DNA of 64,000 nucleotides from Undibacterium sp. (GTDB taxonomy: Bacteria; Pseudomonadota; Gammaproteobacteria; Burkholderiales; Burkholderiaceae_D), in the NCBI RefSeq assembly GCF_030651495.1, contig NZ_JAUSFI010000118.1, forward strand, positions 1 to 64,000. The letters run 5' to 3'. Under the pieces are notes generated by a model. It made no database searches, was not told the DNA's origin, and saw only the letters and a program-made list of their open reading frames with translations. The translations under genes were made by a program, and so were the position numbers. This document shows, one piece after another, positions 1 to 64,000 of the stretch (the first letter of the stretch is position 1; every line of letters begins with the position of its first letter).

Positions 1-65
1 GCAAACACGTCAAGCTTCTTTTGCCGATGTTCTTGCGCAAATAAATCACCCATTTTGAATGTCAT
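1..65 (-). CDS. Partial unknown CDS of the tRNA-Ser element
   Basis: Only the first 21 codons are inside the window. Reading leftward from the ATG at 65-63 the frame begins MTFKMGDLFAQEHRQKK and stays open to the edge. An AGGA lies about 7 bases before the ATG, a good ribosome binding site. It has the same orientation as the primase gene to its right and probably belongs to the same integrated element. The product is too short here to identify. Confidence 0.5.
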   Translation of the reverse strand, partial: MTFKMGDLFAQEHRQKKLDVF

Positions 66-350
66 TTCTATTTCCTACCCGCTTGTTTGCAGAAAAATCG
101 CTCTGATTGCTTAGACAGGTGGGTTTTTAGAAGTTCCCAAACGCCAGAAAATTACCACATAAACGCGTTACGAATCTCAGATGTGATTATTTTAGGTGTG
201 GCAGGTGTGGCAAAACACCTGTTTTTGATGGAAAAACGATAGCCTACTAATAACTTACTGGCATTAAATACAATTAAAACTCATTTTCTAGCGCGAAAGG
301 TAATCCTCCCCCAGCCACCACAGGCCGCGCCGCCCGTTCGCTTCGCTGGC
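66..350. other. Intergenic region with short repeats
   Basis: No gene seen. The stretch is AT-rich. Near 195-225 there are two tandem copies of AGGTGTGGC, followed by sequence that folds as CAGGTGT/ACACCTG and a T-run on the plus strand. It lies upstream of the partial gene at the left edge and downstream of the primase, so it could hold an operator or a terminator; neither is established. Confidence 0.35.
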
Positions 351-3314
351 TTATGCAGGTAAAGAACAAAGCATTTCACTCGATATTTTGTAGTAACGAC
401 TTTTCGCACCGGCGAAGCGTTCGATGATGCTGTTCTTGCCGTCCTTGTCTTTCTCGAACACGCCTAGCTGTGCCATCTTGGCGGCCACCAATCGGGCATC
501 GTAGCCCTTGCAAACTTCATCCTTAAATACCTTGGGCAGTAGATAGTATTCAATGCTTGAGCCGTCCCGCTCGTCTGGGTGGATAGTATCGCCATACTCC
601 TTATGCCAGTCTGCATTGCTCTTTATCGCGTTACCGCTCTTGCTTATCATGCGTTTAAAGCCCGCCTGATTGATGGTCTTTGGTGCATGGTCATCCATCG
701 CACGGTGCGCCCATGCAAAGCGAGAATCACCATTGACCTGTATGAAGTTAGGCAATAGCTCTAACATGCGGTCGTGCTCAATATCGCCTGCTGTGCCACG
801 GCTAGAGAGCCAATCATTAAAGCAAGTGCTGGCCGCCTCGGTGGCATCACCATCTGCCCAGCCGGTGATGCCCGCCCCCGTTGCCAGTTCCCCGCCCGCT
901 GCCACCAATGAAAAGAAGTCAGCCACCCGTTTGACTTGGCCGTGTGCATTCGGTGGGCATAGCTTGGCCGTGGTCGCATTAATCGCTAGGCCAAGCACAT
1001 TGGATAAGTCTTTCACGTTATCCACCAGCCATTCAATGAAAGACAGACCAGCCGTGCCGTAATACTGTTGCGCCATATCGACTAAGTGCTTAGACATGGC
1101 CGCACCATCAGCAAACCCATGCACGGTATCAAACACGCCTAAGTCTTTACCGGCATCAGCGCTGATATGAGCAAGGCGTACATCTTGGCCGCCCTTGGTC
1201 ATCTTGCCCGCCTCAGCCATCTTTGCTTCTAGCGATATTTCGCCATCACTCAGAAAGATTAAGCGCCAGGTGGCAATCTTCTTGGCGGTGGCGTGCTGGG
1301 TGGCGCGGCCTTTGCCTTTCTCATTACTGAGCATATAGGCGATATTGCCCACCATCTTAGGGTCAACTTGGCCTAGTTCATCTAATACCAGTAAAGCGTC
1401 TGAGTGCTTTTGCGCGGTGGCCTCTAATGAATTATCTGTGACGTGCCAGCTTTGCGCATAGTCACTACCACCGAAGATAGACGCGGCCACCTTCATAGCG
1501 GTACTTTTGCCGGTGGAACTACTGCCCATTAGATGCAGGCCGAAGCTTTGCACCTTGGCATGGTGTAGCAACAAAGACGCAAACCCCGCCGATACAAAAA
1601 ACAGTAAGCGAGAATTGCCCTTGCAATGCGCTGAAACATTGCCCTGCCACTCGGCCAGCGTACCGCGCTGCTTGAATTGCGACACTACCCCGCCAGTGGT
1701 CTGAAACAAGACCTGTTCACTGCCTTGCCCTATGGTGCGATCTGGCAGCACGTACACATCATCATGCCAGCCTGTGCGCTCTACACATCGTACCCGCTCT
1801 GGCACGTCTCGGGTTTGTATATAGGTCGTCAAATAGTTTTTAGCCTTGAGTCCAGGTTCAATCATCAAGCCCATAGACAGCAAATCAGCACGGTATTGTG
1901 TGCCATCACCTGACAACATTTTTGCAGGCATAGACCAGCGTTTTTTATTCCCGTCTGGGTCTGAAAATTCCAATAAATAACCCCATTCGCCATTGGTAGA
2001 ATCACGCGTCTTAGCGATCACGTCCAAAGACGAGCAAATTTTAAGCGCGGGCAGTGGTTCGCCTTCGTGGAAATTATGAAAGAACACGCCTTCATCATTG
2101 TTAGTAAAAAACGGTTTTGATGCTGGTCCATCACCAGCGGGTTTTCGGCCATTTGCTTGGCGCGGCTTTACATGCGTTTTTTCTGGGGCGGCATTACCAA
2201 CCTTCACCGGCTCGGTAATCGCCGCCTGTGCGCTGATCTGGTTTACTGGCGCGGCATTGGCTATAGTCTCGCTTGCCGCAACTGCTGCGCTAGTAGCGGG
2301 TAATTGTGCTGGCACTGGTTGTATGGCAGCCATAACCTGCTTTTTTATTTCATCGTTGCCCATGGCTTGCGCCAGGTCGTTAAAGTCATTGCCGCCCGCT
2401 GGTAAATTCATCGGTTTGCACCATGCCGCCCTAATGGCTTTGGCCGCTTCGGTGGCTGCCACTATGCCGGGATTTTTGCCGGTCTTTTGCTCGGTCTGGC
2501 TGTCATCATCGGCACAAATCAGGATGTGCTTATCTGGATAACGCGCCCGCATGATGGCCGCTATATGCTTAATATTACTTTCGCTGAATGCGACCGCCAC
2601 AGCGTAGCCGGTGGCCTCAAACAAGGTCGAGCCGGTGGCGTAGCCCTCAGCAATCAAAAGCCAGTCTGAGGCGGCCAAATCACCCAGAGCATGAAAGCAA
2701 CCAGACACCCGCCCGCCGGTATAAAACCGCTTATCGCCATTGGCAAACACGCGCTGAATATTCCACAGCTTGCCGCTGTCATCGCGTACCGGCACCAGCA
2801 ACACAGCGCCAGCCTTATTATCGGCAAAGCGTACCCCGTGGCCGCTAATGCGTTTCTTTTCCAGATAGGCAGACTGGCCGCCTTCGTTCGCCTTATCCCA
2901 TGCAGTGACCGCAATACTGGCCGCCGCCGCTTGCTTGCGTTCTATCTCTGCCTGATCTGCTGCCAGCCTTTGCGCCCGCTCTTGCTTAATCCGCGCCGCT
3001 TCCTCTGCTGTTATCGGTGCAGCCGGTGCATGGTCTTTCAGCTTAAAGCCGCGCTGTGTGGCCTCAAATATGAGCGTACCTATGCTGATCTTGCCGCCGG
3101 TCTTAAAACTTTTCCAGCTTGATTTTACGGCGGCCACATCGTAACTTTCTGCGTTCTGGCTCCAGGTATCGAACACATCAAAGCCTGTATCACCCAGCTC
3201 TACCTTTAAGGCCATGCCCACCTTGAGCCATAGCGGGCGATCATTCGGCGGTATGAAAGTGAGCGCCGCTTGTATCGCTGCTATGCTGGGGCGGTCGTTA
3301 TGATTTTGTGGCAT
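351..3314 (-). CDS. Mobile-element primase-helicase (PriCT-2, TOPRIM, DUF927)
   Basis: Large replication protein of the kind carried by integrative elements and phage-plasmids, expected to prime and unwind element DNA. From the N-terminus: a PriCT-2-like region (about 1-90), a TOPRIM fold (about 215-320, with AEGYATG and an ICADDDS acidic motif) and a DUF927 helicase domain (about 410-690) with Walker A GSSSTGKST near residue 600 and a Walker B-like LLVLDELG. The start is placed at MPQNHN (ATG 3314) because AAGGGGAG lies just before it; an upstream in-frame start would add six residues. Length is 987 aa, typical for the family. It overlaps the preceding small gene by 17 bases, so the two are probably co-transcribed. 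Domain names come from motif recognition, not from a search. Confidence 0.85.
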   Translation of the reverse strand: MPQNHNDRPSIAAIQAALTFIPPNDRPLWLKVGMALKVELGDTGFDVFDTWSQNAESYDVAAVKSSWKSFKTGGKISIGTLIFEATQRGFKLKDHAPAAPITAEEAARIKQERAQRLAADQAEIERKQAAAASIAVTAWDKANEGGQSAYLEKKRISGHGVRFADNKAGAVLLVPVRDDSGKLWNIQRVFANGDKRFYTGGRVSGCFHALGDLAASDWLLIAEGYATGSTLFEATGYAVAVAFSESNIKHIAAIMRARYPDKHILICADDDSQTEQKTGKNPGIVAATEAAKAIRAAWCKPMNLPAGGNDFNDLAQAMGNDEIKKQVMAAIQPVPAQLPATSAAVAASETIANAAPVNQISAQAAITEPVKVGNAAPEKTHVKPRQANGRKPAGDGPASKPFFTNNDEGVFFHNFHEGEPLPALKICSSLDVIAKTRDSTNGEWGYLLEFSDPDGNKKRWSMPAKMLSGDGTQYRADLLSMGLMIEPGLKAKNYLTTYIQTRDVPERVRCVERTGWHDDVYVLPDRTIGQGSEQVLFQTTGGVVSQFKQRGTLAEWQGNVSAHCKGNSRLLFFVSAGFASLLLHHAKVQSFGLHLMGSSSTGKSTAMKVAASIFGGSDYAQSWHVTDNSLEATAQKHSDALLVLDELGQVDPKMVGNIAYMLSNEKGKGRATQHATAKKIATWRLIFLSDGEISLEAKMAEAGKMTKGGQDVRLAHISADAGKDLGVFDTVHGFADGAAMSKHLVDMAQQYYGTAGLSFIEWLVDNVKDLSNVLGLAINATTAKLCPPNAHGQVKRVADFFSLVAAGGELATGAGITGWADGDATEAASTCFNDWLSSRGTAGDIEHDRMLELLPNFIQVNGDSRFAWAHRAMDDHAPKTINQAGFKRMISKSGNAIKSNADWHKEYGDTIHPDERDGSSIEYYLLPKVFKDEVCKGYDARLVAAKMAQLGVFEKDKDGKNSIIERFAGAKSRYYKISSEMLCSLPA

Positions 3315-3516
3315 GCGCTCCCCTTGCCTCATTTGGCTTGTGTAGCTTATCGAATGTTTTAGCGCTAATTTCGCTTAAAACAATAGGCAATAGATTGCTT
3401 ACCTCTTGTGCCAGGTCTGCTAGTAACCACGTCACATTGTTTCTTGTTTCTTCGGAATGCATCTCAGACGATGCTAACAGGACGCTACTTAACGCCGCCA
3501 ATTGAGCCGCCCGCAT
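3298..3516 (-). CDS. Small unknown protein upstream of the primase
   Basis: A 72-codon frame starting MRAAQLAALSSVLLASSEMH and ending 17 bases inside the primase gene, an arrangement common in compact phage-like operons. Predicted helical, with no signal peptide and no recognised domain. The frame can be extended upstream to a TTG at 3564, but that would overlap the start of the divergent integrase. No clear ribosome binding site is visible for the ATG chosen. Existence of the protein is plausible rather than proven. Confidence 0.45.
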   Translation of the reverse strand: MRAAQLAALSSVLLASSEMHSEETRNNVTWLLADLAQEVSNLLPIVLSEISAKTFDKLHKPNEARGAHATKS

Positions 3517-3538
3517 GGCGGCATAATCGTATGAGCGA

Positions 3539-4267
3539 TTGCCAGAATTAAAGGCTGGCGGCAATCAATTGCGTGAATATGCTCAGTGCTACTGGGTGTA
3601 TGAGGGAAAGTTTATTGATGAGTTGCCGGAAGTTGTTGCAGCGTATCGCAAGGAGTCCGGCCTTAGTCCGGCAACCATTAGAATAAGAATGGCGTATGTT
3701 CGGGCCGCATGTCGATATGCGTATAAATATCACAAGTTTTGCGATCATGACCCTGCTGAACGTGTGAATATGCCAACAGTAAATAATGAGCGCCAGGTGT
3801 ATGCAAGCAGAAAAGAGGTGTTACAGATTGCAAGGGCGATAAGATGGCGATCAATTCGGGCCGTATTCATGATTGCCTTCTACAGTGGCATGAGGCTTGC
3901 GGAGATTTTACGCACAGACATAAAAGACGGGATGTTTCACTTGAAAGACACAAAGAATGGCGACCCGCGAACAATCCCCATCCATTACCGACTGAGTTGG
4001 TGCGTAAAGCATATTCCTATTCAGCCAGCAAGATCGACCATACAACAGCATGTAAAAGCGGCGATGCTAAGCTGCGGCCATGAAGATTTACATTTTCACG
4101 ACATGCGACATAGTGCGGCAAGCGAGATGATTAATGCCGATGTCGATCTATATACAGTGGGCGGCGTACTTGGGCATAAAAGTGCACAGTCAACAAAGAG
4201 ATACAGTCATCTTGCAACGTCAACCCTTGCCCTTGCCGTGGCGAAGATTGGCAGGAAAAAAATCTAA
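3539..4267 (+). CDS. Tyrosine recombinase / integrase of the tRNA-Ser element
   Basis: Site-specific recombinase of the phage integrase family, about 242 aa. Catalytic set visible: Arg in SGMRLAE, Lys in KDTKNGDPR, HxxR in HDMRHSAAS, His in LGHKSA and the nucleophilic Tyr in KRYSHLA. An N-terminal core-binding region (about 25-85) precedes the catalytic domain. The first available start is a TTG at 3539, with a stop five codons upstream and no strong ribosome binding site, so the start is uncertain. The gene ends about 80 bases before the 3' end of a tRNA-Ser gene and reads toward it, the classic position of an integrase whose attachment site is the tRNA 3' end. The short, divergent layout with the primase suggests they are parts of one element. 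Confidence 0.85.
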   Translation: MPELKAGGNQLREYAQCYWVYEGKFIDELPEVVAAYRKESGLSPATIRIRMAYVRAACRYAYKYHKFCDHDPAERVNMPTVNNERQVYASRKEVLQIARAIRWRSIRAVFMIAFYSGMRLAEILRTDIKDGMFHLKDTKNGDPRTIPIHYRLSWCVKHIPIQPARSTIQQHVKAAMLSCGHEDLHFHDMRHSAASEMINADVDLYTVGGVLGHKSAQSTKRYSHLATSTLALAVAKIGRKKI

Positions 4268-4343
4268 TGGCAGATTAATGCACAGTGACCAAAAAAAGAC
4301 CGGAGATTAAGCCGGTCGATTTACTTGCAAGTGCTTGATTTAT

Positions 4344-4433
4344 TGGAGGAGAGAGAGGGATTCGAACCCTCGGTACGTTCGCACGCACGCCTGATTTCGA
4401 GTCAGGTACATTCGACCACTCTGCCACCTCTCC
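4344..4433 (-). tRNA. tRNA-Ser(CGA), attachment target of the left element
   Basis: Complete class II tRNA on the minus strand. The acceptor GGAGAGG pairs with TCTCTCC, the anticodon stem CCTGA/TCAGG encloses loop CTCGAAA (anticodon CGA, reads UCG), there is a long variable arm, and the T-arm is GAGGG/CCCTC with loop TTCGAAT. CCA is encoded. The discriminator base reads as T where G is usual for bacterial tRNA-Ser. The 3' end faces the integrase, so this end is the likely attB/attL core; the second copy of the core would lie beyond the left edge of the window. Confidence 0.95.
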
Positions 4434-4797
4434 AGGTGTAAATTTTCTCGGCAAAATCAAAATTCTAGCGGGTCGATACCAGAATTTCTTGTAAAAAAAA
4501 ATCGTCGGCATATTACATATTGCGATTGATATCTACGCTCTTTCGAGCCGGCATCCCTCAACAATTATGCGACCGCCTCTACTCAGGCGGCATTGCAACC
4601 AAGCCCAACATTATAGCAAAAAAATTTTGTTTTATAAGGTGATTTTTTCATCGAAATTTTCTCGCTATGCATGACCCTTGATTGACGTACCAATCCAGAC
4701 ATGCTGCGGTCACAAATCGACATTAACATGATGCAATATTTTTCCTGTTTTAATTTTTAAAATTCAGGTTTGCATTTATTTTATTAAGGCGTTTTCG
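4434..4797. other. Intergenic region between tRNA-Ser and the EAL-GGDEF gene
   Basis: AT-rich and without a supported gene. It must contain the tRNA-Ser promoter (minus strand) and the promoter of the EAL-CBS-GGDEF gene (plus strand), but neither is clear enough to mark. A hairpin with stem CCGCCT/AGGCGG lies near 4573-4590. Confidence 0.5.
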
Positions 4798-6672
4798 ATG
4801 GACTGCACAATGACTGATAATTCTCTTGAGTATGCTTGCTATGAGGAAGTCCCCAAATCCTATATAAGCTCATGTGCGGCTCATAAAGAGAGCACAGATA
4901 TACTTACACAACTGCAGCGAATTATTCAACATAGCCTGTTAAGTGCTCGCTTTCAACCGATCATTCAAATGCAAAGCGGAGAAATTTTGGGCTATGAAGG
5001 TTTAATCCGAGGTCCATCAGACAGTACACTACATTCACCGCTTAACTTATTCAATGCAGCGGCCGAACACAACTTAACCGTCACCGTCGAACACCTTTGT
5101 CGGCGCATCGTACTGGAGCAGTTCGCAGCACTTAATTTGCCCGGAAAATTATTCTTGAACGTTAGCCCAGAGTGTCTGCTACTGCGCGATATGAGGCATG
5201 GCGAAACACTGGACTACATCCATGAACTGGGCATCAATCCCGAGCGTGTCATTATTGAATTAACCGAATATCAGCCCACACATGACTACAATCTGCTGCG
5301 GGAAGCAGTTTTACATTATCGTCAAATGGGCTTTGAAATCGCCATCGATGATCTCGGCGAGGGATTTTCCAGTCTACGACTCTGGTCGGAGTTGAAACCG
5401 GAATACGTCAAAATTGACATGCACTTTATTCAGGGAATCGATCTTGATCCGGTAAAGATGCAGTTTGTCCGCTCCATTCAAAGCATTGCTGAACAATCCG
5501 GCACAAAAGTGGTCGCCGAAGGCATAGAAACGCAGGCGGAACTCATTGCCATTCGCGATCTCGGTGTGGCCTGCGGCCAGGGTTATCACATCGCAAAGCC
5601 ACACCAAAACCCAGGCAGAACTATTTCCGCTGCAGTAGTAAAAATACTCGCGGTCAATCAATTAAATTCGTATTCGCGCCCGACTTCCAGAATTGAAGAT
5701 GCCGTGACTATTGAAAAAATACTCAAGACTCCTACAACTATCAGTTCAAAAATGCTGAACAACGAAGTTGATGGTCTATTTTTACAGAACCCAAAATTAC
5801 AAATTATTCCGATTGTAGATGACGGCATTCCGATCGGATTAATTAACCGCTACCACATGATTGATTGTTTTTCACGACCGTTTCAAAGAGAAGTTTATGG
5901 CAAAAAGCCTTGTACGGTTTTTATGGATACGCACTCTATCGTAGTGGACAAGAACACCAGTATGCAAGACGTCAGTCACATTATTATTGAAGCGAATCCC
6001 GATCATCTGATTAACGGCATCATCATTACCGATCAGGGAAAATATCTAGGCCTAGGCACAGGCCCGGATCTGATGCGAGAGATTACCCAAATGCAGATTA
6101 ATGCGGCACGTTACGCCAATCCGCTAACGCAATTACCTGGCAATGTACCGATCAATGAACATATCGATGATCTATTGCAGAAACAAATCCCTTTTGTTGC
6201 CTGCTATTGCGACCTCGATCACTTCAAGCCATTTAATGATATGTATGGCTACCGACGTGGTGACGACATCATACAAATGACCAGTGAAGTATTGAAAAAT
6301 TATTGCGATACACAAAACGATTTCATTGGGCACATTGGCGGCGATGATTTCATTATTTTATTTAAAAGCACGGACTGGGAAGTGCGCTGTCAAAATATCC
6401 TGCACTATTTTGCTATCGACATACTCGATTTTTATAGCAATGAAGACAAGGAACACGGCGGCTATATCAGTGAGGACCGGCAAGGGAAAAAAGTGTTTCA
6501 CCCACTGGTGAGTCTCTCATTAGGCGTAGTCAAATCACGCCCGCTGCAATACTATTCTCATCATCAGATATCCATTGCTGCATCTGACGCAAAAAAACAG
6601 GCGAAGAAGGTTCATGGCAATAGCTTATTTATTGATCGTCGGTCTGAAACTGAATCGCTCAACGCTAAATAA
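4798..6672 (+). CDS. EAL-CBS-GGDEF cyclic-di-GMP protein
   Basis: Cytoplasmic c-di-GMP signalling protein of 624 aa. The EAL phosphodiesterase domain comes first (about 45-285) with the catalytic pattern largely kept: E67 in a variant EGLIR motif, N121, E154, D184-D185 in IDDLGEG, K205 and E241 in AEGIET. Two CBS repeats follow (about 300-430), then a GGDEF domain with signature GGDDF at about 514-518. EAL-first, CBS-middle, GGDEF-last is the reverse of the commonest order. The EAL half looks active; the GGDDF variant leaves cyclase activity open, and the domain may act as a GTP sensor. CBS domains usually bind adenine nucleotides, so energy-state control is possible (inference). The start has an AAGG about 9 bases upstream; an alternative ATG lies four codons in. 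Confidence 0.85.
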   Translation: MDCTMTDNSLEYACYEEVPKSYISSCAAHKESTDILTQLQRIIQHSLLSARFQPIIQMQSGEILGYEGLIRGPSDSTLHSPLNLFNAAAEHNLTVTVEHLCRRIVLEQFAALNLPGKLFLNVSPECLLLRDMRHGETLDYIHELGINPERVIIELTEYQPTHDYNLLREAVLHYRQMGFEIAIDDLGEGFSSLRLWSELKPEYVKIDMHFIQGIDLDPVKMQFVRSIQSIAEQSGTKVVAEGIETQAELIAIRDLGVACGQGYHIAKPHQNPGRTISAAVVKILAVNQLNSYSRPTSRIEDAVTIEKILKTPTTISSKMLNNEVDGLFLQNPKLQIIPIVDDGIPIGLINRYHMIDCFSRPFQREVYGKKPCTVFMDTHSIVVDKNTSMQDVSHIIIEANPDHLINGIIITDQGKYLGLGTGPDLMREITQMQINAARYANPLTQLPGNVPINEHIDDLLQKQIPFVACYCDLDHFKPFNDMYGYRRGDDIIQMTSEVLKNYCDTQNDFIGHIGGDDFIILFKSTDWEVRCQNILHYFAIDILDFYSNEDKEHGGYISEDRQGKKVFHPLVSLSLGVVKSRPLQYYSHHQISIAASDAKKQAKKVHGNSLFIDRRSETESLNAK

Positions 6673-6680
6673 GAATAAAA

Positions 6681-6717
6681 AAACCGGCAATCGCAAAAAC
6701 GAAACCGGTTTATTTTT
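6681..6717. terminator. Terminator between EAL-GGDEF gene and serS
   Basis: AAACCGG pairs with CCGGTTT, preceded by an A-run and followed by TATTTTT. The genes on either side converge, so it can serve both strands. Confidence 0.65.
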
Positions 6718-6731
6718 AAAAAAATGCTGAT

Positions 6732-8045
<1,314 letters not shown>

Positions 8046-8161
8046 TTATAGAAGCGCCCTAGTGTGAGCGAATTGTATATTGTAGCAAGAGCGATGAGAA
8101 TTCCCTATAAATTCGAGCAAAATCGGCACATCATCCCACCACAAAGCAATGTTTTGACTAT

Positions 8162-8481
8162 ATGAAACCTGAACGTATACTCGATCAGATTAGCAAGCTT
8201 ATCCAGTTACCGAACGTAGGCAAGGCTTGTGTCGCAGACTTTCAATTATTAAATATCACGCATCCACAACAATAATTGAATGCAATCCCTATCGCATGTA
8301 TGAAGACTTGTGTTGGATTACCCCGTTGCGGTACGATCCCTGTGTCATCGATATAATTATTTCAGCGGTACGCTATTTGGAAGGCGCACCCGCGCTACCT
8401 TGGTGGAATTACACCGCCGAGCGCAAGGCATACTTGCTTACTCAGATCGTCAAAACCGCAAAAACTAGCAGGCTCAGGTAA
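8162..8481 (+). pseudogene. Frameshifted Cdd1-like helix-hairpin-helix gene
   Basis: The first frame opens at ATG 8162 with MKPERILDQISKLIQLPNVG, a helix-hairpin-helix start typical of the small Cdd1/'pathogenicity locus' family (about 90-100 aa). It hits a stop after THPQQ near 8273. The remainder of the family pattern continues in another frame (IIECNPYRMYEDLCW, then YDPCVIDIIISAV, GAPALPWWNYTAERKA) to 8481. Deleting one base near 8270 explains the break. Family assignment is from remembered pattern; a sequencing error rather than a true mutation is possible. Confidence 0.7.
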
Positions 8482-8562
8482 AATAGCCTTACTGGTCGAC
8501 GGTCTTTTATCTCCGCCTTGTACCCTCCATTAAAAATCCCCGCTAGCAGCAATCCCTGACAA

Positions 8563-8613
8563 ATTTACTCAAGTTTGCTATACTTGAGTAAATAGCTCGG
8601 GATTAAATATAAT
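8563..8613 (+). promoter_or_regulatory. isc operon promoter with IscR-type operator
   Basis: A sigma-70 promoter reads TTGAGT (8584-8589), 18 bases, TATAAT (8608-8613). The -35 lies inside an 11 bp perfect inverted repeat, ATTTACTCAAG (8563-8573) and its complement (8583-8593), separated by 9 bases. The segment starting ATACTTGAGT at about 8580 and running to GGGATT also resembles a type 1 IscR site. Autorepression of the isc operon by cluster-loaded IscR is established in E. coli; here it is inferred from position. Confidence 0.65.
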
Positions 8614-8657
8614 ATGTCCTGATGCACTAAAATTTTACTGTGTGGAGTATTTTTCTC

Positions 8658-9140
8658 ATGCGCCTGACAACCAAAGGCCGTTTTGCTGTGACGGCAATGA
8701 TAGACTTAGCTTTACGTCAAGATAAGGGGCCCGTGACGCTTGCTGGAATCAGTCAACGTCAGGAGATTTCCCTTTCATACTTGGAGCAGTTGTTTGGAAA
8801 GTTGCGCCGCCACGAAATCGTAGAGTCGGTGCGTGGTCCCGGCGGCGGCTACAATCTTGCCCGCAAAGCGCAAAATGTGACGGTGGCAGACATTATTATT
8901 GCAGTTGATGAACCACTTGATGCAACGCAATGCGGAGGTAAAGGTAATTGCCACGGCAGTGATCATGAAAGTGGAATTCATTGCATGACACACGATTTGT
9001 GGTCAACACTGAATGCAAAAATGGTCGATTACCTGGATTCTGTTTCTTTACAGGATCTAGTCAACCAGCAAAAACAAAAAAACTTGGATAAACATGTCGT
9101 TGTCATGCACCCAGTGCATGCTGGCCACAATGCCTCTTGA
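8658..9140 (+). CDS. iscR: Fe-S cluster regulator IscR
   Basis: Rrf2-family winged-helix transcription factor that senses the Fe-S status of the cell and represses the isc operon when it carries a [2Fe-2S] cluster. Starts [23 protein letters not shown] lies about 10 bases upstream of this ATG, so it is chosen over an in-frame ATG further up. The N-terminal helix-turn-helix covers about 1-60 and the three cluster cysteines sit in the [18 protein letters not shown] segment. 160 aa, as in E. coli (162). First gene of iscRSUA-hscBA-fdx-iscX, 16 bases before iscS. It has a slightly long polar C-terminus after QDLVNQQ. Confidence 0.95.
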
Positions 9141-9156
9141 TAATTTGGAGTCTCGA

Positions 9157-10410
9157 ATGAATGCCCCTTTGGAAAAAAGCCTGCTCGACACACTGAAAGC
9201 GCCGCACTTCCCGATTTACATGGATTACTCGGCGACAACACCGGTTGACCCACGTGTCGCGGATAAAATGATTCCATTTTTACGCGCTCACTTTGGCAAT
9301 CCTGCGTCGCGCAGCCATATGTACGGCTGGGATGCAGAAGCAGCAGTAGAAGAAGCCCGCGGTCACGTTGCCGCCTTGGTCAATGCTGATCCGCGTGAAA
9401 TTATTTGGACTTCGGGAGCTACCGAAAGTAACAACCTGGCACTCAAAGGTGCGGCACAGTTTTACAAAGCTAAGGGTAAGCACATCATTACAGTGAAGAC
9501 TGAGCATAAGGCTGTGCTTGATACCGTTCGAGAATTGGAGCGTCAAGGTTTTGAAGCCACCTATTTGCAACCGCAAGATAATGGCCTGATCACCGTAGAG
9601 CAATTAAGTGCAGCAATCCGTCCCGACACGATCCTGGTATCAGTGATGTGGGTGAATAATGAAATTGGCGTGATCCAGCCTATCGCTGAAATCGGTGAGT
9701 TGTGCCGCGCAAAAGGTATTATCTTCCACTCGGATGCGGCACAAGCCACCGGCAAAGTGGCGATCGATCTGGAAAACACTAAAGTTGATCTGGTCTCTTT
9801 TTCAGCGCACAAATCTTACGGACCTAAAGGCATAGGCGCTTTATATATCCGCCGCAAACCACGTGTGCGCATTGAGGCGCAAATGCATGGTGGTGGACAT
9901 GAACGTGGCTTGCGCTCCGGCACCCTGCCACCTCATCAAATCGCTGGCATGGGCGAAGCTTTCCGACTCGCGAAAGAAGAAATGGAGACCGAGTTAACGC
10001 ATGTTAGGATCATGCGCGATCGTCTCGCCACAGGCCTCAAAGAAATCGAAGAAACTTACGTCAACGGTGACATGGAGCACCGTGTGCCACACAATTTGAA
10101 TGTCAGCTTTAACTATGTTGAAGGTGAATCGCTGATCATGGCAATCAAAGACATCGCCGTATCTTCCGGTTCGGCCTGCACTTCTGCCAGTTTAGAGCCT
10201 TCCTATGTATTACGCGCTTTGGGTCGTAGCGACGAGTTGGCACATAGTTCGATCCGCTTCACCATCGGTCGCTTTACGACAGAAGAAGATATTGATTTCA
10301 CGATCAACCTGCTGAAAACTAAAGTGGCAAAATTGCGCGAACTGTCGCCGCTATGGGATATGTTTAAAGACGGAATAGATATTGCATCTATTCAATGGGC
10401 AGCTCACTAA
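9157..10410 (+). CDS. iscS: Cysteine desulfurase IscS
   Basis: PLP enzyme that takes sulfur from cysteine and passes it as persulfide to IscU. Start at MNAPLEKSL, with TTGGAG 6 bases upstream. PLP-binding lysine K219 in [10 protein letters not shown]; catalytic loop cysteine C341 in [14 protein letters not shown], the long-loop group I form typical of IscS. Length 417 aa, roughly 12 residues longer at the N-terminus than E. coli IscS. Directly between iscR and iscU in the operon; the product also supplies sulfur for tRNA thiolation in other bacteria. Confidence 0.97.
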
Positions 10411-10432
10411 TTCATTTGCAAGGAGTATCAAA

Positions 10433-10828
10433 ATGGCTTATTCAGAAAAAGTATTGGATCACTACGAGAATCCACGTAATGTCGGTGCCTTCGAAAAAGG
10501 TGATGACACGGTTGGTACCGGTATGGTCGGCGCGCCCGCTTGCGGCGACGTCATGAAGTTACAAATCAAAGTTGGCGCGAATGGCATCATTGAAGATGCC
10601 AAATTCAAAACCTACGGGTGCGGCTCAGCGATTGCGTCATCCTCACTGGTGACAGAATGGGTCAAGGGAAAAACTTTGGATCAAGCCTTGTCTATCAAGA
10701 ATACGCAAATTGCAGAAGAATTGGCCTTGCCTCCGGTTAAAATTCATTGCTCAATTTTAGCAGAGGATGCAATTAAAGCTGCGGTACTCGATTACAAGAC
10801 CAAGCACGGCGCTGAGCAAAATAATTAA
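10433..10828 (+). CDS. iscU: Fe-S cluster scaffold IscU
   Basis: Scaffold on which IscS-derived sulfur and iron are assembled into a [2Fe-2S] cluster. Start at MAYSEKVLDH after AAGGAG. The three cluster ligands are present as C37 (PACGD), C63 (YGCGSA) and C106 (IHCSIL), with D39 beside the first. The LPPVK motif (99-103) recognised by the chaperone HscA is intact, consistent with hscA downstream. 131 aa, normal length. Confidence 0.97.
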   Translation: MAYSEKVLDHYENPRNVGAFEKGDDTVGTGMVGAPACGDVMKLQIKVGANGIIEDAKFKTYGCGSAIASSSLVTEWVKGKTLDQALSIKNTQIAEELALPPVKIHCSILAEDAIKAAVLDYKTKHGAEQNN

Positions 10829-10870
10829 TTGTTTGTATTAAAGTTTGCGTATTAAACATTTGGAATTAAC

Positions 10871-11197
10871 ATGACAATCACACTGACTGAAAAAGCAGCG
10901 AAACATGTCACTCGTTATATGGAACGCCGTGGTAAAGGCATAGGCCTGCGTTTTGGCGTCCGCACTACGGGCTGCTCTGGAATGGCATACAAACTGGAAT
11001 ATGTAGATGAAGTTGGCAGCGATGATCAGGTCTTTGAGTCTCATGGGGTCAAGGTATTTGTCGATCCAAAAAGCCTGCCATATATTGACGGAACCGAACT
11101 TGATTTTGCGCGCGAAGGTCTAAACGAAGGTTTTAAGTTCTACAACCCCAACGTCAAAGACGAATGTGGTTGTGGCGAAAGCTTTCGAATTTCATAG
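10871..11197 (+). CDS. iscA: A-type Fe-S carrier IscA
   Basis: Carries assembled clusters or iron to client proteins. The conserved cysteines are C35 (TTGCSGMAY) and the C-terminal pair C99 and C101 in ECGCGESF. 108 aa, standard for the family (107 in E. coli). It follows iscU by about 40 bases and ends 10 bases before the hscB start, as expected for the operon. Confidence 0.96.
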
Positions 11198-11207
11198 GCG
11201 CAAGCAG

Positions 11208-11711
11208 ATGCAGAATCATTTCGAGTTATTTCATTTGCCACAGCAATTTACGCTGAATCAAACAGATCTGGATGCCGCTTTTCGAGAAGTCCAAACGAGA
11301 GTGCATCCGGATAAATTTGTACAGGCAAGCGATGCAGAAAAACGCGTTGCCATGCAATGGTCTACCCGTGCTAACGAAGCTTATCAGACACTAAAAAAGC
11401 CACTACAACGCGCCACGTACCTGTGCGAACTTCAAGGCATAGACTTGCAGACTGAATCAAATACCAACATGCCTGCCGCATTCCTCATGCAGCAGATGGA
11501 GTGGCGTGAGGCCTTTGATGATGCGAGAATAGCCAAAAACCTCACGGACATGATGGCATTAGAAACAGAATTACGTGCAGCACTCAAGATGCAACTCAAT
11601 AAAGTTGCTGAAGCTTTAAATGCGCAGGATTTTCCTTTGGCGGCACAACAGATACGCGCATGCATGTTTCTAGAGAAATTCATGAATGATATCGCGGCGC
11701 TAGACGAATAA
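11208..11711 (+). CDS. hscB: Co-chaperone HscB
   Basis: J-domain protein that brings IscU to the HscA chaperone and stimulates its ATPase. N-terminal J-domain (about 1-75) with HPD at 33-35 (VHPDKF); C-terminal three-helix IscU-binding domain (about 90-167). Start placed at [10 protein letters not shown], as in the family; the ribosome binding site there is weak (AAGCAG) and translation may be coupled to iscA ending just upstream. 167 aa. Confidence 0.95.
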
Positions 11712-11796
11712 AAATACGCGTTACCGAACAACCTGGCAAAACGATCCATTCATTTTTCCATTATGCGATGGCTCGCCATCCACTACCGAATTCATC

Positions 11797-13662
11797 ATGG
11801 CACTCCTGCAAATTTCCGAACCTGGCATGTCCACAGCACCGCATCAGCACAGACTGGCGGTTGGCATTGATCTGGGTACTACTAATTCGCTGATAGCAAC
11901 AGTACGTAACAGCATTCCCGAGGTTCTCAACGATGAAGAGGGGCGACCGTTATTACCCTCAGTAGTGCGTTACTTACCAAATGGCCATGCCCATATTGGT
12001 TATAAAGCACAGGCAGAACAAACCAATGACCCGAAAAATACGATCATCTCCGTCAAACGCTTCATGGGGCGCGGGCTGAAAGATATCGCGTATGCCGAAC
12101 ACCTTCCCTATGATTTTTATGATGAACCAGGTATGGTGCAACTAAAGACCGTTGCTGGCATTAAAAGCCCGGTTGAGATATCGGCCCAAATTCTCGCCAC
12201 TTTGCGACAACAGGCAGAAGATGCTTTAGGTGATGAATTGGTTGGTGCTGTCATTACGGTACCCGCCTATTTTGACGATGCACAGAGACAGGCAACGAAA
12301 GATGCCGCTAAATTGGCAGGTCTGAACGTATTACGCTTGCTCAATGAACCGACCGCGGCGGCAATTGCCTATGGACTAGATAATGCGTCCGAAGGTACGT
12401 ATGCCATCTATGACCTTGGCGGTGGCACTTTTGATATTTCCATCTTAAAAATGAGTAAGGGTGTATTTGAAGTTTTATCGACAGGTGGTGACTCTGCACT
12501 CGGCGGTGATGATTTTGACCATAGACTTTTTTGCTGGATCCTACAGGAAGCACAATTAGCACCGCTGTCCGATGAAGACACACGTTTGCTGATGACCAAA
12601 GCACGGGAAGCAAAAGAAATTTTGTCGACCAAGACTTCGACTTATATTGATGCCAAGCTTCTTTCCGGAGAAAGCGTACACCTACAAATTCAGGCTGCTG
12701 CATTTGTTGAGATGACTCAAAATTTAGTATTAAAAACAATTACACCTTGTCGCAAGGCTATGCGTGATGCCGGCCTATCCATTGATGATATTGATGGCGT
12801 CGTTCTGGTTGGTGGCGCCACCCGTATGCCTCATGTGCGTAAGGCTGTCAGCGAATTATTTCAGACTACACCACTAGCCAATATTGATCCTGATAAAGTC
12901 GTTGCTCTCGGTGCGGCGATTCAAGCCAATTTATTGGCTGGCAATCGCGCTGCTGGCGAAGACTGGCTATTATTAGATGTCATCCCGCTCTCGCTTGGCA
13001 TAGAAACCATGGGTGGTCTGGCTGAAAAAGTCATTCCGCGTAACTCCACTATTCCATGTGCTCGCGCTCAAGAATTCACTACATTCAAAGATGGCCAGAC
13101 TGCACTAGCTATTCATATCGTACAAGGAGAACGCGAACTGGTCAGTGATTGTCGTTCACTAGCGCGTTTTGAACTGCGCGGTATTCCACCGATGGCCGCT
13201 GGTGCTGCACGTATCAGGATTACCTATCAAGTCGATGCAGATGGTCTGCTGTCTGTCTCAGCTCGTGAATTGCGTTCTGGGGTGGAAGCATCAATTACAG
13301 TTAAACCGTCATATGGTTTAGGTGATAACGAAGTTGCACGAATGCTACAAGAGTCCTTTGCTTCTGCTGACATTGACATGCGCCAGCGGGCACTCAAAGA
13401 AGAACAGGTCGAAGCTGAACGTATTTTATTAGCAACACAATCTGCGCTAGACAGCGACGCCCAACTGTTATCAAGCACAGAACAAACAATGATTGCCGCA
13501 CTGATGTTGGCGGTTCGTGAGCAAATCCAGGCCAGTGATCATAGCGCGCTCAAAGCGAAGATTACGGCATTGGCTGACGGAACTGAAGAGTTTGCAGCAC
13601 GACGCATGGATCAGAGTGTGCGTACCGCATTAGCTGGCAAAAGATTAGAAGATATTTCTTAA
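11797..13662 (+). CDS. hscA: Hsp70-type chaperone HscA
   Basis: Specialised DnaK homologue that releases Fe-S clusters from IscU. Begins [10 protein letters not shown] as family members do. ATPase domain with GIDLGTTNS near residue 25, [14 protein letters not shown] and [13 protein letters not shown]; substrate-binding domain in the C-terminal third. 621 aa against 616 in E. coli. It sits between hscB and fdx; the 85-base gap after hscB is the largest inside the cluster. Confidence 0.97.
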
Positions 13663-13680
13663 ATTAAGATAAAGAACATC

Positions 13681-14019
13681 ATGCCAAAAATTATCGTATT
13701 ACCTCATCCTATTCTCTGCCCTGAAGGTGCATTGATCGATGCGCCAGAAGGTAAATCACTATGCGAAGCATTAGTCGAAAGCGATGTCGAAATTGAACAT
13801 GCTTGCGAAATGTCTTGCGCCTGCACCACTTGCCATGTTGTGATACGTGAAGGCTACAAGTCATTAAATGAATCCAGTGATGACGAAGAAGATTTACTCG
13901 ATGCAGCTTGGGGACTGGAAGCCACCTCACGACTGTCTTGCCAAGTCAAGCTGGGTAAAGAAGACATCACCATAGAAATTCCTAAATACACCATCAACCA
14001 CGCTCGCGAAAACCATTAA
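13681..14019 (+). CDS. fdx: isc-type [2Fe-2S] ferredoxin
   Basis: Adrenodoxin-type ferredoxin supplying electrons for Fe-S cluster assembly. The cluster ligands are C42, C48 and C51 in ACEMSCACTTC plus C87 in RLSCQV, the CX5CX2C...C spacing of the family. 112 aa. It starts 18 bases after hscA and is followed by iscX. Confidence 0.96.
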   Translation: MPKIIVLPHPILCPEGALIDAPEGKSLCEALVESDVEIEHACEMSCACTTCHVVIREGYKSLNESSDDEEDLLDAAWGLEATSRLSCQVKLGKEDITIEIPKYTINHARENH

Positions 14020-14040
14020 ACAAATGACTGAGGTGGACAC

Positions 14041-14235
14041 ATGAAATGGACTGACACAGCACGTATCGCGGAAGCGCTATATGACAAATTTCCTGAAATC
14101 GATCCTTTAACCCTACGCTTTACCGACTTGCACAACTGGGTGGTGGAGCTAGACGGTTTTGATGACGACCACAAGCATGGTGGAGAAAAGGCGCTAGAAG
14201 CAATACAGATGGCATGGATAGAAGAGGCAAAGTAA
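14041..14235 (+). CDS. iscX: IscX, Fe-S assembly modulator
   Basis: Small acidic protein (64 aa) that binds IscS and adjusts cluster assembly in response to iron. MKWTDTARIAEALYDKFP and the acidic DGFDDDHKHGG stretch are hallmarks of the family. Last gene of the isc operon; GAGGTGG lies just upstream of the ATG. No clear terminator follows, only an AT-rich gap of about 200 bases without a gene. Confidence 0.93.
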   Translation: MKWTDTARIAEALYDKFPEIDPLTLRFTDLHNWVVELDGFDDDHKHGGEKALEAIQMAWIEEAK

Positions 14236-14447
14236 TATTACTGCTCTGTCTATGTTATTGAAATGCAAAAAACCTTTTACCATTTATGTTTCTTAATCAT
14301 TTAAGCTATCATTTTTGCCCAGATCTGATTTTTATTCATTTTGAAATAAGTTTCAACAAACTCATTAAACATAAATATTCAATTAAATTTGTACCAAATT
14401 TATATTTTTTGATCATCAACTAAGAAGCAATGCGCAGGGATATTGCA

Positions 14448-16052
14448 ATGCATTTTCGACATTTTCTATATGCCATTCGCAGTCGAATTACATTACGATT
14501 AGCTGTTATTCTTGCAGTTGCATTTGGGCTATTTGTTCCTGCTGCCTTGCTCATTCCTTTTCACCTACGCACCATTGAAGATGCTGCACGTATCAAAGTG
14601 GGTGCAGATCACAAGCGACTAACAGAAATTCTTTCCGTTATTTTAAGTGAGCCGTTATGGCAAATTACACCTGAGATCGCCAATATCTCAATTGAAGTCG
14701 TTTATTCAGATCCTCGGGTTGCGAAAATAGATGTCATTACCCTGCCAGATCGCAAGACTTTCATCAAGAACGACATCCGGATGAAGTCGCAAAAAGGGCC
14801 TTTTTCCATTCTAAGCCAAGAAATCAAGCACGGTGAACAGGTGATCGGCGAAGTTCGCCTGACCTTGGCTGAAGATTTATTAAGGGAGAGCCTTGAAGCG
14901 GACTTTCGACGCTATGTAAGTACCTCAGTACTTTCATTGATATTGGCTGTGGCCTTCATTCTTTTGGTCCTTCAATGGCGTTTAGTTCAACCGATTAAAC
15001 TACTTATGAGCGAGTCTGACCGACTGGCAAATGGTCAGCTAAATGAACCGATCGCACTCGATCGAGAAGATGAACTTGGGCACTTGGCGATTAGCCTCGA
15101 AGCTACGCGACAAGCACTACAGCGCTCTTTTAAAGAATTAGAAGTTAAAAATCAACAACTATTGGAATACTCCAGCACCTTAGAATCCAAGGTCAGACAA
15201 CGTACACAAGAACTGGAAAGTGCGAATCAAAATCTAGAAACTGCGCTCGCCAGCATCAACAGCGCCCAAAATGAACTGGCCCGAATAGAGCGCATGGCGG
15301 CTCTAGGCTCCATGGTTGCAGGCGTAGCACACGAACTCAACACGCCGCTTGGAAACTGCTTATTAGTTGCCAGTACATTGGCAGATGAAACCCGTCACTT
15401 TGTACGCCTGACGAACGAAGGAACAATGCGTCGCTCCGATCTGAATCGTTATGCAGAAACTGCGATTGAGTCAACCAAATTGCTGCTTCGCGGATTGCAG
15501 CAGTCGGCAAGACTAGTCGGTGATTTCAAACAAGTAGCCGTTGACCAAGCCAGCGCCCAACGCCGACAATTTTTTTTACTGGTAATGTTACAAGAACTTG
15601 CAGCATTACTACACTCTAGCCTACGCAAAACGCCATTTACCTTAGAATTGGATATCCCTGCCGATATCGAACTTGACAGCTACCCTGGTCCGCTTGGGCA
15701 AGTGTTTACTAATCTGGTCAACAACTCTGTCGCACATGGGCTGGATGGTTTAAGTGAAGGTCACATGCGCTGTTTTGCTCAAAAACAGGGGGATCATGTC
15801 TTGATTGTTTTTGAAGACAACGGCAAAGGCATTTCACCTGAAATTATAAACCGTATTTTTGAACCCTTCTTCACTACAAAATTCGGTCAAGGTGGAAGTG
15901 GCTTAGGGCTGTCTATCACCTTCAATATCATCACAAATGTTTTGGGTGGAGAGATCCGCGCCTCCAGCGCCACGGGACAAGGCTCTCGCTTTGAAATTAG
16001 CATTCCACTGATTGCTCCCGGACAATCGAATGACCCACTACTCAGTAATTAA
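14448..16052 (+). CDS. Orphan sensor histidine kinase
   Basis: Membrane-bound sensor kinase of about 534 aa. TM1 at about 18-40, an extracytoplasmic sensor of about 115 residues, TM2 at about 160-178, a HAMP linker (PIKLLMSESDRLANG), a long coiled coil (220-285), an H-box with H295 in AGVAHELNTP, then the ATPase boxes: N (NLVNNSVAHGL), G1 (EDNGKGI), F (FEPFFTTK) and G2 (GSGLGLSI). No response regulator is adjacent, so its partner is unknown. ATG 14448 is preferred because AGGGA lies 8 bases upstream; ATG 14430 is possible. The HELNTPLG type of H-box is common in kinases with coiled-coil input. The gap that follows (16053-16288) shows no gene. Confidence 0.88.
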   Translation: MHFRHFLYAIRSRITLRLAVILAVAFGLFVPAALLIPFHLRTIEDAARIKVGADHKRLTEILSVILSEPLWQITPEIANISIEVVYSDPRVAKIDVITLPDRKTFIKNDIRMKSQKGPFSILSQEIKHGEQVIGEVRLTLAEDLLRESLEADFRRYVSTSVLSLILAVAFILLVLQWRLVQPIKLLMSESDRLANGQLNEPIALDREDELGHLAISLEATRQALQRSFKELEVKNQQLLEYSSTLESKVRQRTQELESANQNLETALASINSAQNELARIERMAALGSMVAGVAHELNTPLGNCLLVASTLADETRHFVRLTNEGTMRRSDLNRYAETAIESTKLLLRGLQQSARLVGDFKQVAVDQASAQRRQFFLLVMLQELAALLHSSLRKTPFTLELDIPADIELDSYPGPLGQVFTNLVNNSVAHGLDGLSEGHMRCFAQKQGDHVLIVFEDNGKGISPEIINRIFEPFFTTKFGQGGSGLGLSITFNIITNVLGGEIRASSATGQGSRFEISIPLIAPGQSNDPLLSN

Positions 16053-16288
16053 GGAGTATGTCCGAAATAAGTTGTCTATTTACATACGATTAAAGAGTAA
16101 GTGTTGTTCTTCGCACTTATATTGATCCTTAGCAGTAATTTTTCAAAAAAACAAATATTCTACTCACCAGTATATTTTCAATAATGACTCAATTTATGCT
16201 TGCGGCTATTTAAATAAAAAGGTGGGTATCGGGCTTATGCTTCGTTACGTTACCCGTTACAATCGCATAAAAATTTTTAAAGCCTATC

Positions 16289-17083
16289 ATGCAACAATAC
16301 CTAGACTTCATGCGCCATGTACAACAACATGGCACGATTAAAACTGACCGTACCGGTACCGGCACAATCTCAGTGTTCGCTTATCAGATGCGCTTCAATT
16401 TACAACAGGGTTTCCCTCTGTTGACAACAAAGAAATTGCATTTAAAATCGATAATCCATGAGCTTATCTGGTTTCTCGCCGGCTCTACCAATATCAAATA
16501 TCTTAAAGAGAACGGTGTATCGATCTGGGACGACTGGGCCGATGAAAACGGTGACTTAGGGCCAGTATATGGTTCTCAATGGCGCAGTTGGCCTTTGCCT
16601 AACGGTCAGCATATTGATCAAATCGCGCAGGTCGTCGAGCAAATCAAAAACAATCCGGATTCTCGTCGCCTGATTGTATCTGCCTGGAATGTAGCTGACA
16701 TTCCAAACATGAAACTGCCTCCATGCCATGCGCTATTTCAGTTTTACGTCGCTGATGGAAAATTATCCTGTCAGCTATACCAACGCAGCGCTGATATTTT
16801 CTTAGGTGTACCTTTCAACATTGCATCCTACGCCCTGCTCACCCACATGGTAGCGCAGCAAACTGGGCTCGACGTCGGCGAATTCATATGGACTGGTGGC
16901 GATTGCCATCTATATGCCAATCATCTAGATCAAGTCAAAGAACAATTGCTACGCAGCACTTTCCCGCTACCAAAACTCAATATCAAACGCAAGCCAGATT
17001 CAATTTTTGATTACAAGTTTGACGACTTTGAGATCAACGATTATCAATTTCATCCTCATATCAAAGCACCTGTTGCGGTATAA
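16289..17083 (+). CDS. thyA: Thymidylate synthase
   Basis: Converts dUMP and methylene-tetrahydrofolate to dTMP and dihydrofolate. Catalytic C146 in [11 protein letters not shown], the same number as in E. coli; the phosphate-binding RRLIVSAWN and dUMP-contact [14 protein letters not shown] are intact. 264 aa, identical in length to the E. coli enzyme. 17 bases upstream of folA, whose product regenerates the folate it oxidises, so the two are probably one transcript. Confidence 0.98.
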
Positions 17084-17100
17084 GAAAGCATTTCATCATC

Positions 17101-17583
17101 ATGTCATCCCTCACAGTTATAGTAGCTACCGATAAGCAAGGTGGCATCGGTATAGAAAACAAATTGCCATGGCATCTGCCGGAAGATTTAGCACACTTCA
17201 AACGTATGACCAGTGGTCATACTATTATCATGGGTCGAAAAACATTTGATTCCATAGGCAGGCCATTGCCAAATAGGTGCAATATAGTCATATCACGCGA
17301 CCCTGAGTGGAAACACGAAGGGACAACTTGCGTGGAATCACTACCAGCTGCGCAAGCCTTACTTGGATCAGAAGAAGCCTACATCATCGGTGGTGCACAG
17401 ATCTACCAACAGGCAATATCTCTGGCAGACAAACTAATCATTACCGAAATCGAGAAAGAATTTCCTTGCGATGCATTTTTCCCTATCATTGATCCGCAAC
17501 AATGGGAAGAGATCGCAAGAGAAACACATCATTCCGGCGCAAACCAATTCAATTACGCATTTGTCACATACAAAAAAAGATAG
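17101..17583 (+). CDS. folA: Dihydrofolate reductase
   Basis: Reduces dihydrofolate to tetrahydrofolate with NADPH; target of trimethoprim. Family motifs GGIGIENKLPWHLPEDL with the catalytic acidic residue, MGRKTFDSIGRPLPNR for NADPH, and AYIIGGAQIYQQA. 160 aa, chromosomal type. Follows thyA and is followed after 8 bases by the DUF4337 gene. Confidence 0.97.
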   Translation: MSSLTVIVATDKQGGIGIENKLPWHLPEDLAHFKRMTSGHTIIMGRKTFDSIGRPLPNRCNIVISRDPEWKHEGTTCVESLPAAQALLGSEEAYIIGGAQIYQQAISLADKLIITEIEKEFPCDAFFPIIDPQQWEEIARETHHSGANQFNYAFVTYKKR

Positions 17584-17591
17584 GAAATACA

Positions 17592-18161
17592 ATGTCATCA
17601 GAAGGATTTCACGTACACGGCCCGCATGATCACGAACTTGAGCACGCCGCCCACGGAAATGACCAATTTGCCAGCAAGATCGCGGTCATGACCGCCATCA
17701 TGGCAACAGTTGGTGCCTTGTTTGGCTTTCAAGGTGGAGCCACGCAAAATGATGCTGCCATGTTTAAAAACGAGGCTGCAATCAAAAAAACTGAGGCGGC
17801 CAATCAATGGAATTTTTACCAATCAAAATCGAGCAAACAAAATCTATCTGAACTTGCGATGGTACTGCCGGGCGTGGACGTAGAGAAATACAAGGCCAAA
17901 GTAGCTCGCTATGAAAGCGAAAAAGAAGCCATTAAACAGGCCGCTGAAAAACTAGAGGCAGAATCATCCGAATGGGATAAAAAATCAGAAGGCGCATTGC
18001 ACCAGCATCACCGCTGGGCACAAGCCATGACCGCCGTACAAATAGCCATATCTCTGGCGGCGATCACCCTCTTGACCAAGAAAAAATGGTTACAATATGC
18101 ATCTTATGGCGTTGCTGCATTCGGCACTGGTTTGGCCGTACTGGCATGGCAGCATATTTAG
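17592..18161 (+). CDS. DUF4337 membrane protein
   Basis: 189 aa protein of the DUF4337 family, function unknown. His-rich N-terminus (FHVHGPHDHELEHAAHG), one transmembrane segment at about 30-50 (KIAVMTAIMATVGALFGF), a long charged coiled coil (about 60-145, QNDAAMFKNEAAIKKTEAA onward) and two transmembrane segments at the C-terminus. GGAAA precedes the ATG, and the gene begins 8 bases after folA, so it may ride on the thyA-folA transcript. The histidines could bind metal, but nothing else supports that. Confidence 0.8.
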   Translation: MSSEGFHVHGPHDHELEHAAHGNDQFASKIAVMTAIMATVGALFGFQGGATQNDAAMFKNEAAIKKTEAANQWNFYQSKSSKQNLSELAMVLPGVDVEKYKAKVARYESEKEAIKQAAEKLEAESSEWDKKSEGALHQHHRWAQAMTAVQIAISLAAITLLTKKKWLQYASYGVAAFGTGLAVLAWQHI

Positions 18162-18171
18162 GATGAAAACA

Positions 18172-18960
18172 ATGAAAAAATACCTTAATTTTGTCCTACT
18201 TATTGCCGTCTGCTCTGCACATGGACAAGCTCTAGATTTTGCCCAACTTACCCCGACTCCCTACATACACAATGATGTTAATTTCTCATTAGGTGCCGTT
18301 GCCATCTCCATGCCTAAATATGTAGGTTCAGATGAGCGACGTCTGGCCGTTTACCCAGCTTTCGACGCGCAGTGGAAAAATGGTGCATTCTTCAGCGCTG
18401 TATCTGGTCTTGGTTATAATTTCTCCAAAGATCCCAATCTACAATACGGTCTCAGATTAACCCTGGAAGCTGGACGAGATGAGTCACGTTCAAGCAAACT
18501 GACCGGTCTGGGCGATATCAATTCGGCCATAGAACCAGGTGCATTCTTCAACTACTACCTCAATCCTAACTATGCCCTATTATCGTCAGTACGCTACGGT
18601 TCGGGCGTGGATCACAACGGTGTGCAACTGAGCCTAGGTGCCCGCGCTACTAGTTTACTCAACACACAACATCGACTGTCAGCCCTGTTCAGCGCCAACT
18701 GGGCAAACAATAATTATGCCCAATCCTACTTCGGGGTCAATACGACACAATCGATAGCTACCGGATACACGCCGTATACAGCAAGTGCTGGTCTGACAGA
18801 CATTAAAGTCGGTGCCAACTGGCACTGGAACCTCGACACTAACTGGTCGCTGACTACAGGTGCGTCGATCAAATATATGATGGGTGATGCTGCCAACAGT
18901 CCATTTGTACTCCAGAAAACGCCAGTAACCGTATTCTCAGCGGCCAGTTATCGATTCTGA
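18172..18960 (+). CDS. MipA/OmpV-like outer membrane protein
   Basis: 262 aa outer-membrane beta-barrel. Signal peptide MKKYLNFVLLIAVCSAHGQA, then alternating aromatic strands and a terminal ASYRF, a typical C-terminal barrel signature. The sequence SMPKYVGSDERRLAVYPAFD is the recognisable MipA/OmpV pattern. Family members act as scaffolds for murein enzymes or as porins; which applies here is unknown. The start is ATG 18172 because AGGA lies 9 bases upstream; it begins only 10 bases after the DUF4337 gene. Confidence 0.8.
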   Translation: MKKYLNFVLLIAVCSAHGQALDFAQLTPTPYIHNDVNFSLGAVAISMPKYVGSDERRLAVYPAFDAQWKNGAFFSAVSGLGYNFSKDPNLQYGLRLTLEAGRDESRSSKLTGLGDINSAIEPGAFFNYYLNPNYALLSSVRYGSGVDHNGVQLSLGARATSLLNTQHRLSALFSANWANNNYAQSYFGVNTTQSIATGYTPYTASAGLTDIKVGANWHWNLDTNWSLTTGASIKYMMGDAANSPFVLQKTPVTVFSAASYRF

Positions 18961-19023
18961 ATAATATCGTTACGAAAAGAAACCTAAGTTTTTTTACTTG
19001 TTTTATGACTATCGATAGCATTA

Positions 19024-19051
19024 AAAATGACAATGATATTGTTGTCATTTT
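19024..19051. promoter_or_regulatory. Palindromic operator candidate upstream of the decarboxylase
   Basis: AAAATGACAA (19024-19033) and its exact complement TTGTCATTTT (19042-19051) form a 10 bp inverted repeat with an 8-base AT-rich spacer. It lies in the 275-base gap between the MipA-like gene and the decarboxylase, otherwise featureless. It resembles a regulator site (metal or pH regulator), but the factor cannot be named. Confidence 0.4.
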
Positions 19052-19235
19052 CGTTACTTTACTACATCAAGACAATACAATGAAATCTTCACATCTCGAT
19101 GCAATTTCACTTTCTTTTTTCACATCTGTACCCACATATCTGAGAGAATTCGCTTCTTAAAATTTTTCGGCGCGCAAGCGGTTGATGCAACTTGCCCAGG
19201 CGTCTCCCATGTAACAAGTTTTTTTGGAGACATCC

Positions 19236-21506
19236 ATGAAATTTCGCTTTCCCATCGTTATTATTGACGAAGATTTCCGCTCTGAAAACACTTCTGGTCT
19301 TGGCATACGCGCACTTGCCGATGCTATGGAAAAAGAAGGTATGGAGGTGCTTGGGGTCACTAGTTATGGCGATTTATCGCAGTTCGCTCAACAACAATCC
19401 CGCGCATCAGCTTTTATCTTATCGATTGATGATGAAGAGTTTGGCACTGGTTCAGACGAAGAAAGCGATTTGGCCTTAAAACCTCTGCGTGCATTTGTGG
19501 AAGAAATTCGCTACAAAAATTCTGACATCCCCATTTACCTCTACGGTGAAACGCGGACTTCGCGCCATATTCCCAACGATATTCTGCGCGAATTGCACGG
19601 TTTCATTCATATGTTTGAAGACACGCCCGAATTCGTGGCACGTCACATCATCCGTGAAGCAAAATCTTATCTCGATAGCTTGGCGCCACCGTTTTTCCGG
19701 GCGCTGGTGCACTATGCTAATGATGGATCTTATTCTTGGCACTGCCCTGGGCACTCGGGCGGAGTGGCATTTCTGAAATCGCCTATCGGTCAAATGTTTC
19801 ACCAGTTTTTTGGTGAAAACATGCTGCGTGCCGATGTCTGCAATGCGGTAGAAGAACTAGGCCAACTACTCGACCATACTGGCCCTGTCGCGGCATCAGA
19901 GCGCAATGCCGCACGCATTTTTAATGCCGATCATTGCTACTTCGTGACTAACGGTACCTCGACTTCAAATAAGATGGTGTGGCACTCAACCGTCGCACCT
20001 GGCGACATCGTGGTAGTCGATCGCAACTGTCATAAGTCGATTTTGCACTCGATCATCATGTGTGGTGCAATTCCGGTATTCCTGATGCCGACCCGCAATC
20101 ACCTAGGCATTATTGGTCCAATTCCGCTGGAAGAGTTCTCTATGGAGAGCATCCGTCGAAAAATTGAAGCAAATCCTTTTGCGCGTGAAGCCAAGAACAA
20201 GAAGCCGCGGATACTGACGATTACACAGTCAACCTACGATGGCGTGCTGTACAACGTAGAGACACTAAGAGAAATGCTGGATGGTGAAATTGATACCCTG
20301 CATTTTGACGAAGCCTGGCTTCCGCACGCGACCTTTCATAATTTCTATCAGGATATGCATGCGATCGGCAAGGATAGGCCACGCGCTAAAAAATCCATGA
20401 TTTTTTCAACCCAATCTACGCACAAACTGCTAGCGGGAATCTCGCAGGCATCACAAATTTTGGTGCGCGAATCACAAACCGTAAAACTAGATAAAGATAG
20501 CTTCAATGAAGCCTATCTCATGCACACCTCGACCTCTCCGCAGTACGCAATTATTGCGTCTTGCGACGTTGCTGCGGCAATGATGGAAGCGCCTGGTGGT
20601 ACTGCATTGGTTGAAGAATCTATTTTGGAAGCGCTCGACTTCCGTCGTGCGATGCGTAAGGTCGATCAAGAGTGGGGAAAAGACTGGTGGTTTCAGGTTT
20701 GGGGACCAGAAACTCTATCGGACGACGGTATAGGATCTCGTGAAGACTGGATGATACGCGCAGAAGATGACTGGCATGGTTTTGGCAAACTAGCACCCAA
20801 CTTCAATATGTTGGATCCTATTAAGGCCACCATTGTGACCCCGGGTTTATCACTGGAAGGTAAGTTCGGCGAAACGGGTATCCCTGCTTCGATAGTCACC
20901 AAATACCTTGCCGAACATGGCGTGATTATTGAAAAATGCGGCTTGTACTCCTTCTTCATCATGTTCACCATTGGCATTACCAAAGGCCGCTGGAATACAC
21001 TATTAACCGCGTTGCAGCAATTTAAGGATGATTACGATAAAAACCAACCGATGTGGCGTATTTTGCCTGAGTTTGCGACAGCCAATCCTCGTTATGAAGG
21101 CGCCGGACTGAAAGACTTATGCCAGCGTATCCATGAAGTTTACAGATCACATGATGTGGCCCGTTTAACTACCGAGATGTATTTATCTGATATGCAACCG
21201 GCCATGAAGCCATCGGACGCTTTTTCCAAGATGGCGCATCGAGAACTAGACCGGGTCTCCATAGATGACTTGGAAGGTCGCGTCACAGCAATTTTATTGA
21301 CGCCCTACCCTCCTGGCATCCCCCTGCTAATTCCCGGAGAACGCTTTAATAAAACCATCGTTGATTACCTGAAGTTTGTACGCAATTTCAATGAACAATT
21401 TCCCGGTTTTGAAACAGATTGCCATGGCCTTGTAAAAGCGGAGGTTGATGGTAAGCGTGGATATTTTGTAGATTGCGTACGACTTGGTGCTGAATATGCC
21501 AAATAG
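19236..21506 (+). CDS. Arginine/lysine/ornithine decarboxylase
   Basis: Fold III PLP decarboxylase of basic amino acids, producing a polyamine precursor and consuming a proton. N-terminal wing domain (about 1-130), PLP core with K397 in STQSTHKLLAGISQ, and C-terminal domain (about 600-756, LLTPYPPGIPLLIPGERF). 756 aa, the size of E. coli LdcI/AdiA/SpeF types; which substrate is used cannot be read from sequence alone. ATG 19236 follows TTTTTTTGGAGA. No antiporter gene is next to it, so a stand-alone role is more likely than a complete acid-resistance cassette. Confidence 0.88.
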   Translation: MKFRFPIVIIDEDFRSENTSGLGIRALADAMEKEGMEVLGVTSYGDLSQFAQQQSRASAFILSIDDEEFGTGSDEESDLALKPLRAFVEEIRYKNSDIPIYLYGETRTSRHIPNDILRELHGFIHMFEDTPEFVARHIIREAKSYLDSLAPPFFRALVHYANDGSYSWHCPGHSGGVAFLKSPIGQMFHQFFGENMLRADVCNAVEELGQLLDHTGPVAASERNAARIFNADHCYFVTNGTSTSNKMVWHSTVAPGDIVVVDRNCHKSILHSIIMCGAIPVFLMPTRNHLGIIGPIPLEEFSMESIRRKIEANPFAREAKNKKPRILTITQSTYDGVLYNVETLREMLDGEIDTLHFDEAWLPHATFHNFYQDMHAIGKDRPRAKKSMIFSTQSTHKLLAGISQASQILVRESQTVKLDKDSFNEAYLMHTSTSPQYAIIASCDVAAAMMEAPGGTALVEESILEALDFRRAMRKVDQEWGKDWWFQVWGPETLSDDGIGSREDWMIRAEDDWHGFGKLAPNFNMLDPIKATIVTPGLSLEGKFGETGIPASIVTKYLAEHGVIIEKCGLYSFFIMFTIGITKGRWNTLLTALQQFKDDYDKNQPMWRILPEFATANPRYEGAGLKDLCQRIHEVYRSHDVARLTTEMYLSDMQPAMKPSDAFSKMAHRELDRVSIDDLEGRVTAILLTPYPPGIPLLIPGERFNKTIVDYLKFVRNFNEQFPGFETDCHGLVKAEVDGKRGYFVDCVRLGAEYAK

Positions 21507-21664
21507 ATCACAATATAGTTAAAAACCACCGTTATATAAGCATTTGTCAATTTACGTTTAGGCAAGTGCTTTATATTGCAAGAACAGGGAATAGCGTAAA
21601 TATTTGTCGATGTTTTTTCGATTACAATAATTTCATATTTGGAATATGACTACCAAGGTAAAGC

Positions 21665-22582
21665 ATGACCGAGCTAGATGCATTGATACCAATTAAAAAA
21701 AATGAGATTAACGTAGGCAAAGCTGTTCCCAAGTCGATCTTTGATGCTTGGGGAAATCTCTTGCTTGTGTCTGGAACCGTCATCAAGGACCAGCAGCAGT
21801 TTGAGAACCTGATTGAAAATGGGTATTACTCTGATAGAGCGTTAGATTACTCGGATGCCAAGTCACTGCCGACAGTCGCAGCAGCAACGATTACGGCATC
21901 CGCTGCAAAACCTACCCCGGAACAAAACAAAGAAACTATCATGCTCGATCTTGATAGCGTCCATTGGTTCGTGGGTGAAACCTTTTATCTTCAGGTACAC
22001 GATAACGCCTCGATCCGTTACACAGTGAAATTGATCGGCTTTGTTAAAAATAAATCCATCCTTGTCAGTGCCCCCATGGTCGATGGCAAGGTCGCATTAA
22101 TTAGAGATGGGCAAACTTTCATTGTAAGAACATTTCCAGGAAAAAAAGCATATGCATTTACTGCATCAGCACTCAAATCCGTATTTTCACCTCATCCTTA
22201 CCTGCATTTAACCTATCCAAAAGTTGTGCGTTGCACGACCATACGACAAGGTTCTCGTGCCACAGTCAAAATCATTGCGTCTGTCACAGTCGGCATACCC
22301 GAGCAAACTGCCGCCGCCACACTGAACGATTTGAGCATGGGAGGAGCCTCTGGCATCATCAAAAGACCTTTGGGTCAAAAAAATGATACTGGCGTCATCA
22401 AATTTAAAGTCAATGCCGCCGGCAGTGATGAATTTCTCACATTGAGCATCATCCTGCGCTCGATCGCCCCCACCGAAAACGCCGATGAATACCGTCATGG
22501 TTTTGAATTCGTGGATGTTCCAACCCAATCAAAACTGATACTCTCGGCGTTTGTGCATCAAACATTGGCGGACGTTGATTAG
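21665..22582 (+). CDS. PilZ-domain c-di-GMP receptor
   Basis: 305 aa cytoplasmic protein. The C-terminal third carries a PilZ domain with the c-di-GMP motifs RQGSR (RxxxR) and NDLSMGG (DxSxxG). The region before it (about 100-190) resembles the YcgR N-terminal domain. The first 70 residues (GKAVPKSIFDAWGNLLLVSG) resemble the N-terminal extension of some HD-GYP proteins. It may act as a flagellar brake or a similar effector, but no motility gene is adjacent. AAGG stands just before the ATG. No terminator or partner gene is visible. Confidence 0.8.
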   Translation: MTELDALIPIKKNEINVGKAVPKSIFDAWGNLLLVSGTVIKDQQQFENLIENGYYSDRALDYSDAKSLPTVAAATITASAAKPTPEQNKETIMLDLDSVHWFVGETFYLQVHDNASIRYTVKLIGFVKNKSILVSAPMVDGKVALIRDGQTFIVRTFPGKKAYAFTASALKSVFSPHPYLHLTYPKVVRCTTIRQGSRATVKIIASVTVGIPEQTAAATLNDLSMGGASGIIKRPLGQKNDTGVIKFKVNAAGSDEFLTLSIILRSIAPTENADEYRHGFEFVDVPTQSKLILSAFVHQTLADVD

Positions 22583-22722
22583 CGGACTATAGTAATTTTC
22601 CATAGTAATTGAATGGAATTACTGCATACGTTAAAACTCGTAACCAGAATCAGTGCGAGCGCAAAATACTCTGCTCCAAAGTTACCAATGAAGGCAGCCG
22701 GTCACGGCAATTGCATTTACCA

Positions 22723-22769
22723 AAAGTAACACTTTATCCTTAGTAAAAATTATTTCTGCGTGTTACTTT
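22723..22769. promoter_or_regulatory. Inverted repeat upstream of the DUF1800 gene
   Basis: AAAGTAACAC (22723-22732) and its complement GTGTTACTTT (22760-22769) flank 27 AT-rich bases, ending about 40 bases before the DUF1800 start. Could be an operator or an mRNA hairpin; undecided. Confidence 0.35.
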
Positions 22770-22807
22770 ATTGAAATAACCAACCATTATTTTAATAGAG
22801 ACACAGC

Positions 22808-24496
22808 ATGTCCCATGTATCGATTCGACTTATTGCAGCGGTAAGTTTTTTGACTTTACTTACCTCTTGCGGAGGCGGTAGCTCTGCCAATGGGACTGGT
22901 GCGAGCATTGTTCCGAGCATCGCGCCTACATCAAACCAAGCAGTTCGTATGCTCGGACAAGCCAGTTTTGGCGCTACCGCGGCAGAAATCAATAACGTCA
23001 TCCATAGTGGATATGAAGGATGGCTCGATACCCAATTCACTCAGCCGCAAAAACTACACCGCGCCTACATGGATAGCATCATCCCGAGCTTACCCGCAGG
23101 TAGCACTTTGAACCAGAATCAATTTTTTGAATCTTTCTGGCAACAGGCCATCACTGGTAATGATCAACTGCGTCAACGCGTCGCTTACGCGCTGTCACAG
23201 ATATTTGTCGTGTCATTTCAAGACAGTAACGTTGCCAATTACCCGCGAGGTGTTGCCTCTTACTACGACACATTGGCGAGCAATGCGTTTGGCAATTACC
23301 GCAATTTATTGGAAGCGGTATCGCTACATCCTATGATGGGGATTTATCTCACTTCGATGCGCAATCAAAAAGAGTCAGGCGCCCGCGTTCCGGATGAAAA
23401 CTATGCACGCGAAGTAATGCAATTATTCACCATCGGTCTCTATGAGCTGAATCAAGATGGCAGTCCCAAACTCAGTAGTGGCAAGCCTATCGAAACATAT
23501 ACCAATGCTGACATTACAGGTCTAGCCAAGGTATTTACCGGCTGGAGCTGGGCTGGTCCGGATAAAACAGACACACGTTTCTTTGGTGGCAGCCCTGATA
23601 TTGATCGAGACTGGACGCCGATGCAAGCTTATCCCAAGTTTCATTCGACTTCGGTTAAAAATTTTCTGGGGGTCAGTATCGCAGCACAAAGTAGTGCCAA
23701 TCCTGAAACGAGCTTAAAAGTGGCACTGGACCGTTTGTACAACCACAGCAACGTTGGCCCTTTTATTGGAAAACAACTGATTCAGCGCTTAGTAACAAGT
23801 AATCCCAGCCCGCAATATGTGGCACGTGTGGCTGCCGCCTTTACTGATAATGGACAAGGCATACGAGGTGACATGAAAGCCGTGATTAAAGCCATTTTAT
23901 TAGATAAAGAAGCGCGTGCTGACATCAATAGCGCAGACGCCAATGCGGGAAAACTGCGCGAACCGGTTTTGCGCTTCGCCAACTGGATGCGCAGTTTCAA
24001 CGCGAAATCAACTTCGTCTCGATTCCTATTAGGAAATCTGGATGATCCACTCGGTGCCTTGGGGCAAACGCCCATGCGTTCACCTTCAGTATTCAACTTT
24101 TATCGCCCCGGTTACGTACCGCCCAACACCAGCATTGCCAGCGCGAATCTGGTCTCACCCGAATTCCAGATTACCGGTGAGACATCCATCGTCGGCTATT
24201 TAAACTTTATGCGCAATGTGATCCCCAATGGCGCCGGTACATCAAAAGATATCCAGCCCGATTACGGCACGCTCATACCATTAGCGGATACGCCTGATAA
24301 ATTGCTTGATCAAGTCAGTTTATTGTTAACCGCCAGCCAGATGAGTGGCACTTTACGCACGCAGATACTGGCCGCGCTTAACTCCGTCGCCATCCCCACC
24401 AATAACCCGGCGAATGCGGATACGGCCAGAAAAAATCGCGTCTACCTGTCGATTTTTCTGACCATGGCATCGCCCGAATATCTGGTTCAACAATAA
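22808..24496 (+). CDS. DUF1800 lipoprotein
   Basis: 562 aa exported protein of the DUF1800 family, function unknown. Lipoprotein signal with lipobox LLTSC (C21) followed by GGGSS, so probably membrane anchored. Family signatures: AVRMLGQASFGATAAEI near the N-terminus, QQAITGNDQLRQRVAYALSQ, ENYAREVMQLFTIGL, and PLGALGQTPMRSPSVFNFYRPGY. It is followed after 12 bases by a DUF1501 gene; these two families are nearly always paired and probably work together in the envelope. Confidence 0.88.
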   Translation: MSHVSIRLIAAVSFLTLLTSCGGGSSANGTGASIVPSIAPTSNQAVRMLGQASFGATAAEINNVIHSGYEGWLDTQFTQPQKLHRAYMDSIIPSLPAGSTLNQNQFFESFWQQAITGNDQLRQRVAYALSQIFVVSFQDSNVANYPRGVASYYDTLASNAFGNYRNLLEAVSLHPMMGIYLTSMRNQKESGARVPDENYAREVMQLFTIGLYELNQDGSPKLSSGKPIETYTNADITGLAKVFTGWSWAGPDKTDTRFFGGSPDIDRDWTPMQAYPKFHSTSVKNFLGVSIAAQSSANPETSLKVALDRLYNHSNVGPFIGKQLIQRLVTSNPSPQYVARVAAAFTDNGQGIRGDMKAVIKAILLDKEARADINSADANAGKLREPVLRFANWMRSFNAKSTSSRFLLGNLDDPLGALGQTPMRSPSVFNFYRPGYVPPNTSIASANLVSPEFQITGETSIVGYLNFMRNVIPNGAGTSKDIQPDYGTLIPLADTPDKLLDQVSLLLTASQMSGTLRTQILAALNSVAIPTNNPANADTARKNRVYLSIFLTMASPEYLVQQ

Positions 24497-24508
24497 GCTG
24501 GAGTTATC

Positions 24509-25954
24509 ATGAGCAATAAGATCAACGCTTCGCGTCGCGAATTTTTACGTATGTCTTCCATGTTGTCAATCGTAGGCGCAGCTGGTACGCCATTTGCCCT
24601 GAATCTGGCAACGCTGGGATCGGCAGCGGCACAAAATGCCCCCGGCGGCTATAAGGCGCTGGTATGCCTGTTCATGTTTGGTGCCAATGACCATGCCAAT
24701 ACGGTACTAGCCACAGACAGCACCTCTTGGACACAATATCTGAATGTACGTACCACTAACGAAGCGGGATCAATTGCACTCCCCGCTACCGGCGTCGCTG
24801 GTGGCGTATTGCCTATCACGCCAGTCAGCAGCCAGGCGGGGCGTAGTTTCGCCTTACACCCGAGCCTGGCCGAACTAAAAACCCTGTTTGATAACGGGCG
24901 CGCCGCCGTCATCAGCAATGTTGGACCATTAGTGGTGCCAACCACGCTGGCACAGTACAAAGCTGCCAGCGTGCCGTTGCCGCCCAAGTTATTTTCGCAT
25001 AATGACCAGCAATCCTTATGGCAAGCCTATGCCCCTGAAGGTGCGGCTTATGGCTGGGGTGGCCGGATGGGGGATTTAATGGCGGCCAACAATGCCAATC
25101 CAATTTTCACCTCGATCTCGGCATCAGGTAATGCCGTTTTTCTGGCCGGTAAAACGATCAATCAATATCAAGTCAGTGCTTCTGGCGCGGTACCGGTGGG
25201 GGCTTTGTCAGGCACTTTATTTGGTGCTCCTGCCGGCAGCAATCCTCTCAAGGCCATCATCACGGCAGATAACGTCAACTTATTCCAGAAAGAGCATGCA
25301 GCCATCACTAGCCGCTCCATTAGCGCTCAAAGTTTGTTAAGTCCATCGATGGCAGTTGCCGGGCCCGCTGGCGTTCCTAATCCGACCCAATACACCAATC
25401 CGAATACCGGAGTACTGGCAAACAATGCTCTGGCCATACAATTGCAAACGGTGGCACGCATCATCGCCGGACGCAGCGCTTTAGGTGCACAACGTCAGGT
25501 ATTTTTTGTCAGCATGGGTGGGTTTGATACGCACGATTTTCAACGCACTACCCAAGCGGATCTGCTGGCAAAACTATCCCATGCGATTGCCTACTTTGAT
25601 ACCACCATGGGGAGTTTGCAAGGAGCGGATATACGCAATCAGGTGACCTTGTTTACCGCCTCAGATTTTGGCCGCACCTTTACCAGCAACGGCGATGGTA
25701 CCGACCATGGCTGGGGTTCGCACCACTTCATTGTCGGTGGCGCAGTCAAGGGGAATACAATTTACGGCGATTTTCCTGTCACTGGCTTAAAGCATGCACA
25801 AGATGTGGGTTCTGGTAGCCTGTTGCCGCAATTTTCTGTGGATCAGTATGGGGCAACTCTGGCAAACTGGTTTGGTCTCAGCCCCACTCAAATCAATGAT
25901 GTGTTTCCGAATATTACGAATTTCACCCTTCGCAATATTGGCTTCATGAGCTAA
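24509..25954 (+). CDS. DUF1501 Tat-exported protein
   Basis: 481 aa protein of the DUF1501 family, related to sulfatase/alkaline-phosphatase folds, activity unknown. A twin-arginine signal is clear: SRREFLRMSS, hydrophobic stretch, then AAAQNA, so it is exported folded. FMFGANDHANTVL, MGGFDTHDFQR and DHGWGSHHFIVGGAV carry the His/Asp-rich motifs expected to bind metal. Second gene of the DUF1800-DUF1501 pair and followed by a strong terminator. Confidence 0.88.
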   Translation: MSNKINASRREFLRMSSMLSIVGAAGTPFALNLATLGSAAAQNAPGGYKALVCLFMFGANDHANTVLATDSTSWTQYLNVRTTNEAGSIALPATGVAGGVLPITPVSSQAGRSFALHPSLAELKTLFDNGRAAVISNVGPLVVPTTLAQYKAASVPLPPKLFSHNDQQSLWQAYAPEGAAYGWGGRMGDLMAANNANPIFTSISASGNAVFLAGKTINQYQVSASGAVPVGALSGTLFGAPAGSNPLKAIITADNVNLFQKEHAAITSRSISAQSLLSPSMAVAGPAGVPNPTQYTNPNTGVLANNALAIQLQTVARIIAGRSALGAQRQVFFVSMGGFDTHDFQRTTQADLLAKLSHAIAYFDTTMGSLQGADIRNQVTLFTASDFGRTFTSNGDGTDHGWGSHHFIVGGAVKGNTIYGDFPVTGLKHAQDVGSGSLLPQFSVDQYGATLANWFGLSPTQINDVFPNITNFTLRNIGFMS

Positions 25955-25955
25955 A

Positions 25956-25992
25956 AAAAAGCGGACTTCATTTTTGATGAAGTCCGCTTTTT
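25956..25992. terminator. Bidirectional terminator
   Basis: A perfect 16 bp inverted repeat (AAAAAGCGGACTTCAT and its complement) with loop TTTTG, A-run on one side and T-run on the other. It separates the DUF1501 gene from convergent dcd and can terminate both. Confidence 0.92.
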
Positions 25993-26028
25993 GGAAAGAT
26001 TAATGCCACACCCTCAAAACTGAATCTT

Positions 26029-26595
26029 TTAAGCCTTAGGCAAGGTAACTCCGCGTTGTCCCTGATACTTGCCACCACGGTCTTTATAAGAAGTCTCACA
26101 GATTTCATCACTCTCAAAAAACAGCACCTGAGCACAGCCTTCTCCGGCATAAATTTTGGCTGGCAACGGTGTCGTATTGGAGAACTCCAGCGTCACATAA
26201 CCTTCCCATTCAGGTTCAAACGGCGTGACATTGACGATGATGCCGCAGCGCGCATAGGTCGATTTACCCAGGCAAATCGTCAGTACGCTACGTGGAATGC
26301 GGAAGTATTCGATCGTGCGTGCCAGTGCAAACGAATTGGGCGGAATAATGCAGACATCGCCCTTAAAATCGACGAAAGATTTTTCGTCGAAATTTTTAGG
26401 ATCGACGATGGTGCTGTTGATATTGGTAAAAATTTTGAATTCATTGGCGCAACGAATATCGTAGCCATACGAAGAAGTGCCATAACTGACGATTTTTTGA
26501 CCATTCTCTTCACGTACCTGTCCCGGTGAAAATGGTTCTATCATGGCGTGCTCTTGCGCCATGCGGCGTATCCACTTATCTGATTTGATGCTCAT
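26029..26595 (-). CDS. dcd: dCTP deaminase
   Basis: Deaminates dCTP to dUTP, feeding dUMP to thymidylate synthase. Starts [19 protein letters not shown] with AGGGGA upstream. Catalytic and nucleotide motifs [36 protein letters not shown] and [22 protein letters not shown] are intact. 188 aa, the standard trimeric enzyme length. Convergent with the DUF1501 gene; xdhC lies upstream on the same strand. Confidence 0.96.
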
Positions 26596-26716
26596 GCTAT
26601 TCCCCTGCCGGATTGATCTAGTGCGGAATTTTACGCGAATCAGGCTGTAAAATCCTCTCTGATGAGCAAATCTAGAGATAAACCATGCTAAATAGGACAA
26701 ACCATTCGCGCACTGC

Positions 26717-27742
26717 CTAATTTTCAGGCAAACACACGTCTGCCGTGTGCGGCTGCGCCGCAGCGCTTTTGGCATGCTGCACCTGAATTTCTTTAGGCAA
26801 AAACACATTATTCTTGACCGCCGTCATTTCCGCCAAAATCGAGATAGCAATTTCAGCCGGGGTCTTGCTGCCGATATATAAACCAACTGGCCCGTGCAGT
26901 TTTGCCAGATCGGCATCGGTCAGGTCAAATTCTTTCAGCCGCTCACGGCGTTTAGCATTATTGATACGCGAGCCGATAGCGCCGACATAAAAGGCGGGCG
27001 ATTTTAAGGCCTCCATCAGTGCCAGATCGTCCAGTTTGGGGTCATGCGTGAGGGCCAGCACAGCACTGCGACTATCGAGTTGCATCGCCAAGACCAGATC
27101 ATCCGGCATCGCATGCACTAGCGGTACGCCTTCCACTTGCCAACCGTCCCGGTATTCCTCACGCGGATCACAGACGGTGACCTGATAATCCATCCCCAGC
27201 GCGATACTGGCAAGAAAGCGCGACAATTGCCCGGCACCGATGATCAGCAAGCGCCAGCGCGGGCCGTGAATCGTGGTCAATGCCGACGTGGATACCTGCA
27301 AACTCATGCCAGCGGCCGCTGTTTCCAGTCGCACTTCGCCCGAGATCAAATCGAGCCGGCGCGCGACCAGTTCATGCTGGCTCAGGCGCTGCAATAACTC
27401 GGCGATGCGGCTTTGTTCAGAGATCGGTTCCAGCGCCAGCTGTATAGTGCCGCCGCAAGGTAGGCCAAAGCGATGCGCCTCATCGGCGCTGATGCCATAA
27501 GTGACGATTTCAGGCAATAAGCGCACGATCCCTTCGTTACGCACGCGCTCGATCAAATCATCTTCGATACAGCCCCCAGACACCGATCCGACTACCCGCC
27601 CATCTTCGCAAATCGCCAGCATGGCGCCTTCTGGCCGCGGACTGGAACCCCAGGTTTTGATCACGGTAACGAGTTCGCACTTGCGCCCAGCCTGCAGCCA
27701 CTGCGCGCACGTTTTTAGTACTTCCAGGTCGACACTATCCAT
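26717..27742 (-). CDS. XdhC/CoxI family molybdenum cofactor maturation protein
   Basis: Family members bind and sulfurate or deliver Mo cofactor to xanthine dehydrogenase-type hydroxylases. N-terminal XdhC_CoxI segment (about 10-80, [18 protein letters not shown] and [13 protein letters not shown]), C-terminal Rossmann domain (about 150-310, [48 protein letters not shown]). 341 aa, complete. Upstream on the same strand is an iorA-like [2Fe-2S] subunit gene, but the catalytic subunit normally between them is absent; a palindromic repeat sits there instead. Confidence 0.87.
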
Positions 27743-27767
27743 TGCGGTTCACTTTTAAAGTGCAAAG

Positions 27768-27827
27768 CGCAGTATCCATGCGGCTTGCAGGCCGATAATG
27801 CTCTGTAAGCCGCATGGATACTGCGCC
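27768..27827. repeat. Dispersed ~60 bp palindrome, copy A
   Basis: A perfect 20 bp inverted repeat (arms 27768-27787 and 27808-27827, beginning GCGCAGTATCCATGCGG) with a 20-base loop starting GCAGGCC. Three more members of the family lie at 35961, 36479 and 37430. It sits between xdhC and the iorA-like gene. Confidence 0.9.
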
Positions 27828-27860
27828 AATGCGCTGCGACATCCCATTTCTGGAACTGAA

Positions 27861-28328
27861 TTATTTAGCTGAACGCAATTCCGCCGCAGCGGTTTTAATC
27901 GCGGCACGAATACGTGGGTAAGTGCCGCAGCGGCAAATATTGCCACTCATGGCGTTATCGATGTCACTGTCGTTAGGATTGTTATTGTTCGCCAATAAGG
28001 CTGCTGCACTCATCAACTGGCCGGACTGGCAATAGCCACATTGCGGCACATCATGCGCAATCCAGGCTTTTTGCAATACATGCGAATTATCAAGCGAGAG
28101 CGATTCTATGGTCGCCACTTGCTTACCCGCCACCACCGATAACGGCGTCTGGCAAGAACGCACCGCCTCGCCGTCGAGATGGACGGTACAGGCGCCACAC
28201 AATGCGGCGCCGCAACCGAATTTGGTACCGGTCAGCCCCAACTCATCACGAATCACCCACAACAGCGGCGTATCCTCCGCTGAATTGCATGCCACTGTCT
28301 TGCCATTAATGCTGAAGCTGATTGTCAT
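27861..28328 (-). CDS. [2Fe-2S] subunit of a molybdo-hydroxylase (IorA-like)
   Basis: 155 aa electron-transfer subunit of the isoquinoline 1-oxidoreductase/xanthine dehydrogenase family. Plant-type cluster ligands in [17 protein letters not shown] (about 39-55) and a second cluster in [10 protein letters not shown] and [12 protein letters not shown]. No signal peptide. A large molybdopterin subunit would be expected directly downstream, but only a 33-base gap, a palindrome and then xdhC follow. It may serve a catalytic subunit encoded elsewhere, or be a relic. All visible ligands are intact, arguing against long decay. Confidence 0.87.
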
Positions 28329-28355
28329 TATTATCCCCTGTCATGTTCTTTTAGT

Positions 28356-28469
28356 TTAGGACTTACGCAAAACCGCCCCAGCGTCGTTGCACTCGTCTCG
28401 CCAGACTCAATTACTAAAGTACTGTCTTCGGCGGCACCCCTAGCTGGAACAATTTTGCGTACGCCCTAA
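28356..28469. repeat. Short inverted-repeat (MITE-like) element
   Basis: 114 bases with 17 bp imperfect ends: TTAGGACTTACGCAAAA at the left and, inverted, TTAGGGCGTACGCAAAA at the right (15 of 17 match). No coding capacity. It lies between the tupA and iorA-like genes. A clear target duplication is not seen. Could be a miniature transposable element or a long palindromic repeat. Confidence 0.6.
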
Positions 28470-28487
28470 GTTAATTCATTTTTTAAC

Positions 28488-29297
28488 TCATTTTTTATAG
28501 GATGGAAAAAACAGTTGCTCTCCATCGACTTTAAACTCAGCAATTTTCTTTTGCCCTTCGACGGATGTCAGCCATTCAATCAGGCTATTGGCAGCACGAT
28601 TATGAATATCTTTGTATTTAGCCGGATTGACCGCGATGATACCGTAAGGGTTAAACATCTTAGCATCGCCTTCCACCTGCACCGCCAAACCAGTTTTGGC
28701 GCGATAGGCGCCATAGGTAGCGCGGTCAGTCAGGGTGTAGGCCTGCATTTCTGCTGCCATGGTCAAGACTTCACCCATCCCCAAGCCGGCAGAAACATAA
28801 GCGCTGCCAGCCGGTTTGGCTCCGGCTTCTTTCCAATATGCCTGCTCCATCTGGTCGGTGCCTGAATTATCTCCGCGCGAGATAAACTTCGCTTTACTGG
28901 CGGTGATTTTGCGCAGGGCGGCAATCACATCATGACTCCCCTTGACGCCAGCCGGATCGGCAAGCGGTCCGACGATAATGAAATCGTTATACATGACATC
29001 GCGCCGGTTCACGCCATGACCTTCTGCCATAAACTTATCTTCCGCTGCTCGTGCATGAACTAAGGTCACATCCACATCGCCGTTTTTTGCCAGCTCCAAC
29101 GCCTTGCCGGTACCGACAGAAATAACCTGCACCTTGATATGGGTTTTCGCTTCAAATTCCGGCAACAAGACTTTGAGCAAGCCGGAGTTTTCAGTGCTGG
29201 TGGTGGTCGACAAACGCAGAATCTCTTCAGCACTGACGCCTTGGTTGATTCCGCCCAGAAAAATACTGACCAGGGCACACAAGACAAGGTTACGCAT
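28488..29297 (-). CDS. tupA: Tungstate/molybdate-type substrate-binding protein (TupA-like)
   Basis: Periplasmic binding protein of an ABC importer, 269 aa. Start at MRNLVLCALVSIFLGG (GGAG upstream), signal peptide ending about VSAEE. The oxyanion-binding signature LSTTTSTENSGLL at the mature N-terminus is characteristic of TupA; SRGDNSGTDQMEQAYW and AYTLTDRATYGAY are further family motifs. The permease and ATPase (tupB, tupC) are not next to it, which is unusual. Tungstate or molybdate uptake fits with the neighbouring molybdo-enzyme accessory genes. Confidence 0.87.
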   Translation of the reverse strand: MRNLVLCALVSIFLGGINQGVSAEEILRLSTTTSTENSGLLKVLLPEFEAKTHIKVQVISVGTGKALELAKNGDVDVTLVHARAAEDKFMAEGHGVNRRDVMYNDFIIVGPLADPAGVKGSHDVIAALRKITASKAKFISRGDNSGTDQMEQAYWKEAGAKPAGSAYVSAGLGMGEVLTMAAEMQAYTLTDRATYGAYRAKTGLAVQVEGDAKMFNPYGIIAVNPAKYKDIHNRAANSLIEWLTSVEGQKKIAEFKVDGEQLFFPSYKK

Positions 29298-29480
29298 AGC
29301 GGCTCCAAACCATAAAAATAATTGCATGATTTTCGCACGCTTTAAGATACCAGTGTAATTTGCACATTGTTAGTTTTTACAAAAATTGCCATCCGGTTTT
29401 AATTATGCGACGATGCCTGCCGTTGCAGCCACAAGCCGCCACACCATGAACGCGATCAATTACACCATCCGGAGATCAGC

Positions 29481-30959
29481 TTGCTAACAGTCAACCTCAC
29501 ACTCAAACAAAAAATTGCAGCGATCCCAGAAGGCGCTGGCGCATTATTTTTCATCCAGATATTTGCCACCCTGGGGTTCGCGGTTCTGTATTCCACGCTG
29601 GTGTTGTATGCCACCAAAAAACTCAATTTCAGCATTAAGGATGCCACTGCCATCATGGGCGTGTTTGGCGCCTTTAATTATGGCCTGCATTTATTTGGCG
29701 GTTATTTAGGCGGTCGCTTCATGAGTAACCGCAACCTGTTTGTCGGTGGCATGATTTTGCAAGTCATCGGCTGTGCCAGCATTGCAGGTGGTTCGGTCTC
29801 TCTGCTGTATTGGGGATTGGCATTCTTTCTGACCGGCAGCGGTCTGAATGTCACCTGTCTGAACCTCATGCTGACACAAAGATTCAAACCTGAAGACAAC
29901 CGCCGTGAAAGCGCTTTTCTGTGGAATTACGCCGGTATGAATCTGGGTTTTTTCATTGGCTTTACCGCTGCAGGCTACTACCAATTACAACAGGATTATC
30001 CCAGCCTGTTTATCTTTGCGACTGTTGGCAATTTTCTGGCCATCGTTATCGCCGGTCTCAATTGGAAAGTATTACCTGATCTCAATACCCCATTACTAGA
30101 TGCGACTCCCAGGCAATTCAAGCTGAGATTTATCGCCGGTTTAGCAGTGCTGATCGGGCTGGTGCCGCTGGTCTACCTGATGTTGCAGCATGCAGAATTG
30201 AGCGGCAATTTAGTCATCATTGTCGGCATCATCATCGCGCTCATCCTGATCTACCTCACGATCAAGCATCAGGATGTCAGGGAGCGCAATAATATGTGGG
30301 CGTACCTGATCCTGACAGTAGGTTCATTGGTATTTTGGGCTTTATATCAGATGGCCCCGATGGGCTTACAACTGTTTGCGGTCAATAACGTCAATCGACA
30401 AATCTGGGGCATTGAAATTGCCCCGCAATGGATACAAAATATCAATACATTTATCATCATGATAGGCGGTCCTTTAATGGCACTCTTGTTTGATAATTTA
30501 CGCGCTAAAGGCTGGATTATCGACATCCCCAAACAGTTTTCTGCTTCACTGATATTAATCGGCGCAGGCTTTTTAGTGCTGCCCATCGGGATAGCATTGG
30601 CAGACAGCGATGGTTTAGTCGCTTTCAAATGGATAGCCATCAGTTATCTCTTGCAAAGCTTGGCAGAATTGCTCATCTCGCCGATAGGCTATGCCATGAT
30701 AGGCCGACTCGCTCCACGCCAATACCAAGGCGTCATGATGGGTACCTGGATGTTAGTCACGGGCGTGGCGTCGATCTTGGCAAGTTATTTTTCTGGTTTA
30801 ATCCCGGAGGCCAGCGAAGGTCTGGCAGCATCGACCAATCCAACCTACACCCGCATTTTTTCTTATTTAGGCTGGAGCAGCGTGGCGGTCGGACTGGTGA
30901 TGGTAGTGCTGATCCCGTTATTACGCAAACTGATCAAAGATCGCGCAAAGGCAGGCTAA
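29481..30959 (+). CDS. POT-family proton-dependent oligopeptide transporter
   Basis: 492 aa inner-membrane symporter importing di- and tripeptides with protons. At least twelve hydrophobic segments can be counted, starting GALFFIQIFATLGFAVLYSTLVL. The start is a TTG at 29481 preceded by GGAG with 6-base spacing, better than any ATG nearby. The classic FxERFxYYG motif of the first helix is altered to FFIQIFATLGF, so substrate range may differ from DtpA. An OPT-family transporter and an M13 peptidase lie further right, suggesting a peptide-using lifestyle. Confidence 0.8.
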   Translation: MLTVNLTLKQKIAAIPEGAGALFFIQIFATLGFAVLYSTLVLYATKKLNFSIKDATAIMGVFGAFNYGLHLFGGYLGGRFMSNRNLFVGGMILQVIGCASIAGGSVSLLYWGLAFFLTGSGLNVTCLNLMLTQRFKPEDNRRESAFLWNYAGMNLGFFIGFTAAGYYQLQQDYPSLFIFATVGNFLAIVIAGLNWKVLPDLNTPLLDATPRQFKLRFIAGLAVLIGLVPLVYLMLQHAELSGNLVIIVGIIIALILIYLTIKHQDVRERNNMWAYLILTVGSLVFWALYQMAPMGLQLFAVNNVNRQIWGIEIAPQWIQNINTFIIMIGGPLMALLFDNLRAKGWIIDIPKQFSASLILIGAGFLVLPIGIALADSDGLVAFKWIAISYLLQSLAELLISPIGYAMIGRLAPRQYQGVMMGTWMLVTGVASILASYFSGLIPEASEGLAASTNPTYTRIFSYLGWSSVAVGLVMVVLIPLLRKLIKDRAKAG

Positions 30960-31014
30960 ATAAGAAGGTACTCCTGTTCAGATTCTGAAGCCGGGTGCCA
31001 GCCAGACTTGCGCG

Positions 31015-31872
31015 CTATTCCGCCAGCGGCGTAAATCGTTGTACGATCACGCCATTCACTTCCACCATCTCAAAAAACACTTCTTTGGACCGGGTCCAGA
31101 TACTCCCGTTATGTGAGCGATACACGATCACTGGTGTCAAATCAGACTCTTGCGTTGCCTCACAGACCAGTTCATAAATGCCGCCTTTGTAATGGCGGTA
31201 ACGTTGCGGATTGGCAGAGGTTTTTTTCTTCACGACCACCGGTTTGACAACCGGTGCGGCGGCCTGTTTTTCCAGATAAGCCGGGACTTTGGCAGCGGTC
31301 AGCTTATTGATCTGCTGTAGCAAGCCCGGAGCGATGCTGCGCATGCCATAGCGCTCCCCCAGATGCGCAGCGACATGCAACAGTAAGGCGGATGCCACTT
31401 CGGCATCTGCCTCCGCTCTATGGGCGTTGCCGTTAAAACGGATACCCAGTGAAGACGCCAACCGCCCCAGCGAATAACTACTCAAACCAGGGAAGACCCG
31501 GCGCGATAGCTTGACCGAACAAATCAAGCCGTCATGATTCGACCACAGCCCCAGGCGCTGGCTTTCGGCCTGAAGAAATTTCTCATCAAAACTCGCATTG
31601 TGTGCCGCCAGGGTATCGTTGCCGATAAATGTAAGCAGCTCAGGAATCACTTCCGTTGAAGACGGCGCCCGATTCACCATCGTCTGAGTAATGCCTGTCA
31701 ATTGCGTAATGAATGAAGGAATGCGCACATTGCAATTGATCAGCGACACGAATCGATCGACTACTTCACCGCCCACAATCCGCAAGGCAGCGACTTCAGT
31801 AACGCGGTCGCCCTGGTCGGGGCTCATGCCCGTCGTTTCAAAGTCAATCATAACGATCGGTTTTTCAAACAT
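31015..31872 (-). CDS. DnaQ-like 3'-5' exonuclease fused to DUF1653
   Basis: 285 aa. The N-terminal DEDD exonuclease domain (about 1-175) has Exo I IDFETTG, Exo II AHNASFDEKF and Exo III HRAEADAEVASAL (DEDDh type, as in DNA polymerase III epsilon). The C-terminus (about 220-285) matches DUF1653: RYRHYKGGIYELVCEATQES, VIVYRSHNGSIWTRSKEVFFE. A Lys/Pro-rich linker joins them. DUF1653 is usually a stand-alone small protein, so the fusion is noteworthy. The gene converges with the POT transporter. ATG 31872 is chosen; an upstream ATG adds six residues. Confidence 0.82.
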   Translation of the reverse strand: MFEKPIVMIDFETTGMSPDQGDRVTEVAALRIVGGEVVDRFVSLINCNVRIPSFITQLTGITQTMVNRAPSSTEVIPELLTFIGNDTLAAHNASFDEKFLQAESQRLGLWSNHDGLICSVKLSRRVFPGLSSYSLGRLASSLGIRFNGNAHRAEADAEVASALLLHVAAHLGERYGMRSIAPGLLQQINKLTAAKVPAYLEKQAAAPVVKPVVVKKKTSANPQRYRHYKGGIYELVCEATQESDLTPVIVYRSHNGSIWTRSKEVFFEMVEVNGVIVQRFTPLAE

Positions 31873-32145
31873 ATTTTTACCATCCAACAAAAACTAAATC
31901 TAAAATAGCAGCAATCAATGACAAAAATTGATCTGACGTGATTTCGGTATTGTAATCGCTGTAGTCCAATTCCCGATTCGCCAAAACGCAAACTGATGCA
32001 AACTGATATAAACTTTGCCACTGGCTTGCCTGCAATACCCCGATTTTCCGCCTCCGATAGCGCTTTTTGAAGTCAAATTTCAATCAGTGCACATAATTCT
32101 TTTTGCTGTTCACGAGATAGCCGACAGATAGATTTGGTTTTAAAA

Positions 32146-33447
32146 ATGATCAACCTGATTCGACAAAAATTGTCCTTGCCGTTTTCGCTGCCTGCGAATG
32201 ACTTGTTACGCGACCTGATTTATCGCCGCTTATGGACTTCGATCCTGATCAGCTCTTTCGGTGCGCAAGTGACGATGCTGGCACTGCCACTGACGGCAGC
32301 CGTGTTATTGCATGCCAGCGCGACCCAGATGGGCATGCTGATTTTCATGGAGACGCTGCCCTTCGTATTGCTGTCGCTGCCCTCCGGTGTCTGGCTCGAC
32401 CGGGTACGCAAGTTGCCCGTGTATATCGTCGGTGAAAGCCTGATTGCTCTTGGCGTCGCCAGCGTGCCGCTGGCATGGTGGATGGGCTGGCTCACCATGT
32501 CGTGGCTGTACGTGGTTGGTTTTGTGATCGGCACGGTCAATACCACCGCCGGCACTGCAGCCCAGATTGTCCTGACGCAAATCGTCCCCAGGGAGCGATT
32601 GGTCGAAGCCTATGCCAAGAATGCGCTGGCCAGCTCAGGCGCTGAAGTTGCCGGGCCCGCCACTGCCGGTGCGCTGATCAAGCTGATGGGCGCGCCGCTG
32701 GCACTGCTGGCAGATGCCCTCCTGTTGCTGACTTCGGCGGCGATACTGCGCGGTATCAAGATCGTTGAAAACCGACCAGTCCGTGAAGATGCGCATTTCT
32801 GGCGCGATCTAAAGGCGGGGCTGGCCTTTGTCGCCAACAAACCTTTGCTGATTGCGCTGGCCGTCACGGTCGGTGGCTGGCAGCTATGTTTTAACGCCGC
32901 GCTGGTGGTGCAGATTTTGTTTGCCACCCGCGTGCTGGGTTTGTCGGAACAAGCGGTCGGCCTGAGTTATATGGGCATGGGCGTCGGCACCATTATCGCC
33001 AGCGTCTACGGCCACCGCATCAGCCGCCATCTGGGGCCTGGCCCTTGCATGGTCGTCGGCATCACGGTCTGCGGCCTTGGCTGGAGCATGCTGGCCATGG
33101 CCCCCGCCAACGCTTGGGGGGTGGCCGCGTTTGCCCTGATGCTGGCGTGTTTTTCGGTCGGTGCTGTGCTGATTTTTATCAATTTTCTGGCATTACGCCA
33201 ATCCGTTACGCCAGAGCCAATGTTAGGGCGCATGACCAGCACCATGCGCTGGCTGATCCTGATCCCGGCCGGCCCCGGTGCCCTGATCGGCGGCTGGCTG
33301 GGGGAGCATCTGGGCTTGCGTTATTCGCTCGCGTTTGCCGGTGGCATGGCCTTGTTATTGGCGCTGCTGGCATGGAGAAATCCGATTATCCGCGCCATCA
33401 AAGTGTTGCCGACGCTGAATAAACATGAAGAGACGGTAGTGAGATAA
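32146..33447 (+). CDS. MFS transporter (EntS-like subgroup)
   Basis: 433 aa, about twelve transmembrane helices, of the MFS_3/EntS-type efflux subgroup. The A-motif between TM2 and TM3 reads SGVWLDRVRKLPV; the middle loop carries VPRERLVEAYAKNALASSGAEVAGPATAGALIK, typical of the group (quoted in two parts: VPRERLVEAYAKN and SSGAEVAGPATAG). The substrate is unknown. ATG 32146 has no strong ribosome binding site; an in-frame TTG lies four codons upstream. The gap before it (31873-32145) holds no gene. Confidence 0.8.
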   Translation: MINLIRQKLSLPFSLPANDLLRDLIYRRLWTSILISSFGAQVTMLALPLTAAVLLHASATQMGMLIFMETLPFVLLSLPSGVWLDRVRKLPVYIVGESLIALGVASVPLAWWMGWLTMSWLYVVGFVIGTVNTTAGTAAQIVLTQIVPRERLVEAYAKNALASSGAEVAGPATAGALIKLMGAPLALLADALLLLTSAAILRGIKIVENRPVREDAHFWRDLKAGLAFVANKPLLIALAVTVGGWQLCFNAALVVQILFATRVLGLSEQAVGLSYMGMGVGTIIASVYGHRISRHLGPGPCMVVGITVCGLGWSMLAMAPANAWGVAAFALMLACFSVGAVLIFINFLALRQSVTPEPMLGRMTSTMRWLILIPAGPGALIGGWLGEHLGLRYSLAFAGGMALLLALLAWRNPIIRAIKVLPTLNKHEETVVR

Positions 33448-33627
33448 AGTCTGGCATTGCAACTAATGCATAAAAAGCAGGATAATGCGCTGCATCAAGA
33501 ATATTGACCGGACGCTACCGGAGACAAGTAGCGTTCACATTGTACAAAAAATAAGACGAAAAATCGTGCCAGGCTAAAGTACATAATACTTAAAGACCTG
33601 CTTTTGCCACCACAATAAGGTAGAAAA

Positions 33628-35889
33628 ATGCCACCAGAAACTTCCGCTCCCGCGTTTAAACCCTATATCCCCGCCTCGGCGCAACTCCCTGAATTCACCC
33701 TGCGTGCCCTCGTCATGGGTGTCGTTTTAGGGATGATCTTCGGCGCATCGTCTTTGTATCTGGTGCTCAAGGTCGGCCTGACCGTCAGCGCCTCGATACC
33801 CGTCGCCGTCATTGCCATTACCTTTTTCCGCCTGATTAACAAGCTAGGCGGCAAAGACTCGACGATTCTGGAAAACAGCATTACCCAGACCGCCGGTTCA
33901 GCCGGCGAATCGATCGCCTTTGGCCTTGGCGTAACGATGCCCGCCATTTTGATTCTTGGCTTTGATCTGGAAATCTCCCGTGTCGCCTTAGTCGCCGTGC
34001 TTGGCGGATTATTAGGTATCTTGCTGATGATCCCGATGCGCCGCGCCATGATCGTCGAAAAACATGGCGAACTCAAATACCCGGAAGGCACAGCCTGCGC
34101 CGAAGTACTAAAAGCCGCCGCCACCGATTCATCCCGCGCCGCCGCTGGCGAAAGCAGCAACCCGCATGCACAGGACGAAGCCGGCAAACGCGCCGCCATC
34201 ATCTTCGGCGGCTTTGGTGTCGGCCTCTTGTATAAAGTCATCAACGTCGCCTTCAAAGGCTGGAAAGACACGCCGGAAGTCGTCTTCGGCGCGCCGCTGA
34301 AAGCGGGTTCGATTGGTGCCGAAGTGTCGCCAGAATTGCTCGGTGTCGGTTACATCATCGGACCAAAAATCGCCTCAGTCATGGCGGCCGGCGGCGTGAT
34401 GTCGTATCTGCTATTGATCCCGATGATCAAGTTCTTTGGCGATTCGCTCAGCGTGCCACTGAGTCCGGGCGTCAAGCTGATTAGCGAAATGAGCCCGCAT
34501 GATGTACGCAGCGCCTACGTGCTGTATATCGGTGCCGGTGCAGTCGCTGCCGGCGGCCTGATCAGCCTGGTACGCGCCATGCCGACCATCTGGCGCAGCT
34601 TGTCGGCTGGCTTGTCTGGCCTGGGCAAAGGCGCCGCGCATCTCGCCACTGCACGCCTGCGTACCGATGAAGACATCCCGATGAAATGGGTCGTCATCGG
34701 CGCACTGGCGATCATCGCCGTCATCACTTTTGCTACGCCGCTGCATATGAATCTGCTGGGCGCATTGCTGATTCTGGTATTCGGCTTCCTGTTTGCCACC
34801 GTGTCTTCCCGTCTGACTGGCGAAATTGGCTCCTCATCGAATCCTATCTCCGGCATGACGGTGGCGACACTGCTGTTCACCTGCCTGATCTTCCTGATCA
34901 TGGGCTGGACGGGCGGCCAATATTATGTCACCGCCTTGTCAGTCGGCGCGATTGTCTGCATCGCCTCCAGCAATGCCGGCACCACTTCGCAAGATTTAAA
35001 AACCGGTTACATCCTGGGTGCCACACCGCGCTTGCAACAGTACGCAATTCTGGCGGGGGCGCTTTCTTCGGCCCTGATCCTTGGCCCGATTTTGCTTAAG
35101 TTGAACGATGCCGGCACAGTCTACGTACCGGCAGCACAAGTCGCGCCAAGCTTGATGACCGATGCATCCAAACTGAGCGACACCGCCCAACTGCAAGGCC
35201 CGCAAGCCGAACAAGACAAGGGCACGTACAAGGTCTGGCATAAGAGCAATGCTGTCGGTGGCCCTGCCGGCAAATACCTGGTCGATAACGCAGGCAGAGC
35301 GGTGTACCTGGTTGACCCGGGTATCAACGGCGCCTACAAAAAACGCCCCGACGGCACCGAAGTGAAAAAATATGATGCACCCAAAGCCGTGCTGATGTCT
35401 TACATCATCAAAGGCATACTCGATCAGCAATTACCCTGGACGCTGGTGCTGTTCGGCGTGATGATCGCCGTGGTATTAGAGATGGCTGGCATCCCCTCGC
35501 TGGCGTTTGCGGTCGGCGTGTATTTGCCGCTCTCCTCCTCCGCGCCGCTGTTTGTCGGCGGCATGATCCGCTGGCTGGTGGACAGACGCAATAACAAACT
35601 GGAGCATAACAAGAACCTGAGTGAAGAAGAACAGCAAGCGGCCGGCGACAGCGGCTCTGGCACCTTGCTGGCATCCGGCTATATCGCAGGCGGCGCATTA
35701 GGCGGCATCGTGATTGCCTTTACGGCTGGTATCTTGACGGATTTCGACAAGAAGCTGGGTGACTGGGCCACCGTCCATAACCCGTTCTTCGAGGGAGCCA
35801 ACTCTGATGCCTTGTCCATGTTGCCGTATGCTTTAATTGTTATCGCGCTGTATTGGATAGGTCGCGAGAAAAAAGCAGCCATAGCGTAA
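33628..35889 (+). CDS. OPT-family oligopeptide transporter
   Basis: 753 aa polytopic membrane protein of the OPT family, importing oligopeptides or metal-peptide chelates. Family signatures: TLRALVMGVVLGMIFGASSLYL at the start (first helix), ENSITQTAGSAGESIAFG, KYPEGTACAEVLK, and SSNPISGMTVATL. A soluble insertion at about 500-590 (YVPAAQVAPSLM to KYDAPK) interrupts the helices. AAGG lies about 8 bases before the ATG. A strong terminator follows. Confidence 0.9.
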   Translation: MPPETSAPAFKPYIPASAQLPEFTLRALVMGVVLGMIFGASSLYLVLKVGLTVSASIPVAVIAITFFRLINKLGGKDSTILENSITQTAGSAGESIAFGLGVTMPAILILGFDLEISRVALVAVLGGLLGILLMIPMRRAMIVEKHGELKYPEGTACAEVLKAAATDSSRAAAGESSNPHAQDEAGKRAAIIFGGFGVGLLYKVINVAFKGWKDTPEVVFGAPLKAGSIGAEVSPELLGVGYIIGPKIASVMAAGGVMSYLLLIPMIKFFGDSLSVPLSPGVKLISEMSPHDVRSAYVLYIGAGAVAAGGLISLVRAMPTIWRSLSAGLSGLGKGAAHLATARLRTDEDIPMKWVVIGALAIIAVITFATPLHMNLLGALLILVFGFLFATVSSRLTGEIGSSSNPISGMTVATLLFTCLIFLIMGWTGGQYYVTALSVGAIVCIASSNAGTTSQDLKTGYILGATPRLQQYAILAGALSSALILGPILLKLNDAGTVYVPAAQVAPSLMTDASKLSDTAQLQGPQAEQDKGTYKVWHKSNAVGGPAGKYLVDNAGRAVYLVDPGINGAYKKRPDGTEVKKYDAPKAVLMSYIIKGILDQQLPWTLVLFGVMIAVVLEMAGIPSLAFAVGVYLPLSSSAPLFVGGMIRWLVDRRNNKLEHNKNLSEEEQQAAGDSGSGTLLASGYIAGGALGGIVIAFTAGILTDFDKKLGDWATVHNPFFEGANSDALSMLPYALIVIALYWIGREKKAAIA

Positions 35890-35911
35890 AGCCTCCGCAC
35901 TGAAACCAGCA

Positions 35912-35946
35912 GCAACAAAAAAGGGGGTGAACCCCTTTTTTGTTGC
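35912..35946 (+). terminator. Terminator after the OPT transporter
   Basis: GCAACAAAAAAGGGG and its exact complement enclose a five-base loop GTGAA; the descending arm is T-rich. Clear rho-independent terminator. Confidence 0.9.
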
Positions 35947-35960
35947 GATGTAAATGCCAG

Positions 35961-36020
35961 GCGCAATATCCATGCGCCCTGCAGGCCCATTTGCTGCCAC
36001 GAGGCGCATAGATAATGCGC
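35961..36020. repeat. Dispersed ~60 bp palindrome, copy B
   Basis: Same length and layout as copy A: GCGCA at both ends, arms of 20 bases with 16 matches, loop beginning GCAGGCCCAT. Lies just after the OPT terminator and before a small gene. Confidence 0.8.
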
Positions 36021-36074
36021 CATTGCATTTGGATTCAGCTTAAAATGCAGCAACAAAAACCCAGAGAAAATTCC

Positions 36075-36341
36075 ATGTCCGATCCCAAACTCCTCGATTG
36101 CAAGAATCAGCCTGTTGCCCTGGGCGACATCGTTCGCGTGGTCACGCTCGACAAAAAATTCATCAAGAGCTTCCCCGCCGACGAGCGCATCCTGATCGAA
36201 TCGATGATAGGCAATCTGTTTAAGGTCATGGCCATCGATGAAGAAGGCCAGCCCTGCGTCATGCGCGAATGGCACGACGAAAAAGGCATCATGCAGACCC
36301 ATGTGATTGCGCTGGATCCTGAAGAGATGGAAAAAATTTGA
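36075..36341 (+). CDS. Small unknown cytoplasmic protein
   Basis: 88 aa starting MSDPKLLDCKNQPVALGDIV, acidic, without signal or membrane segment. The first 40 residues look like a small beta-barrel (GDIVRVVTLDKKF); the second half has FKVMAIDEEGQPCVMREW. I do not recognise the family. It is followed by a palindrome ACGTTGGAA/TTCCAACGT at 36343-36361. The reading frame is well used and lies between repeats, so it is probably real. Confidence 0.65.
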   Translation: MSDPKLLDCKNQPVALGDIVRVVTLDKKFIKSFPADERILIESMIGNLFKVMAIDEEGQPCVMREWHDEKGIMQTHVIALDPEEMEKI

Positions 36342-36986
36342 GACGTTGGAAGTTCCAACGTAGCCTGGCGCTAAGCGAATGAAACGCAACATTCACTGAG
36401 ACACAAGAAATCTCCGCTTAGCGGGCACTGCCATGTTTATCTCATGTCAAAAACGGGCAAGCCCGGTGCGCATCTGATGCGCACTGTTTATGCGGGTCTT
36501 CAGGCTATCGTGCCTGCAAGCCGCATGATGATTGCGCGGTGGCGTAGTGCATTTTTAGGTTGACACAGAACCTGTGGTTTGTTGATTCTTTTATGCTGGA
36601 ATGTTGATCTTCACAGGCTCAGCACCGCATTGCCTGGCTTCTCTAGTTGATAAGTCGACATCGGCCCAAATCGTCCAGGAAAATCTTCATTCGATGCCTG
36701 ATAAGTTGGTAAATTAAAAATAATTACAGTGGCAGTTTTGTCGATTTATTATTTTTTTATACGATATTTCAGATTTGCACTACACTCAATAAGACTTCCA
36801 AAGTAAAGAATCTTGCGGCCTATTTTTTGGCTATGATGAATTTATTAACTTTATAATTAACATCCCCTGGGCTTCATGTGCGCGCGATCATTGCGCTTCC
36901 AATAAATTTTCCTTGTTCGTTTGCCATTCGTCGGGGCTGGCAGACGTGACCCAAGTTGATGCCTCGCAATCCAAGGAGTTCTGATC
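36342..36986. other. Repeat-rich intergenic region
   Basis: 645 bases without a supported gene. It holds a near-perfect palindrome at 36343-36361, an inverted repeat CGCTAAGCG (36369-36377) with CGCTTAGCG (36415-36423), palindrome copy C at 36479-36537, and an AT-rich stretch (36700-36860) that may contain the promoter of the cupin gene. Confidence 0.6.
36479..36537. repeat. Dispersed ~60 bp palindrome, copy C
   Basis: 59 bases bounded by GCGCA and TGCGC, with the inner conserved elements TATGCGGG, CAGGCTAT, TGCCTGCAAGCCGCATGA. The arms are imperfect. Same family as copies A, B and D. Confidence 0.75.
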
Positions 36987-37361
36987 ATGCTACGCAGCTC
37001 AATCCTGACAGTATCCCTATTATTGGCAAACTCCGCATTCGCGCAGGACGCGGTCCAAACCGATGGCGACAAATACAAGGTGATCTTGGAGAACGATTGC
37101 GTCAGAGTTCTCGACTACCGCGACGGGCCTGGCGAGAAAACACACCAGCACAAACATCCCGCGTTCGTCCTCTATGCGCTGACTCCATTCAAGCGTACAT
37201 TGACATTGCCAAACGGAAATATACTCACGCGGGAGTTCAAGGCCGGGGACGTCATGTGGTCGGAAGAACAGACGCACGTTGGGGAAAACATCGGCCAAAC
37301 ATCTACCCACGTAGTGATTGTCGAACTGAAGAAGGCGGATGTGCCGTGCTCGAAACAATGA
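36987..37361 (+). CDS. Secreted cupin-like protein
   Basis: 124 aa. Signal peptide MLRSSILTVSLLLANSAFAQ, then one small beta-barrel domain with a histidine cluster KTHQHKHPAFV that can hold a metal, and EFKAGDVMWSEEQTHVGEN as the second half of a cupin fold. AAGGAG lies 8 bases before the ATG. Function unknown; cupin enzymes and binding proteins both fit. A palindromic repeat follows. Confidence 0.75.
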   Translation: MLRSSILTVSLLLANSAFAQDAVQTDGDKYKVILENDCVRVLDYRDGPGEKTHQHKHPAFVLYALTPFKRTLTLPNGNILTREFKAGDVMWSEEQTHVGENIGQTSTHVVIVELKKADVPCSKQ

Positions 37362-37429
37362 TGTCCAAGCTTGCCATTCAGGATTCGTTTTTTTACCAAT
37401 TCACGATGTAAAAAAGCACCTGGCCCCAC

Positions 37430-37488
37430 GCGCATATCCCATGCGGGTTTTCAGCCTATGTGCTGGCAAACCCGCATGGGATATGCGC
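37430..37488. repeat. Dispersed ~60 bp palindrome, copy D
   Basis: A perfect 21 bp inverted repeat (37430-37450 with 37468-37488, beginning GCGCATATCCCATGCGGG) around a 17-base loop TCAGCC...GGC. Differences from copy A occur in pairs that keep the arms complementary. Confidence 0.9.
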
Positions 37489-37549
37489 GCTGGCGGCATC
37501 CGCTTTTAAAACTGGCGCAGTTGTTCCAAACAGCGCCAGCAAAGGTCTC

Positions 37550-39607
37550 TTACCAAATATTCACACGCTTGGCTTCCACCCGTAATGGCGATTTATCTGC
37601 CGGGCAATTAAACGCTTTGGAAAACTCCGGCATATTCGCCAGTGGTGCGATGACGCGGTATTTTTCCGGCGCATGCGGATCGGTGGCCAGTTGCAGGCGC
37701 AGGCGTTCGTCGCGCATCAGGCCGCGGAAGCTTTGGGCATTGGCGATGAAGAAACGCTGCTCAGGGGTGAGGCCGTCGATCTCGGCTGCTTGCGGGGTGT
37801 TTTTGAGTGAATTTCTCAATGCTTGCAAGGCGATCTTCATGCCGCCCAGATCGGCGATATTTTCTCCTGCGGTGAGCTTGCCGTTGATGTGCAGCTTGTC
37901 GATAGGATTGAACTCGTCAAATTGTTTTTCGATCGCAGTCACGCGGCTCAGGAAGTTCTTTTCATCTTGCTTGGTCCACCAGCTTTTCAGATTACCGGAG
38001 GCATCGAACTGTCGGCCCTCGTCATCAAAGGCATGCGTCAGTTCATGACCGATGGTCGCGCCGGTATTGCCGTAATTGGCGGCGGGGTCGGCGTTGACAT
38101 GGTACAGCGGCGGTTGCAAGATACCGGCCGGAAACACCATCTCGTTCATGGTCGGGTTGTAGTAGGCATTGACGGTAGCTGGCGTCATGCCCCATTCGTT
38201 ACGGTCTATCGGTTTGCCGAGTTTAGCCAGATTACGTTTGAATTCAAATTCAGCGGCGTGCATGTTATTGATGGCATACGAACCGGTGTCGATCTTCAGG
38301 CTGCTGTAGTCGCGCCAGGTGTCGGGGTAGCCGATCTTGACGATTAAGGTATCGAGCTTTTTGTAGGCTTGCTGCTTGGTGGCGTCGGACATCCATTCCA
38401 GCTTGCTGATGCTGTCACGCATGGCAAACTTGATGTTGCCGACCATTTCCAGCACGCCCGCCTTGGCTTCGGGGCCAAAGAATTTGGCCACATACAATTC
38501 ACCCAGCGCTTCGCCTGCGTTGGCATCGATATTGGTCAGTACGCGTTTCCAGCGCGGCTGCAACTCTTTGGTGCCGGCCAGCGTGCGACCGTAGAAATCA
38601 AAATTGGCGTCCACAAAAGCGGAAGACAGGTCTTTCGATTTGCTATTGACCAGATGCAGGCGCAGATAGGTTTGCCATTGTGGCAGTGGCACGCTGTTTA
38701 ACATGCGGCTGGCTTCTGCCAAAAATTTCGGATGGGCGACGTTAATTTGTCCTGGCGTAGTCAGGCCGATGTCCTTGAAGTACTTGGCCCAGGCGGTATG
38801 CGATTCGAGTTTTTGCAGCCCCGGCAAATCCATCAAATGATACGACGCTTGCGGATCACGCAAGGCGACCTTGGTCAGCGATGCTTTCGCCAATCGGGTT
38901 TCTAGCGCCATGACGACACTGGCATTTTGTTTGGCGACGCCAGCACTATCACCTAACAGCGTGAACAGGTGCGCCAGATAGACGTGATATTTTTTTCGGA
39001 TATCGCGTGTCTTGGCATCGGTTTTCAGGTAATAGTCACGGTCTGGCAAACCAAGGCCACCCTGCGCCATCTGCGGGATGTAACGGCTGGTGTTTTTAGC
39101 GTCTTGATCAACATAAAAATTAAACAGGGAACTGACGCCGGCCTGGTGATGCCGGGCAATGACGGTCAACAGCTGATCACGGGTCTGGATCGCGGCGATC
39201 TGCGCCAGAGCAGTTGCCAGCGGCTTGGCACCATCGGCTTCGATTTGCGTCTCATCCATGCCGCTATGGTAATAAGAGCCCACCAGGCGCGCTGCCAGCG
39301 TATTGCCTTCACCGGCGGCGGCCGCTTCTGCGATGTTTTTCAGCGCAGACAAATTGCGTTCCGTCACTTCATCATAGGCACTGTAGCGCGCCCTATCTGC
39401 CGGAATGGGATTCGTGCTCAACCATAAGCCGTTGGAATACTGAAAAAAATCCATACAGGCATCGGCATTTTTATCCATGGCTTGTGATTCAAGTACCAGG
39501 TTATTGCTGACAGCGGTCGTGGCTGTAGCGGCATCTGCATATACGCTCGCGGAAAAACACAGCAGCGTCGCCAATACAATGCGACGAAGGGTAGTCTTTT
39601 TATTCAT
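37550..39607 (-). CDS. M13-family zinc metallopeptidase (neprilysin/PepO type)
   Basis: 685 aa endopeptidase, exported: signal peptide MNKKTTLRRIVLATLLCFSASVYA. N-terminal peptidase M13_N region, then the catalytic domain with zinc motif GHELTHAFDDEG (HExxH near 520), the third ligand in GENIADLGG, and the NAYYNP substrate motif upstream. Probably periplasmic or surface-located oligopeptidase; together with the POT and OPT transporters it points to peptide use. It ends RVNIW, close to the usual C-terminal tryptophan of the family. Start at ATG 39607. Confidence 0.92.
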   Translation of the reverse strand: MNKKTTLRRIVLATLLCFSASVYADAATATTAVSNNLVLESQAMDKNADACMDFFQYSNGLWLSTNPIPADRARYSAYDEVTERNLSALKNIAEAAAAGEGNTLAARLVGSYYHSGMDETQIEADGAKPLATALAQIAAIQTRDQLLTVIARHHQAGVSSLFNFYVDQDAKNTSRYIPQMAQGGLGLPDRDYYLKTDAKTRDIRKKYHVYLAHLFTLLGDSAGVAKQNASVVMALETRLAKASLTKVALRDPQASYHLMDLPGLQKLESHTAWAKYFKDIGLTTPGQINVAHPKFLAEASRMLNSVPLPQWQTYLRLHLVNSKSKDLSSAFVDANFDFYGRTLAGTKELQPRWKRVLTNIDANAGEALGELYVAKFFGPEAKAGVLEMVGNIKFAMRDSISKLEWMSDATKQQAYKKLDTLIVKIGYPDTWRDYSSLKIDTGSYAINNMHAAEFEFKRNLAKLGKPIDRNEWGMTPATVNAYYNPTMNEMVFPAGILQPPLYHVNADPAANYGNTGATIGHELTHAFDDEGRQFDASGNLKSWWTKQDEKNFLSRVTAIEKQFDEFNPIDKLHINGKLTAGENIADLGGMKIALQALRNSLKNTPQAAEIDGLTPEQRFFIANAQSFRGLMRDERLRLQLATDPHAPEKYRVIAPLANMPEFSKAFNCPADKSPLRVEAKRVNIW

Positions 39608-39918
39608 TGATTTTGTCTCAAAATAAGTGGATAGTTTTCAGAAAAGTGCGGATAGCACAAGACTATTTGACTTCGGCATGTGAGTGTTTCTCACAATTCA
39701 CCGGAATGCCGGGCAAGGTCAAGAGGCAATAAAAGCGGCAATACCGAAACATGGCAAAGATTTACAATGCGGTTACTCGCTCGAAAATGAGACGGAGAAC
39801 CTAGCTGAACGCATCCAGCTTTGCCCTCAGGTGGGGCTGCACCAGCAGGCACTTGAACTGTGCGCAGCATGAATCGGCCGAGCAAATTTAAATGAGCGCC
39901 CCACAAGATAGTGTCTGC
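39608..39918. other. Intergenic region upstream of the M13 peptidase
   Basis: About 310 bases with no supported gene, repeat or terminator. It must contain the peptidase promoter. Confidence 0.5.
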
Positions 39919-40164
39919 TTACTTGCGATAAATTTCAGGACGCGATTTATTTCTTTGTTCAAAGACAAGTTTGGCATCATGCATCGCGCGTGATGGGTTG
40001 CGCATTTCCACATGTTCATCATGCAAAGTAAAGAAATTAGCCGCTTGCGCCCGCATCACATATTTAATAGCGGCATCATCGGTAAGATCGTACATTTCCG
40101 TCAACAAAGTAGTTACCTCATCGAGATACTCTTCGTAAGTCATCTGTTTTTCTGCGGAAGTCAT
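39919..40164 (-). CDS. Small unknown acidic protein
   Basis: 81 aa, start MTSAEKQMTYEEYLDEVTTL with GAGGA 7 bases upstream. Helical, with MYDLTDDAAIKYVMRAQAA and FEQRNKSRPEIYRK. No signal, no membrane segment, no family recognised. Codon use matches the surroundings and the ribosome binding site is good. Confidence 0.65.
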   Translation of the reverse strand: MTSAEKQMTYEEYLDEVTTLLTEMYDLTDDAAIKYVMRAQAANFFTLHDEHVEMRNPSRAMHDAKLVFEQRNKSRPEIYRK

Positions 40165-40375
40165 TTTTTTATCCTCAATTAGTGGGAATTTTCTGTAAGG
40201 CTGACATGTTACATCACATGCTTCTTCGCCCAATCGGTAACAACGTGTAAATCAGACCGCAGGACAGGAATTTTCATTCTAAAATATTGGCAGGGCTTAT
40301 TTTTTATCGAATCAATTAATAATAAGACCATTCAATGACTAAAGAAACACAATGTTTTCCGATGCGAGGTGTGCG

Positions 40376-40798
40376 ATGAAATGGATAAAATCAATATTGC
40401 CGGTGGCTATTTTACTGGTCTCAGTAAGTGCTAGCCCGGCATGGGCGCATGGAAGGCAAATGAATCATAGTCCTCGATGGGGCATAGGTTTAGTGATCAA
40501 CCCTTTTCCTTTATTTTATAGCCCTTACTACTCGGCACCCTATTATCCTTACCCATCTCGCTACTATCCCGAAGTGATCGTAGATACCGTCATAATGCCG
40601 GCCCGAAATACGGTTTATGTACAGCAATCAAACGGCATCAGTTCCTCGCCCTACCCCGCCGTATCAGTAACGCCAGAATCAGGTGTCAGCGGTGGTGATT
40701 GGTATTATTGCCATAATCCCGATGGTTTTTATCCTTCAATTAAAACCTGTCCTTCCGGTTGGCAAAGGGTGCCGGCACAAGCACCGACTGACCGATAA
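40376..40798 (+). CDS. Secreted small protein with a C-terminal Cys motif
   Basis: 140 aa. Signal peptide MKWIKSILPVAILLVSVSASPAWA, a Tyr/Pro-rich middle (YYSAPYYPYPSRYYPE), and a C-terminal YYCHNPDGFYPSIKTCPSGW motif with two cysteines that recurs in many proteobacterial envelope proteins. Probably periplasmic or outer-membrane associated; function unknown. Followed by a terminator. Confidence 0.72.
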   Translation: MKWIKSILPVAILLVSVSASPAWAHGRQMNHSPRWGIGLVINPFPLFYSPYYSAPYYPYPSRYYPEVIVDTVIMPARNTVYVQQSNGISSSPYPAVSVTPESGVSGGDWYYCHNPDGFYPSIKTCPSGWQRVPAQAPTDR

Positions 40799-40808
40799 TT
40801 ACACAAAA

Positions 40809-40833
40809 AAAAGGGCGCATTCAGCGCCCTTTT
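40809..40833. terminator. Terminator between the Cys-motif protein and cheV
   Basis: AAAAGGGCGC, loop ATTCA, GCGCCCTTTT followed by more T on the plus strand and preceded by an A-run, so it can serve both converging genes. Confidence 0.88.
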
Positions 40834-40858
40834 ATCTTTTATCAATCAGACAATTGAG

Positions 40859-41815
40859 TTATTGTGCCACTACCCGGCGTATCGTCGCAGCCAAATCTTC
40901 CGCAACAAACTTTGCAACATAAGCGTCAGCGCCTACACTTTTAACATGGTCTTCATTGGTGGTACCTGATAATGAGGAATGAATAACTACTGGCAAGCCT
41001 TTAAAACGTTCATCTTGTTTGATGTTACGGGTTAAAGTAAAACCATCCATTTCCGGCATTTCCAAATCCGTGAGAACCATAGCCACTTTATCTCGAATGG
41101 TTTTCCCTTCGGCTTGTGCCATTGCTGAAATAGCTTGCAGTCTTTCCCATGCTTCTTTGCCCGTCTTGGTCATGATAAAGGGCGCGCCAATAGCGGTGAG
41201 TGCTTGCTCAATTAAACCACGCGCCACAGCCGAATCATCTGCAGCTAGTATGACTGTTCCTGGTCTAATGACCAGTTTGGCACCGATGGTTTCGGGATCA
41301 ATTTCTTTGCTATTGATAGGATAGATCAGGCGTAATATTTGCTCGACATCGAGAACTTGAGCAAGCCGGGTATTTTCGCTATCACCATCAAGGCGAGCAA
41401 TGCTCGTTACCATACCACCGCCAGCACTAGATTCCGCAGACAAGACTTGACTCCAGTCCAGACGAACAATTTCCTCTACTGATTCAACAGCAAAACCCTG
41501 GGTCGAGCGTGCGTATTCTGTCACCAACATGATATTCAGGCCGGTTTTTGGTTTACAGCCAACCACAGACGGCAAATCAATCACTGGAATAATTTGGCCA
41601 CGCAAATTTACCACGCCCAAGTTATGCGGCAGTGCACCGGCAACAGCAGTAATGACCGGCATAGCCACAATCTCTCGGACTTTAAATACATTGATACCAA
41701 ATAATTCCGAACGATCGCCAACTGCATCGCCGCCCAACCTAAACAGTAAAAGTTCAAACTTATTTGAACCTGTCAGGTTAGTACGCTCATCAACTTCCTG
41801 CTGTACGGTACTCAT
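40859..41815 (-). CDS. cheV: Chemotaxis coupling protein CheV
   Basis: 318 aa: CheW-like domain (about 15-165) followed by a receiver domain (about 185-315). Couples chemoreceptors to CheA and is tuned by phosphorylation at D250 in VLTDLEMPEMDG. FGINVFKVREIV and NLGVVNLRGQIIPVIDLP are CheW signatures; LAADDSAVARGLIEQAL opens the receiver. Start at MSTVQQEVDERTN because GAGGA precedes it; an in-frame ATG lies five codons upstream. No other chemotaxis gene is adjacent. Confidence 0.92.
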   Translation of the reverse strand: MSTVQQEVDERTNLTGSNKFELLLFRLGGDAVGDRSELFGINVFKVREIVAMPVITAVAGALPHNLGVVNLRGQIIPVIDLPSVVGCKPKTGLNIMLVTEYARSTQGFAVESVEEIVRLDWSQVLSAESSAGGGMVTSIARLDGDSENTRLAQVLDVEQILRLIYPINSKEIDPETIGAKLVIRPGTVILAADDSAVARGLIEQALTAIGAPFIMTKTGKEAWERLQAISAMAQAEGKTIRDKVAMVLTDLEMPEMDGFTLTRNIKQDERFKGLPVVIHSSLSGTTNEDHVKSVGADAYVAKFVAEDLAATIRRVVAQ

Positions 41816-41944
41816 GTCTATCATCCTCAAAGGTTAGGGAGTCGATCATTGCAGCAGTGCCAGACATTCTCTGCATAAGTTTGTTATTATGCGGCGTTTT
41901 TTTCAAGAAACACCAATTAATTGCCAAACTGAAATATTATTTCT

Positions 41945-43315
41945 TTATTTTATAACGCGATAGCATGGGGTATACGCTTTTCCAGGCAACTTCATACGAT
42001 TATGTGCCACAAACGAGGTCAATAATGCATCCATTGCTTCCATGAGAGCAGTGTCTCCGCAGATTTCAAAGTGTCCGTGCTTTTCGATTGCTCTGATCCC
42101 CTGATCCTTGACGTTACCGGCCACCACGCCAGAAAAAGCGCGACGCAAATTAGCGGCAAGAAGATGCGGTTCCTGATTCTTATGCAATGCAAGATTGCGC
42201 ATGTTTTCATGCGTGGGATCAAAAGGTTTTTGGAATTCTGTATCAATCTTCAATAGCCAGTTGAAATAATAGGCATCACCTTTAGTTTTGCGGAATTCTC
42301 TGACCTTTTTAATCCCAGCCTGCACTTCCTGCGCCACCAGGGTTGGATCATTAACAATAATTTGATAGCGTTGCTGCGCTTCAACACCCAGTGTATCGCC
42401 AATAAATTGATCGATTTGCTGAAAGTAATCTTTTGCACTTTCAGGGCCAGTAAAAATCAATGGAAAAGGGATATGCGCGTTATCGGGATGAAGCAAAATA
42501 CCTAGCAGATACAAAATCTCTTCCGCAGTGCCGGCACCACCTGGGAACACGATAATTGCATGACCGAGGCGAACAAAGGCCTCCAAGCGTTTTTCGATAT
42601 CCGGTAAAATGATGAGGTTATTCACGATAGGATTAGGCGCTTCTGCCGCAATAATACCGGGCTCAGTTATCCCTAAATAACGGCCATGACGAATTCGTTG
42701 CTTGGCATGCCCGATAGTCGCGCCTTTCATTGGCCCTTTCATCGCTCCTGGGCCACAGCCAGTGCAAATATCCATGCCGCGCAAGCCCAACTGATAACCG
42801 ACCACTTTAGTGTAGTCGTATTCGACTCCGGAAATAGAATGCCCGCCCCAGCAAACTACCAGATTCGGATTAACCTGAGGCTGCAGAAAATTGGCGTTGC
42901 GCAAAATATGAAACACGGCATCGCTGACACCTTCCGTGGTGGCCAAATCAAATTTTGGGCTATCCTCGATCTCGCCATAGACAAATAGAATATCACGCAA
43001 GACAGCAAACAGATGTTCCTGTATACCCTTAATCATGACGCCATCCACGAAAGCGCTCGCGGGAGCGGCCTTTATGTCAAGCTTGATGCCACGTTCGCGC
43101 TGAATGATGCTGATATCGAAACTTTTATAACGCTCCAATAATTCCTTGCCGTCATCTAAGCCACTGCCACAATTAAGCACTGCCAATGAACAACTGCGAA
43201 ACAATTGATGTAGTCCACCCTGACTGGTATCGAGCACTTTGGCAACTTCGGCCTTAGACAATACTTCCAAACGTCCATCCGGCGCAATTTGCGTATCGAT
43301 TACTTCATATTCCAT
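41945..43315 (-). CDS. ppnN: Nucleotide 5'-monophosphate nucleosidase (LOG family)
   Basis: 456 aa, matching PpnN (YgdH), which cleaves purine and pyrimidine nucleoside monophosphates to base and ribose 5-phosphate and is stimulated by (p)ppGpp in E. coli. The LOG-family catalytic motif appears as FPGGAGTAEEILYLLG with CTGCGPGAMKGPMKGA ahead of it; the flanking DUF3412 and DUF4478 regions account for the length. 30 bases downstream of the TPR-GAF-GGDEF gene on the same strand. Confidence 0.9.
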   Translation of the reverse strand: MEYEVIDTQIAPDGRLEVLSKAEVAKVLDTSQGGLHQLFRSCSLAVLNCGSGLDDGKELLERYKSFDISIIQRERGIKLDIKAAPASAFVDGVMIKGIQEHLFAVLRDILFVYGEIEDSPKFDLATTEGVSDAVFHILRNANFLQPQVNPNLVVCWGGHSISGVEYDYTKVVGYQLGLRGMDICTGCGPGAMKGPMKGATIGHAKQRIRHGRYLGITEPGIIAAEAPNPIVNNLIILPDIEKRLEAFVRLGHAIIVFPGGAGTAEEILYLLGILLHPDNAHIPFPLIFTGPESAKDYFQQIDQFIGDTLGVEAQQRYQIIVNDPTLVAQEVQAGIKKVREFRKTKGDAYYFNWLLKIDTEFQKPFDPTHENMRNLALHKNQEPHLLAANLRRAFSGVVAGNVKDQGIRAIEKHGHFEICGDTALMEAMDALLTSFVAHNRMKLPGKAYTPCYRVIK

Positions 43316-43345
43316 AGCTTTATTATTTCTCTCTTGTATTTTTTC

Positions 43346-46102
43346 TCACGCTGCCGCCTGCTTATTGGCAAGCGCATCAACGACCAATTTTGCTGATTTA
43401 TTTGTGCTAAGTCTTAATTCTCTATTTAGTATCGCGCCTTTAGGATCGCTCTTCAAAGTACAAAGTAATAATTCTGGCCACGCATGCTCTTCTGCAAACA
43501 AACCTACCCACCCGTTTCGACCTGCATGTTTGACCGCATACAAGGCAATATCCGCAATATCAACCACATCCTGCCAGGAAATGGCGCGTGGGTGAGCCGT
43601 CACAAAAGGGAAGCAGGCAAAGCCCACGGAACAAGTCTGTGCAATAAATAAATCACCTTCGATATAAAAATCTTGTTCCGCCACGACCAAACGCACTCGC
43701 TCTGCCAATTCCTCGGCAACCGCTCTAGAAGTACCGCGCGCAATGATCAGAAATTCCTCTCCCCCCCAGCGTATCAGATAGTCAGAATCTCGGAAGACCT
43801 GTTGTAATCGCTGTCGAATTTGCACCAAAACTGCATCGCCTGCAGCGTGTCCATATTTATCATTAACCTGTTTAAAATGATCTAGGTCGACCAAAAATAT
43901 CAATAAATCAGCCTCCTTAGAACGGCTATCAAAATCGTCGGTGGTATTCTGATAATTGCGTAAACACAGAGCCACATCCGCATCAATGTTCTGCATAAGG
44001 AATCGACGATTTTTGAGACCTGTCAGTGGGTCAGTCAAACTAGTTTCTTCTAATTCCCGCAATGCCTGCTCGAGCCGTTTTTGGGTTTCTTGCAATTTAT
44101 CATGTGCATGAGCGTTATCGAGCGCAATCGCACCATATGCGCACAAACTTCGAAATATTAAACGCTGACGCTCACCGTAAACCACCGAAGTATTCGATAA
44201 AATTGCCATAACACCCAGAGCACGATCACCGACAATCAAGGGACCGAACAGCGCTGTCCCAGTATCCGAAAAGTTACTGGTGCTAGCTTGAAAATCTGCA
44301 ACATCGGCCTTAAGGAGTAACTCCTGTCCTTGGAAAATACAAAGCGCCGCATTTTGAGCGTTGCGGTCGAATCTATCTTGATCGAGTCCGGTAACAACAC
44401 CGTTTTCTACGCAATAAGACAATTCCAGCACATCTCGCTTTGTGTCGATTAGCCAGATGCACAAATCCGAGGTATTAAGCAAACTATCAAGATGACGCTG
44501 AAGGCTGTGACACACATTTTCAAAATTAAGATCTGCCGTAATTTCTTGCCCTACCCTACCCAAAAGATCCAGTGTTTGCGAGGTTTCCAGTGAGGCCGCG
44601 GCCATTTGCTGGTGATGTATTGCCTCTGCCTTGGCTCGCTCAGTCTCATGCCTCACTTGTATCAAGGTTGTCAAATTTTCCGCCTGTTTACTGCGCTCGC
44701 GCTGATCGGCGGCAATGGCTTGCTTCGCATAATTAAACGCCTTTTGACCATCCCCTGCCTGCGCCCATGCTTCAGCTAATGATAACAGCAGCTTCGAAGA
44801 AGCTTGCCACGCCTCCCCCCCATTACCAACAGATACCGCCTCTTCCAAGTAATGCAGCACTACGTTGGGAGCCGTCATATCGGATGGCGGAGGTAAATCA
44901 TGTTGATGAAAAATTTCCGCCAGCGCCTCCCTCAAATCAGCCTGCAGTGAATCGCAAGACAATTCGGCAATCAATTCCCTGGCCTCCTCAATAGCATTTA
45001 AAGCAGCAACCTGTTCTCCCGCTGCTGACAAAGCGCGGGCTTGGCTAATCAAATGTTCTGCCAGATTATTGCGTGAGCCAGCCTCTCGATAAAGAGCAAT
45101 CGCAGTATCAAAATATGCAGCAGCTTCTCGCGCCATTCCCAGCAGCAACAAAGTATTACCTAGTTCAGCATGAGCAATCGCAGCGTGGATACCATTTTTA
45201 CATCCTATCAAACCTTGCAGCGCCTCTTGTAAAACCTGCTGACTCTGCTCCAATCGATTCAAATGACGTAATAACTCACCTAATCGAATCAGACTAAAAG
45301 CGATCATTGCAGGCCAACCGGTCTGTCGTGCGCGCGACACTGCCCAGTCGTAACATACAGCTGCCTCATCTAAATCGCCGAGTTTTTGTAAGCCGACTCC
45401 AGCATTACAAGCCGCCATAATTGCCAACCGAATCAGGCCAGCCTGTTGCGCCAACTCGCTTGCTTGGTTAAACATGACAGAGGACCGCGCCATCTCAGAT
45501 GAAAACAACAACTCCCCTCTAGCCGCCGTCAGCAAAGCGACCAAAGCGGGGTGCTTTACTTGATTTGCTTTTACCAACAACAAAATCAGTTGATCTCTGG
45601 CGGCATCAGGTTCGGCGAACGACGTCAGATAAATATGCCACGCCTCCGCCAACAACTGGCGCAACGTATCATCACAACGATCAAAGCACGACGCTGCAGC
45701 ACAACTGGAGCCTATCGCTCGCTTCAGATCCCCTTGCTCCAGCGCGACAATGACTTCAGCCAGAAAGCTATCCCCTTCACCCACGACATTTTCCAGCCGA
45801 GTAAAACCGGACCTAGCCTCTAACAATAACTGCTCTGCTCGGTCAAAATCTCGAAATAAGGCCGCAACCTCTACCCGTATCAATGCCAATCGGGCACTAA
45901 TCGCGTGACGCTGTCCCAACAGCCGAGTGCTGCTGGCAAGCAAAGCCCCTGCTTCGTCGGCCAAGATTAAGGACTGCTGGCTATCGCACTGACGCAAATA
46001 CCACGCAAGATGCACTAAAACATCCAAGCGATCAGCCCCACTCAATCCAGCCAACTCGGTATGCAGACGATTTATTTCATCATTGAGGGCATATAAATAC
46101 AT
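43346..46102 (-). CDS. TPR-GAF-GGDEF diguanylate cyclase
   Basis: 918 aa cytoplasmic protein. The first ~490 residues are helical TPR-like repeats (for example LIRLGELLRHLNRLEQSQQV and IAHAELGNTLLLLGMAREAA). A coiled coil (about 470-510), a GAF domain (about 515-680) and a GGDEF domain follow. The cyclase signature WGGEEF is canonical and an RxxD inhibitory site (RDSD) lies five residues before it, so the cyclase is probably active with product inhibition. No membrane segment. A partner protein bound by the TPRs may be the input (inference). The upstream gap 46103-46314 has no gene. Confidence 0.88.
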   Translation of the reverse strand: MYLYALNDEINRLHTELAGLSGADRLDVLVHLAWYLRQCDSQQSLILADEAGALLASSTRLLGQRHAISARLALIRVEVAALFRDFDRAEQLLLEARSGFTRLENVVGEGDSFLAEVIVALEQGDLKRAIGSSCAAASCFDRCDDTLRQLLAEAWHIYLTSFAEPDAARDQLILLLVKANQVKHPALVALLTAARGELLFSSEMARSSVMFNQASELAQQAGLIRLAIMAACNAGVGLQKLGDLDEAAVCYDWAVSRARQTGWPAMIAFSLIRLGELLRHLNRLEQSQQVLQEALQGLIGCKNGIHAAIAHAELGNTLLLLGMAREAAAYFDTAIALYREAGSRNNLAEHLISQARALSAAGEQVAALNAIEEARELIAELSCDSLQADLREALAEIFHQHDLPPPSDMTAPNVVLHYLEEAVSVGNGGEAWQASSKLLLSLAEAWAQAGDGQKAFNYAKQAIAADQRERSKQAENLTTLIQVRHETERAKAEAIHHQQMAAASLETSQTLDLLGRVGQEITADLNFENVCHSLQRHLDSLLNTSDLCIWLIDTKRDVLELSYCVENGVVTGLDQDRFDRNAQNAALCIFQGQELLLKADVADFQASTSNFSDTGTALFGPLIVGDRALGVMAILSNTSVVYGERQRLIFRSLCAYGAIALDNAHAHDKLQETQKRLEQALRELEETSLTDPLTGLKNRRFLMQNIDADVALCLRNYQNTTDDFDSRSKEADLLIFLVDLDHFKQVNDKYGHAAGDAVLVQIRQRLQQVFRDSDYLIRWGGEEFLIIARGTSRAVAEELAERVRLVVAEQDFYIEGDLFIAQTCSVGFACFPFVTAHPRAISWQDVVDIADIALYAVKHAGRNGWVGLFAEEHAWPELLLCTLKSDPKGAILNRELRLSTNKSAKLVVDALANKQAAA

Positions 46103-46272
46103 GAAGTACCATTCAAAACTCTTAATTGTTGAAGCTGTTTATTATGCCGTAATCAACACATTTTTTTTAAATTTCGTATTAAAGCAACGGCCTGCGAACA
46201 AGTAAAGTGATACAAACATAGAAAAATTTGTTTCATAAAGTATATATTTTTTAGTCTATATTTAACAAATTC

Positions 46273-46301
46273 TTGCGCCATGCGGCTATTCTCTATATAA
46301 T
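46273..46301 (+). promoter_or_regulatory. Promoter of tRNA-fMet
   Basis: TTGCGC (46273-46278), 17 bases, TATAAT (46296-46301), 13 bases before the first base of the tRNA. Confidence 0.7.
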
Positions 46302-46314
46302 TCAATTCCTCAGA

Positions 46315-46391
46315 CGCGGGGTGGAGCAGTCTGGCAGCTCGTCGGGCTCATAACCCGAAGGTCATAGGTTCAAATCCTGTCCCCGCAACCA
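46315..46391 (+). tRNA. Initiator tRNA-fMet(CAT), site of island insertion
   Basis: Complete initiator tRNA. The acceptor starts CGCGGGG with an unpaired C1 against A72 (CCCCGCA), three G-C pairs flank the anticodon loop (TCGGG CTCATAA CCCGA), anticodon CAT, T-loop TTCAAAT, encoded CCA. These are all marks of the initiator rather than elongator tRNA. Its 3' half from 46344 is duplicated at 60905, showing that an island inserted here and restored the gene. Confidence 0.97.
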
Positions 46392-46392
46392 A
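46344..46392 (+). repeat. attL: 3' half of tRNA-fMet
   Basis: First copy of the 49 bp direct repeat (begins GGGCTCATAACCCGAAGG, ends GCAACCAA); identical to 60905-60953. It covers the anticodon loop to just past CCA, the usual attachment core for tRNA-targeting integrases. Confidence 0.95.
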
Positions 46393-46398
46393 TTAAAT

Positions 46399-46428
46399 CA
46401 AAGGCTTACAGATTCTTGTAAGCCTTTG
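46399..46428 (+). terminator. Terminator supplied by the island to tRNA-fMet
   Basis: CAAAGGCTTAC and its complement GTAAGCCTTTG around an 8-base loop, 8 bases after the tRNA CCA. It replaces the native hairpin now found at 60959. Confidence 0.75.
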
Positions 46429-46447
46429 TGCATTTTAAAACGGGTTT

Positions 46448-46466
46448 TTGCTGCAATTTTGCTGCA
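46448..46466 (+). repeat. Double TTGCTGCA site, left end
   Basis: TTGCTGCAATTTTGCTGCA, two direct TTGCTGCA units. The same 19 bases with one change occur at 60792-60810. Position just inside attL suggests an integrase arm site or excisionase site. Confidence 0.6.
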
Positions 46467-46525
46467 GTACCGTTGAAAATGCATGTAGCTATACCCTGTT
46501 CCTCAACTTAAATTGGAGCAGAAGT

Positions 46526-47513
46526 ATGTCGACTATCACTAAACGCGGTCCGTATCAATTTCAAGCCATCGTTCGTTGCAAAGGCTATCCAACCCAAACA
46601 CGCACCCTCGAAACCATGAAGGCTGCCAAAGACTGGGCCAGAGACGTAGAAGTAAAAATGCAGCGCGGTGAATTCACCGACCGCTCCAAAGCTGAAAGCA
46701 CGAGACGTGCTAGAGCGCTATCGTCAAGAAGTGACACCGGACAAGCGCGGGCACATCAAAGAAAACTACCGTCTATTGCAGTTACTGCGACACTCTTTAG
46801 CCTTGCGTCCACTCGCTAGTCTGCAAAGTGTCGACTTCTCCAGCTATCGTGACCAACGACTCAAGGAAGTCGCTCCAAAAACAGTACAACTAGAACTCTC
46901 GATGTTCTCAGCAGTACTGAATACGGCGCGGCGTGACTGGTCGATTCCGGTCGACAATAGCGTCACCGACATTCGTAAACCGAAATTGCTCGGAGGCCGT
47001 TCGCGTCGTCTGGTTGGTGATGAGGAAAAGTGTCTGTTCGATGCAGCCAGCGAACGCGAATCGTCCGACCTAAATTTGTTGATTCTGCTTGCCATCGAAA
47101 CCGGAATGCGCTGCGGCGAGATGGTGACCTTGACCTGGGACCAAATCAACCTTGCTCACCATTTTATCCATTTGGATATGACAAAAAATGGGACTGCCCG
47201 CGATGTTCCCTTGTCGGTCGCTGCTGAAGCCGCTTTGCGCCCCTTGCAACGACAATCGCATCATCGGCTGACCAATTTTCGCGACACAGACAGCGTCAGC
47301 GCTGCGTTTCGCAAAACATGCCTGCGTGCCAATATCAAAAATTTGCGTTTTCACGACCTGCGCCACGAAGCCGCTTCCAGACGGGCAAAAATCTTACCAG
47401 CGGCGACGCTGGCAAAAATCTTCGGCTGGAAAACCCTGCAAATGGCTATGCGCTACTACAACCCTACAGCTGCTGAGTTAGTGGCTGCCATCCGCCAGCC
47501 AATTGCGGCATAA
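46526..47513 (+). pseudogene. Tyrosine integrase of the island, frameshifted
   Basis: The first part (ATG 46526, GGAG upstream, MSTITKRGPYQFQAIVRC) is an Arm-DNA-binding-type N-terminus. After GEFTDRSKAEST near 46690 the frame must shift by one base to continue as RDVLERYRQEVTPDKRG through the core-binding and catalytic domains to 47513. Catalytic residues survive: R in TGMRCGEM, K in MTKNGTARD, HxxR in HDLRHEAAS, Trp-variant FGWKTL, and Tyr in MRYYNP. As written the protein would be split, so the island is probably not self-mobile; a sequencing error is the alternative. Confidence 0.8.
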
Positions 47514-47897
47514 ACCAACTATGAATGCTGTTGAACGACTCAGTCGAGTCATTCAACAGCAACTCACACTTAGATCGCATGCCGTACTTTCAAAAAAAGT
47601 AGCGCTATAACTGAAACGATGGGACTGGAAAATGAAAAATTATCAAAAACTAGAGATCAAGATTGTCAATCAGCATCCAATACTTTCCACGTGTGTCGAC
47701 TTCCTCGCAAAGCACTAAAAACAAAAGCAAAAAACGGTAGTAGAATTTTGTTATTGCAAGGTGCTGAGTCTAATTTTCTCGGTTGTCTGAAGGGGGGCAA
47801 CACACTAGCCTTCTTCAAGACATACTTTGACAAGAACGTTGCTTGTTTTTTGAGCACGCCTCACTAGGCCAAGGCCGGCCTGGATTTACAGACTTGT
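47514..47897. other. Island segment without a supported gene
   Basis: A strong hairpin (GCTGTTGAA c GACTC, loop AGTC, complement) lies at 47527-47560 just after the integrase, without a T-run. Beyond it an 82-codon frame exists at 47619, but it has no family likeness or good ribosome binding site, so I do not call it. Confidence 0.5.
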
Positions 47898-48050
47898 TCA
47901 GACTCGTGTCCACAGGCTTGGTCCCGTTTGGACCTTGATTACGGCGAGCACCGCGCGGCTATAGGTGAAGAAGTCCTGCAATTCGAAGCCGCTGAGCTCG
48001 CGGGGAAGATTCTTGAGGCCAAGGAACGTTGTATGCCAGGTTTGCATCGT
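47898..48050 (-). pseudogene. Truncated Tn3-family transposase N-terminus
   Basis: About 50 codons beginning MQTWHTTFLGLKNLPRELSG and FELQDFFTYSRA, the pattern I associate with the DUF4158 N-terminus of Tn3-type TnpA (normally near 990 aa). It ends at a stop right after. Some 145 bases upstream (48196) the strand begins GGGGTCG, which could be the old terminal repeat. A scar of a transposon that may have brought the efflux cargo; identification is from memory. Confidence 0.5.
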
Positions 48051-48230
48051 CTGTCTCCACAATCGGGAGAGCGACGATAGGAGACAAACTACCACTCTGA
48101 AAGTCTAATGAAATCAACAAACTGTCAGCAGCACCCTACGCCAGGGCTCGATTTCAAACCGTCACAAATTGCAGGGAAAACAAATCGACCCCAATTTCGG
48201 CCTCATGCTGACAACTTGACAGTGTCTTCA

Positions 48231-51200
48231 TTAAGGTGACGTAAGCGGATGCAAACGTTGGCGCAGCCACAACAACAAGTCGTCCACATAGGTAAATACA
48301 ACCGGAATCACCAGCAAGCTGAGTACGGTGGAGGTGACTAGGCCGCCAATCACCACCACGGCCATCGGTCCGCGAAAGCTTGCATCCGCTCCCCAACCCA
48401 GGGCGATGGGAAGCATACCTGCCACCATGGCGATGGTGGTCATCAGGATGGGCTGGGCTCGTTTGTGGCAGGCATCGACCAGCGCTTCATAGCGCCCCAC
48501 GCCCTGCTGGTGGTAGGCGACTACCGCGTACTCGACCAGCAGGATCGAGTTCTTGGTGACAATGCCCATCAGCATCAAGAGGCCGATCACCGACGACATC
48601 GAGAAGCCGCTGCCAGTAATCAACAGCGCCAATAGCGCGCCACCAACCGACAAGGGCAGGGCCGCCAGGATGGTGGCCGGCTGCATGAAGTCGTGGAACA
48701 GCAGTACCAGCACCGCGTAGATGCACAGAATGCCGATCAGCATCGCGCCGCCAAAGCTGGCGAACAGTTCGGCCATGCGTTGCGCATCACCGGTGGCAAT
48801 CTGCTGCACGCCTGCGGGCAGGTTTTTGATGCTGGGTAGAGCCTGTACCAATTTGTTTGCGTCGCCAGTGCTCAGGCTGCCGAGTTCGATGCTCAGGGTC
48901 ACGTTGCGCATCCGGTCCAGCCGTGCCACCTGCGAGGGGCCAGCGCCCAGCGACAGATCGGCCACGGCAGTCAGCGGTACCGCGCCGGTACGCCCGGCCA
49001 CGCGCAACTGTCCCAGCGCATCCAGGTCGGAGCGGGTGCTGTCGTCAAAACGCACGCGGATCGGGATCTGGCGTTGCGGCAGGTTGAACTTGGCCAGGCT
49101 GGTGGCATAGTCGCCATAGGTGGCCACGCGCACCACGCTGGCCAGGGTGTCGGTGGTGACACCCAGTTCGGCCATACGCACCGGGTCGGGTCGCACATGG
49201 ATTTCGGGCTGTTGCAGGCTGGAGCTGTCGGTGATGTTGCCAATGCCTTTCAGCGTGCGCAGGTCCTTGATCAGCGCGGCGGTGGCCTGGTTCAGCGCCA
49301 GGGCGTCGTCGCTGGCCAGGGTGATATCGAGCGACTGGCCGTTGCCCATGCCCATCACGCCAACGCGGGTGCCGGGCAGCCCACCCAGTCTGTGGCGGAT
49401 GGCGGCTTCCACCTCGGACTGCGAGCGCACCCGCGTGCCGCGCGGTGTCAGGCTGACGGTCAGCGACGCCTCGTTCACTGTGCTGCTGCTGGCATCGCTG
49501 CTGGCGTCACCGATCACGGTGAACACCTGGGTGACTTCGGACATCTGGGCGATCAGCGCCTGGGCCTGGGCGGCGGTGGCGCGGGTTTGCACCAGTGTGC
49601 TGCCAGGCTGCAACTTGAGCGAAATCGTGGTCTGCGCGGTGTCGGACGCGCTGATGAATGAGGTGGACAGCAGCGGCACCAGGCTCAATGATCCGATGAA
49701 GAACAGGCCTGCCAGCAGCATCGTGCCACGCCGGTGCGTCTGGCACCAGTGCATCATGGCCAGGTAATAGCGCATCACCGGGCCGTCTTGCGTCACGTGC
49801 ACCGGGCTGGGCTTGAGGAGGTAGGCCGCCATCATCGGTGTCAGCAACCGAGCCACCAGCAGCGAGGCCAGTACCGCCACCGATGAGGTGATGCCGAACT
49901 GCCGGAAGAACTTGCCCGGTATGCCGCTCATAAAAGCCGTGGGCAAGAACACCGCCACCAGGGTGAAGGTGGTGGCCACCACCGCCAGGCCGATTTCATT
50001 GGCGGCTTCGAGTGCGGCCTGCATCGGTGTCTTGCCCATGCGCAAATGGCGCACGATGTTCTCGACCTCGACAATGGCATCGTCTACCAGTACGCCCACC
50101 ACCAGCGACAGGCTCAGCAGGGTGATTAGGTTCAGCGAATAACCGAGCAGGTACATCACGATGAAGGTCGGGATGATGGACAGCGGCAGCGCCACCGCGG
50201 AGACAAAAGTCGCACGCCAGTCGCGCAGGAACAGCCAGACCACCACCACCGCCAGGATCGCGCCCTCGTACAGCAGGTGCATCGAGCCGTCGTAATTATC
50301 CTGCGTGGGGCGCACGGTTTCGATCACCTCGGTGATCTGCACCTGCGGGTGGCGGGCACTGAAGGTCTTGACCGCAGCACGCACTGCAGCCGCCACCGAC
50401 ACCTCACTGCTACCGATCTGTCGTGTGACCTGGAAGCCGACTACCGGCTTGCCGTTTAGCGCTGCATACGCAAAGCGCTCTTCAGCGGTGTCGCTGACCG
50501 TAGCAATCTGATCCAGCCGTACACTGGTCTTGGCGGCGGCGGCAGTGGTAACGGGGATAGCCAGGCCGGCCAGTTGCTCTGGCTGATCGAGTCGGCCCAG
50601 GGTTCGTACCGACTGGTTGCTGCCGCCCAGCGTGCCGCGGCCGCCCGAGGCATCGGTCTGCACCGCCTTGATCTGGCTGGATACGCTGTTGGCTGTCACA
50701 CCCAGACCGGACATCAGTGCAGGGTCCAGCGTTACATGCATCTCGCGCTTGACACCACCGATGCGGTTGATCGCGCCCACACCCTTGGCCGATAACAAGG
50801 CCTTGCTGATGTTGTTGTCGACAAACCAGGATAGATCGGACTCGCTGAGGTGCGGTGCCGCCACTGTATAGGTCAGCAGCGCGGCCGAGCCGTGCGTGAC
50901 CTTGGAGACCACCGGCGCGGCCATCTCGGTAGGCAGGTCGGCACGCGTGCCGTCGACAGCGTTGCGCACTTCGTTCAGAGCGACTTCACCGTCCTTGTCG
51001 ATGTCGAAGCTGACGCTGACGCTGGCCGTGCCGTCGGTGATGGTGGTGGTAATGTGGTCTATTCCGGCAATTGAGGCCAACTTGTCTTCGATCTTGCGGG
51101 CCACCTCGGTTTCCAGCTGCGCCGGTGCGGCGCCTTCCAGCGTTGCCGAGATCACGATGGTCGGCACGTCAAGATCGGGGAAGTTCTGGATACCTAACTT

Positions 51201-51290
51201 GTGCAGGCCGAATAGCCCGGCCCCGGTGAGAATGATGAACAGCAGAATCGCCGGAACCGGGTTGCGTATCGACCAACTTGAAACATTCAT
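48231..51290 (-). CDS. RND efflux permease (HAE1/AcrB type)
   Basis: 1019 aa inner-membrane proton/drug antiporter subunit of a tripartite pump. Starts MNVSSWSIRNPVPAILLF; twelve membrane helices with two large periplasmic loops. The TM4 proton-relay motif is GVLVDDAIVEVENI, and the HAE1 motif NFPDLDVPTIVISA follows TM1. The start codon overlaps the stop of the MFP gene as ATGA, so translation is coupled. Substrate unknown. It is in the GC-rich cargo of the island. The last gene of the operon; the 180 bases to its left hold only the transposon scar. Confidence 0.93.
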   Translation of the reverse strand: MNVSSWSIRNPVPAILLFIILTGAGLFGLHKLGIQNFPDLDVPTIVISATLEGAAPAQLETEVARKIEDKLASIAGIDHITTTITDGTASVSVSFDIDKDGEVALNEVRNAVDGTRADLPTEMAAPVVSKVTHGSAALLTYTVAAPHLSESDLSWFVDNNISKALLSAKGVGAINRIGGVKREMHVTLDPALMSGLGVTANSVSSQIKAVQTDASGGRGTLGGSNQSVRTLGRLDQPEQLAGLAIPVTTAAAAKTSVRLDQIATVSDTAEERFAYAALNGKPVVGFQVTRQIGSSEVSVAAAVRAAVKTFSARHPQVQITEVIETVRPTQDNYDGSMHLLYEGAILAVVVVWLFLRDWRATFVSAVALPLSIIPTFIVMYLLGYSLNLITLLSLSLVVGVLVDDAIVEVENIVRHLRMGKTPMQAALEAANEIGLAVVATTFTLVAVFLPTAFMSGIPGKFFRQFGITSSVAVLASLLVARLLTPMMAAYLLKPSPVHVTQDGPVMRYYLAMMHWCQTHRRGTMLLAGLFFIGSLSLVPLLSTSFISASDTAQTTISLKLQPGSTLVQTRATAAQAQALIAQMSEVTQVFTVIGDASSDASSSTVNEASLTVSLTPRGTRVRSQSEVEAAIRHRLGGLPGTRVGVMGMGNGQSLDITLASDDALALNQATAALIKDLRTLKGIGNITDSSSLQQPEIHVRPDPVRMAELGVTTDTLASVVRVATYGDYATSLAKFNLPQRQIPIRVRFDDSTRSDLDALGQLRVAGRTGAVPLTAVADLSLGAGPSQVARLDRMRNVTLSIELGSLSTGDANKLVQALPSIKNLPAGVQQIATGDAQRMAELFASFGGAMLIGILCIYAVLVLLFHDFMQPATILAALPLSVGGALLALLITGSGFSMSSVIGLLMLMGIVTKNSILLVEYAVVAYHQQGVGRYEALVDACHKRAQPILMTTIAMVAGMLPIALGWGADASFRGPMAVVVIGGLVTSTVLSLLVIPVVFTYVDDLLLWLRQRLHPLTSP

Positions 51291-52432
51291 GGCGCTGCCT
51301 TGGTTGACTTGGTGGACTTGGTATTGATGCTGCTGGTGGCGCTGATCCACTGAACCGGGTCGCCATCATTCAGGAAGGCACCACCACTGCGCACCAGTTG
51401 GGCCTGCTCGGCGATACCACTGGTGATCTCCACCAAGTCGCCCACGCGTCGGCCGGTTTGCACTTGGCGTTGTGCCACTTTCTGGGTGTCGCCATCCTTT
51501 TCAAACACATAGCTGTTGCCATCACGCAGCACCACAGCACTGTTGGGTACAGTGAGCGCAGGGGTCTGGCCGGTGTTGATCTCGCCGCGTACGTACATGC
51601 CCGCGCTGGCAGAGCTGCCTATGGGCAGGTCGACATAGGCGAGGCCGTTGCGAGTGTTGCTGTCCAGCGTCGGGCTGACCAGGCGCAGGCGGCCTGCTAC
51701 CTGACTACCGTCGGGCAGGGTAATGCGTGCGGTCTGACCTGGTTTCAACGCGGTAATTTGTTTGCCGGTGACTTCGGCCCGCCATTCCACGCGGCGTTGG
51801 CGCACCAGCTGGAACAACTCGGTGCCCGAGGCCACGACATTGCCCAGCGTGGCGCTGCGACTGGAGATGATGCCGTCGTCCACCGCTAGGATGCGGGTAT
51901 GCGCGAGCTTGATGCGTTGGCTGTCCAGCGTGGCCAAGGTGGCGTCTAGGCTAGCCTGGGCCGTTTGCTCGGCAATCAGGTAGGAGGTGACCTGTTGGTC
52001 CGACAAAGCACCACTGTCTTTCACCATCCGGCTACGGTCGGCCTCGGCCTTGGCCTGGGCCAGCTTGGCGCGGGCTTGAGCAACGGTCGCCTGCTGGGAG
52101 CGCAGCTCGGCCTGCACTGTGTCGTCGTTCAAGCGTGCCAGCAACTGGCCGCGTTTGACTACGCTGCCTACGTCCACCAGCACCTCGGAGATACGCAGGC
52201 CGGCTTCCTCGCTGGCGATGCTGGATGTTTGCCAGGTAAACAGCCCGCCGGATAGTTGCAGGCTGCGGCCCCAAGTGACCTGCTGTGGCGTGACGGCGCT
52301 GACGGTCAGCCCCGAATTGGCGCCGGTGGTCACAGTGGTGACAGGCGTGGCGCCGGATTTGAGCACCCATACGCCACCGACGACGACTAACAGCACGGTG
52401 GCCGCGATTAGGCTGATTTTTGCTAATTTCAC
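51287..52432 (-). CDS. RND periplasmic adaptor (membrane fusion protein)
   Basis: 381 aa HlyD/AcrA-type adaptor linking the permease to the outer-membrane channel. GTG start at 52432 (VKLAKISLIAATVLLVV) is preferred because GGAGA precedes it and it overlaps the stop of the channel gene as GTGA. Membrane anchor at about 5-25, lipoyl half-motifs (SEVLVDVGSVVKRGQLLARL and ILAVDDGIISSRSA) on either side of a coiled-coil hairpin (about 110-175), then beta-barrel and membrane-proximal domains. Ends with a Ser/Thr/Lys tail. Confidence 0.92.
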   Translation of the reverse strand: MKLAKISLIAATVLLVVVGGVWVLKSGATPVTTVTTGANSGLTVSAVTPQQVTWGRSLQLSGGLFTWQTSSIASEEAGLRISEVLVDVGSVVKRGQLLARLNDDTVQAELRSQQATVAQARAKLAQAKAEADRSRMVKDSGALSDQQVTSYLIAEQTAQASLDATLATLDSQRIKLAHTRILAVDDGIISSRSATLGNVVASGTELFQLVRQRRVEWRAEVTGKQITALKPGQTARITLPDGSQVAGRLRLVSPTLDSNTRNGLAYVDLPIGSSASAGMYVRGEINTGQTPALTVPNSAVVLRDGNSYVFEKDGDTQKVAQRQVQTGRRVGDLVEITSGIAEQAQLVRSGGAFLNDGDPVQWISATSSINTKSTKSTKAAP

Positions 52433-53835
52433 TTCGTGTCTCCAAGGGATACTGACCAGCCGCCGCCAACGGCTTTGTACAAGGCAATGCCGTACAGCAA
52501 CTGGTCGCGCTGCACGGAAATCAAGGTTTGCTCGGCAGAAATTGCGTTGCGCCGAGCGACTTCTAGGTTCAGCAGGCTGTCGCCACCAGCACGCCAATTG
52601 GCGTCCACTGATGTGGCGTAGCTGCGGTAGCCCTCTGCACTGCGGCGTACTTCTGCGGTGCGGCGCTCGGCGCTGTCTTGCTGCAGCAGGTTTTTTTCGA
52701 CCTCTTGCACAGCGGTTCGCACAGCCTGCCGGTAGGTGGCCAGCTCCAAGTCGTAGGTAGCCTGGGCAGAATCCACGGCGGCGCGTTTGGCTCCGCCATT
52801 AAGCAGCGGCAGGGACAGGCTGGGGCCAAAAGACCAAGGCGTGGTGTCCACCCCATCCGTGCGGGTACGCGACAGTGAACCCGTCAGCGACAGGCGTGGA
52901 TAGCGGTCAGCCTCAGCCACTCCAATCTTGGCACTGGCGGAGGCCAGGGCACGTTCAGCCGATATCAGATCAGGCCGCTGACTGAGCAGATCCACTGGCA
53001 AGGTACGCACAGTCAGGCTATCCGATGGGGGCAATTTGGGCGGCTGCGTATCCAGCAGCTGGCGTAGCGCAGGTTCTGCCAACCCGGTTAGGGCCACCAA
53101 GGCTTTGATGGTGATGTCACACTCGGTCTTTTGAGAAATTGCGATGGCTGAGGCGCTGGCGGCACTGGCATCAGCCAGATCGGCATCGGCCCGCGACGTT
53201 ATGCCGGCCTGCAACGACCGCTGGGTGATGCGGGCCGTAGCCTGGATGGAAAGCGCATTTGACTGCACGGTCTGCAGCGTTAGCTGGCAGGCGCGGTAGG
53301 TTACATAGTCGGTGGCCACTTCGGCGGCCAGAGAAACGCGCGCATCGTGCCAGTCGGCTTGGCGGGCCTGCCGCAGCGCGTCGGAGGACTCGGCAGAGCG
53401 ACGCACGCTGCCGAATAGATCGATTTCCCAACTGGTATCCAGCGCGCCGGTAATGGTGGTTTGGGCAGTGCCTAGGGTGTTGCCACGGCTAGCTGAGGCC
53501 GAGCCGGTCAGAGTCGGCAGGCCGGAAGCGCGCGCTGAGGTGACGCTGGCGCGGGCAGCGGCGATATTGGCAGCGGCTTTTTGCAATGATGGGTTGTTGA
53601 CTTCAGCCAACTGCAACAGTCCGTTTAAGCTGGTGTCTTGCAAGCGCTTCCACCAGGTCAGCAGCTCGCCGGTGTCACCATCATGTGGCTGGACCGCTTG
53701 CCATTGGCTGGATGTGAGCAGTTGCTCTGTGGCTGGGACCTGGTACGAAGGGCCAACCGCCGTGCAAGCCGACAACAGGGCGCAATGCAGCAGGATCAGG
53801 GTGTTGTGTCTATCAAATCGGGGGAGTGACAACAT
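52429..53835 (-). CDS. NodT-type outer membrane efflux channel (OMF)
   Basis: 468 aa TolC-like lipoprotein. Signal with lipobox LLSAC (C24) followed by TAVGPSYQVPA, the NodT-family start. Two repeats of coiled-coil hairpins, with SWEIDLFGSVRRSAE and PSLSLPLLNGGAKRAAVDSA as repeat markers. First gene of the OMF-MFP-RND unit; coupled to the adaptor by a 4-base GTGA overlap. About 210 bases separate it from the kinase gene, room for its own promoter, which I cannot mark. Confidence 0.93.
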   Translation of the reverse strand: MLSLPRFDRHNTLILLHCALLSACTAVGPSYQVPATEQLLTSSQWQAVQPHDGDTGELLTWWKRLQDTSLNGLLQLAEVNNPSLQKAAANIAAARASVTSARASGLPTLTGSASASRGNTLGTAQTTITGALDTSWEIDLFGSVRRSAESSDALRQARQADWHDARVSLAAEVATDYVTYRACQLTLQTVQSNALSIQATARITQRSLQAGITSRADADLADASAASASAIAISQKTECDITIKALVALTGLAEPALRQLLDTQPPKLPPSDSLTVRTLPVDLLSQRPDLISAERALASASAKIGVAEADRYPRLSLTGSLSRTRTDGVDTTPWSFGPSLSLPLLNGGAKRAAVDSAQATYDLELATYRQAVRTAVQEVEKNLLQQDSAERRTAEVRRSAEGYRSYATSVDANWRAGGDSLLNLEVARRNAISAEQTLISVQRDQLLYGIALYKAVGGGWSVSLGDTK

Positions 53836-54046
53836 CGTGTTTTGATCCGGTTAATGGTGGGCGTCAAAATGTAAAGCCTGATTGTGAGCTATCAATGTCA
53901 ACCCTTTAACTAGGGTTTGTCGCGAAGTAGGGATCTGTCGCAGTAACTCAAGCAATTTGCGCCCTATGCATCGAAAAGAACCCAAGCGCATGTATGCGAT
54001 TGGTCGCGATGCGGCAAGAGCTCATGAATCTGACATATGCGTTGCT

Positions 54047-55135
54047 TTAGGCTGGCAGCGTAATGATCACTTCAAGGCCACCGCCGCTGCGGTTGCTGGC
54101 ACTGATCTGCCCTTGATGCGCCAGCACGACACTGCGGGTGATGGCCAGGCCAAGACCACACCCATGATCACCTTTGTCGAAATTGGAGTCGCTACGAAAG
54201 AAGGGCTCAAAAATTCGATCTACATCTTTTTGGGGCAGTCCAGGTCCCTCGTCTGAAATACTGATCAGCACACTGAGGTTGGTCGCATTGACAGTGATGT
54301 GCAGTCCTATGATGCCTCCAATAGGGGAAAAGCGAATCGCATTGCGTAGCACGTTATCCAGCGCCCGGTAGAGTAACTCGACATCGCCTTTGACCTGCAT
54401 CTGCTCAGGAATGTGGATTTGCAGTCGGCAGGATTTTGCTTGCATTTCGAGTTCAGCATCACTACAAATAGACTGCGCAAGTTCGATCAAATCCACCAAT
54501 TCAGCGGGTGCCTGGTTTGTCGTCGAATCCAGCCGAGCCAAAGTCAGCAGTTCACCCACGAGCTTGTCCATTCGACTAGTTTCACGCTCAATACGCTGCA
54601 CCAACTCCACGGAACGCTGTGGCTGCTGCACCATCAAGTCGCTACATGCCTGCAGGCGTGCAAGAGGGGAGCGCAGCTCATGAGAAACGTCATGCAATAG
54701 TCGGCGCTGCGCCTCAACTTGCGCCTGCAGTTTTGCGGCGCTTCGGTCAAAGGCCTGACCCAGATTAGTGAGCTCGTCCCGGCGCGATCCCATCGCCTTG
54801 CTCACGCGTGTATTCAGCTTACCGTCGGCGAGCGCTTCAAATGCAATGTTCAAACTGCGGATGGGTCGCGAAAAATACCAACTCAACCATGCCGCAAAAG
54901 CCACGCTGACTAACAAACCGGCGCCCAACGGCAGCGGCGGAGGCAGGCCGCCTTTCGGCCAGATCGGCGTGCTCGCCTGCGCGCAATTCGGTGCTGAGCA
55001 ATGATCCATGGACTGCTTGAACGGCGTGTCTAATACGGCGGATGGCCAAGCCAGCAACATCAAGCCCACCGTCAAAAATATCGAGATCTGTGCGACCCAG
55101 AACACTATAAAAAATTTCCAAAACAGACGGCCCAT
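54047..55135 (-). CDS. Sensor histidine kinase of the efflux operon
   Basis: 362 aa, CpxA-like architecture: TM1 about 8-30, a short periplasmic loop of ~35 residues containing two cysteines (DHCSAPNCAQ), TM2 about 68-88, HAMP, H152 in HDVSHELRSPLARL, N-box NVLRNAIRFSP, G1 DEGPGLP, G2 GCGLGLAI. The tiny sensor loop suggests sensing within the membrane or through the cysteine pair. Starts 5 bases after the response regulator stop. Confidence 0.92.
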   Translation of the reverse strand: MGRLFWKFFIVFWVAQISIFLTVGLMLLAWPSAVLDTPFKQSMDHCSAPNCAQASTPIWPKGGLPPPLPLGAGLLVSVAFAAWLSWYFSRPIRSLNIAFEALADGKLNTRVSKAMGSRRDELTNLGQAFDRSAAKLQAQVEAQRRLLHDVSHELRSPLARLQACSDLMVQQPQRSVELVQRIERETSRMDKLVGELLTLARLDSTTNQAPAELVDLIELAQSICSDAELEMQAKSCRLQIHIPEQMQVKGDVELLYRALDNVLRNAIRFSPIGGIIGLHITVNATNLSVLISISDEGPGLPQKDVDRIFEPFFRSDSNFDKGDHGCGLGLAITRSVVLAHQGQISASNRSGGGLEVIITLPA

Positions 55136-55140
55136 GGCGC

Positions 55141-55833
55141 TTACTCCACGACTAGTTGGTAACCCATTCGGATCACAGTTTGGATAGGCGATGAGCCATC
55201 GGGCAACAATCCAAATTTCTGGCGAATGCCGCTCACATGTACGTCGATGCTTCGGTCAAAACGGCTCAAAGGGTGTCCCAGACCTTCTTCGCTGAGCTGC
55301 TGTTTGCTCACAGTCTCCCCTGCGTGGCGCGCCAGCACCTCAAGCAGGCTGAACTCAGTGCTGGTGAGCGCCATGTCCTTGCCAGCGAGTTGAGCACGTC
55401 GCTTCGCAGGCCATATGGTGAGCGCGCCCACGGTAATGGGTACACGGGTATCCTGCTTTTGGGACCGCGCATTTTGCGAGCGCTTAAGAATGGCACGCAG
55501 CCGCGCAACGAGTTCGCGCGGCGTGCAGGGCTTGGACACGTAGTCGTCCGCACCGAGCTCAAGCCCCATGATCCGGTCGGTGTCATCCCCTTTAGCGGTG
55601 AGCATCAGCACAGGTACAGGGCTTACGGCACGTATCTGCGTGAGCACTTGCATGCCATTAATGCCGGGCATCATCACGTCGAGCACCACGATATCCGGTG
55701 CATTATTCTGTACGGATTTCAGACCTGCATACCCGTCGGTTGCGGAGTTGACGGAAAACCCGTCAGCTTGCAGATAGTCGCGTAGCAGTTCCAATAATTC
55801 GCGATCATCATCAATCAAAAGAACTTGGGGCAT
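55141..55833 (-). CDS. OmpR-family response regulator of the efflux operon
   Basis: 230 aa: receiver domain (about 1-118; phospho-acceptor D52 in VVLDVMMPG, acidic pocket IDDD) and winged-helix DNA-binding domain (about 135-228, ending RFDRSIDVHVSGIRQKFG). Start at MPQVLLIDDDRELL; the ribosome binding site is weak. Resembles CpxR/RstA-type regulators. First gene of the RR-HK-OMF-MFP-RND series on one strand, so it very likely controls the pump. Confidence 0.92.
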   Translation of the reverse strand: MPQVLLIDDDRELLELLRDYLQADGFSVNSATDGYAGLKSVQNNAPDIVVLDVMMPGINGMQVLTQIRAVSPVPVLMLTAKGDDTDRIMGLELGADDYVSKPCTPRELVARLRAILKRSQNARSQKQDTRVPITVGALTIWPAKRRAQLAGKDMALTSTEFSLLEVLARHAGETVSKQQLSEEGLGHPLSRFDRSIDVHVSGIRQKFGLLPDGSSPIQTVIRMGYQLVVE

Positions 55834-57068
55834 GGCACAGAAGGCATCACAAAAGTGGAGATCCAACGATAGTAAGCCAGAAGCCACTTCTGCGACATAC
55901 CTTTTACTCGGATTTACACCACGCTCATCTCGTCCTACAGACTCAAACAGCACAATGAATTCATTTGAGATTTGGAGGAGTGTTCCATGCCTGCGTACGG
56001 AAATGCGACACATCTGACTGATTCAATCGCACGGAGCGATTCTGCACATTGCAGTGACTGGTAATGCAATTGACACCTTACCTCTCAATGCGCGCTATGC
56101 AAGGAACGCTTGAACATATACCCCTACCAGTTGCGTCAGGTATAGGAACGGCAAACCTTCACTTGCATTGGTCAAGCGCCAATAGAAGTGGCAAATGAGG
56201 AAGAGATGTTGGCGCGTGTGTTGGAGACGCCTGGCTCGATTGGCAACCTGGAGAAGGCACCCGCTCATGCAAAAGTCAAAGTTGTTCCAATTCGCTAGCA
56301 CCATCGCCCACAGATTGTTGCCTTCGACTCTAACAGTGGCACACCCCTCAGAACGCGGTCAACAGTTCAAGTTCCTTCATATTGAGCTAAAGCTTGCCGG
56401 GTCAGTATGATGATCAGCCTTCGGCATTTTCCCAAGGAATTTGGGAGTTGGATGGTGGCAAATTGCGCCTGGGCACAAGCCATGGAGCGCTGAATTTCAA
56501 GTTTCAACTCGAGGTCGGCGCACTGCCAAGATTATCAATTAGTCAAATCAGCACGCACATGGGCATGGCGGCTCTGTCGGCTGAATACAACTAGGAAGAC
56601 TGGTCCATATTGGGAAAAATTGCACGCTATCCCATGAAAATGGATGGCTTTTCGCCCGTTTCCGGTGTGAGAGACACCCTGAATTCGTCAGGTTACTAGC
56701 TTCAACTCAACCGTCGTATGGGAAGCGGTTGGCAAGCCTTTGTTCGCGATGATGCCTTTTACCGCATCGAAAACGACCTTGGTGGCAAGGTATTTGCTTT
56801 GCCTGTCGGCCTTCCAAGCTATCTGGCCTACTCAGGGATGTCAGCCGCGTCAGGACAACAATGTCACTATTGGTATCCGCTTCGGCATCCTGGAAAAAAC
56901 ATGGATATGACTTCGCGCAAGATTTAAACAGCAGAATTGACGAAGTCAGAGTCTGAGGCTTTTACACGGATTTACATCGCCGGGTCTCAACTTAAGGACT
57001 CCGCTTGTCGATATTAATACTAAGAATCTAAATGAGTGGGTTCTTATATCCAACCCAAGGAGTTCAGT
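55834..57068. other. Decayed region between the response regulator and EF-hand genes
   Basis: No intact gene. 55834-56090 should hold the regulator promoter. 56190-56930 contains broken coding sequence described separately. 56930-57068 leads to the EF-hand gene. Confidence 0.55.
56195..56930 (+). pseudogene. Remnants of a binding protein and an outer-membrane protein
   Basis: At about 56200-56297 a frame reads LETPGSIGNLEKAPAHAKVK, like the C-terminus of phosphate-type binding proteins, ending at a stop. Next, LLPSTLTVAHPSERGQQFKF and, one frame over, GIWELDGGKLRLGTSHG, ISTHMGMAALSAEYN, EDWSILGKIARYPMKMDG, LQLNRRMGSGWQAFVRDDAF form one outer-membrane-like protein. It is interrupted by two in-frame TAG codons (56592 and 56697, each where Trp would fit) and frameshifts near 56395 and 56830. 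Family names are tentative. Confidence 0.45.
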
Positions 57069-57596
57069 ATGTCAATGTCAATTAGTTCCGTTGGAAGAGG
57101 AAGCAGCAACGGAGTCGATGCATCCAAGATGGCCTCCATGATGGCCACCAAGATGATGAGCGACCTCGATCCCAATAACACCGGCAAAGTTTCTAAGGAT
57201 CAATTTGTTTCTGGCTTGACTGCCAAAGGCGTGTCCAGCGATGATGCCACAAAAATGTACGACTCTATTGACACAAAGAAAACCGGAAGCATTGGAAAAT
57301 CGGACATTGAAACCTCTATTAAAAATGGCAACCTGAAGCCTCCTTCAGGCGGCTCTCGTGCCGCGGGTGACCCTGGTGGATCAGGAAAATCCGGGGGGGG
57401 GCAAGGCGGTGTGGGTGGAGTCGGCGGCGCGAGTAGTTCTTCCACAACCTATGCCGCCGCCGACACCAACCAGGATGGTGCGGTTTCCGGTCAGGAGGAT
57501 GCCGTCTACGTCATGAAACACCCTTCAGCGTCCAGCGCTGAAAGCAACAAAACTGACCCATCCAAGTTGGGCAAGAACGTTGACCAGCTGGTCTGA
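57069..57596 (+). CDS. EF-hand calcium-binding protein
   Basis: 175 aa starting MSMSISSVGRGSSNGVDA after AAGGAG. Three EF-hand-like loops: a degenerate one at about 34-45 (DPNNTGKVSKDQ), a second at 68-79 (DTKKTGSIGKSD), and a canonical one at 132-143 (DTNQDGAVSGQE). A Gly/Ser-rich linker (about 92-125) separates the second and third. No signal peptide. The fold suggests calcium-dependent folding or signalling; no target is known. Oriented against the efflux operon. Confidence 0.78.
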   Translation: MSMSISSVGRGSSNGVDASKMASMMATKMMSDLDPNNTGKVSKDQFVSGLTAKGVSSDDATKMYDSIDTKKTGSIGKSDIETSIKNGNLKPPSGGSRAAGDPGGSGKSGGGQGGVGGVGGASSSSTTYAAADTNQDGAVSGQEDAVYVMKHPSASSAESNKTDPSKLGKNVDQLV

Positions 57597-57719
57597 TCGG
57601 ATTCCTGGCAAGTCACTCAACTGGGGTGCATGTGACCTGTCTCAATGCGTCCAGATGTTCTGATCCTCGGGAACGATAAGACGCATAGGATAGCAAGATG
57701 CACCGGGTCAGGATGCATA

Positions 57720-57989
57720 TCAAAGCATATTGCATGCAGTTTTTACATTGGAATTGATGGTCTGAAAATTATCTAAAAGTTCGCGCAAAGTGGCTATACC
57801 TGGCTGCTGGAGTCCATTCTTTATGATCATGGCAATCTTCTTCACCAAGTTTGGGTTCGCCATATTGCATTCATTCAATGCAGAGATTGTTACCACCAAG
57901 GCCTTTGTTGCTGCCCTGAGCTTGGCATGCGGATGCTTTAGCAGATATTTTTCGGCAAGAGCCGTCAACTCGGCGTCCAAAATTAGCAC
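57720..57989 (-). CDS. Small unknown island protein
   Basis: 89 aa from a GTG start (LILDAELTALAEKYLLKHPH), predicted all-helical with basic and hydrophobic heptads, ending FQTINSNVKTACNML. No recognised family and no strong ribosome binding site. The helical repeat-like KHPHAKLRAATKALVVTISA is compatible with a real protein. The gap 57990-58180 holds nothing I can support. Confidence 0.5.
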   Translation of the reverse strand: MLILDAELTALAEKYLLKHPHAKLRAATKALVVTISALNECNMANPNLVKKIAMIIKNGLQQPGIATLRELLDNFQTINSNVKTACNML

Positions 57990-58180
57990 TGCAAACCGAT
58001 AGCCATTGCCCTAAAAAGGAACAACGTACTGCAACCGCATGGAGATGGGTTCGCTTATTAGTTTTTCACCCGCAATCTGGGCGTGAAGCACTTTTATCCT
58101 ATCTTTGTTTGTTTTTTAGATACATTTTTTGATGAGTAGGGAGCTTAGTGGTAACCGAAAATTAGGTGGCGCATCAGCAA

Positions 58181-59110
58181 TTAACCGTTATTTTGCTGCA
58201 ACCACTGCTCCAGCGTCTCCTCCGACCAGGCTAAAGAGCGCCCCGGATTGTCCGGTGGCGAAACTAGGAGTGCCGTATAAATGCTGTCGAACAGGACTTG
58301 CACCGACGCATTGTCGACATCTTTCCTCGAAGAAGCGGCTCTCAGTGCTGCCCAGATTAGACATTTGAGCTGATATCGTTGTTGGTTAATCCCATAAAAT
58401 CCCGGTCGTTTTTGCTGGTATGCCAACCATTTAATAATGGTTGCTGCTACCTGCGGTGTGAGTTTTTTGTAGCTACTCAAGAAGCGTCCAGTCAGTTCTA
58501 CTGCCATCAATTTCGCCTCGTCAAGCGACGTTTTGCTTATGACCCACGTAAGATGCCGGCTGCCGCTGCTCATGATTTCCTGACCGTCATCATCCAGTAA
58601 CACCTCGCCCTGACGGTTCTTTGCCACATGCTTGCGATGTTCTAGCTGCGTGAGTTTATAGATGCGAGCCGTCTCCCAGCGTCCATCCTGACTTAGTTTT
58701 ACTACTTCAAAATGGATGCGCTGATATGGTTTTCTTGCATCTTTGTAGCGAGGGAAAACCTCCTGTTCTCCTTTGCCTTGTGACCACAGCAAGTAAAAAT
58801 TGACCTTGCCAAACTCTTGAACTTGCCGCTGATCCAGCGGTTTCACGATGACCAGATGGCCGCATGATTTGCCCTGTTTGCGCGCATAGTCGCGTTGATG
58901 CCGCGTCATTGCTATTCCCAGTTTTGCCTGCATTTCATTCACGAATGCCGGCAATTTGTCGATGCTTATCCAGCCACTTTGATAGAAATAGTGTTTGCTT
59001 TTGACGTAATCAAGTATCAGACGCATCGCTTGTGTTTGACTGCGAGGTAGCCGGATTTTGGCCAGTATTGAGGTGTTCTTATTATCAAAGGAAGGCATGA
59101 TGATGTTCAT
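58181..59110 (-). CDS. Unknown island protein, possible replication or maintenance factor
   Basis: 309 aa from ATG 59110 (MNIIMPSFDNKNTS); a GTG at 59137 or an ATG at 59098 are alternatives, and none has a good ribosome binding site. Basic, no signal, no membrane segment. Features: RLPRSQTQAMRLILDYVKSK, KLPAFVNEMQAKLGIAMTRH, KPYQRIHFEVVKLSQDGRW, and a C-terminal helical part SGSRHLTWVISKTSLDEAKL onward. I recognise no catalytic motif. A pair of 15 bp direct repeats lies just upstream, and the candidate structured RNA starts about 250 bases further on, divergently. Confidence 0.7.
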   Translation of the reverse strand: MNIIMPSFDNKNTSILAKIRLPRSQTQAMRLILDYVKSKHYFYQSGWISIDKLPAFVNEMQAKLGIAMTRHQRDYARKQGKSCGHLVIVKPLDQRQVQEFGKVNFYLLWSQGKGEQEVFPRYKDARKPYQRIHFEVVKLSQDGRWETARIYKLTQLEHRKHVAKNRQGEVLLDDDGQEIMSSGSRHLTWVISKTSLDEAKLMAVELTGRFLSSYKKLTPQVAATIIKWLAYQQKRPGFYGINQQRYQLKCLIWAALRAASSRKDVDNASVQVLFDSIYTALLVSPPDNPGRSLAWSEETLEQWLQQNNG

Positions 59111-59153
59111 CGAAAGAGTAATACCCCGTATAGCCACTAGCCTTATCTTCGTC

Positions 59154-59192
59154 AGAAGTTGTTTTTAGAACTGTTTTAGAAGTTGTTTTTAG
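59154..59192. repeat. Iteron-like direct repeats
   Basis: Two exact copies of AGAAGTTGTTTTTAG (59154-59168 and 59178-59192), 24 bases apart, with a related TTTTAGAA between. They lie 45-80 bases upstream of the unknown 309 aa protein. Spacing near two helical turns fits a protein-binding array or origin iterons; function unproven. Confidence 0.6.
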
Positions 59193-59364
59193 CAGTGATG
59201 ACGATTGATTTACGCGCCGGTGAAATCATCGGAAAGCCACGTAGCGCCTAGGTATCCGGAATACTTTCCGGACACCTCTAATGAATGTCCCAAAAAATTT
59301 GAAGAATTTTTAAGCTTGTTAAGGCTGATACCTACACAGATAAGGACTCCAATTTAAATAGGTC

Positions 59365-60396
59365 CAGACGATGCAGGTCGTCGGGTGCGCCAACACTCTC
59401 ACTTCTAACTGTTGTGGGATGGTCGCGCCAACGACCCCACATCAGTCTCACTTGTCAGGCACTGAATCCTATTCCAGGGTGCAGTTGCCGGTGACGCTCA
59501 GTGCACGTAATTGTGCTCGCTGAGCGACAATGGGCGGGGGAGCTGCAATTCTCCCGACCCACTCTATAAAAGAATCATGTTTTGAAATTCGTGCGACCAC
59601 CAGAAAAAACCGCCGCTATAAATCGAGAGATGAAATGCGGTTGGTTGGCAAACGAAAAATCGAGTACCCAGCCTCGACCTCCTGAACGATTCAGCGCAAG
59701 CTGGACGGGAGTGCTTGACACGAGTTATGTCGGTGTACGAAAGTCACCGCTGTCTGAAAAAGTGCCGCAAGGCGCCTGGAGAGCAGTCCAGGGAAGACAG
59801 TCCACCGCAGGAATGCGGGGAAGCAGAGAGCTTATGCGTGTAATAGTCGGAAACTAATCTGAGGCAACTCAGATAATTAGTGCACCGGCTTTCAAGAGAT
59901 GCATGAAGTGTGTGATTTAAAAGTTCAGGTAGACGTATAAACAAACAAGGATGAGGTCTTCGGGACATTCTCCCATCCGCGGGCGCCCATGGCGTCGGTA
60001 GCTGAAAACTACGTTTGTTTAATTTCGTGCCGCACACGTCATGTGTTGTTAATAGTCGTTTTGTCTAAGTGGGTGACCTGTCGTTGATGCTTGTTTTGTT
60101 CAGATTGGAAACCTGAACGTAAAAAACACGGATCGACTATGGTTAAGCGGTGATACCAGTCAATTAATTTGAGCTTTCCTATGCATGGGCATGTGTAGGT
60201 GAGTTAGCGATGTGACGCTACTGGGAAACACCACCGGATAATTTAGCCTTACAAGTGAGTTGATGTGCCTGGAAGGTTTGGCGACTAACCAGGAAGTGAA
60301 TGGCACGGGGCGCTTTGGCGAGTTCCCTGTGCAATCCAATTATCAGGTATTTTTTTAATATTGATTCAAGGGGCCGGTTTCGGCCGGCCCCGCCTT
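59365..60396 (+). ncRNA. Candidate giant structured noncoding RNA
   Basis: About 1 kb without a credible ORF but dense in hairpins: 59367-59382 (GACGA/TCGTC), 59413-59441, 59495-59526 (CGCTCAG/CTGAGCG), 59538-59555 (GGGAG/CTCCC, whose loop can pair with TGCAGTT at 59480, a possible pseudoknot), 59731-59749, a junction closed by CTGTCT/AGACAG (59750-59800), 59805-59818 (GGAA loop), 59845-59890 (AGTCGG/CCGGCT around a long GCAA-capped stem), a multi-branch region closed by AAACAAAC/GTTTGTTT (59939-60020) with a TTCG loop, 60098-60118, 60205-60220, 60268-60293, 60303-60332. It ends in a GC terminator at 60370-60399. Loop types and the T-run favour the plus strand. Size and architecture recall GOLLD/ROOL-class ornate RNAs, but I cannot assign a family. 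The 5' end is approximate. Confidence 0.62.
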
Positions 60397-60398
60397 TT
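60370..60398 (+). terminator. Terminator of the candidate RNA
   Basis: GGGGCCGG and CCGGCCCC around a 6-base loop, followed by GCCTTTT. On the other strand it has no T-run, so it serves the plus strand better. Confidence 0.65.
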
Positions 60399-60433
60399 AA
60401 CGAGGGAGTGACAAGTGAATTAGGCACTCAGCG

Positions 60434-60700
60434 TCACCGCCGCGCGGCAATTTGTTCGGCCTTCGTGGGACGGCCTCGACGTCGAGGTGCTGGTTGTGCT
60501 GATGATGCGGCTGAGGCTGATAACGTTTCCGGTTGTTTCTGACTCAGCCAATGATTAACGTCGACTGGCCGAAAGCGGAGTAAACGACCGAGTTTGACAA
60601 CCGGAGGTAAATCACCTCCCGTAGAATGACGGTTATAAATAGTCTGTTCGGCAATACCGAGTGCTGCTGCCAGTGTCTTAGGGGAAAGAAGTGCTTCCAT
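60434..60700 (-). CDS. AlpA-family DNA-binding regulator/excisionase
   Basis: 88 aa. MEALLSPKTLAAALGIAEQT, IYNRHSTGG, KLGRLLRFRPVDVNHWL is the MerR-like helix-turn-helix of AlpA proteins, which control integrase expression or excision in tRNA-borne islands. After it comes an AT-hook-like tail PRRRGRPTKAEQ, an unusual extension that may hold DNA minor grooves. AGGA lies about 9 bases before the ATG. It is placed at the right end of the island, reading inward toward the structured RNA. The 200 bases to the right hold the 19 bp double site and a TGGTATAAT extended -10-like motif near 60828. Confidence 0.88.
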   Translation of the reverse strand: MEALLSPKTLAAALGIAEQTIYNRHSTGGDLPPVVKLGRLLRFRPVDVNHWLSQKQPETLSASAASSAQPAPRRRGRPTKAEQIAARR

Positions 60701-60791
60701 AGGGTATATCCTGAGTTAGCAGTCACATGACTGCTAATCGTATAGGCACCAGTTACCGGGACTGACTTTGAGCTGGAAATCATACGATTTC

Positions 60792-60810
60792 TTGCTGCAA
60801 ATTTGCTGCA
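60792..60810 (+). repeat. Double TTGCTGCA site, right end
   Basis: TTGCTGCAAATTTGCTGCA, 18 of 19 bases identical to the left-end copy at 46448 and in the same orientation, 94 bases inside attR. Confidence 0.6.
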
Positions 60811-60904
60811 CTTGAGGCGGGAAATGCTGGTATAATTGAGTAACTAGGGGTATGTTAGTACTTTGATTTTATTGGATATTTGTGTTTTGTGCCTCTCTAA
60901 ATAG

Positions 60905-60953
60905 GGGCTCATAACCCGAAGGTCATAGGTTCAAATCCTGTCCCCGCAACCAA
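60905..60953 (+). repeat. attR: duplicated tRNA-fMet 3' half
   Basis: Second copy of the 49 bp direct repeat. It lacks the 5' half of the tRNA, so it is not a gene; it marks the right boundary of the island. Confidence 0.95.
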
Positions 60954-60958
60954 ATATT

Positions 60959-60995
60959 TAAAGCCGCTGATTTTCTCAAGAAATCAGCGGCTTTA
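60959..60995 (+). terminator. Native terminator of tRNA-fMet, displaced by the island
   Basis: AAAGCCGCTGATTT and its exact complement with a 7-base loop, beginning 6 bases after attR. Before insertion it would have followed the tRNA CCA directly. Confidence 0.85.
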
Positions 60996-61037
60996 TCGTT
61001 TACCTGCAATTCATTACCAATCCCGACTTTACCGATC

Positions 61038-61310
61038 ATGAGAGATTCCAAGGACCATACGACTTTAGAACTGCCAGGATTTGATCTGGTTAGCCTACCA
61101 TCTATTGTTTACAATAAAAAATCCAGTGTGTTTCGCAACACTAAACCAAGGACAAACATACAAAGTCAACTTGAGTTACTTGCACCACTAGGACCGACAG
61201 ACCATACTGGCCTACCAATCTGGATTCAAGATTCAAGTCTAGATCAAAGTGGCCTGCCAATTTGGGCAACATCGCCAGAAACAGACAATATCAGCTTGCT
61301 GCTGGCCTAA
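61038..61310 (+). CDS. Small protein with two GLPIW repeats
   Basis: 90 aa, MRDSKDHTTLELPGFDLVSL. The second half carries a repeated unit: PTDHTGLPIWIQDSS and LDQSGLPIWATSPE, about 16 residues apart. No signal or membrane segment, no strong ribosome binding site, and no family name I am sure of. The repeat argues that the frame is real. It lies just outside the island; the gap to dbpA (61311-61554) shows no gene. Confidence 0.55.
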   Translation: MRDSKDHTTLELPGFDLVSLPSIVYNKKSSVFRNTKPRTNIQSQLELLAPLGPTDHTGLPIWIQDSSLDQSGLPIWATSPETDNISLLLA

Positions 61311-61554
61311 TGCAGACACTATGTGCACCGTTGAAAGATGCACGCTGACACACTCCACCAATTTATTCTAACGGCCGATAAACTTACGGTGTTGAAGCAA
61401 AACAATGGATGAATTAGATGCGTGTTACCACCTCATTAAATGAGCTTGGCACTTAATCATTTCGAGCGCAATAAGAAGCGCTGGTGGTTGGCCTGTGCAA
61501 CTGTTAGACTTCGCTCTTTTAGCTCTAAAGCTGCTTTATCTAAGCGGATTGCAC

Positions 61555-62937
61555 ATGACGACATCTACTTTTTCCTGCCTTCCATTAGCGCCTGAATTGA
61601 TCAGCAACCTGGACAGTCTGGACTATACGGAAATGACCCCGATACAAGCAGCCAGCCTGCCAATTATCCTAGAACAGCGCGACCTGATTGCGCAAGCAAA
61701 AACCGGAAGCGGCAAGACCGCCGCATTTGGAATTGGTATTCTTGCAAAATTGAATCCGACCTACTTTGCGATTCAAGGTTTGGTAATTTGCCCGACCCGT
61801 GAACTGGCCGATCAGGTATCCAATGAATTACGTCGCCTAGCACGCTTTGCCGACAATATCAAAGTACTGACATTGTGCGGGGGGTCGCCAATGCGGCCAC
61901 AGATCGCCTCACTGGAACATGGCGCGCATATCGTGGTCGGGACACCCGGACGTCTGCTAGACCATATTGGTCGCGGCAGTATTAATCTCGCCACGGTACA
62001 GACTTTGGTTCTGGATGAAGCAGATCGCATGGTAGATATGGGCTTTTACGAAGACATCGTCGGTATCGTCGCAGCCTGTTCACCACGTCGCCAGACCTTA
62101 CTATTTTCCGCCACCTATCCTGATGACATCCGCAAAGCGAGTGCACAATTTTTGCGTGATCCGGCTGAAGTGAAGGTAGAGAGTCAGCATGCGGCGAGCC
62201 AGATTGAGCAACTTTTTTACGCGGTCACGCCAGAGAATCGCAATGCGGCCGTGGCGCAACTCCTAATGCATTATCAGCCAATATCTACTCTGGCATTTTG
62301 CAATACTAAAATTCATTGCCGTGAACTGGCAGAAGAGTTACAGCAACAAGGTATCAGTGCATTGGCACTGTATGGCGACCTGGAACAACGCGAGCGTGAT
62401 GAAATACTGGTGCTGTTCGCCAATCAAAGTTGCTCCGTACTGGTAGCAACCGATGTTGCGGCACGCGGACTCGATATACAAACACTAGGTGCGGTCATCA
62501 ATGTGGATGTATCCAAGGACACTGAAGTTCACATTCATCGCATAGGCCGCACTGGTCGTGCTGGCGAAAAGGGACTGGCATTGAGCCTGGCTGCACCGAA
62601 TGAAAAAAAATGGGTAAAACTGATCGAAGAATATCAACATGAGCCAGCGCAATGGCGTGATCTTGCCCAACTGGAGATGAATTCAGACGCAATCCTGCAG
62701 GCACCGATGGTCACAATCTGCATCATGGGTGGAAAAAAAGACAAACTCCGTCCTGGCGATTTGCTAGGAGCTTTAACTGGTGATGTGGGCCTCAGCAAAG
62801 AACAAGTCGGCAAGATTAATGTATTTGAGTTCATGACCTATGTTGCGATTGACAGACGCGTCGCCAATGACACACTGGATCGCCTTAGTCGCAGTAATAT
62901 CAAGGGCCGCCAGTTCAGAATGCGTATAATTTTGTAA
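61555..62937 (+). CDS. dbpA: ATP-dependent RNA helicase DbpA
   Basis: 460 aa DEAD-box helicase acting in 50S ribosome assembly through 23S rRNA hairpin 92. Start at MTTSTFSCLPLAPELIS as in DbpA. Motifs: Q (MTPIQAASLP), I (AKTGSGKT), Ia (PTRELADQ), II (DEAD in VLDEADRM), III (SAT), V (VATDVAARGLDI), VI (HRIGRTGRAG). The C-terminal DbpA RNA-binding domain is recognisable (CIMGGKKDKLRPGDLLGAL and GKINVFEFMTYVAI). Length matches E. coli DbpA (457). Confidence 0.95.
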   Translation: MTTSTFSCLPLAPELISNLDSLDYTEMTPIQAASLPIILEQRDLIAQAKTGSGKTAAFGIGILAKLNPTYFAIQGLVICPTRELADQVSNELRRLARFADNIKVLTLCGGSPMRPQIASLEHGAHIVVGTPGRLLDHIGRGSINLATVQTLVLDEADRMVDMGFYEDIVGIVAACSPRRQTLLFSATYPDDIRKASAQFLRDPAEVKVESQHAASQIEQLFYAVTPENRNAAVAQLLMHYQPISTLAFCNTKIHCRELAEELQQQGISALALYGDLEQRERDEILVLFANQSCSVLVATDVAARGLDIQTLGAVINVDVSKDTEVHIHRIGRTGRAGEKGLALSLAAPNEKKWVKLIEEYQHEPAQWRDLAQLEMNSDAILQAPMVTICIMGGKKDKLRPGDLLGALTGDVGLSKEQVGKINVFEFMTYVAIDRRVANDTLDRLSRSNIKGRQFRMRIIL

Positions 62938-63208
62938 TGCTGCCATGAGGAGTCGCCAACAAGCATTAACAATGTGCGTGACTCCGCATCAATAATGTTA
63001 CATAAAACCAATGGTCATTTGATTCATAAGCAAAGCCCATGCAATTACATCTCTGCCAGATCCATCGCAGTTCATCTCTCAGCAAAATACAGCGAGATAC
63101 CCCAAGTATCGATGTTTCCGATGTACAGTACAATACAGATGATACGCGTTACTCAGTTCCATTGGAAAACGCCTCGATTATTTCCTCACAAAGACTGAAA
63201 TTACCAAC
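62938..63208. other. Intergenic region before the LuxR-type regulator
   Basis: 271 bases without a supported gene, presumably containing the promoter of the following response regulator. Confidence 0.45.
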
Positions 63209-63838
63209 ATGATTCGAATTTTGATCGCTGACGACCATACCATCATGCGCGAAGGATTAAAACGTATTTTGGAGGGAATCGACGACATACTAGTAGTAGC
63301 AGAAGCAGTGGATGGACATGACACATTAGCGAAGGCAAGACTAGGCAATTTTGATGTGCTGCTGATGGATCTCTCGATGCCAGGCCGTAGCGGAGTAGAT
63401 TTAATCCGGCAAATCAAAGATGAAATGCCAAAAATTCCGATCCTGATTTTGACCATGCACGAAGAAGAACAGTATGCAGTGCGGGCCATACGAGCAGGTG
63501 CCCGAGGTTACCTGACCAAAGAGAGCGCGGGAACTCAACTGGTCACGGCACTGCGCAAGGTAGCGTCTGGCCGACCATATATCAGCATAGAAGTTGCCGA
63601 GCAGTTGGCAATGTCTGCCATGCCTGCAGATAACAAGCTTCCGCACACACTTCTGTCTGACCGTGAGTTTGAAGTATTTGGACATTTGGTTAAAGGAAAA
63701 TCGATCACCGAAATCGCCGACATTCTGCATTTAAGCGTGAAAACGGTGAGCACGCACAAAACTCGCATCATGCAAAAAATGGAGAGAAATACTCTATCTG
63801 ACCTGGTGCAATATGCGGTTGCTCACAACATGCTCTAA
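63209..63838 (+). CDS. NarL/LuxR-type response regulator
   Basis: 209 aa. Receiver domain (about 1-120) with IADDHTIMREG and phospho-acceptor D54 in VLLMDLSMPGRSG; LuxR helix-turn-helix at about 145-205 (LSDREFEVFGHLVKGKSITE, IADILHLSVKTVSTHK). The receiver is similar in style to UvrY/FixJ-group regulators. No cognate kinase is visible in the window; one may lie to the right. The remaining 162 bases to the window edge show no gene. Confidence 0.9.
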   Translation: MIRILIADDHTIMREGLKRILEGIDDILVVAEAVDGHDTLAKARLGNFDVLLMDLSMPGRSGVDLIRQIKDEMPKIPILILTMHEEEQYAVRAIRAGARGYLTKESAGTQLVTALRKVASGRPYISIEVAEQLAMSAMPADNKLPHTLLSDREFEVFGHLVKGKSITEIADILHLSVKTVSTHKTRIMQKMERNTLSDLVQYAVAHNML

Positions 63839-64000
63839 CAGAGCAGTGATCACAGTCTAACCAGAAACTGGCATTCTTCGAAAATACCAACATCAGTAGG
63901 ACAATTCCTACAATCCCTTCCTAAAATCCCACAAGTTAAATCAGCAAACCCTGATTTAAATCAAATCATTCAATGACGATAATGAACGCATGCAAGTAAA

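Follow-up and report, generated by a model that had tools for sequence, protein, structure and literature searches.

A probable diverged CP group II ribozyme and its partner gene acpG at the end of a tRNA-fMet island

The stretch of about 1.15 kb that lies between a homologue of acpG and an AlpA-like gene in the genome of an Undibacterium species holds no credible open reading frame, and the question raised by this locus is what is encoded there. The first-pass annotation of the window (the whole stretch of DNA that was analysed, 64,000 nucleotides of contig NZ_JAUSFI010000118.1) proposed an undescribed giant structured RNA inside a tRNA-fMet island. The evidence presented below indicates that the element is very probably a diverged circularly permuted (CP) group II ribozyme which, together with its partner gene acpG, occupies the attachment-site end of the island.

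Conserved structure at the right end of the island

The island proposed in the annotation is borne out by the sequence, with the tRNA gene at its left end and a copy of the tRNA 3' end at its right end (Table 1). Three congeners have alpA and the RNA beside the tRNA repeat in the identical order, which makes four genomes if the window's own is counted, and the acpG homologue is intact in three of these four and broken in one (G005). In the latter genome, about 1.4 kb of inserted DNA splits acpG (L026, 5518-7797), and the acpG pieces contain stops. As judged by eye, the cargo of the island in the window (48231-56013) resembles an RND pump, membrane-fusion and outer-membrane proteins and a two-component system; a further island gene, at 57036-57596, is for an EF-hand protein.

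In DNA searches, the RNA block was found in 4 of the 43 genomes of the genus (own included), at about 84-88% identity over about 1.2 kb. A DNA search of 399 genomes drawn from the order found the window's own copy alone, and no match to the window was found in plasmids and phages. The aligned block begins at a near-palindrome (59246) and extends beyond the GC-rich hairpin that ends at 60391. The consensus structure derived from the four sequences with RNAalifold has 389 scored pairs, of which 98.6% are standard, a proportion that is biased upward because the pairs were scored on the very alignment that had yielded the structure. Seventeen of the pairs show a two-sided compensatory change, versus 0-2 when one side was slid by 1-3 columns, so that covariation among the homologues is above the controls. 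The internal gap runs of the four-genome alignment, counted per row, are in 20 of 24 cases not multiples of three, and these gaps break any protein frame within the genus. The block at 59246-60396 on the plus strand is thus confirmed to be non-coding and structured, as the annotation had claimed for 59340-60400, where it saw many helices and no credible ORF.

Several elements that had been drawn by eye in a single sequence are recovered in the four-sequence consensus. These are the stems closed by CTGTCT/AGACAG and by AAACAAAC/GTTTGTTT, the GCAA hairpin, the GGAA hairpin (with covarying pairs 59807/59816, mispaired in one relative, and 59809/59814) and the hairpin that had been assigned a TTCG loop, which in the consensus has a loop of three bases. 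The two sides of a proposed pseudoknot, 59480 and 59541, are invariant across the four sequences. The tandem motif GCGCCAAC is present at 59387 and 59425, and hairpins with similar GCCAA loops are seen by eye 5' of D5 in other members of the RNA family described below. The element taken for a terminator at the 3' end is a real hairpin, but it is followed by no T run and a terminator scan found none.

Table 1. Features of the island and of the RNA, in positions of the window
Feature	Position	Strand	Basis
tRNA-fMet, left end of island	46315..46391	+	called tRNA-Met, anticodon cat; initiator type as read in the first-pass annotation
Integrase-like gene, left side of island	46668..47513	+	named by eye
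acpG homologue	58181..59137	-	318 codons, start codon uncertain; homologues adjoin CP group II RNAs
Probable CP group II RNA, whole conserved block	59246..60396	+	four-congener alignment, covariation; ends approximate
5' hairpins with GCGCCAAC loops, likely P1/P2 region	59379..59440	+	by eye
D5-D6 module	59486..59565	+	covariance model R1
D5 (triad CGC, 5 bp, UC bulge)	59495..59526	+	register from nhmmer alignment and by eye
D6 (bulged A 59557, presumed branch point)	59532..59560	+	register from nhmmer and by eye; family structure
AC, presumed 3' splice boundary	59561..59562	+	sequence; published consensus AY (PMC8637638, available text)
28-nt linker, predicted RNA circle	59563..59590	+	inferred from both boundaries
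GTGCG, presumed 5' splice boundary	59591..59595	+	sequence; published consensus GUGYG (PMC8637638, available text)
D1-D4 region, structured, diverged	59596..60369	+	genus covariation
GC-rich 3' hairpin	60370..60391	+	consensus structure; no T run after it
alpA-like regulator gene, right side of island	60434..60700	-	Pfam HTH_17, PHROG excisionase/regulator
48-nt repeat of tRNA 3' end, right end of island	60905..60952	+	sequence comparison

The class of the RNA

GOLLD, ROOL, OLE and HEARO are Rfam families, and the annotation had named them among the models with which the region should be searched. The Rfam scan gave no match to any of them in the region, and the RNA is therefore none of the four, although it is like GOLLD, ROOL and OLE in that these are large and ornate and are in some cases found on mobile elements. 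At the gathering level of Rfam 15 the window contains two tRNAs only; a search of 59130-60450 up to E 5 gave a single match, taken as chance, and neither gathering nor relaxed thresholds helped to place the RNA. In another locus, L089, a group II-D5 match (E 0.35) was likewise taken as chance because it lies outside the RNA core. In three acpG loci (L031, L034 and L038), matches to C4 antisense RNA (RF01695) lie about 1.5 kb or less from the acpG homologues, as on P4-like elements.

The DNA upstream of acpG homologues is conserved and gene-poor. When a profile made from 15 upstream regions was run on 50 regions that adjoin acpG homologues, the 15 being among them, it found the RNA in 42. The duplicates L064, L072 and L073, the near duplicate L092, the truncated L033 and L066, and L074, which has no match, were removed before this count, which also omits L088 and nine E. 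coli acpG plasmids. Thirty-eight of the 50 regions entered a family alignment, made by sequence only, in which 184 consensus pairs are 87.1% standard versus 36-44% when slid. Under a phylogeny-preserving null, in which substitutions are reshuffled along the tree by a script of ours modelled on R-scape, 24 of 351,541 column pairs reach E <0.05, and 23 of these 24 are inside the structure. The same alignment contains 903 G-U cells versus 155 A-C cells, whereas the ratio expected from composition alone is 1.14; with the reservation that the structure was fitted with G-U allowed, this bears out the plus-strand sense proposed in the annotation. Frames on the opposite strand could suggest a protein-coding gene there, as they have 160 codons in two congeners and 158 in the third, and individual family members have stop-free stretches of as many as 298 codons. 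However, the frame in the window has 97 codons only, gaps of 1-8 bases disrupt the frames in the genus and the RNA covaries in both genus and family, which makes an antisense gene hardly credible.

According to the available text of Roth et al. 2021 (PMC8637638), the CP group II RNA, formerly called "T-large", is a class in which D5-D6 precede D1-D4, with splice boundaries AY and GUGYG that occur in reverse order less than 100 nt apart. Its members have P1/P2 stem-loops and a P2-D2 pseudoknot, are about 1 kb long and ORF-free inside, and reside on mobile elements. AcpG is the ORF associated with them, as a common but not obligatory companion; it is divergent and without known relative, and the biological role of the class is given as unknown.

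The element in the window shares with this class, as described in the same text, the D5-D6 at the 5' side, the bulged A, the reversed boundaries, the size of about 1 kb without an internal ORF, the nearby acpG and the location on a mobile element. R1, a covariance model of D5-D6 for which 26 of the 38 aligned sequences were used and the window's genus was left out, matches the window at 60.6 bits (E 5e-14; unrounded, 5.3e-14) and has no second match there at E up to 1. On the whole genome of the window it gives one match (E 1.1e-12) and none besides at E up to 0.001 with strict filters, and the three congeners score 52.6 bits. The module falls within the first third of the conserved RNA and not at its 3' end, and D6 is followed by AC and then by GTGCG 28 nt further on, i.e., well within 100 nt. 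A59557 is flanked in D6 by CG and CCC pairs (register partly by eye). The class is thus a published one (PMC8637638, available text), of which the window carries a diverged member, and the word "undescribed" in the annotation does not hold. A giant RNA of a class not yet described, with which the empty Rfam result would agree, is very improbable in view of the D5-D6 covariance match, the boundaries, the acpG partner and the published description (PMC8637638, available text).

The searches differ in how far they reach into the family. The 15-sequence profile found no RNA upstream of acpG in the window and in L024, L025, L026, L031, L034, L085 and L087. R1 finds it in the group formed by the window, L024, L025 and L026, and weakly in L034 (E 6e-4); it finds no D5-D6 in L031, L033, L074, L085 and L087. 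In an nhmmer search with the 38-sequence core the window was matched at E 4.7e-9, in the 5' module only. A model of the D1 segment (R2), made from 24 of the 38 aligned sequences, gave weak matches at the collinear position in the congeners (E 0.014, 0.014 and 0.15), and the window was not among its matches at E up to 5. With R2 weak or silent and the remainder of the RNA diverged, what places the element in the class is its D5-D6, its boundaries, its acpG partner and the synteny. The plasmid pPNAP05, whose expression is reported in PMC8637638 (available text), is among the acpG matches of the present search, and R1 found no RNA or D5-D6 in 3,636 bases of it. A more typical CP group II D5-D6 was noticed at 83.5 bits in another genome of the window's genus (L135, G002:C6:176924-177009), one that the DNA search had missed; the Pandoraea plasmid pPO70-4 (L083) has weaker D5-D6 matches at 1053-1128 and 2512-2577 with an IS256 transposase gene between them.

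The element differs from the published RNAs in its diverged D1-D4, in having CGC in place of AGC at the position of the D5 triad, which is seen by eye in one other family member (L032), and in its setting, an integrated tRNA-fMet island beside alpA. It is rather unlikely, but a real possibility, that it is a decayed CP group II RNA that inherited its structure and is no longer reactive in this lineage. The triad and the strong divergence of D1-D4 would fit such decay. CGC triads are, however, known in some group II introns, and the 17 compensatory pairs within the genus, together with the intact bulged A and boundaries, argue for selection on the structure. With a canonical group II intron the element has in common D5, D6 and the splice-boundary motifs, and it differs in the permuted domain order and in having no intron-encoded protein inside.

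If the element is the active ribozyme that we favour, its domains would run in the order D5-D6-D1-D2-D3-D4. By analogy with the published class, the RNA would be transcribed and folded, the bulged A59557 would attack and the RNA would back-splice, the products being a released circle of 28 nt and a branched RNA that is left. AcpG might assist the RNA, perhaps as a maturase-like protein; this step is the more conjectural one.

The AcpG protein

The AcpG of the window belongs with the TTHC007 family in being a homologue of the genes that stand, mostly divergently, beside CP group II RNAs. It is distinguished by its length of 318 codons and an insertion, and its identity to 13 of the 15 members with which it was aligned is 20-25%. 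Relatives at 25-34% identity are encoded in 14 further genomes among 399 of the order; besides the window's own genome, 8 of 369 genomes of the class have relatives, and a pattern scan of 85 thousand species genomes, which finds close relatives of one subfamily, returned 15 named loci. There are 25 plasmid records with relatives, and none was found in viral contigs and phage records.

The window AcpG has no credible family in Pfam, NCBIfam, PHROGs and PADLOC, and a comparison of 16 AcpG members with these databases other than PHROGs, at E up to 0.1, gave few weak matches and no relaxase. The result with PADLOC (best E 0.0099, not credible) bears on the idea that the branched RNA acts in trans against foreign RNA or DNA. 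Such a role in defence or interference is among the proposals made in PMC8637638, as far as its available text goes, and mobile elements are the carriers; with no defence match for AcpG we consider it unlikely.

The AlphaFold2 model of the Aquitalea AcpG is good (pLDDT 89.4, pTM 0.84; two of five models are that good), and that of the window protein is too poor for a fold search (pLDDT 60.7). The best PDB match of the Aquitalea model in Foldseek is 8t2s_D (probability 0.97, E 0.036, rmsd 9.0) and the second has probability 0.85 and E 0.094, both being chains of group II intron ribonucleoproteins; the next ranks are mostly viral RNA polymerases, with one group II-like reverse transcriptase at rank 7. 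No match to AcpG reaches E 0.001 in the PDB and viral models. Alignment with 14 reverse transcriptases by hhalign gave no support, none of the 14 being over the group II family cut-off. The resemblance to a group II maturase is thus weak, and a maturase-like nature of AcpG is a lead that the predicted fold offers. In two alignments no Asp, Glu or His is among the invariant residues, and for this reason AcpG is not expected to be a nuclease.

Plasmid distribution and a possible role in DNA transfer

All 25 acpG plasmids, 10 of which are close E. coli relatives, were typed by MOB-suite as non-mobilizable. So were 34 of the 35 plasmids that resemble the E. coli RNA stretch in DNA sequence, 14 of which are Acinetobacter plasmids that match by a piece of 68-76 nt only. 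For comparison, 489 plasmids have a relative of VirB4 of that E. coli plasmid; 285 of them are conjugative, 113 mobilizable and 91 neither, and the acpG plasmids of E. coli are expected among the 91. Both Paraburkholderia pBN5 and Gluconacetobacter pGDIPal5I have acpG and the RNA next to a coupling-protein gene, and these plasmids have T4SS genes and, in a gene table that is incomplete, no annotated relaxase; the 31-kb acpG plasmid of E. coli also has T4SS genes. Ten proteins from the latter plasmid and pBN5 gave no relaxase match in Pfam, and the 621-codon gene that follows acpG gave no Pfam match.

The E. coli RNA stretch is present in 22 records from 21 of 5426 genomes, throughout on plasmids, 15 at at least 99% over the query and seven at 95-99%. 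Five of these seven, among the matches listed, are about 3 kb long, with a cover of 55-57%, and three 3-kb records that were examined encode RepL, carry the RNA and give no match to AcpG. Of the seven E. coli genomes in which the match is the shorter one, six are without the larger plasmid; strain FHI_NMBU_11 has an RNA-only plasmid and an acpG plasmid together. In N. hansenii C110 the acpG homologue is on one plasmid (12,258 bases, with no D5-D6 match) and the RNA, without AcpG, is on another. Altogether, the circular records examined, which were chosen because the searches surfaced them, have the RNA in 14 of 14 cases and an AcpG match in 10 of 14.

The frequent occurrence of the RNA on small plasmids could also mean that it is a plasmid-type origin or primer RNA that serves the replication of the excised island. 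This is, in our opinion, highly improbable. The plasmids with the RNA have Rep genes of their own. According to the available text of PMC10033558, replication of pMtBL is carried by OriR (1918-2759), outside of which the RNA lies (3073-3876), and vectors derived from pMtBL replicate without the RNA; pTT8, as far as the accessible part of PMC8637638 reports, still replicates after a deletion.

The plasmid pattern suggests, on the strength of few independent cases, a cis element and a trans protein for DNA transfer. Our working guess, which we hold to be less likely than not, is that the RNA and AcpG serve to mobilise the DNA of their carrier, be it an island or a plasmid. In its specific form the idea is that the CP group II RNA and a maturase-like AcpG without conserved catalytic residues would constitute a ribozyme-based DNA mobilisation system that does the work of relaxase and oriT, whether the carrier is a conjugative plasmid, a small satellite plasmid or an integrated island, and that it perhaps nicks the transferred strand by reverse splicing; this we advance tentatively, as more likely wrong than right. 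A parallel may be drawn with the SGI1 mobilisation RNA, sgm-sRNA, which is described in the available text of PMC9299015 as an island RNA needed for transfer, the mobilisation proteins of that island not being classical relaxases. The sgm-sRNA is a small RNA and the likeness is one of description, a transfer role being only a proposal for the element in the window.

We found one paper on the class and no link between CP group II RNA and conjugation in the literature within reach, which left out most subscription literature and is thus weak evidence of novelty; the pattern of T4SS genes with no relaxase annotated, of plasmids with the RNA alone, and of RNA and acpG split between two plasmids of one strain is possibly new. 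It offers a concrete and testable role for the class, and it is this possible mobilisation function of the entire family that deserves the attention of specialists. If it were true, a ribozyme would take part in DNA transfer, and a number of plasmids that are classed today as non-mobilizable would in fact be mobile. The locus itself adds a diverged CP group II lineage on chromosomal islands, although it may already be listed in Data S1 of PMC8637638. A further diverged CP group II RNA was observed on an Acinetobacter plasmid (L134, NZ_CP044448.1), together with a weak AcpG match (E 3.7e-7) and a predicted floR gene, and the piece of 68-76 nt is common to thirteen other Acinetobacter plasmids.
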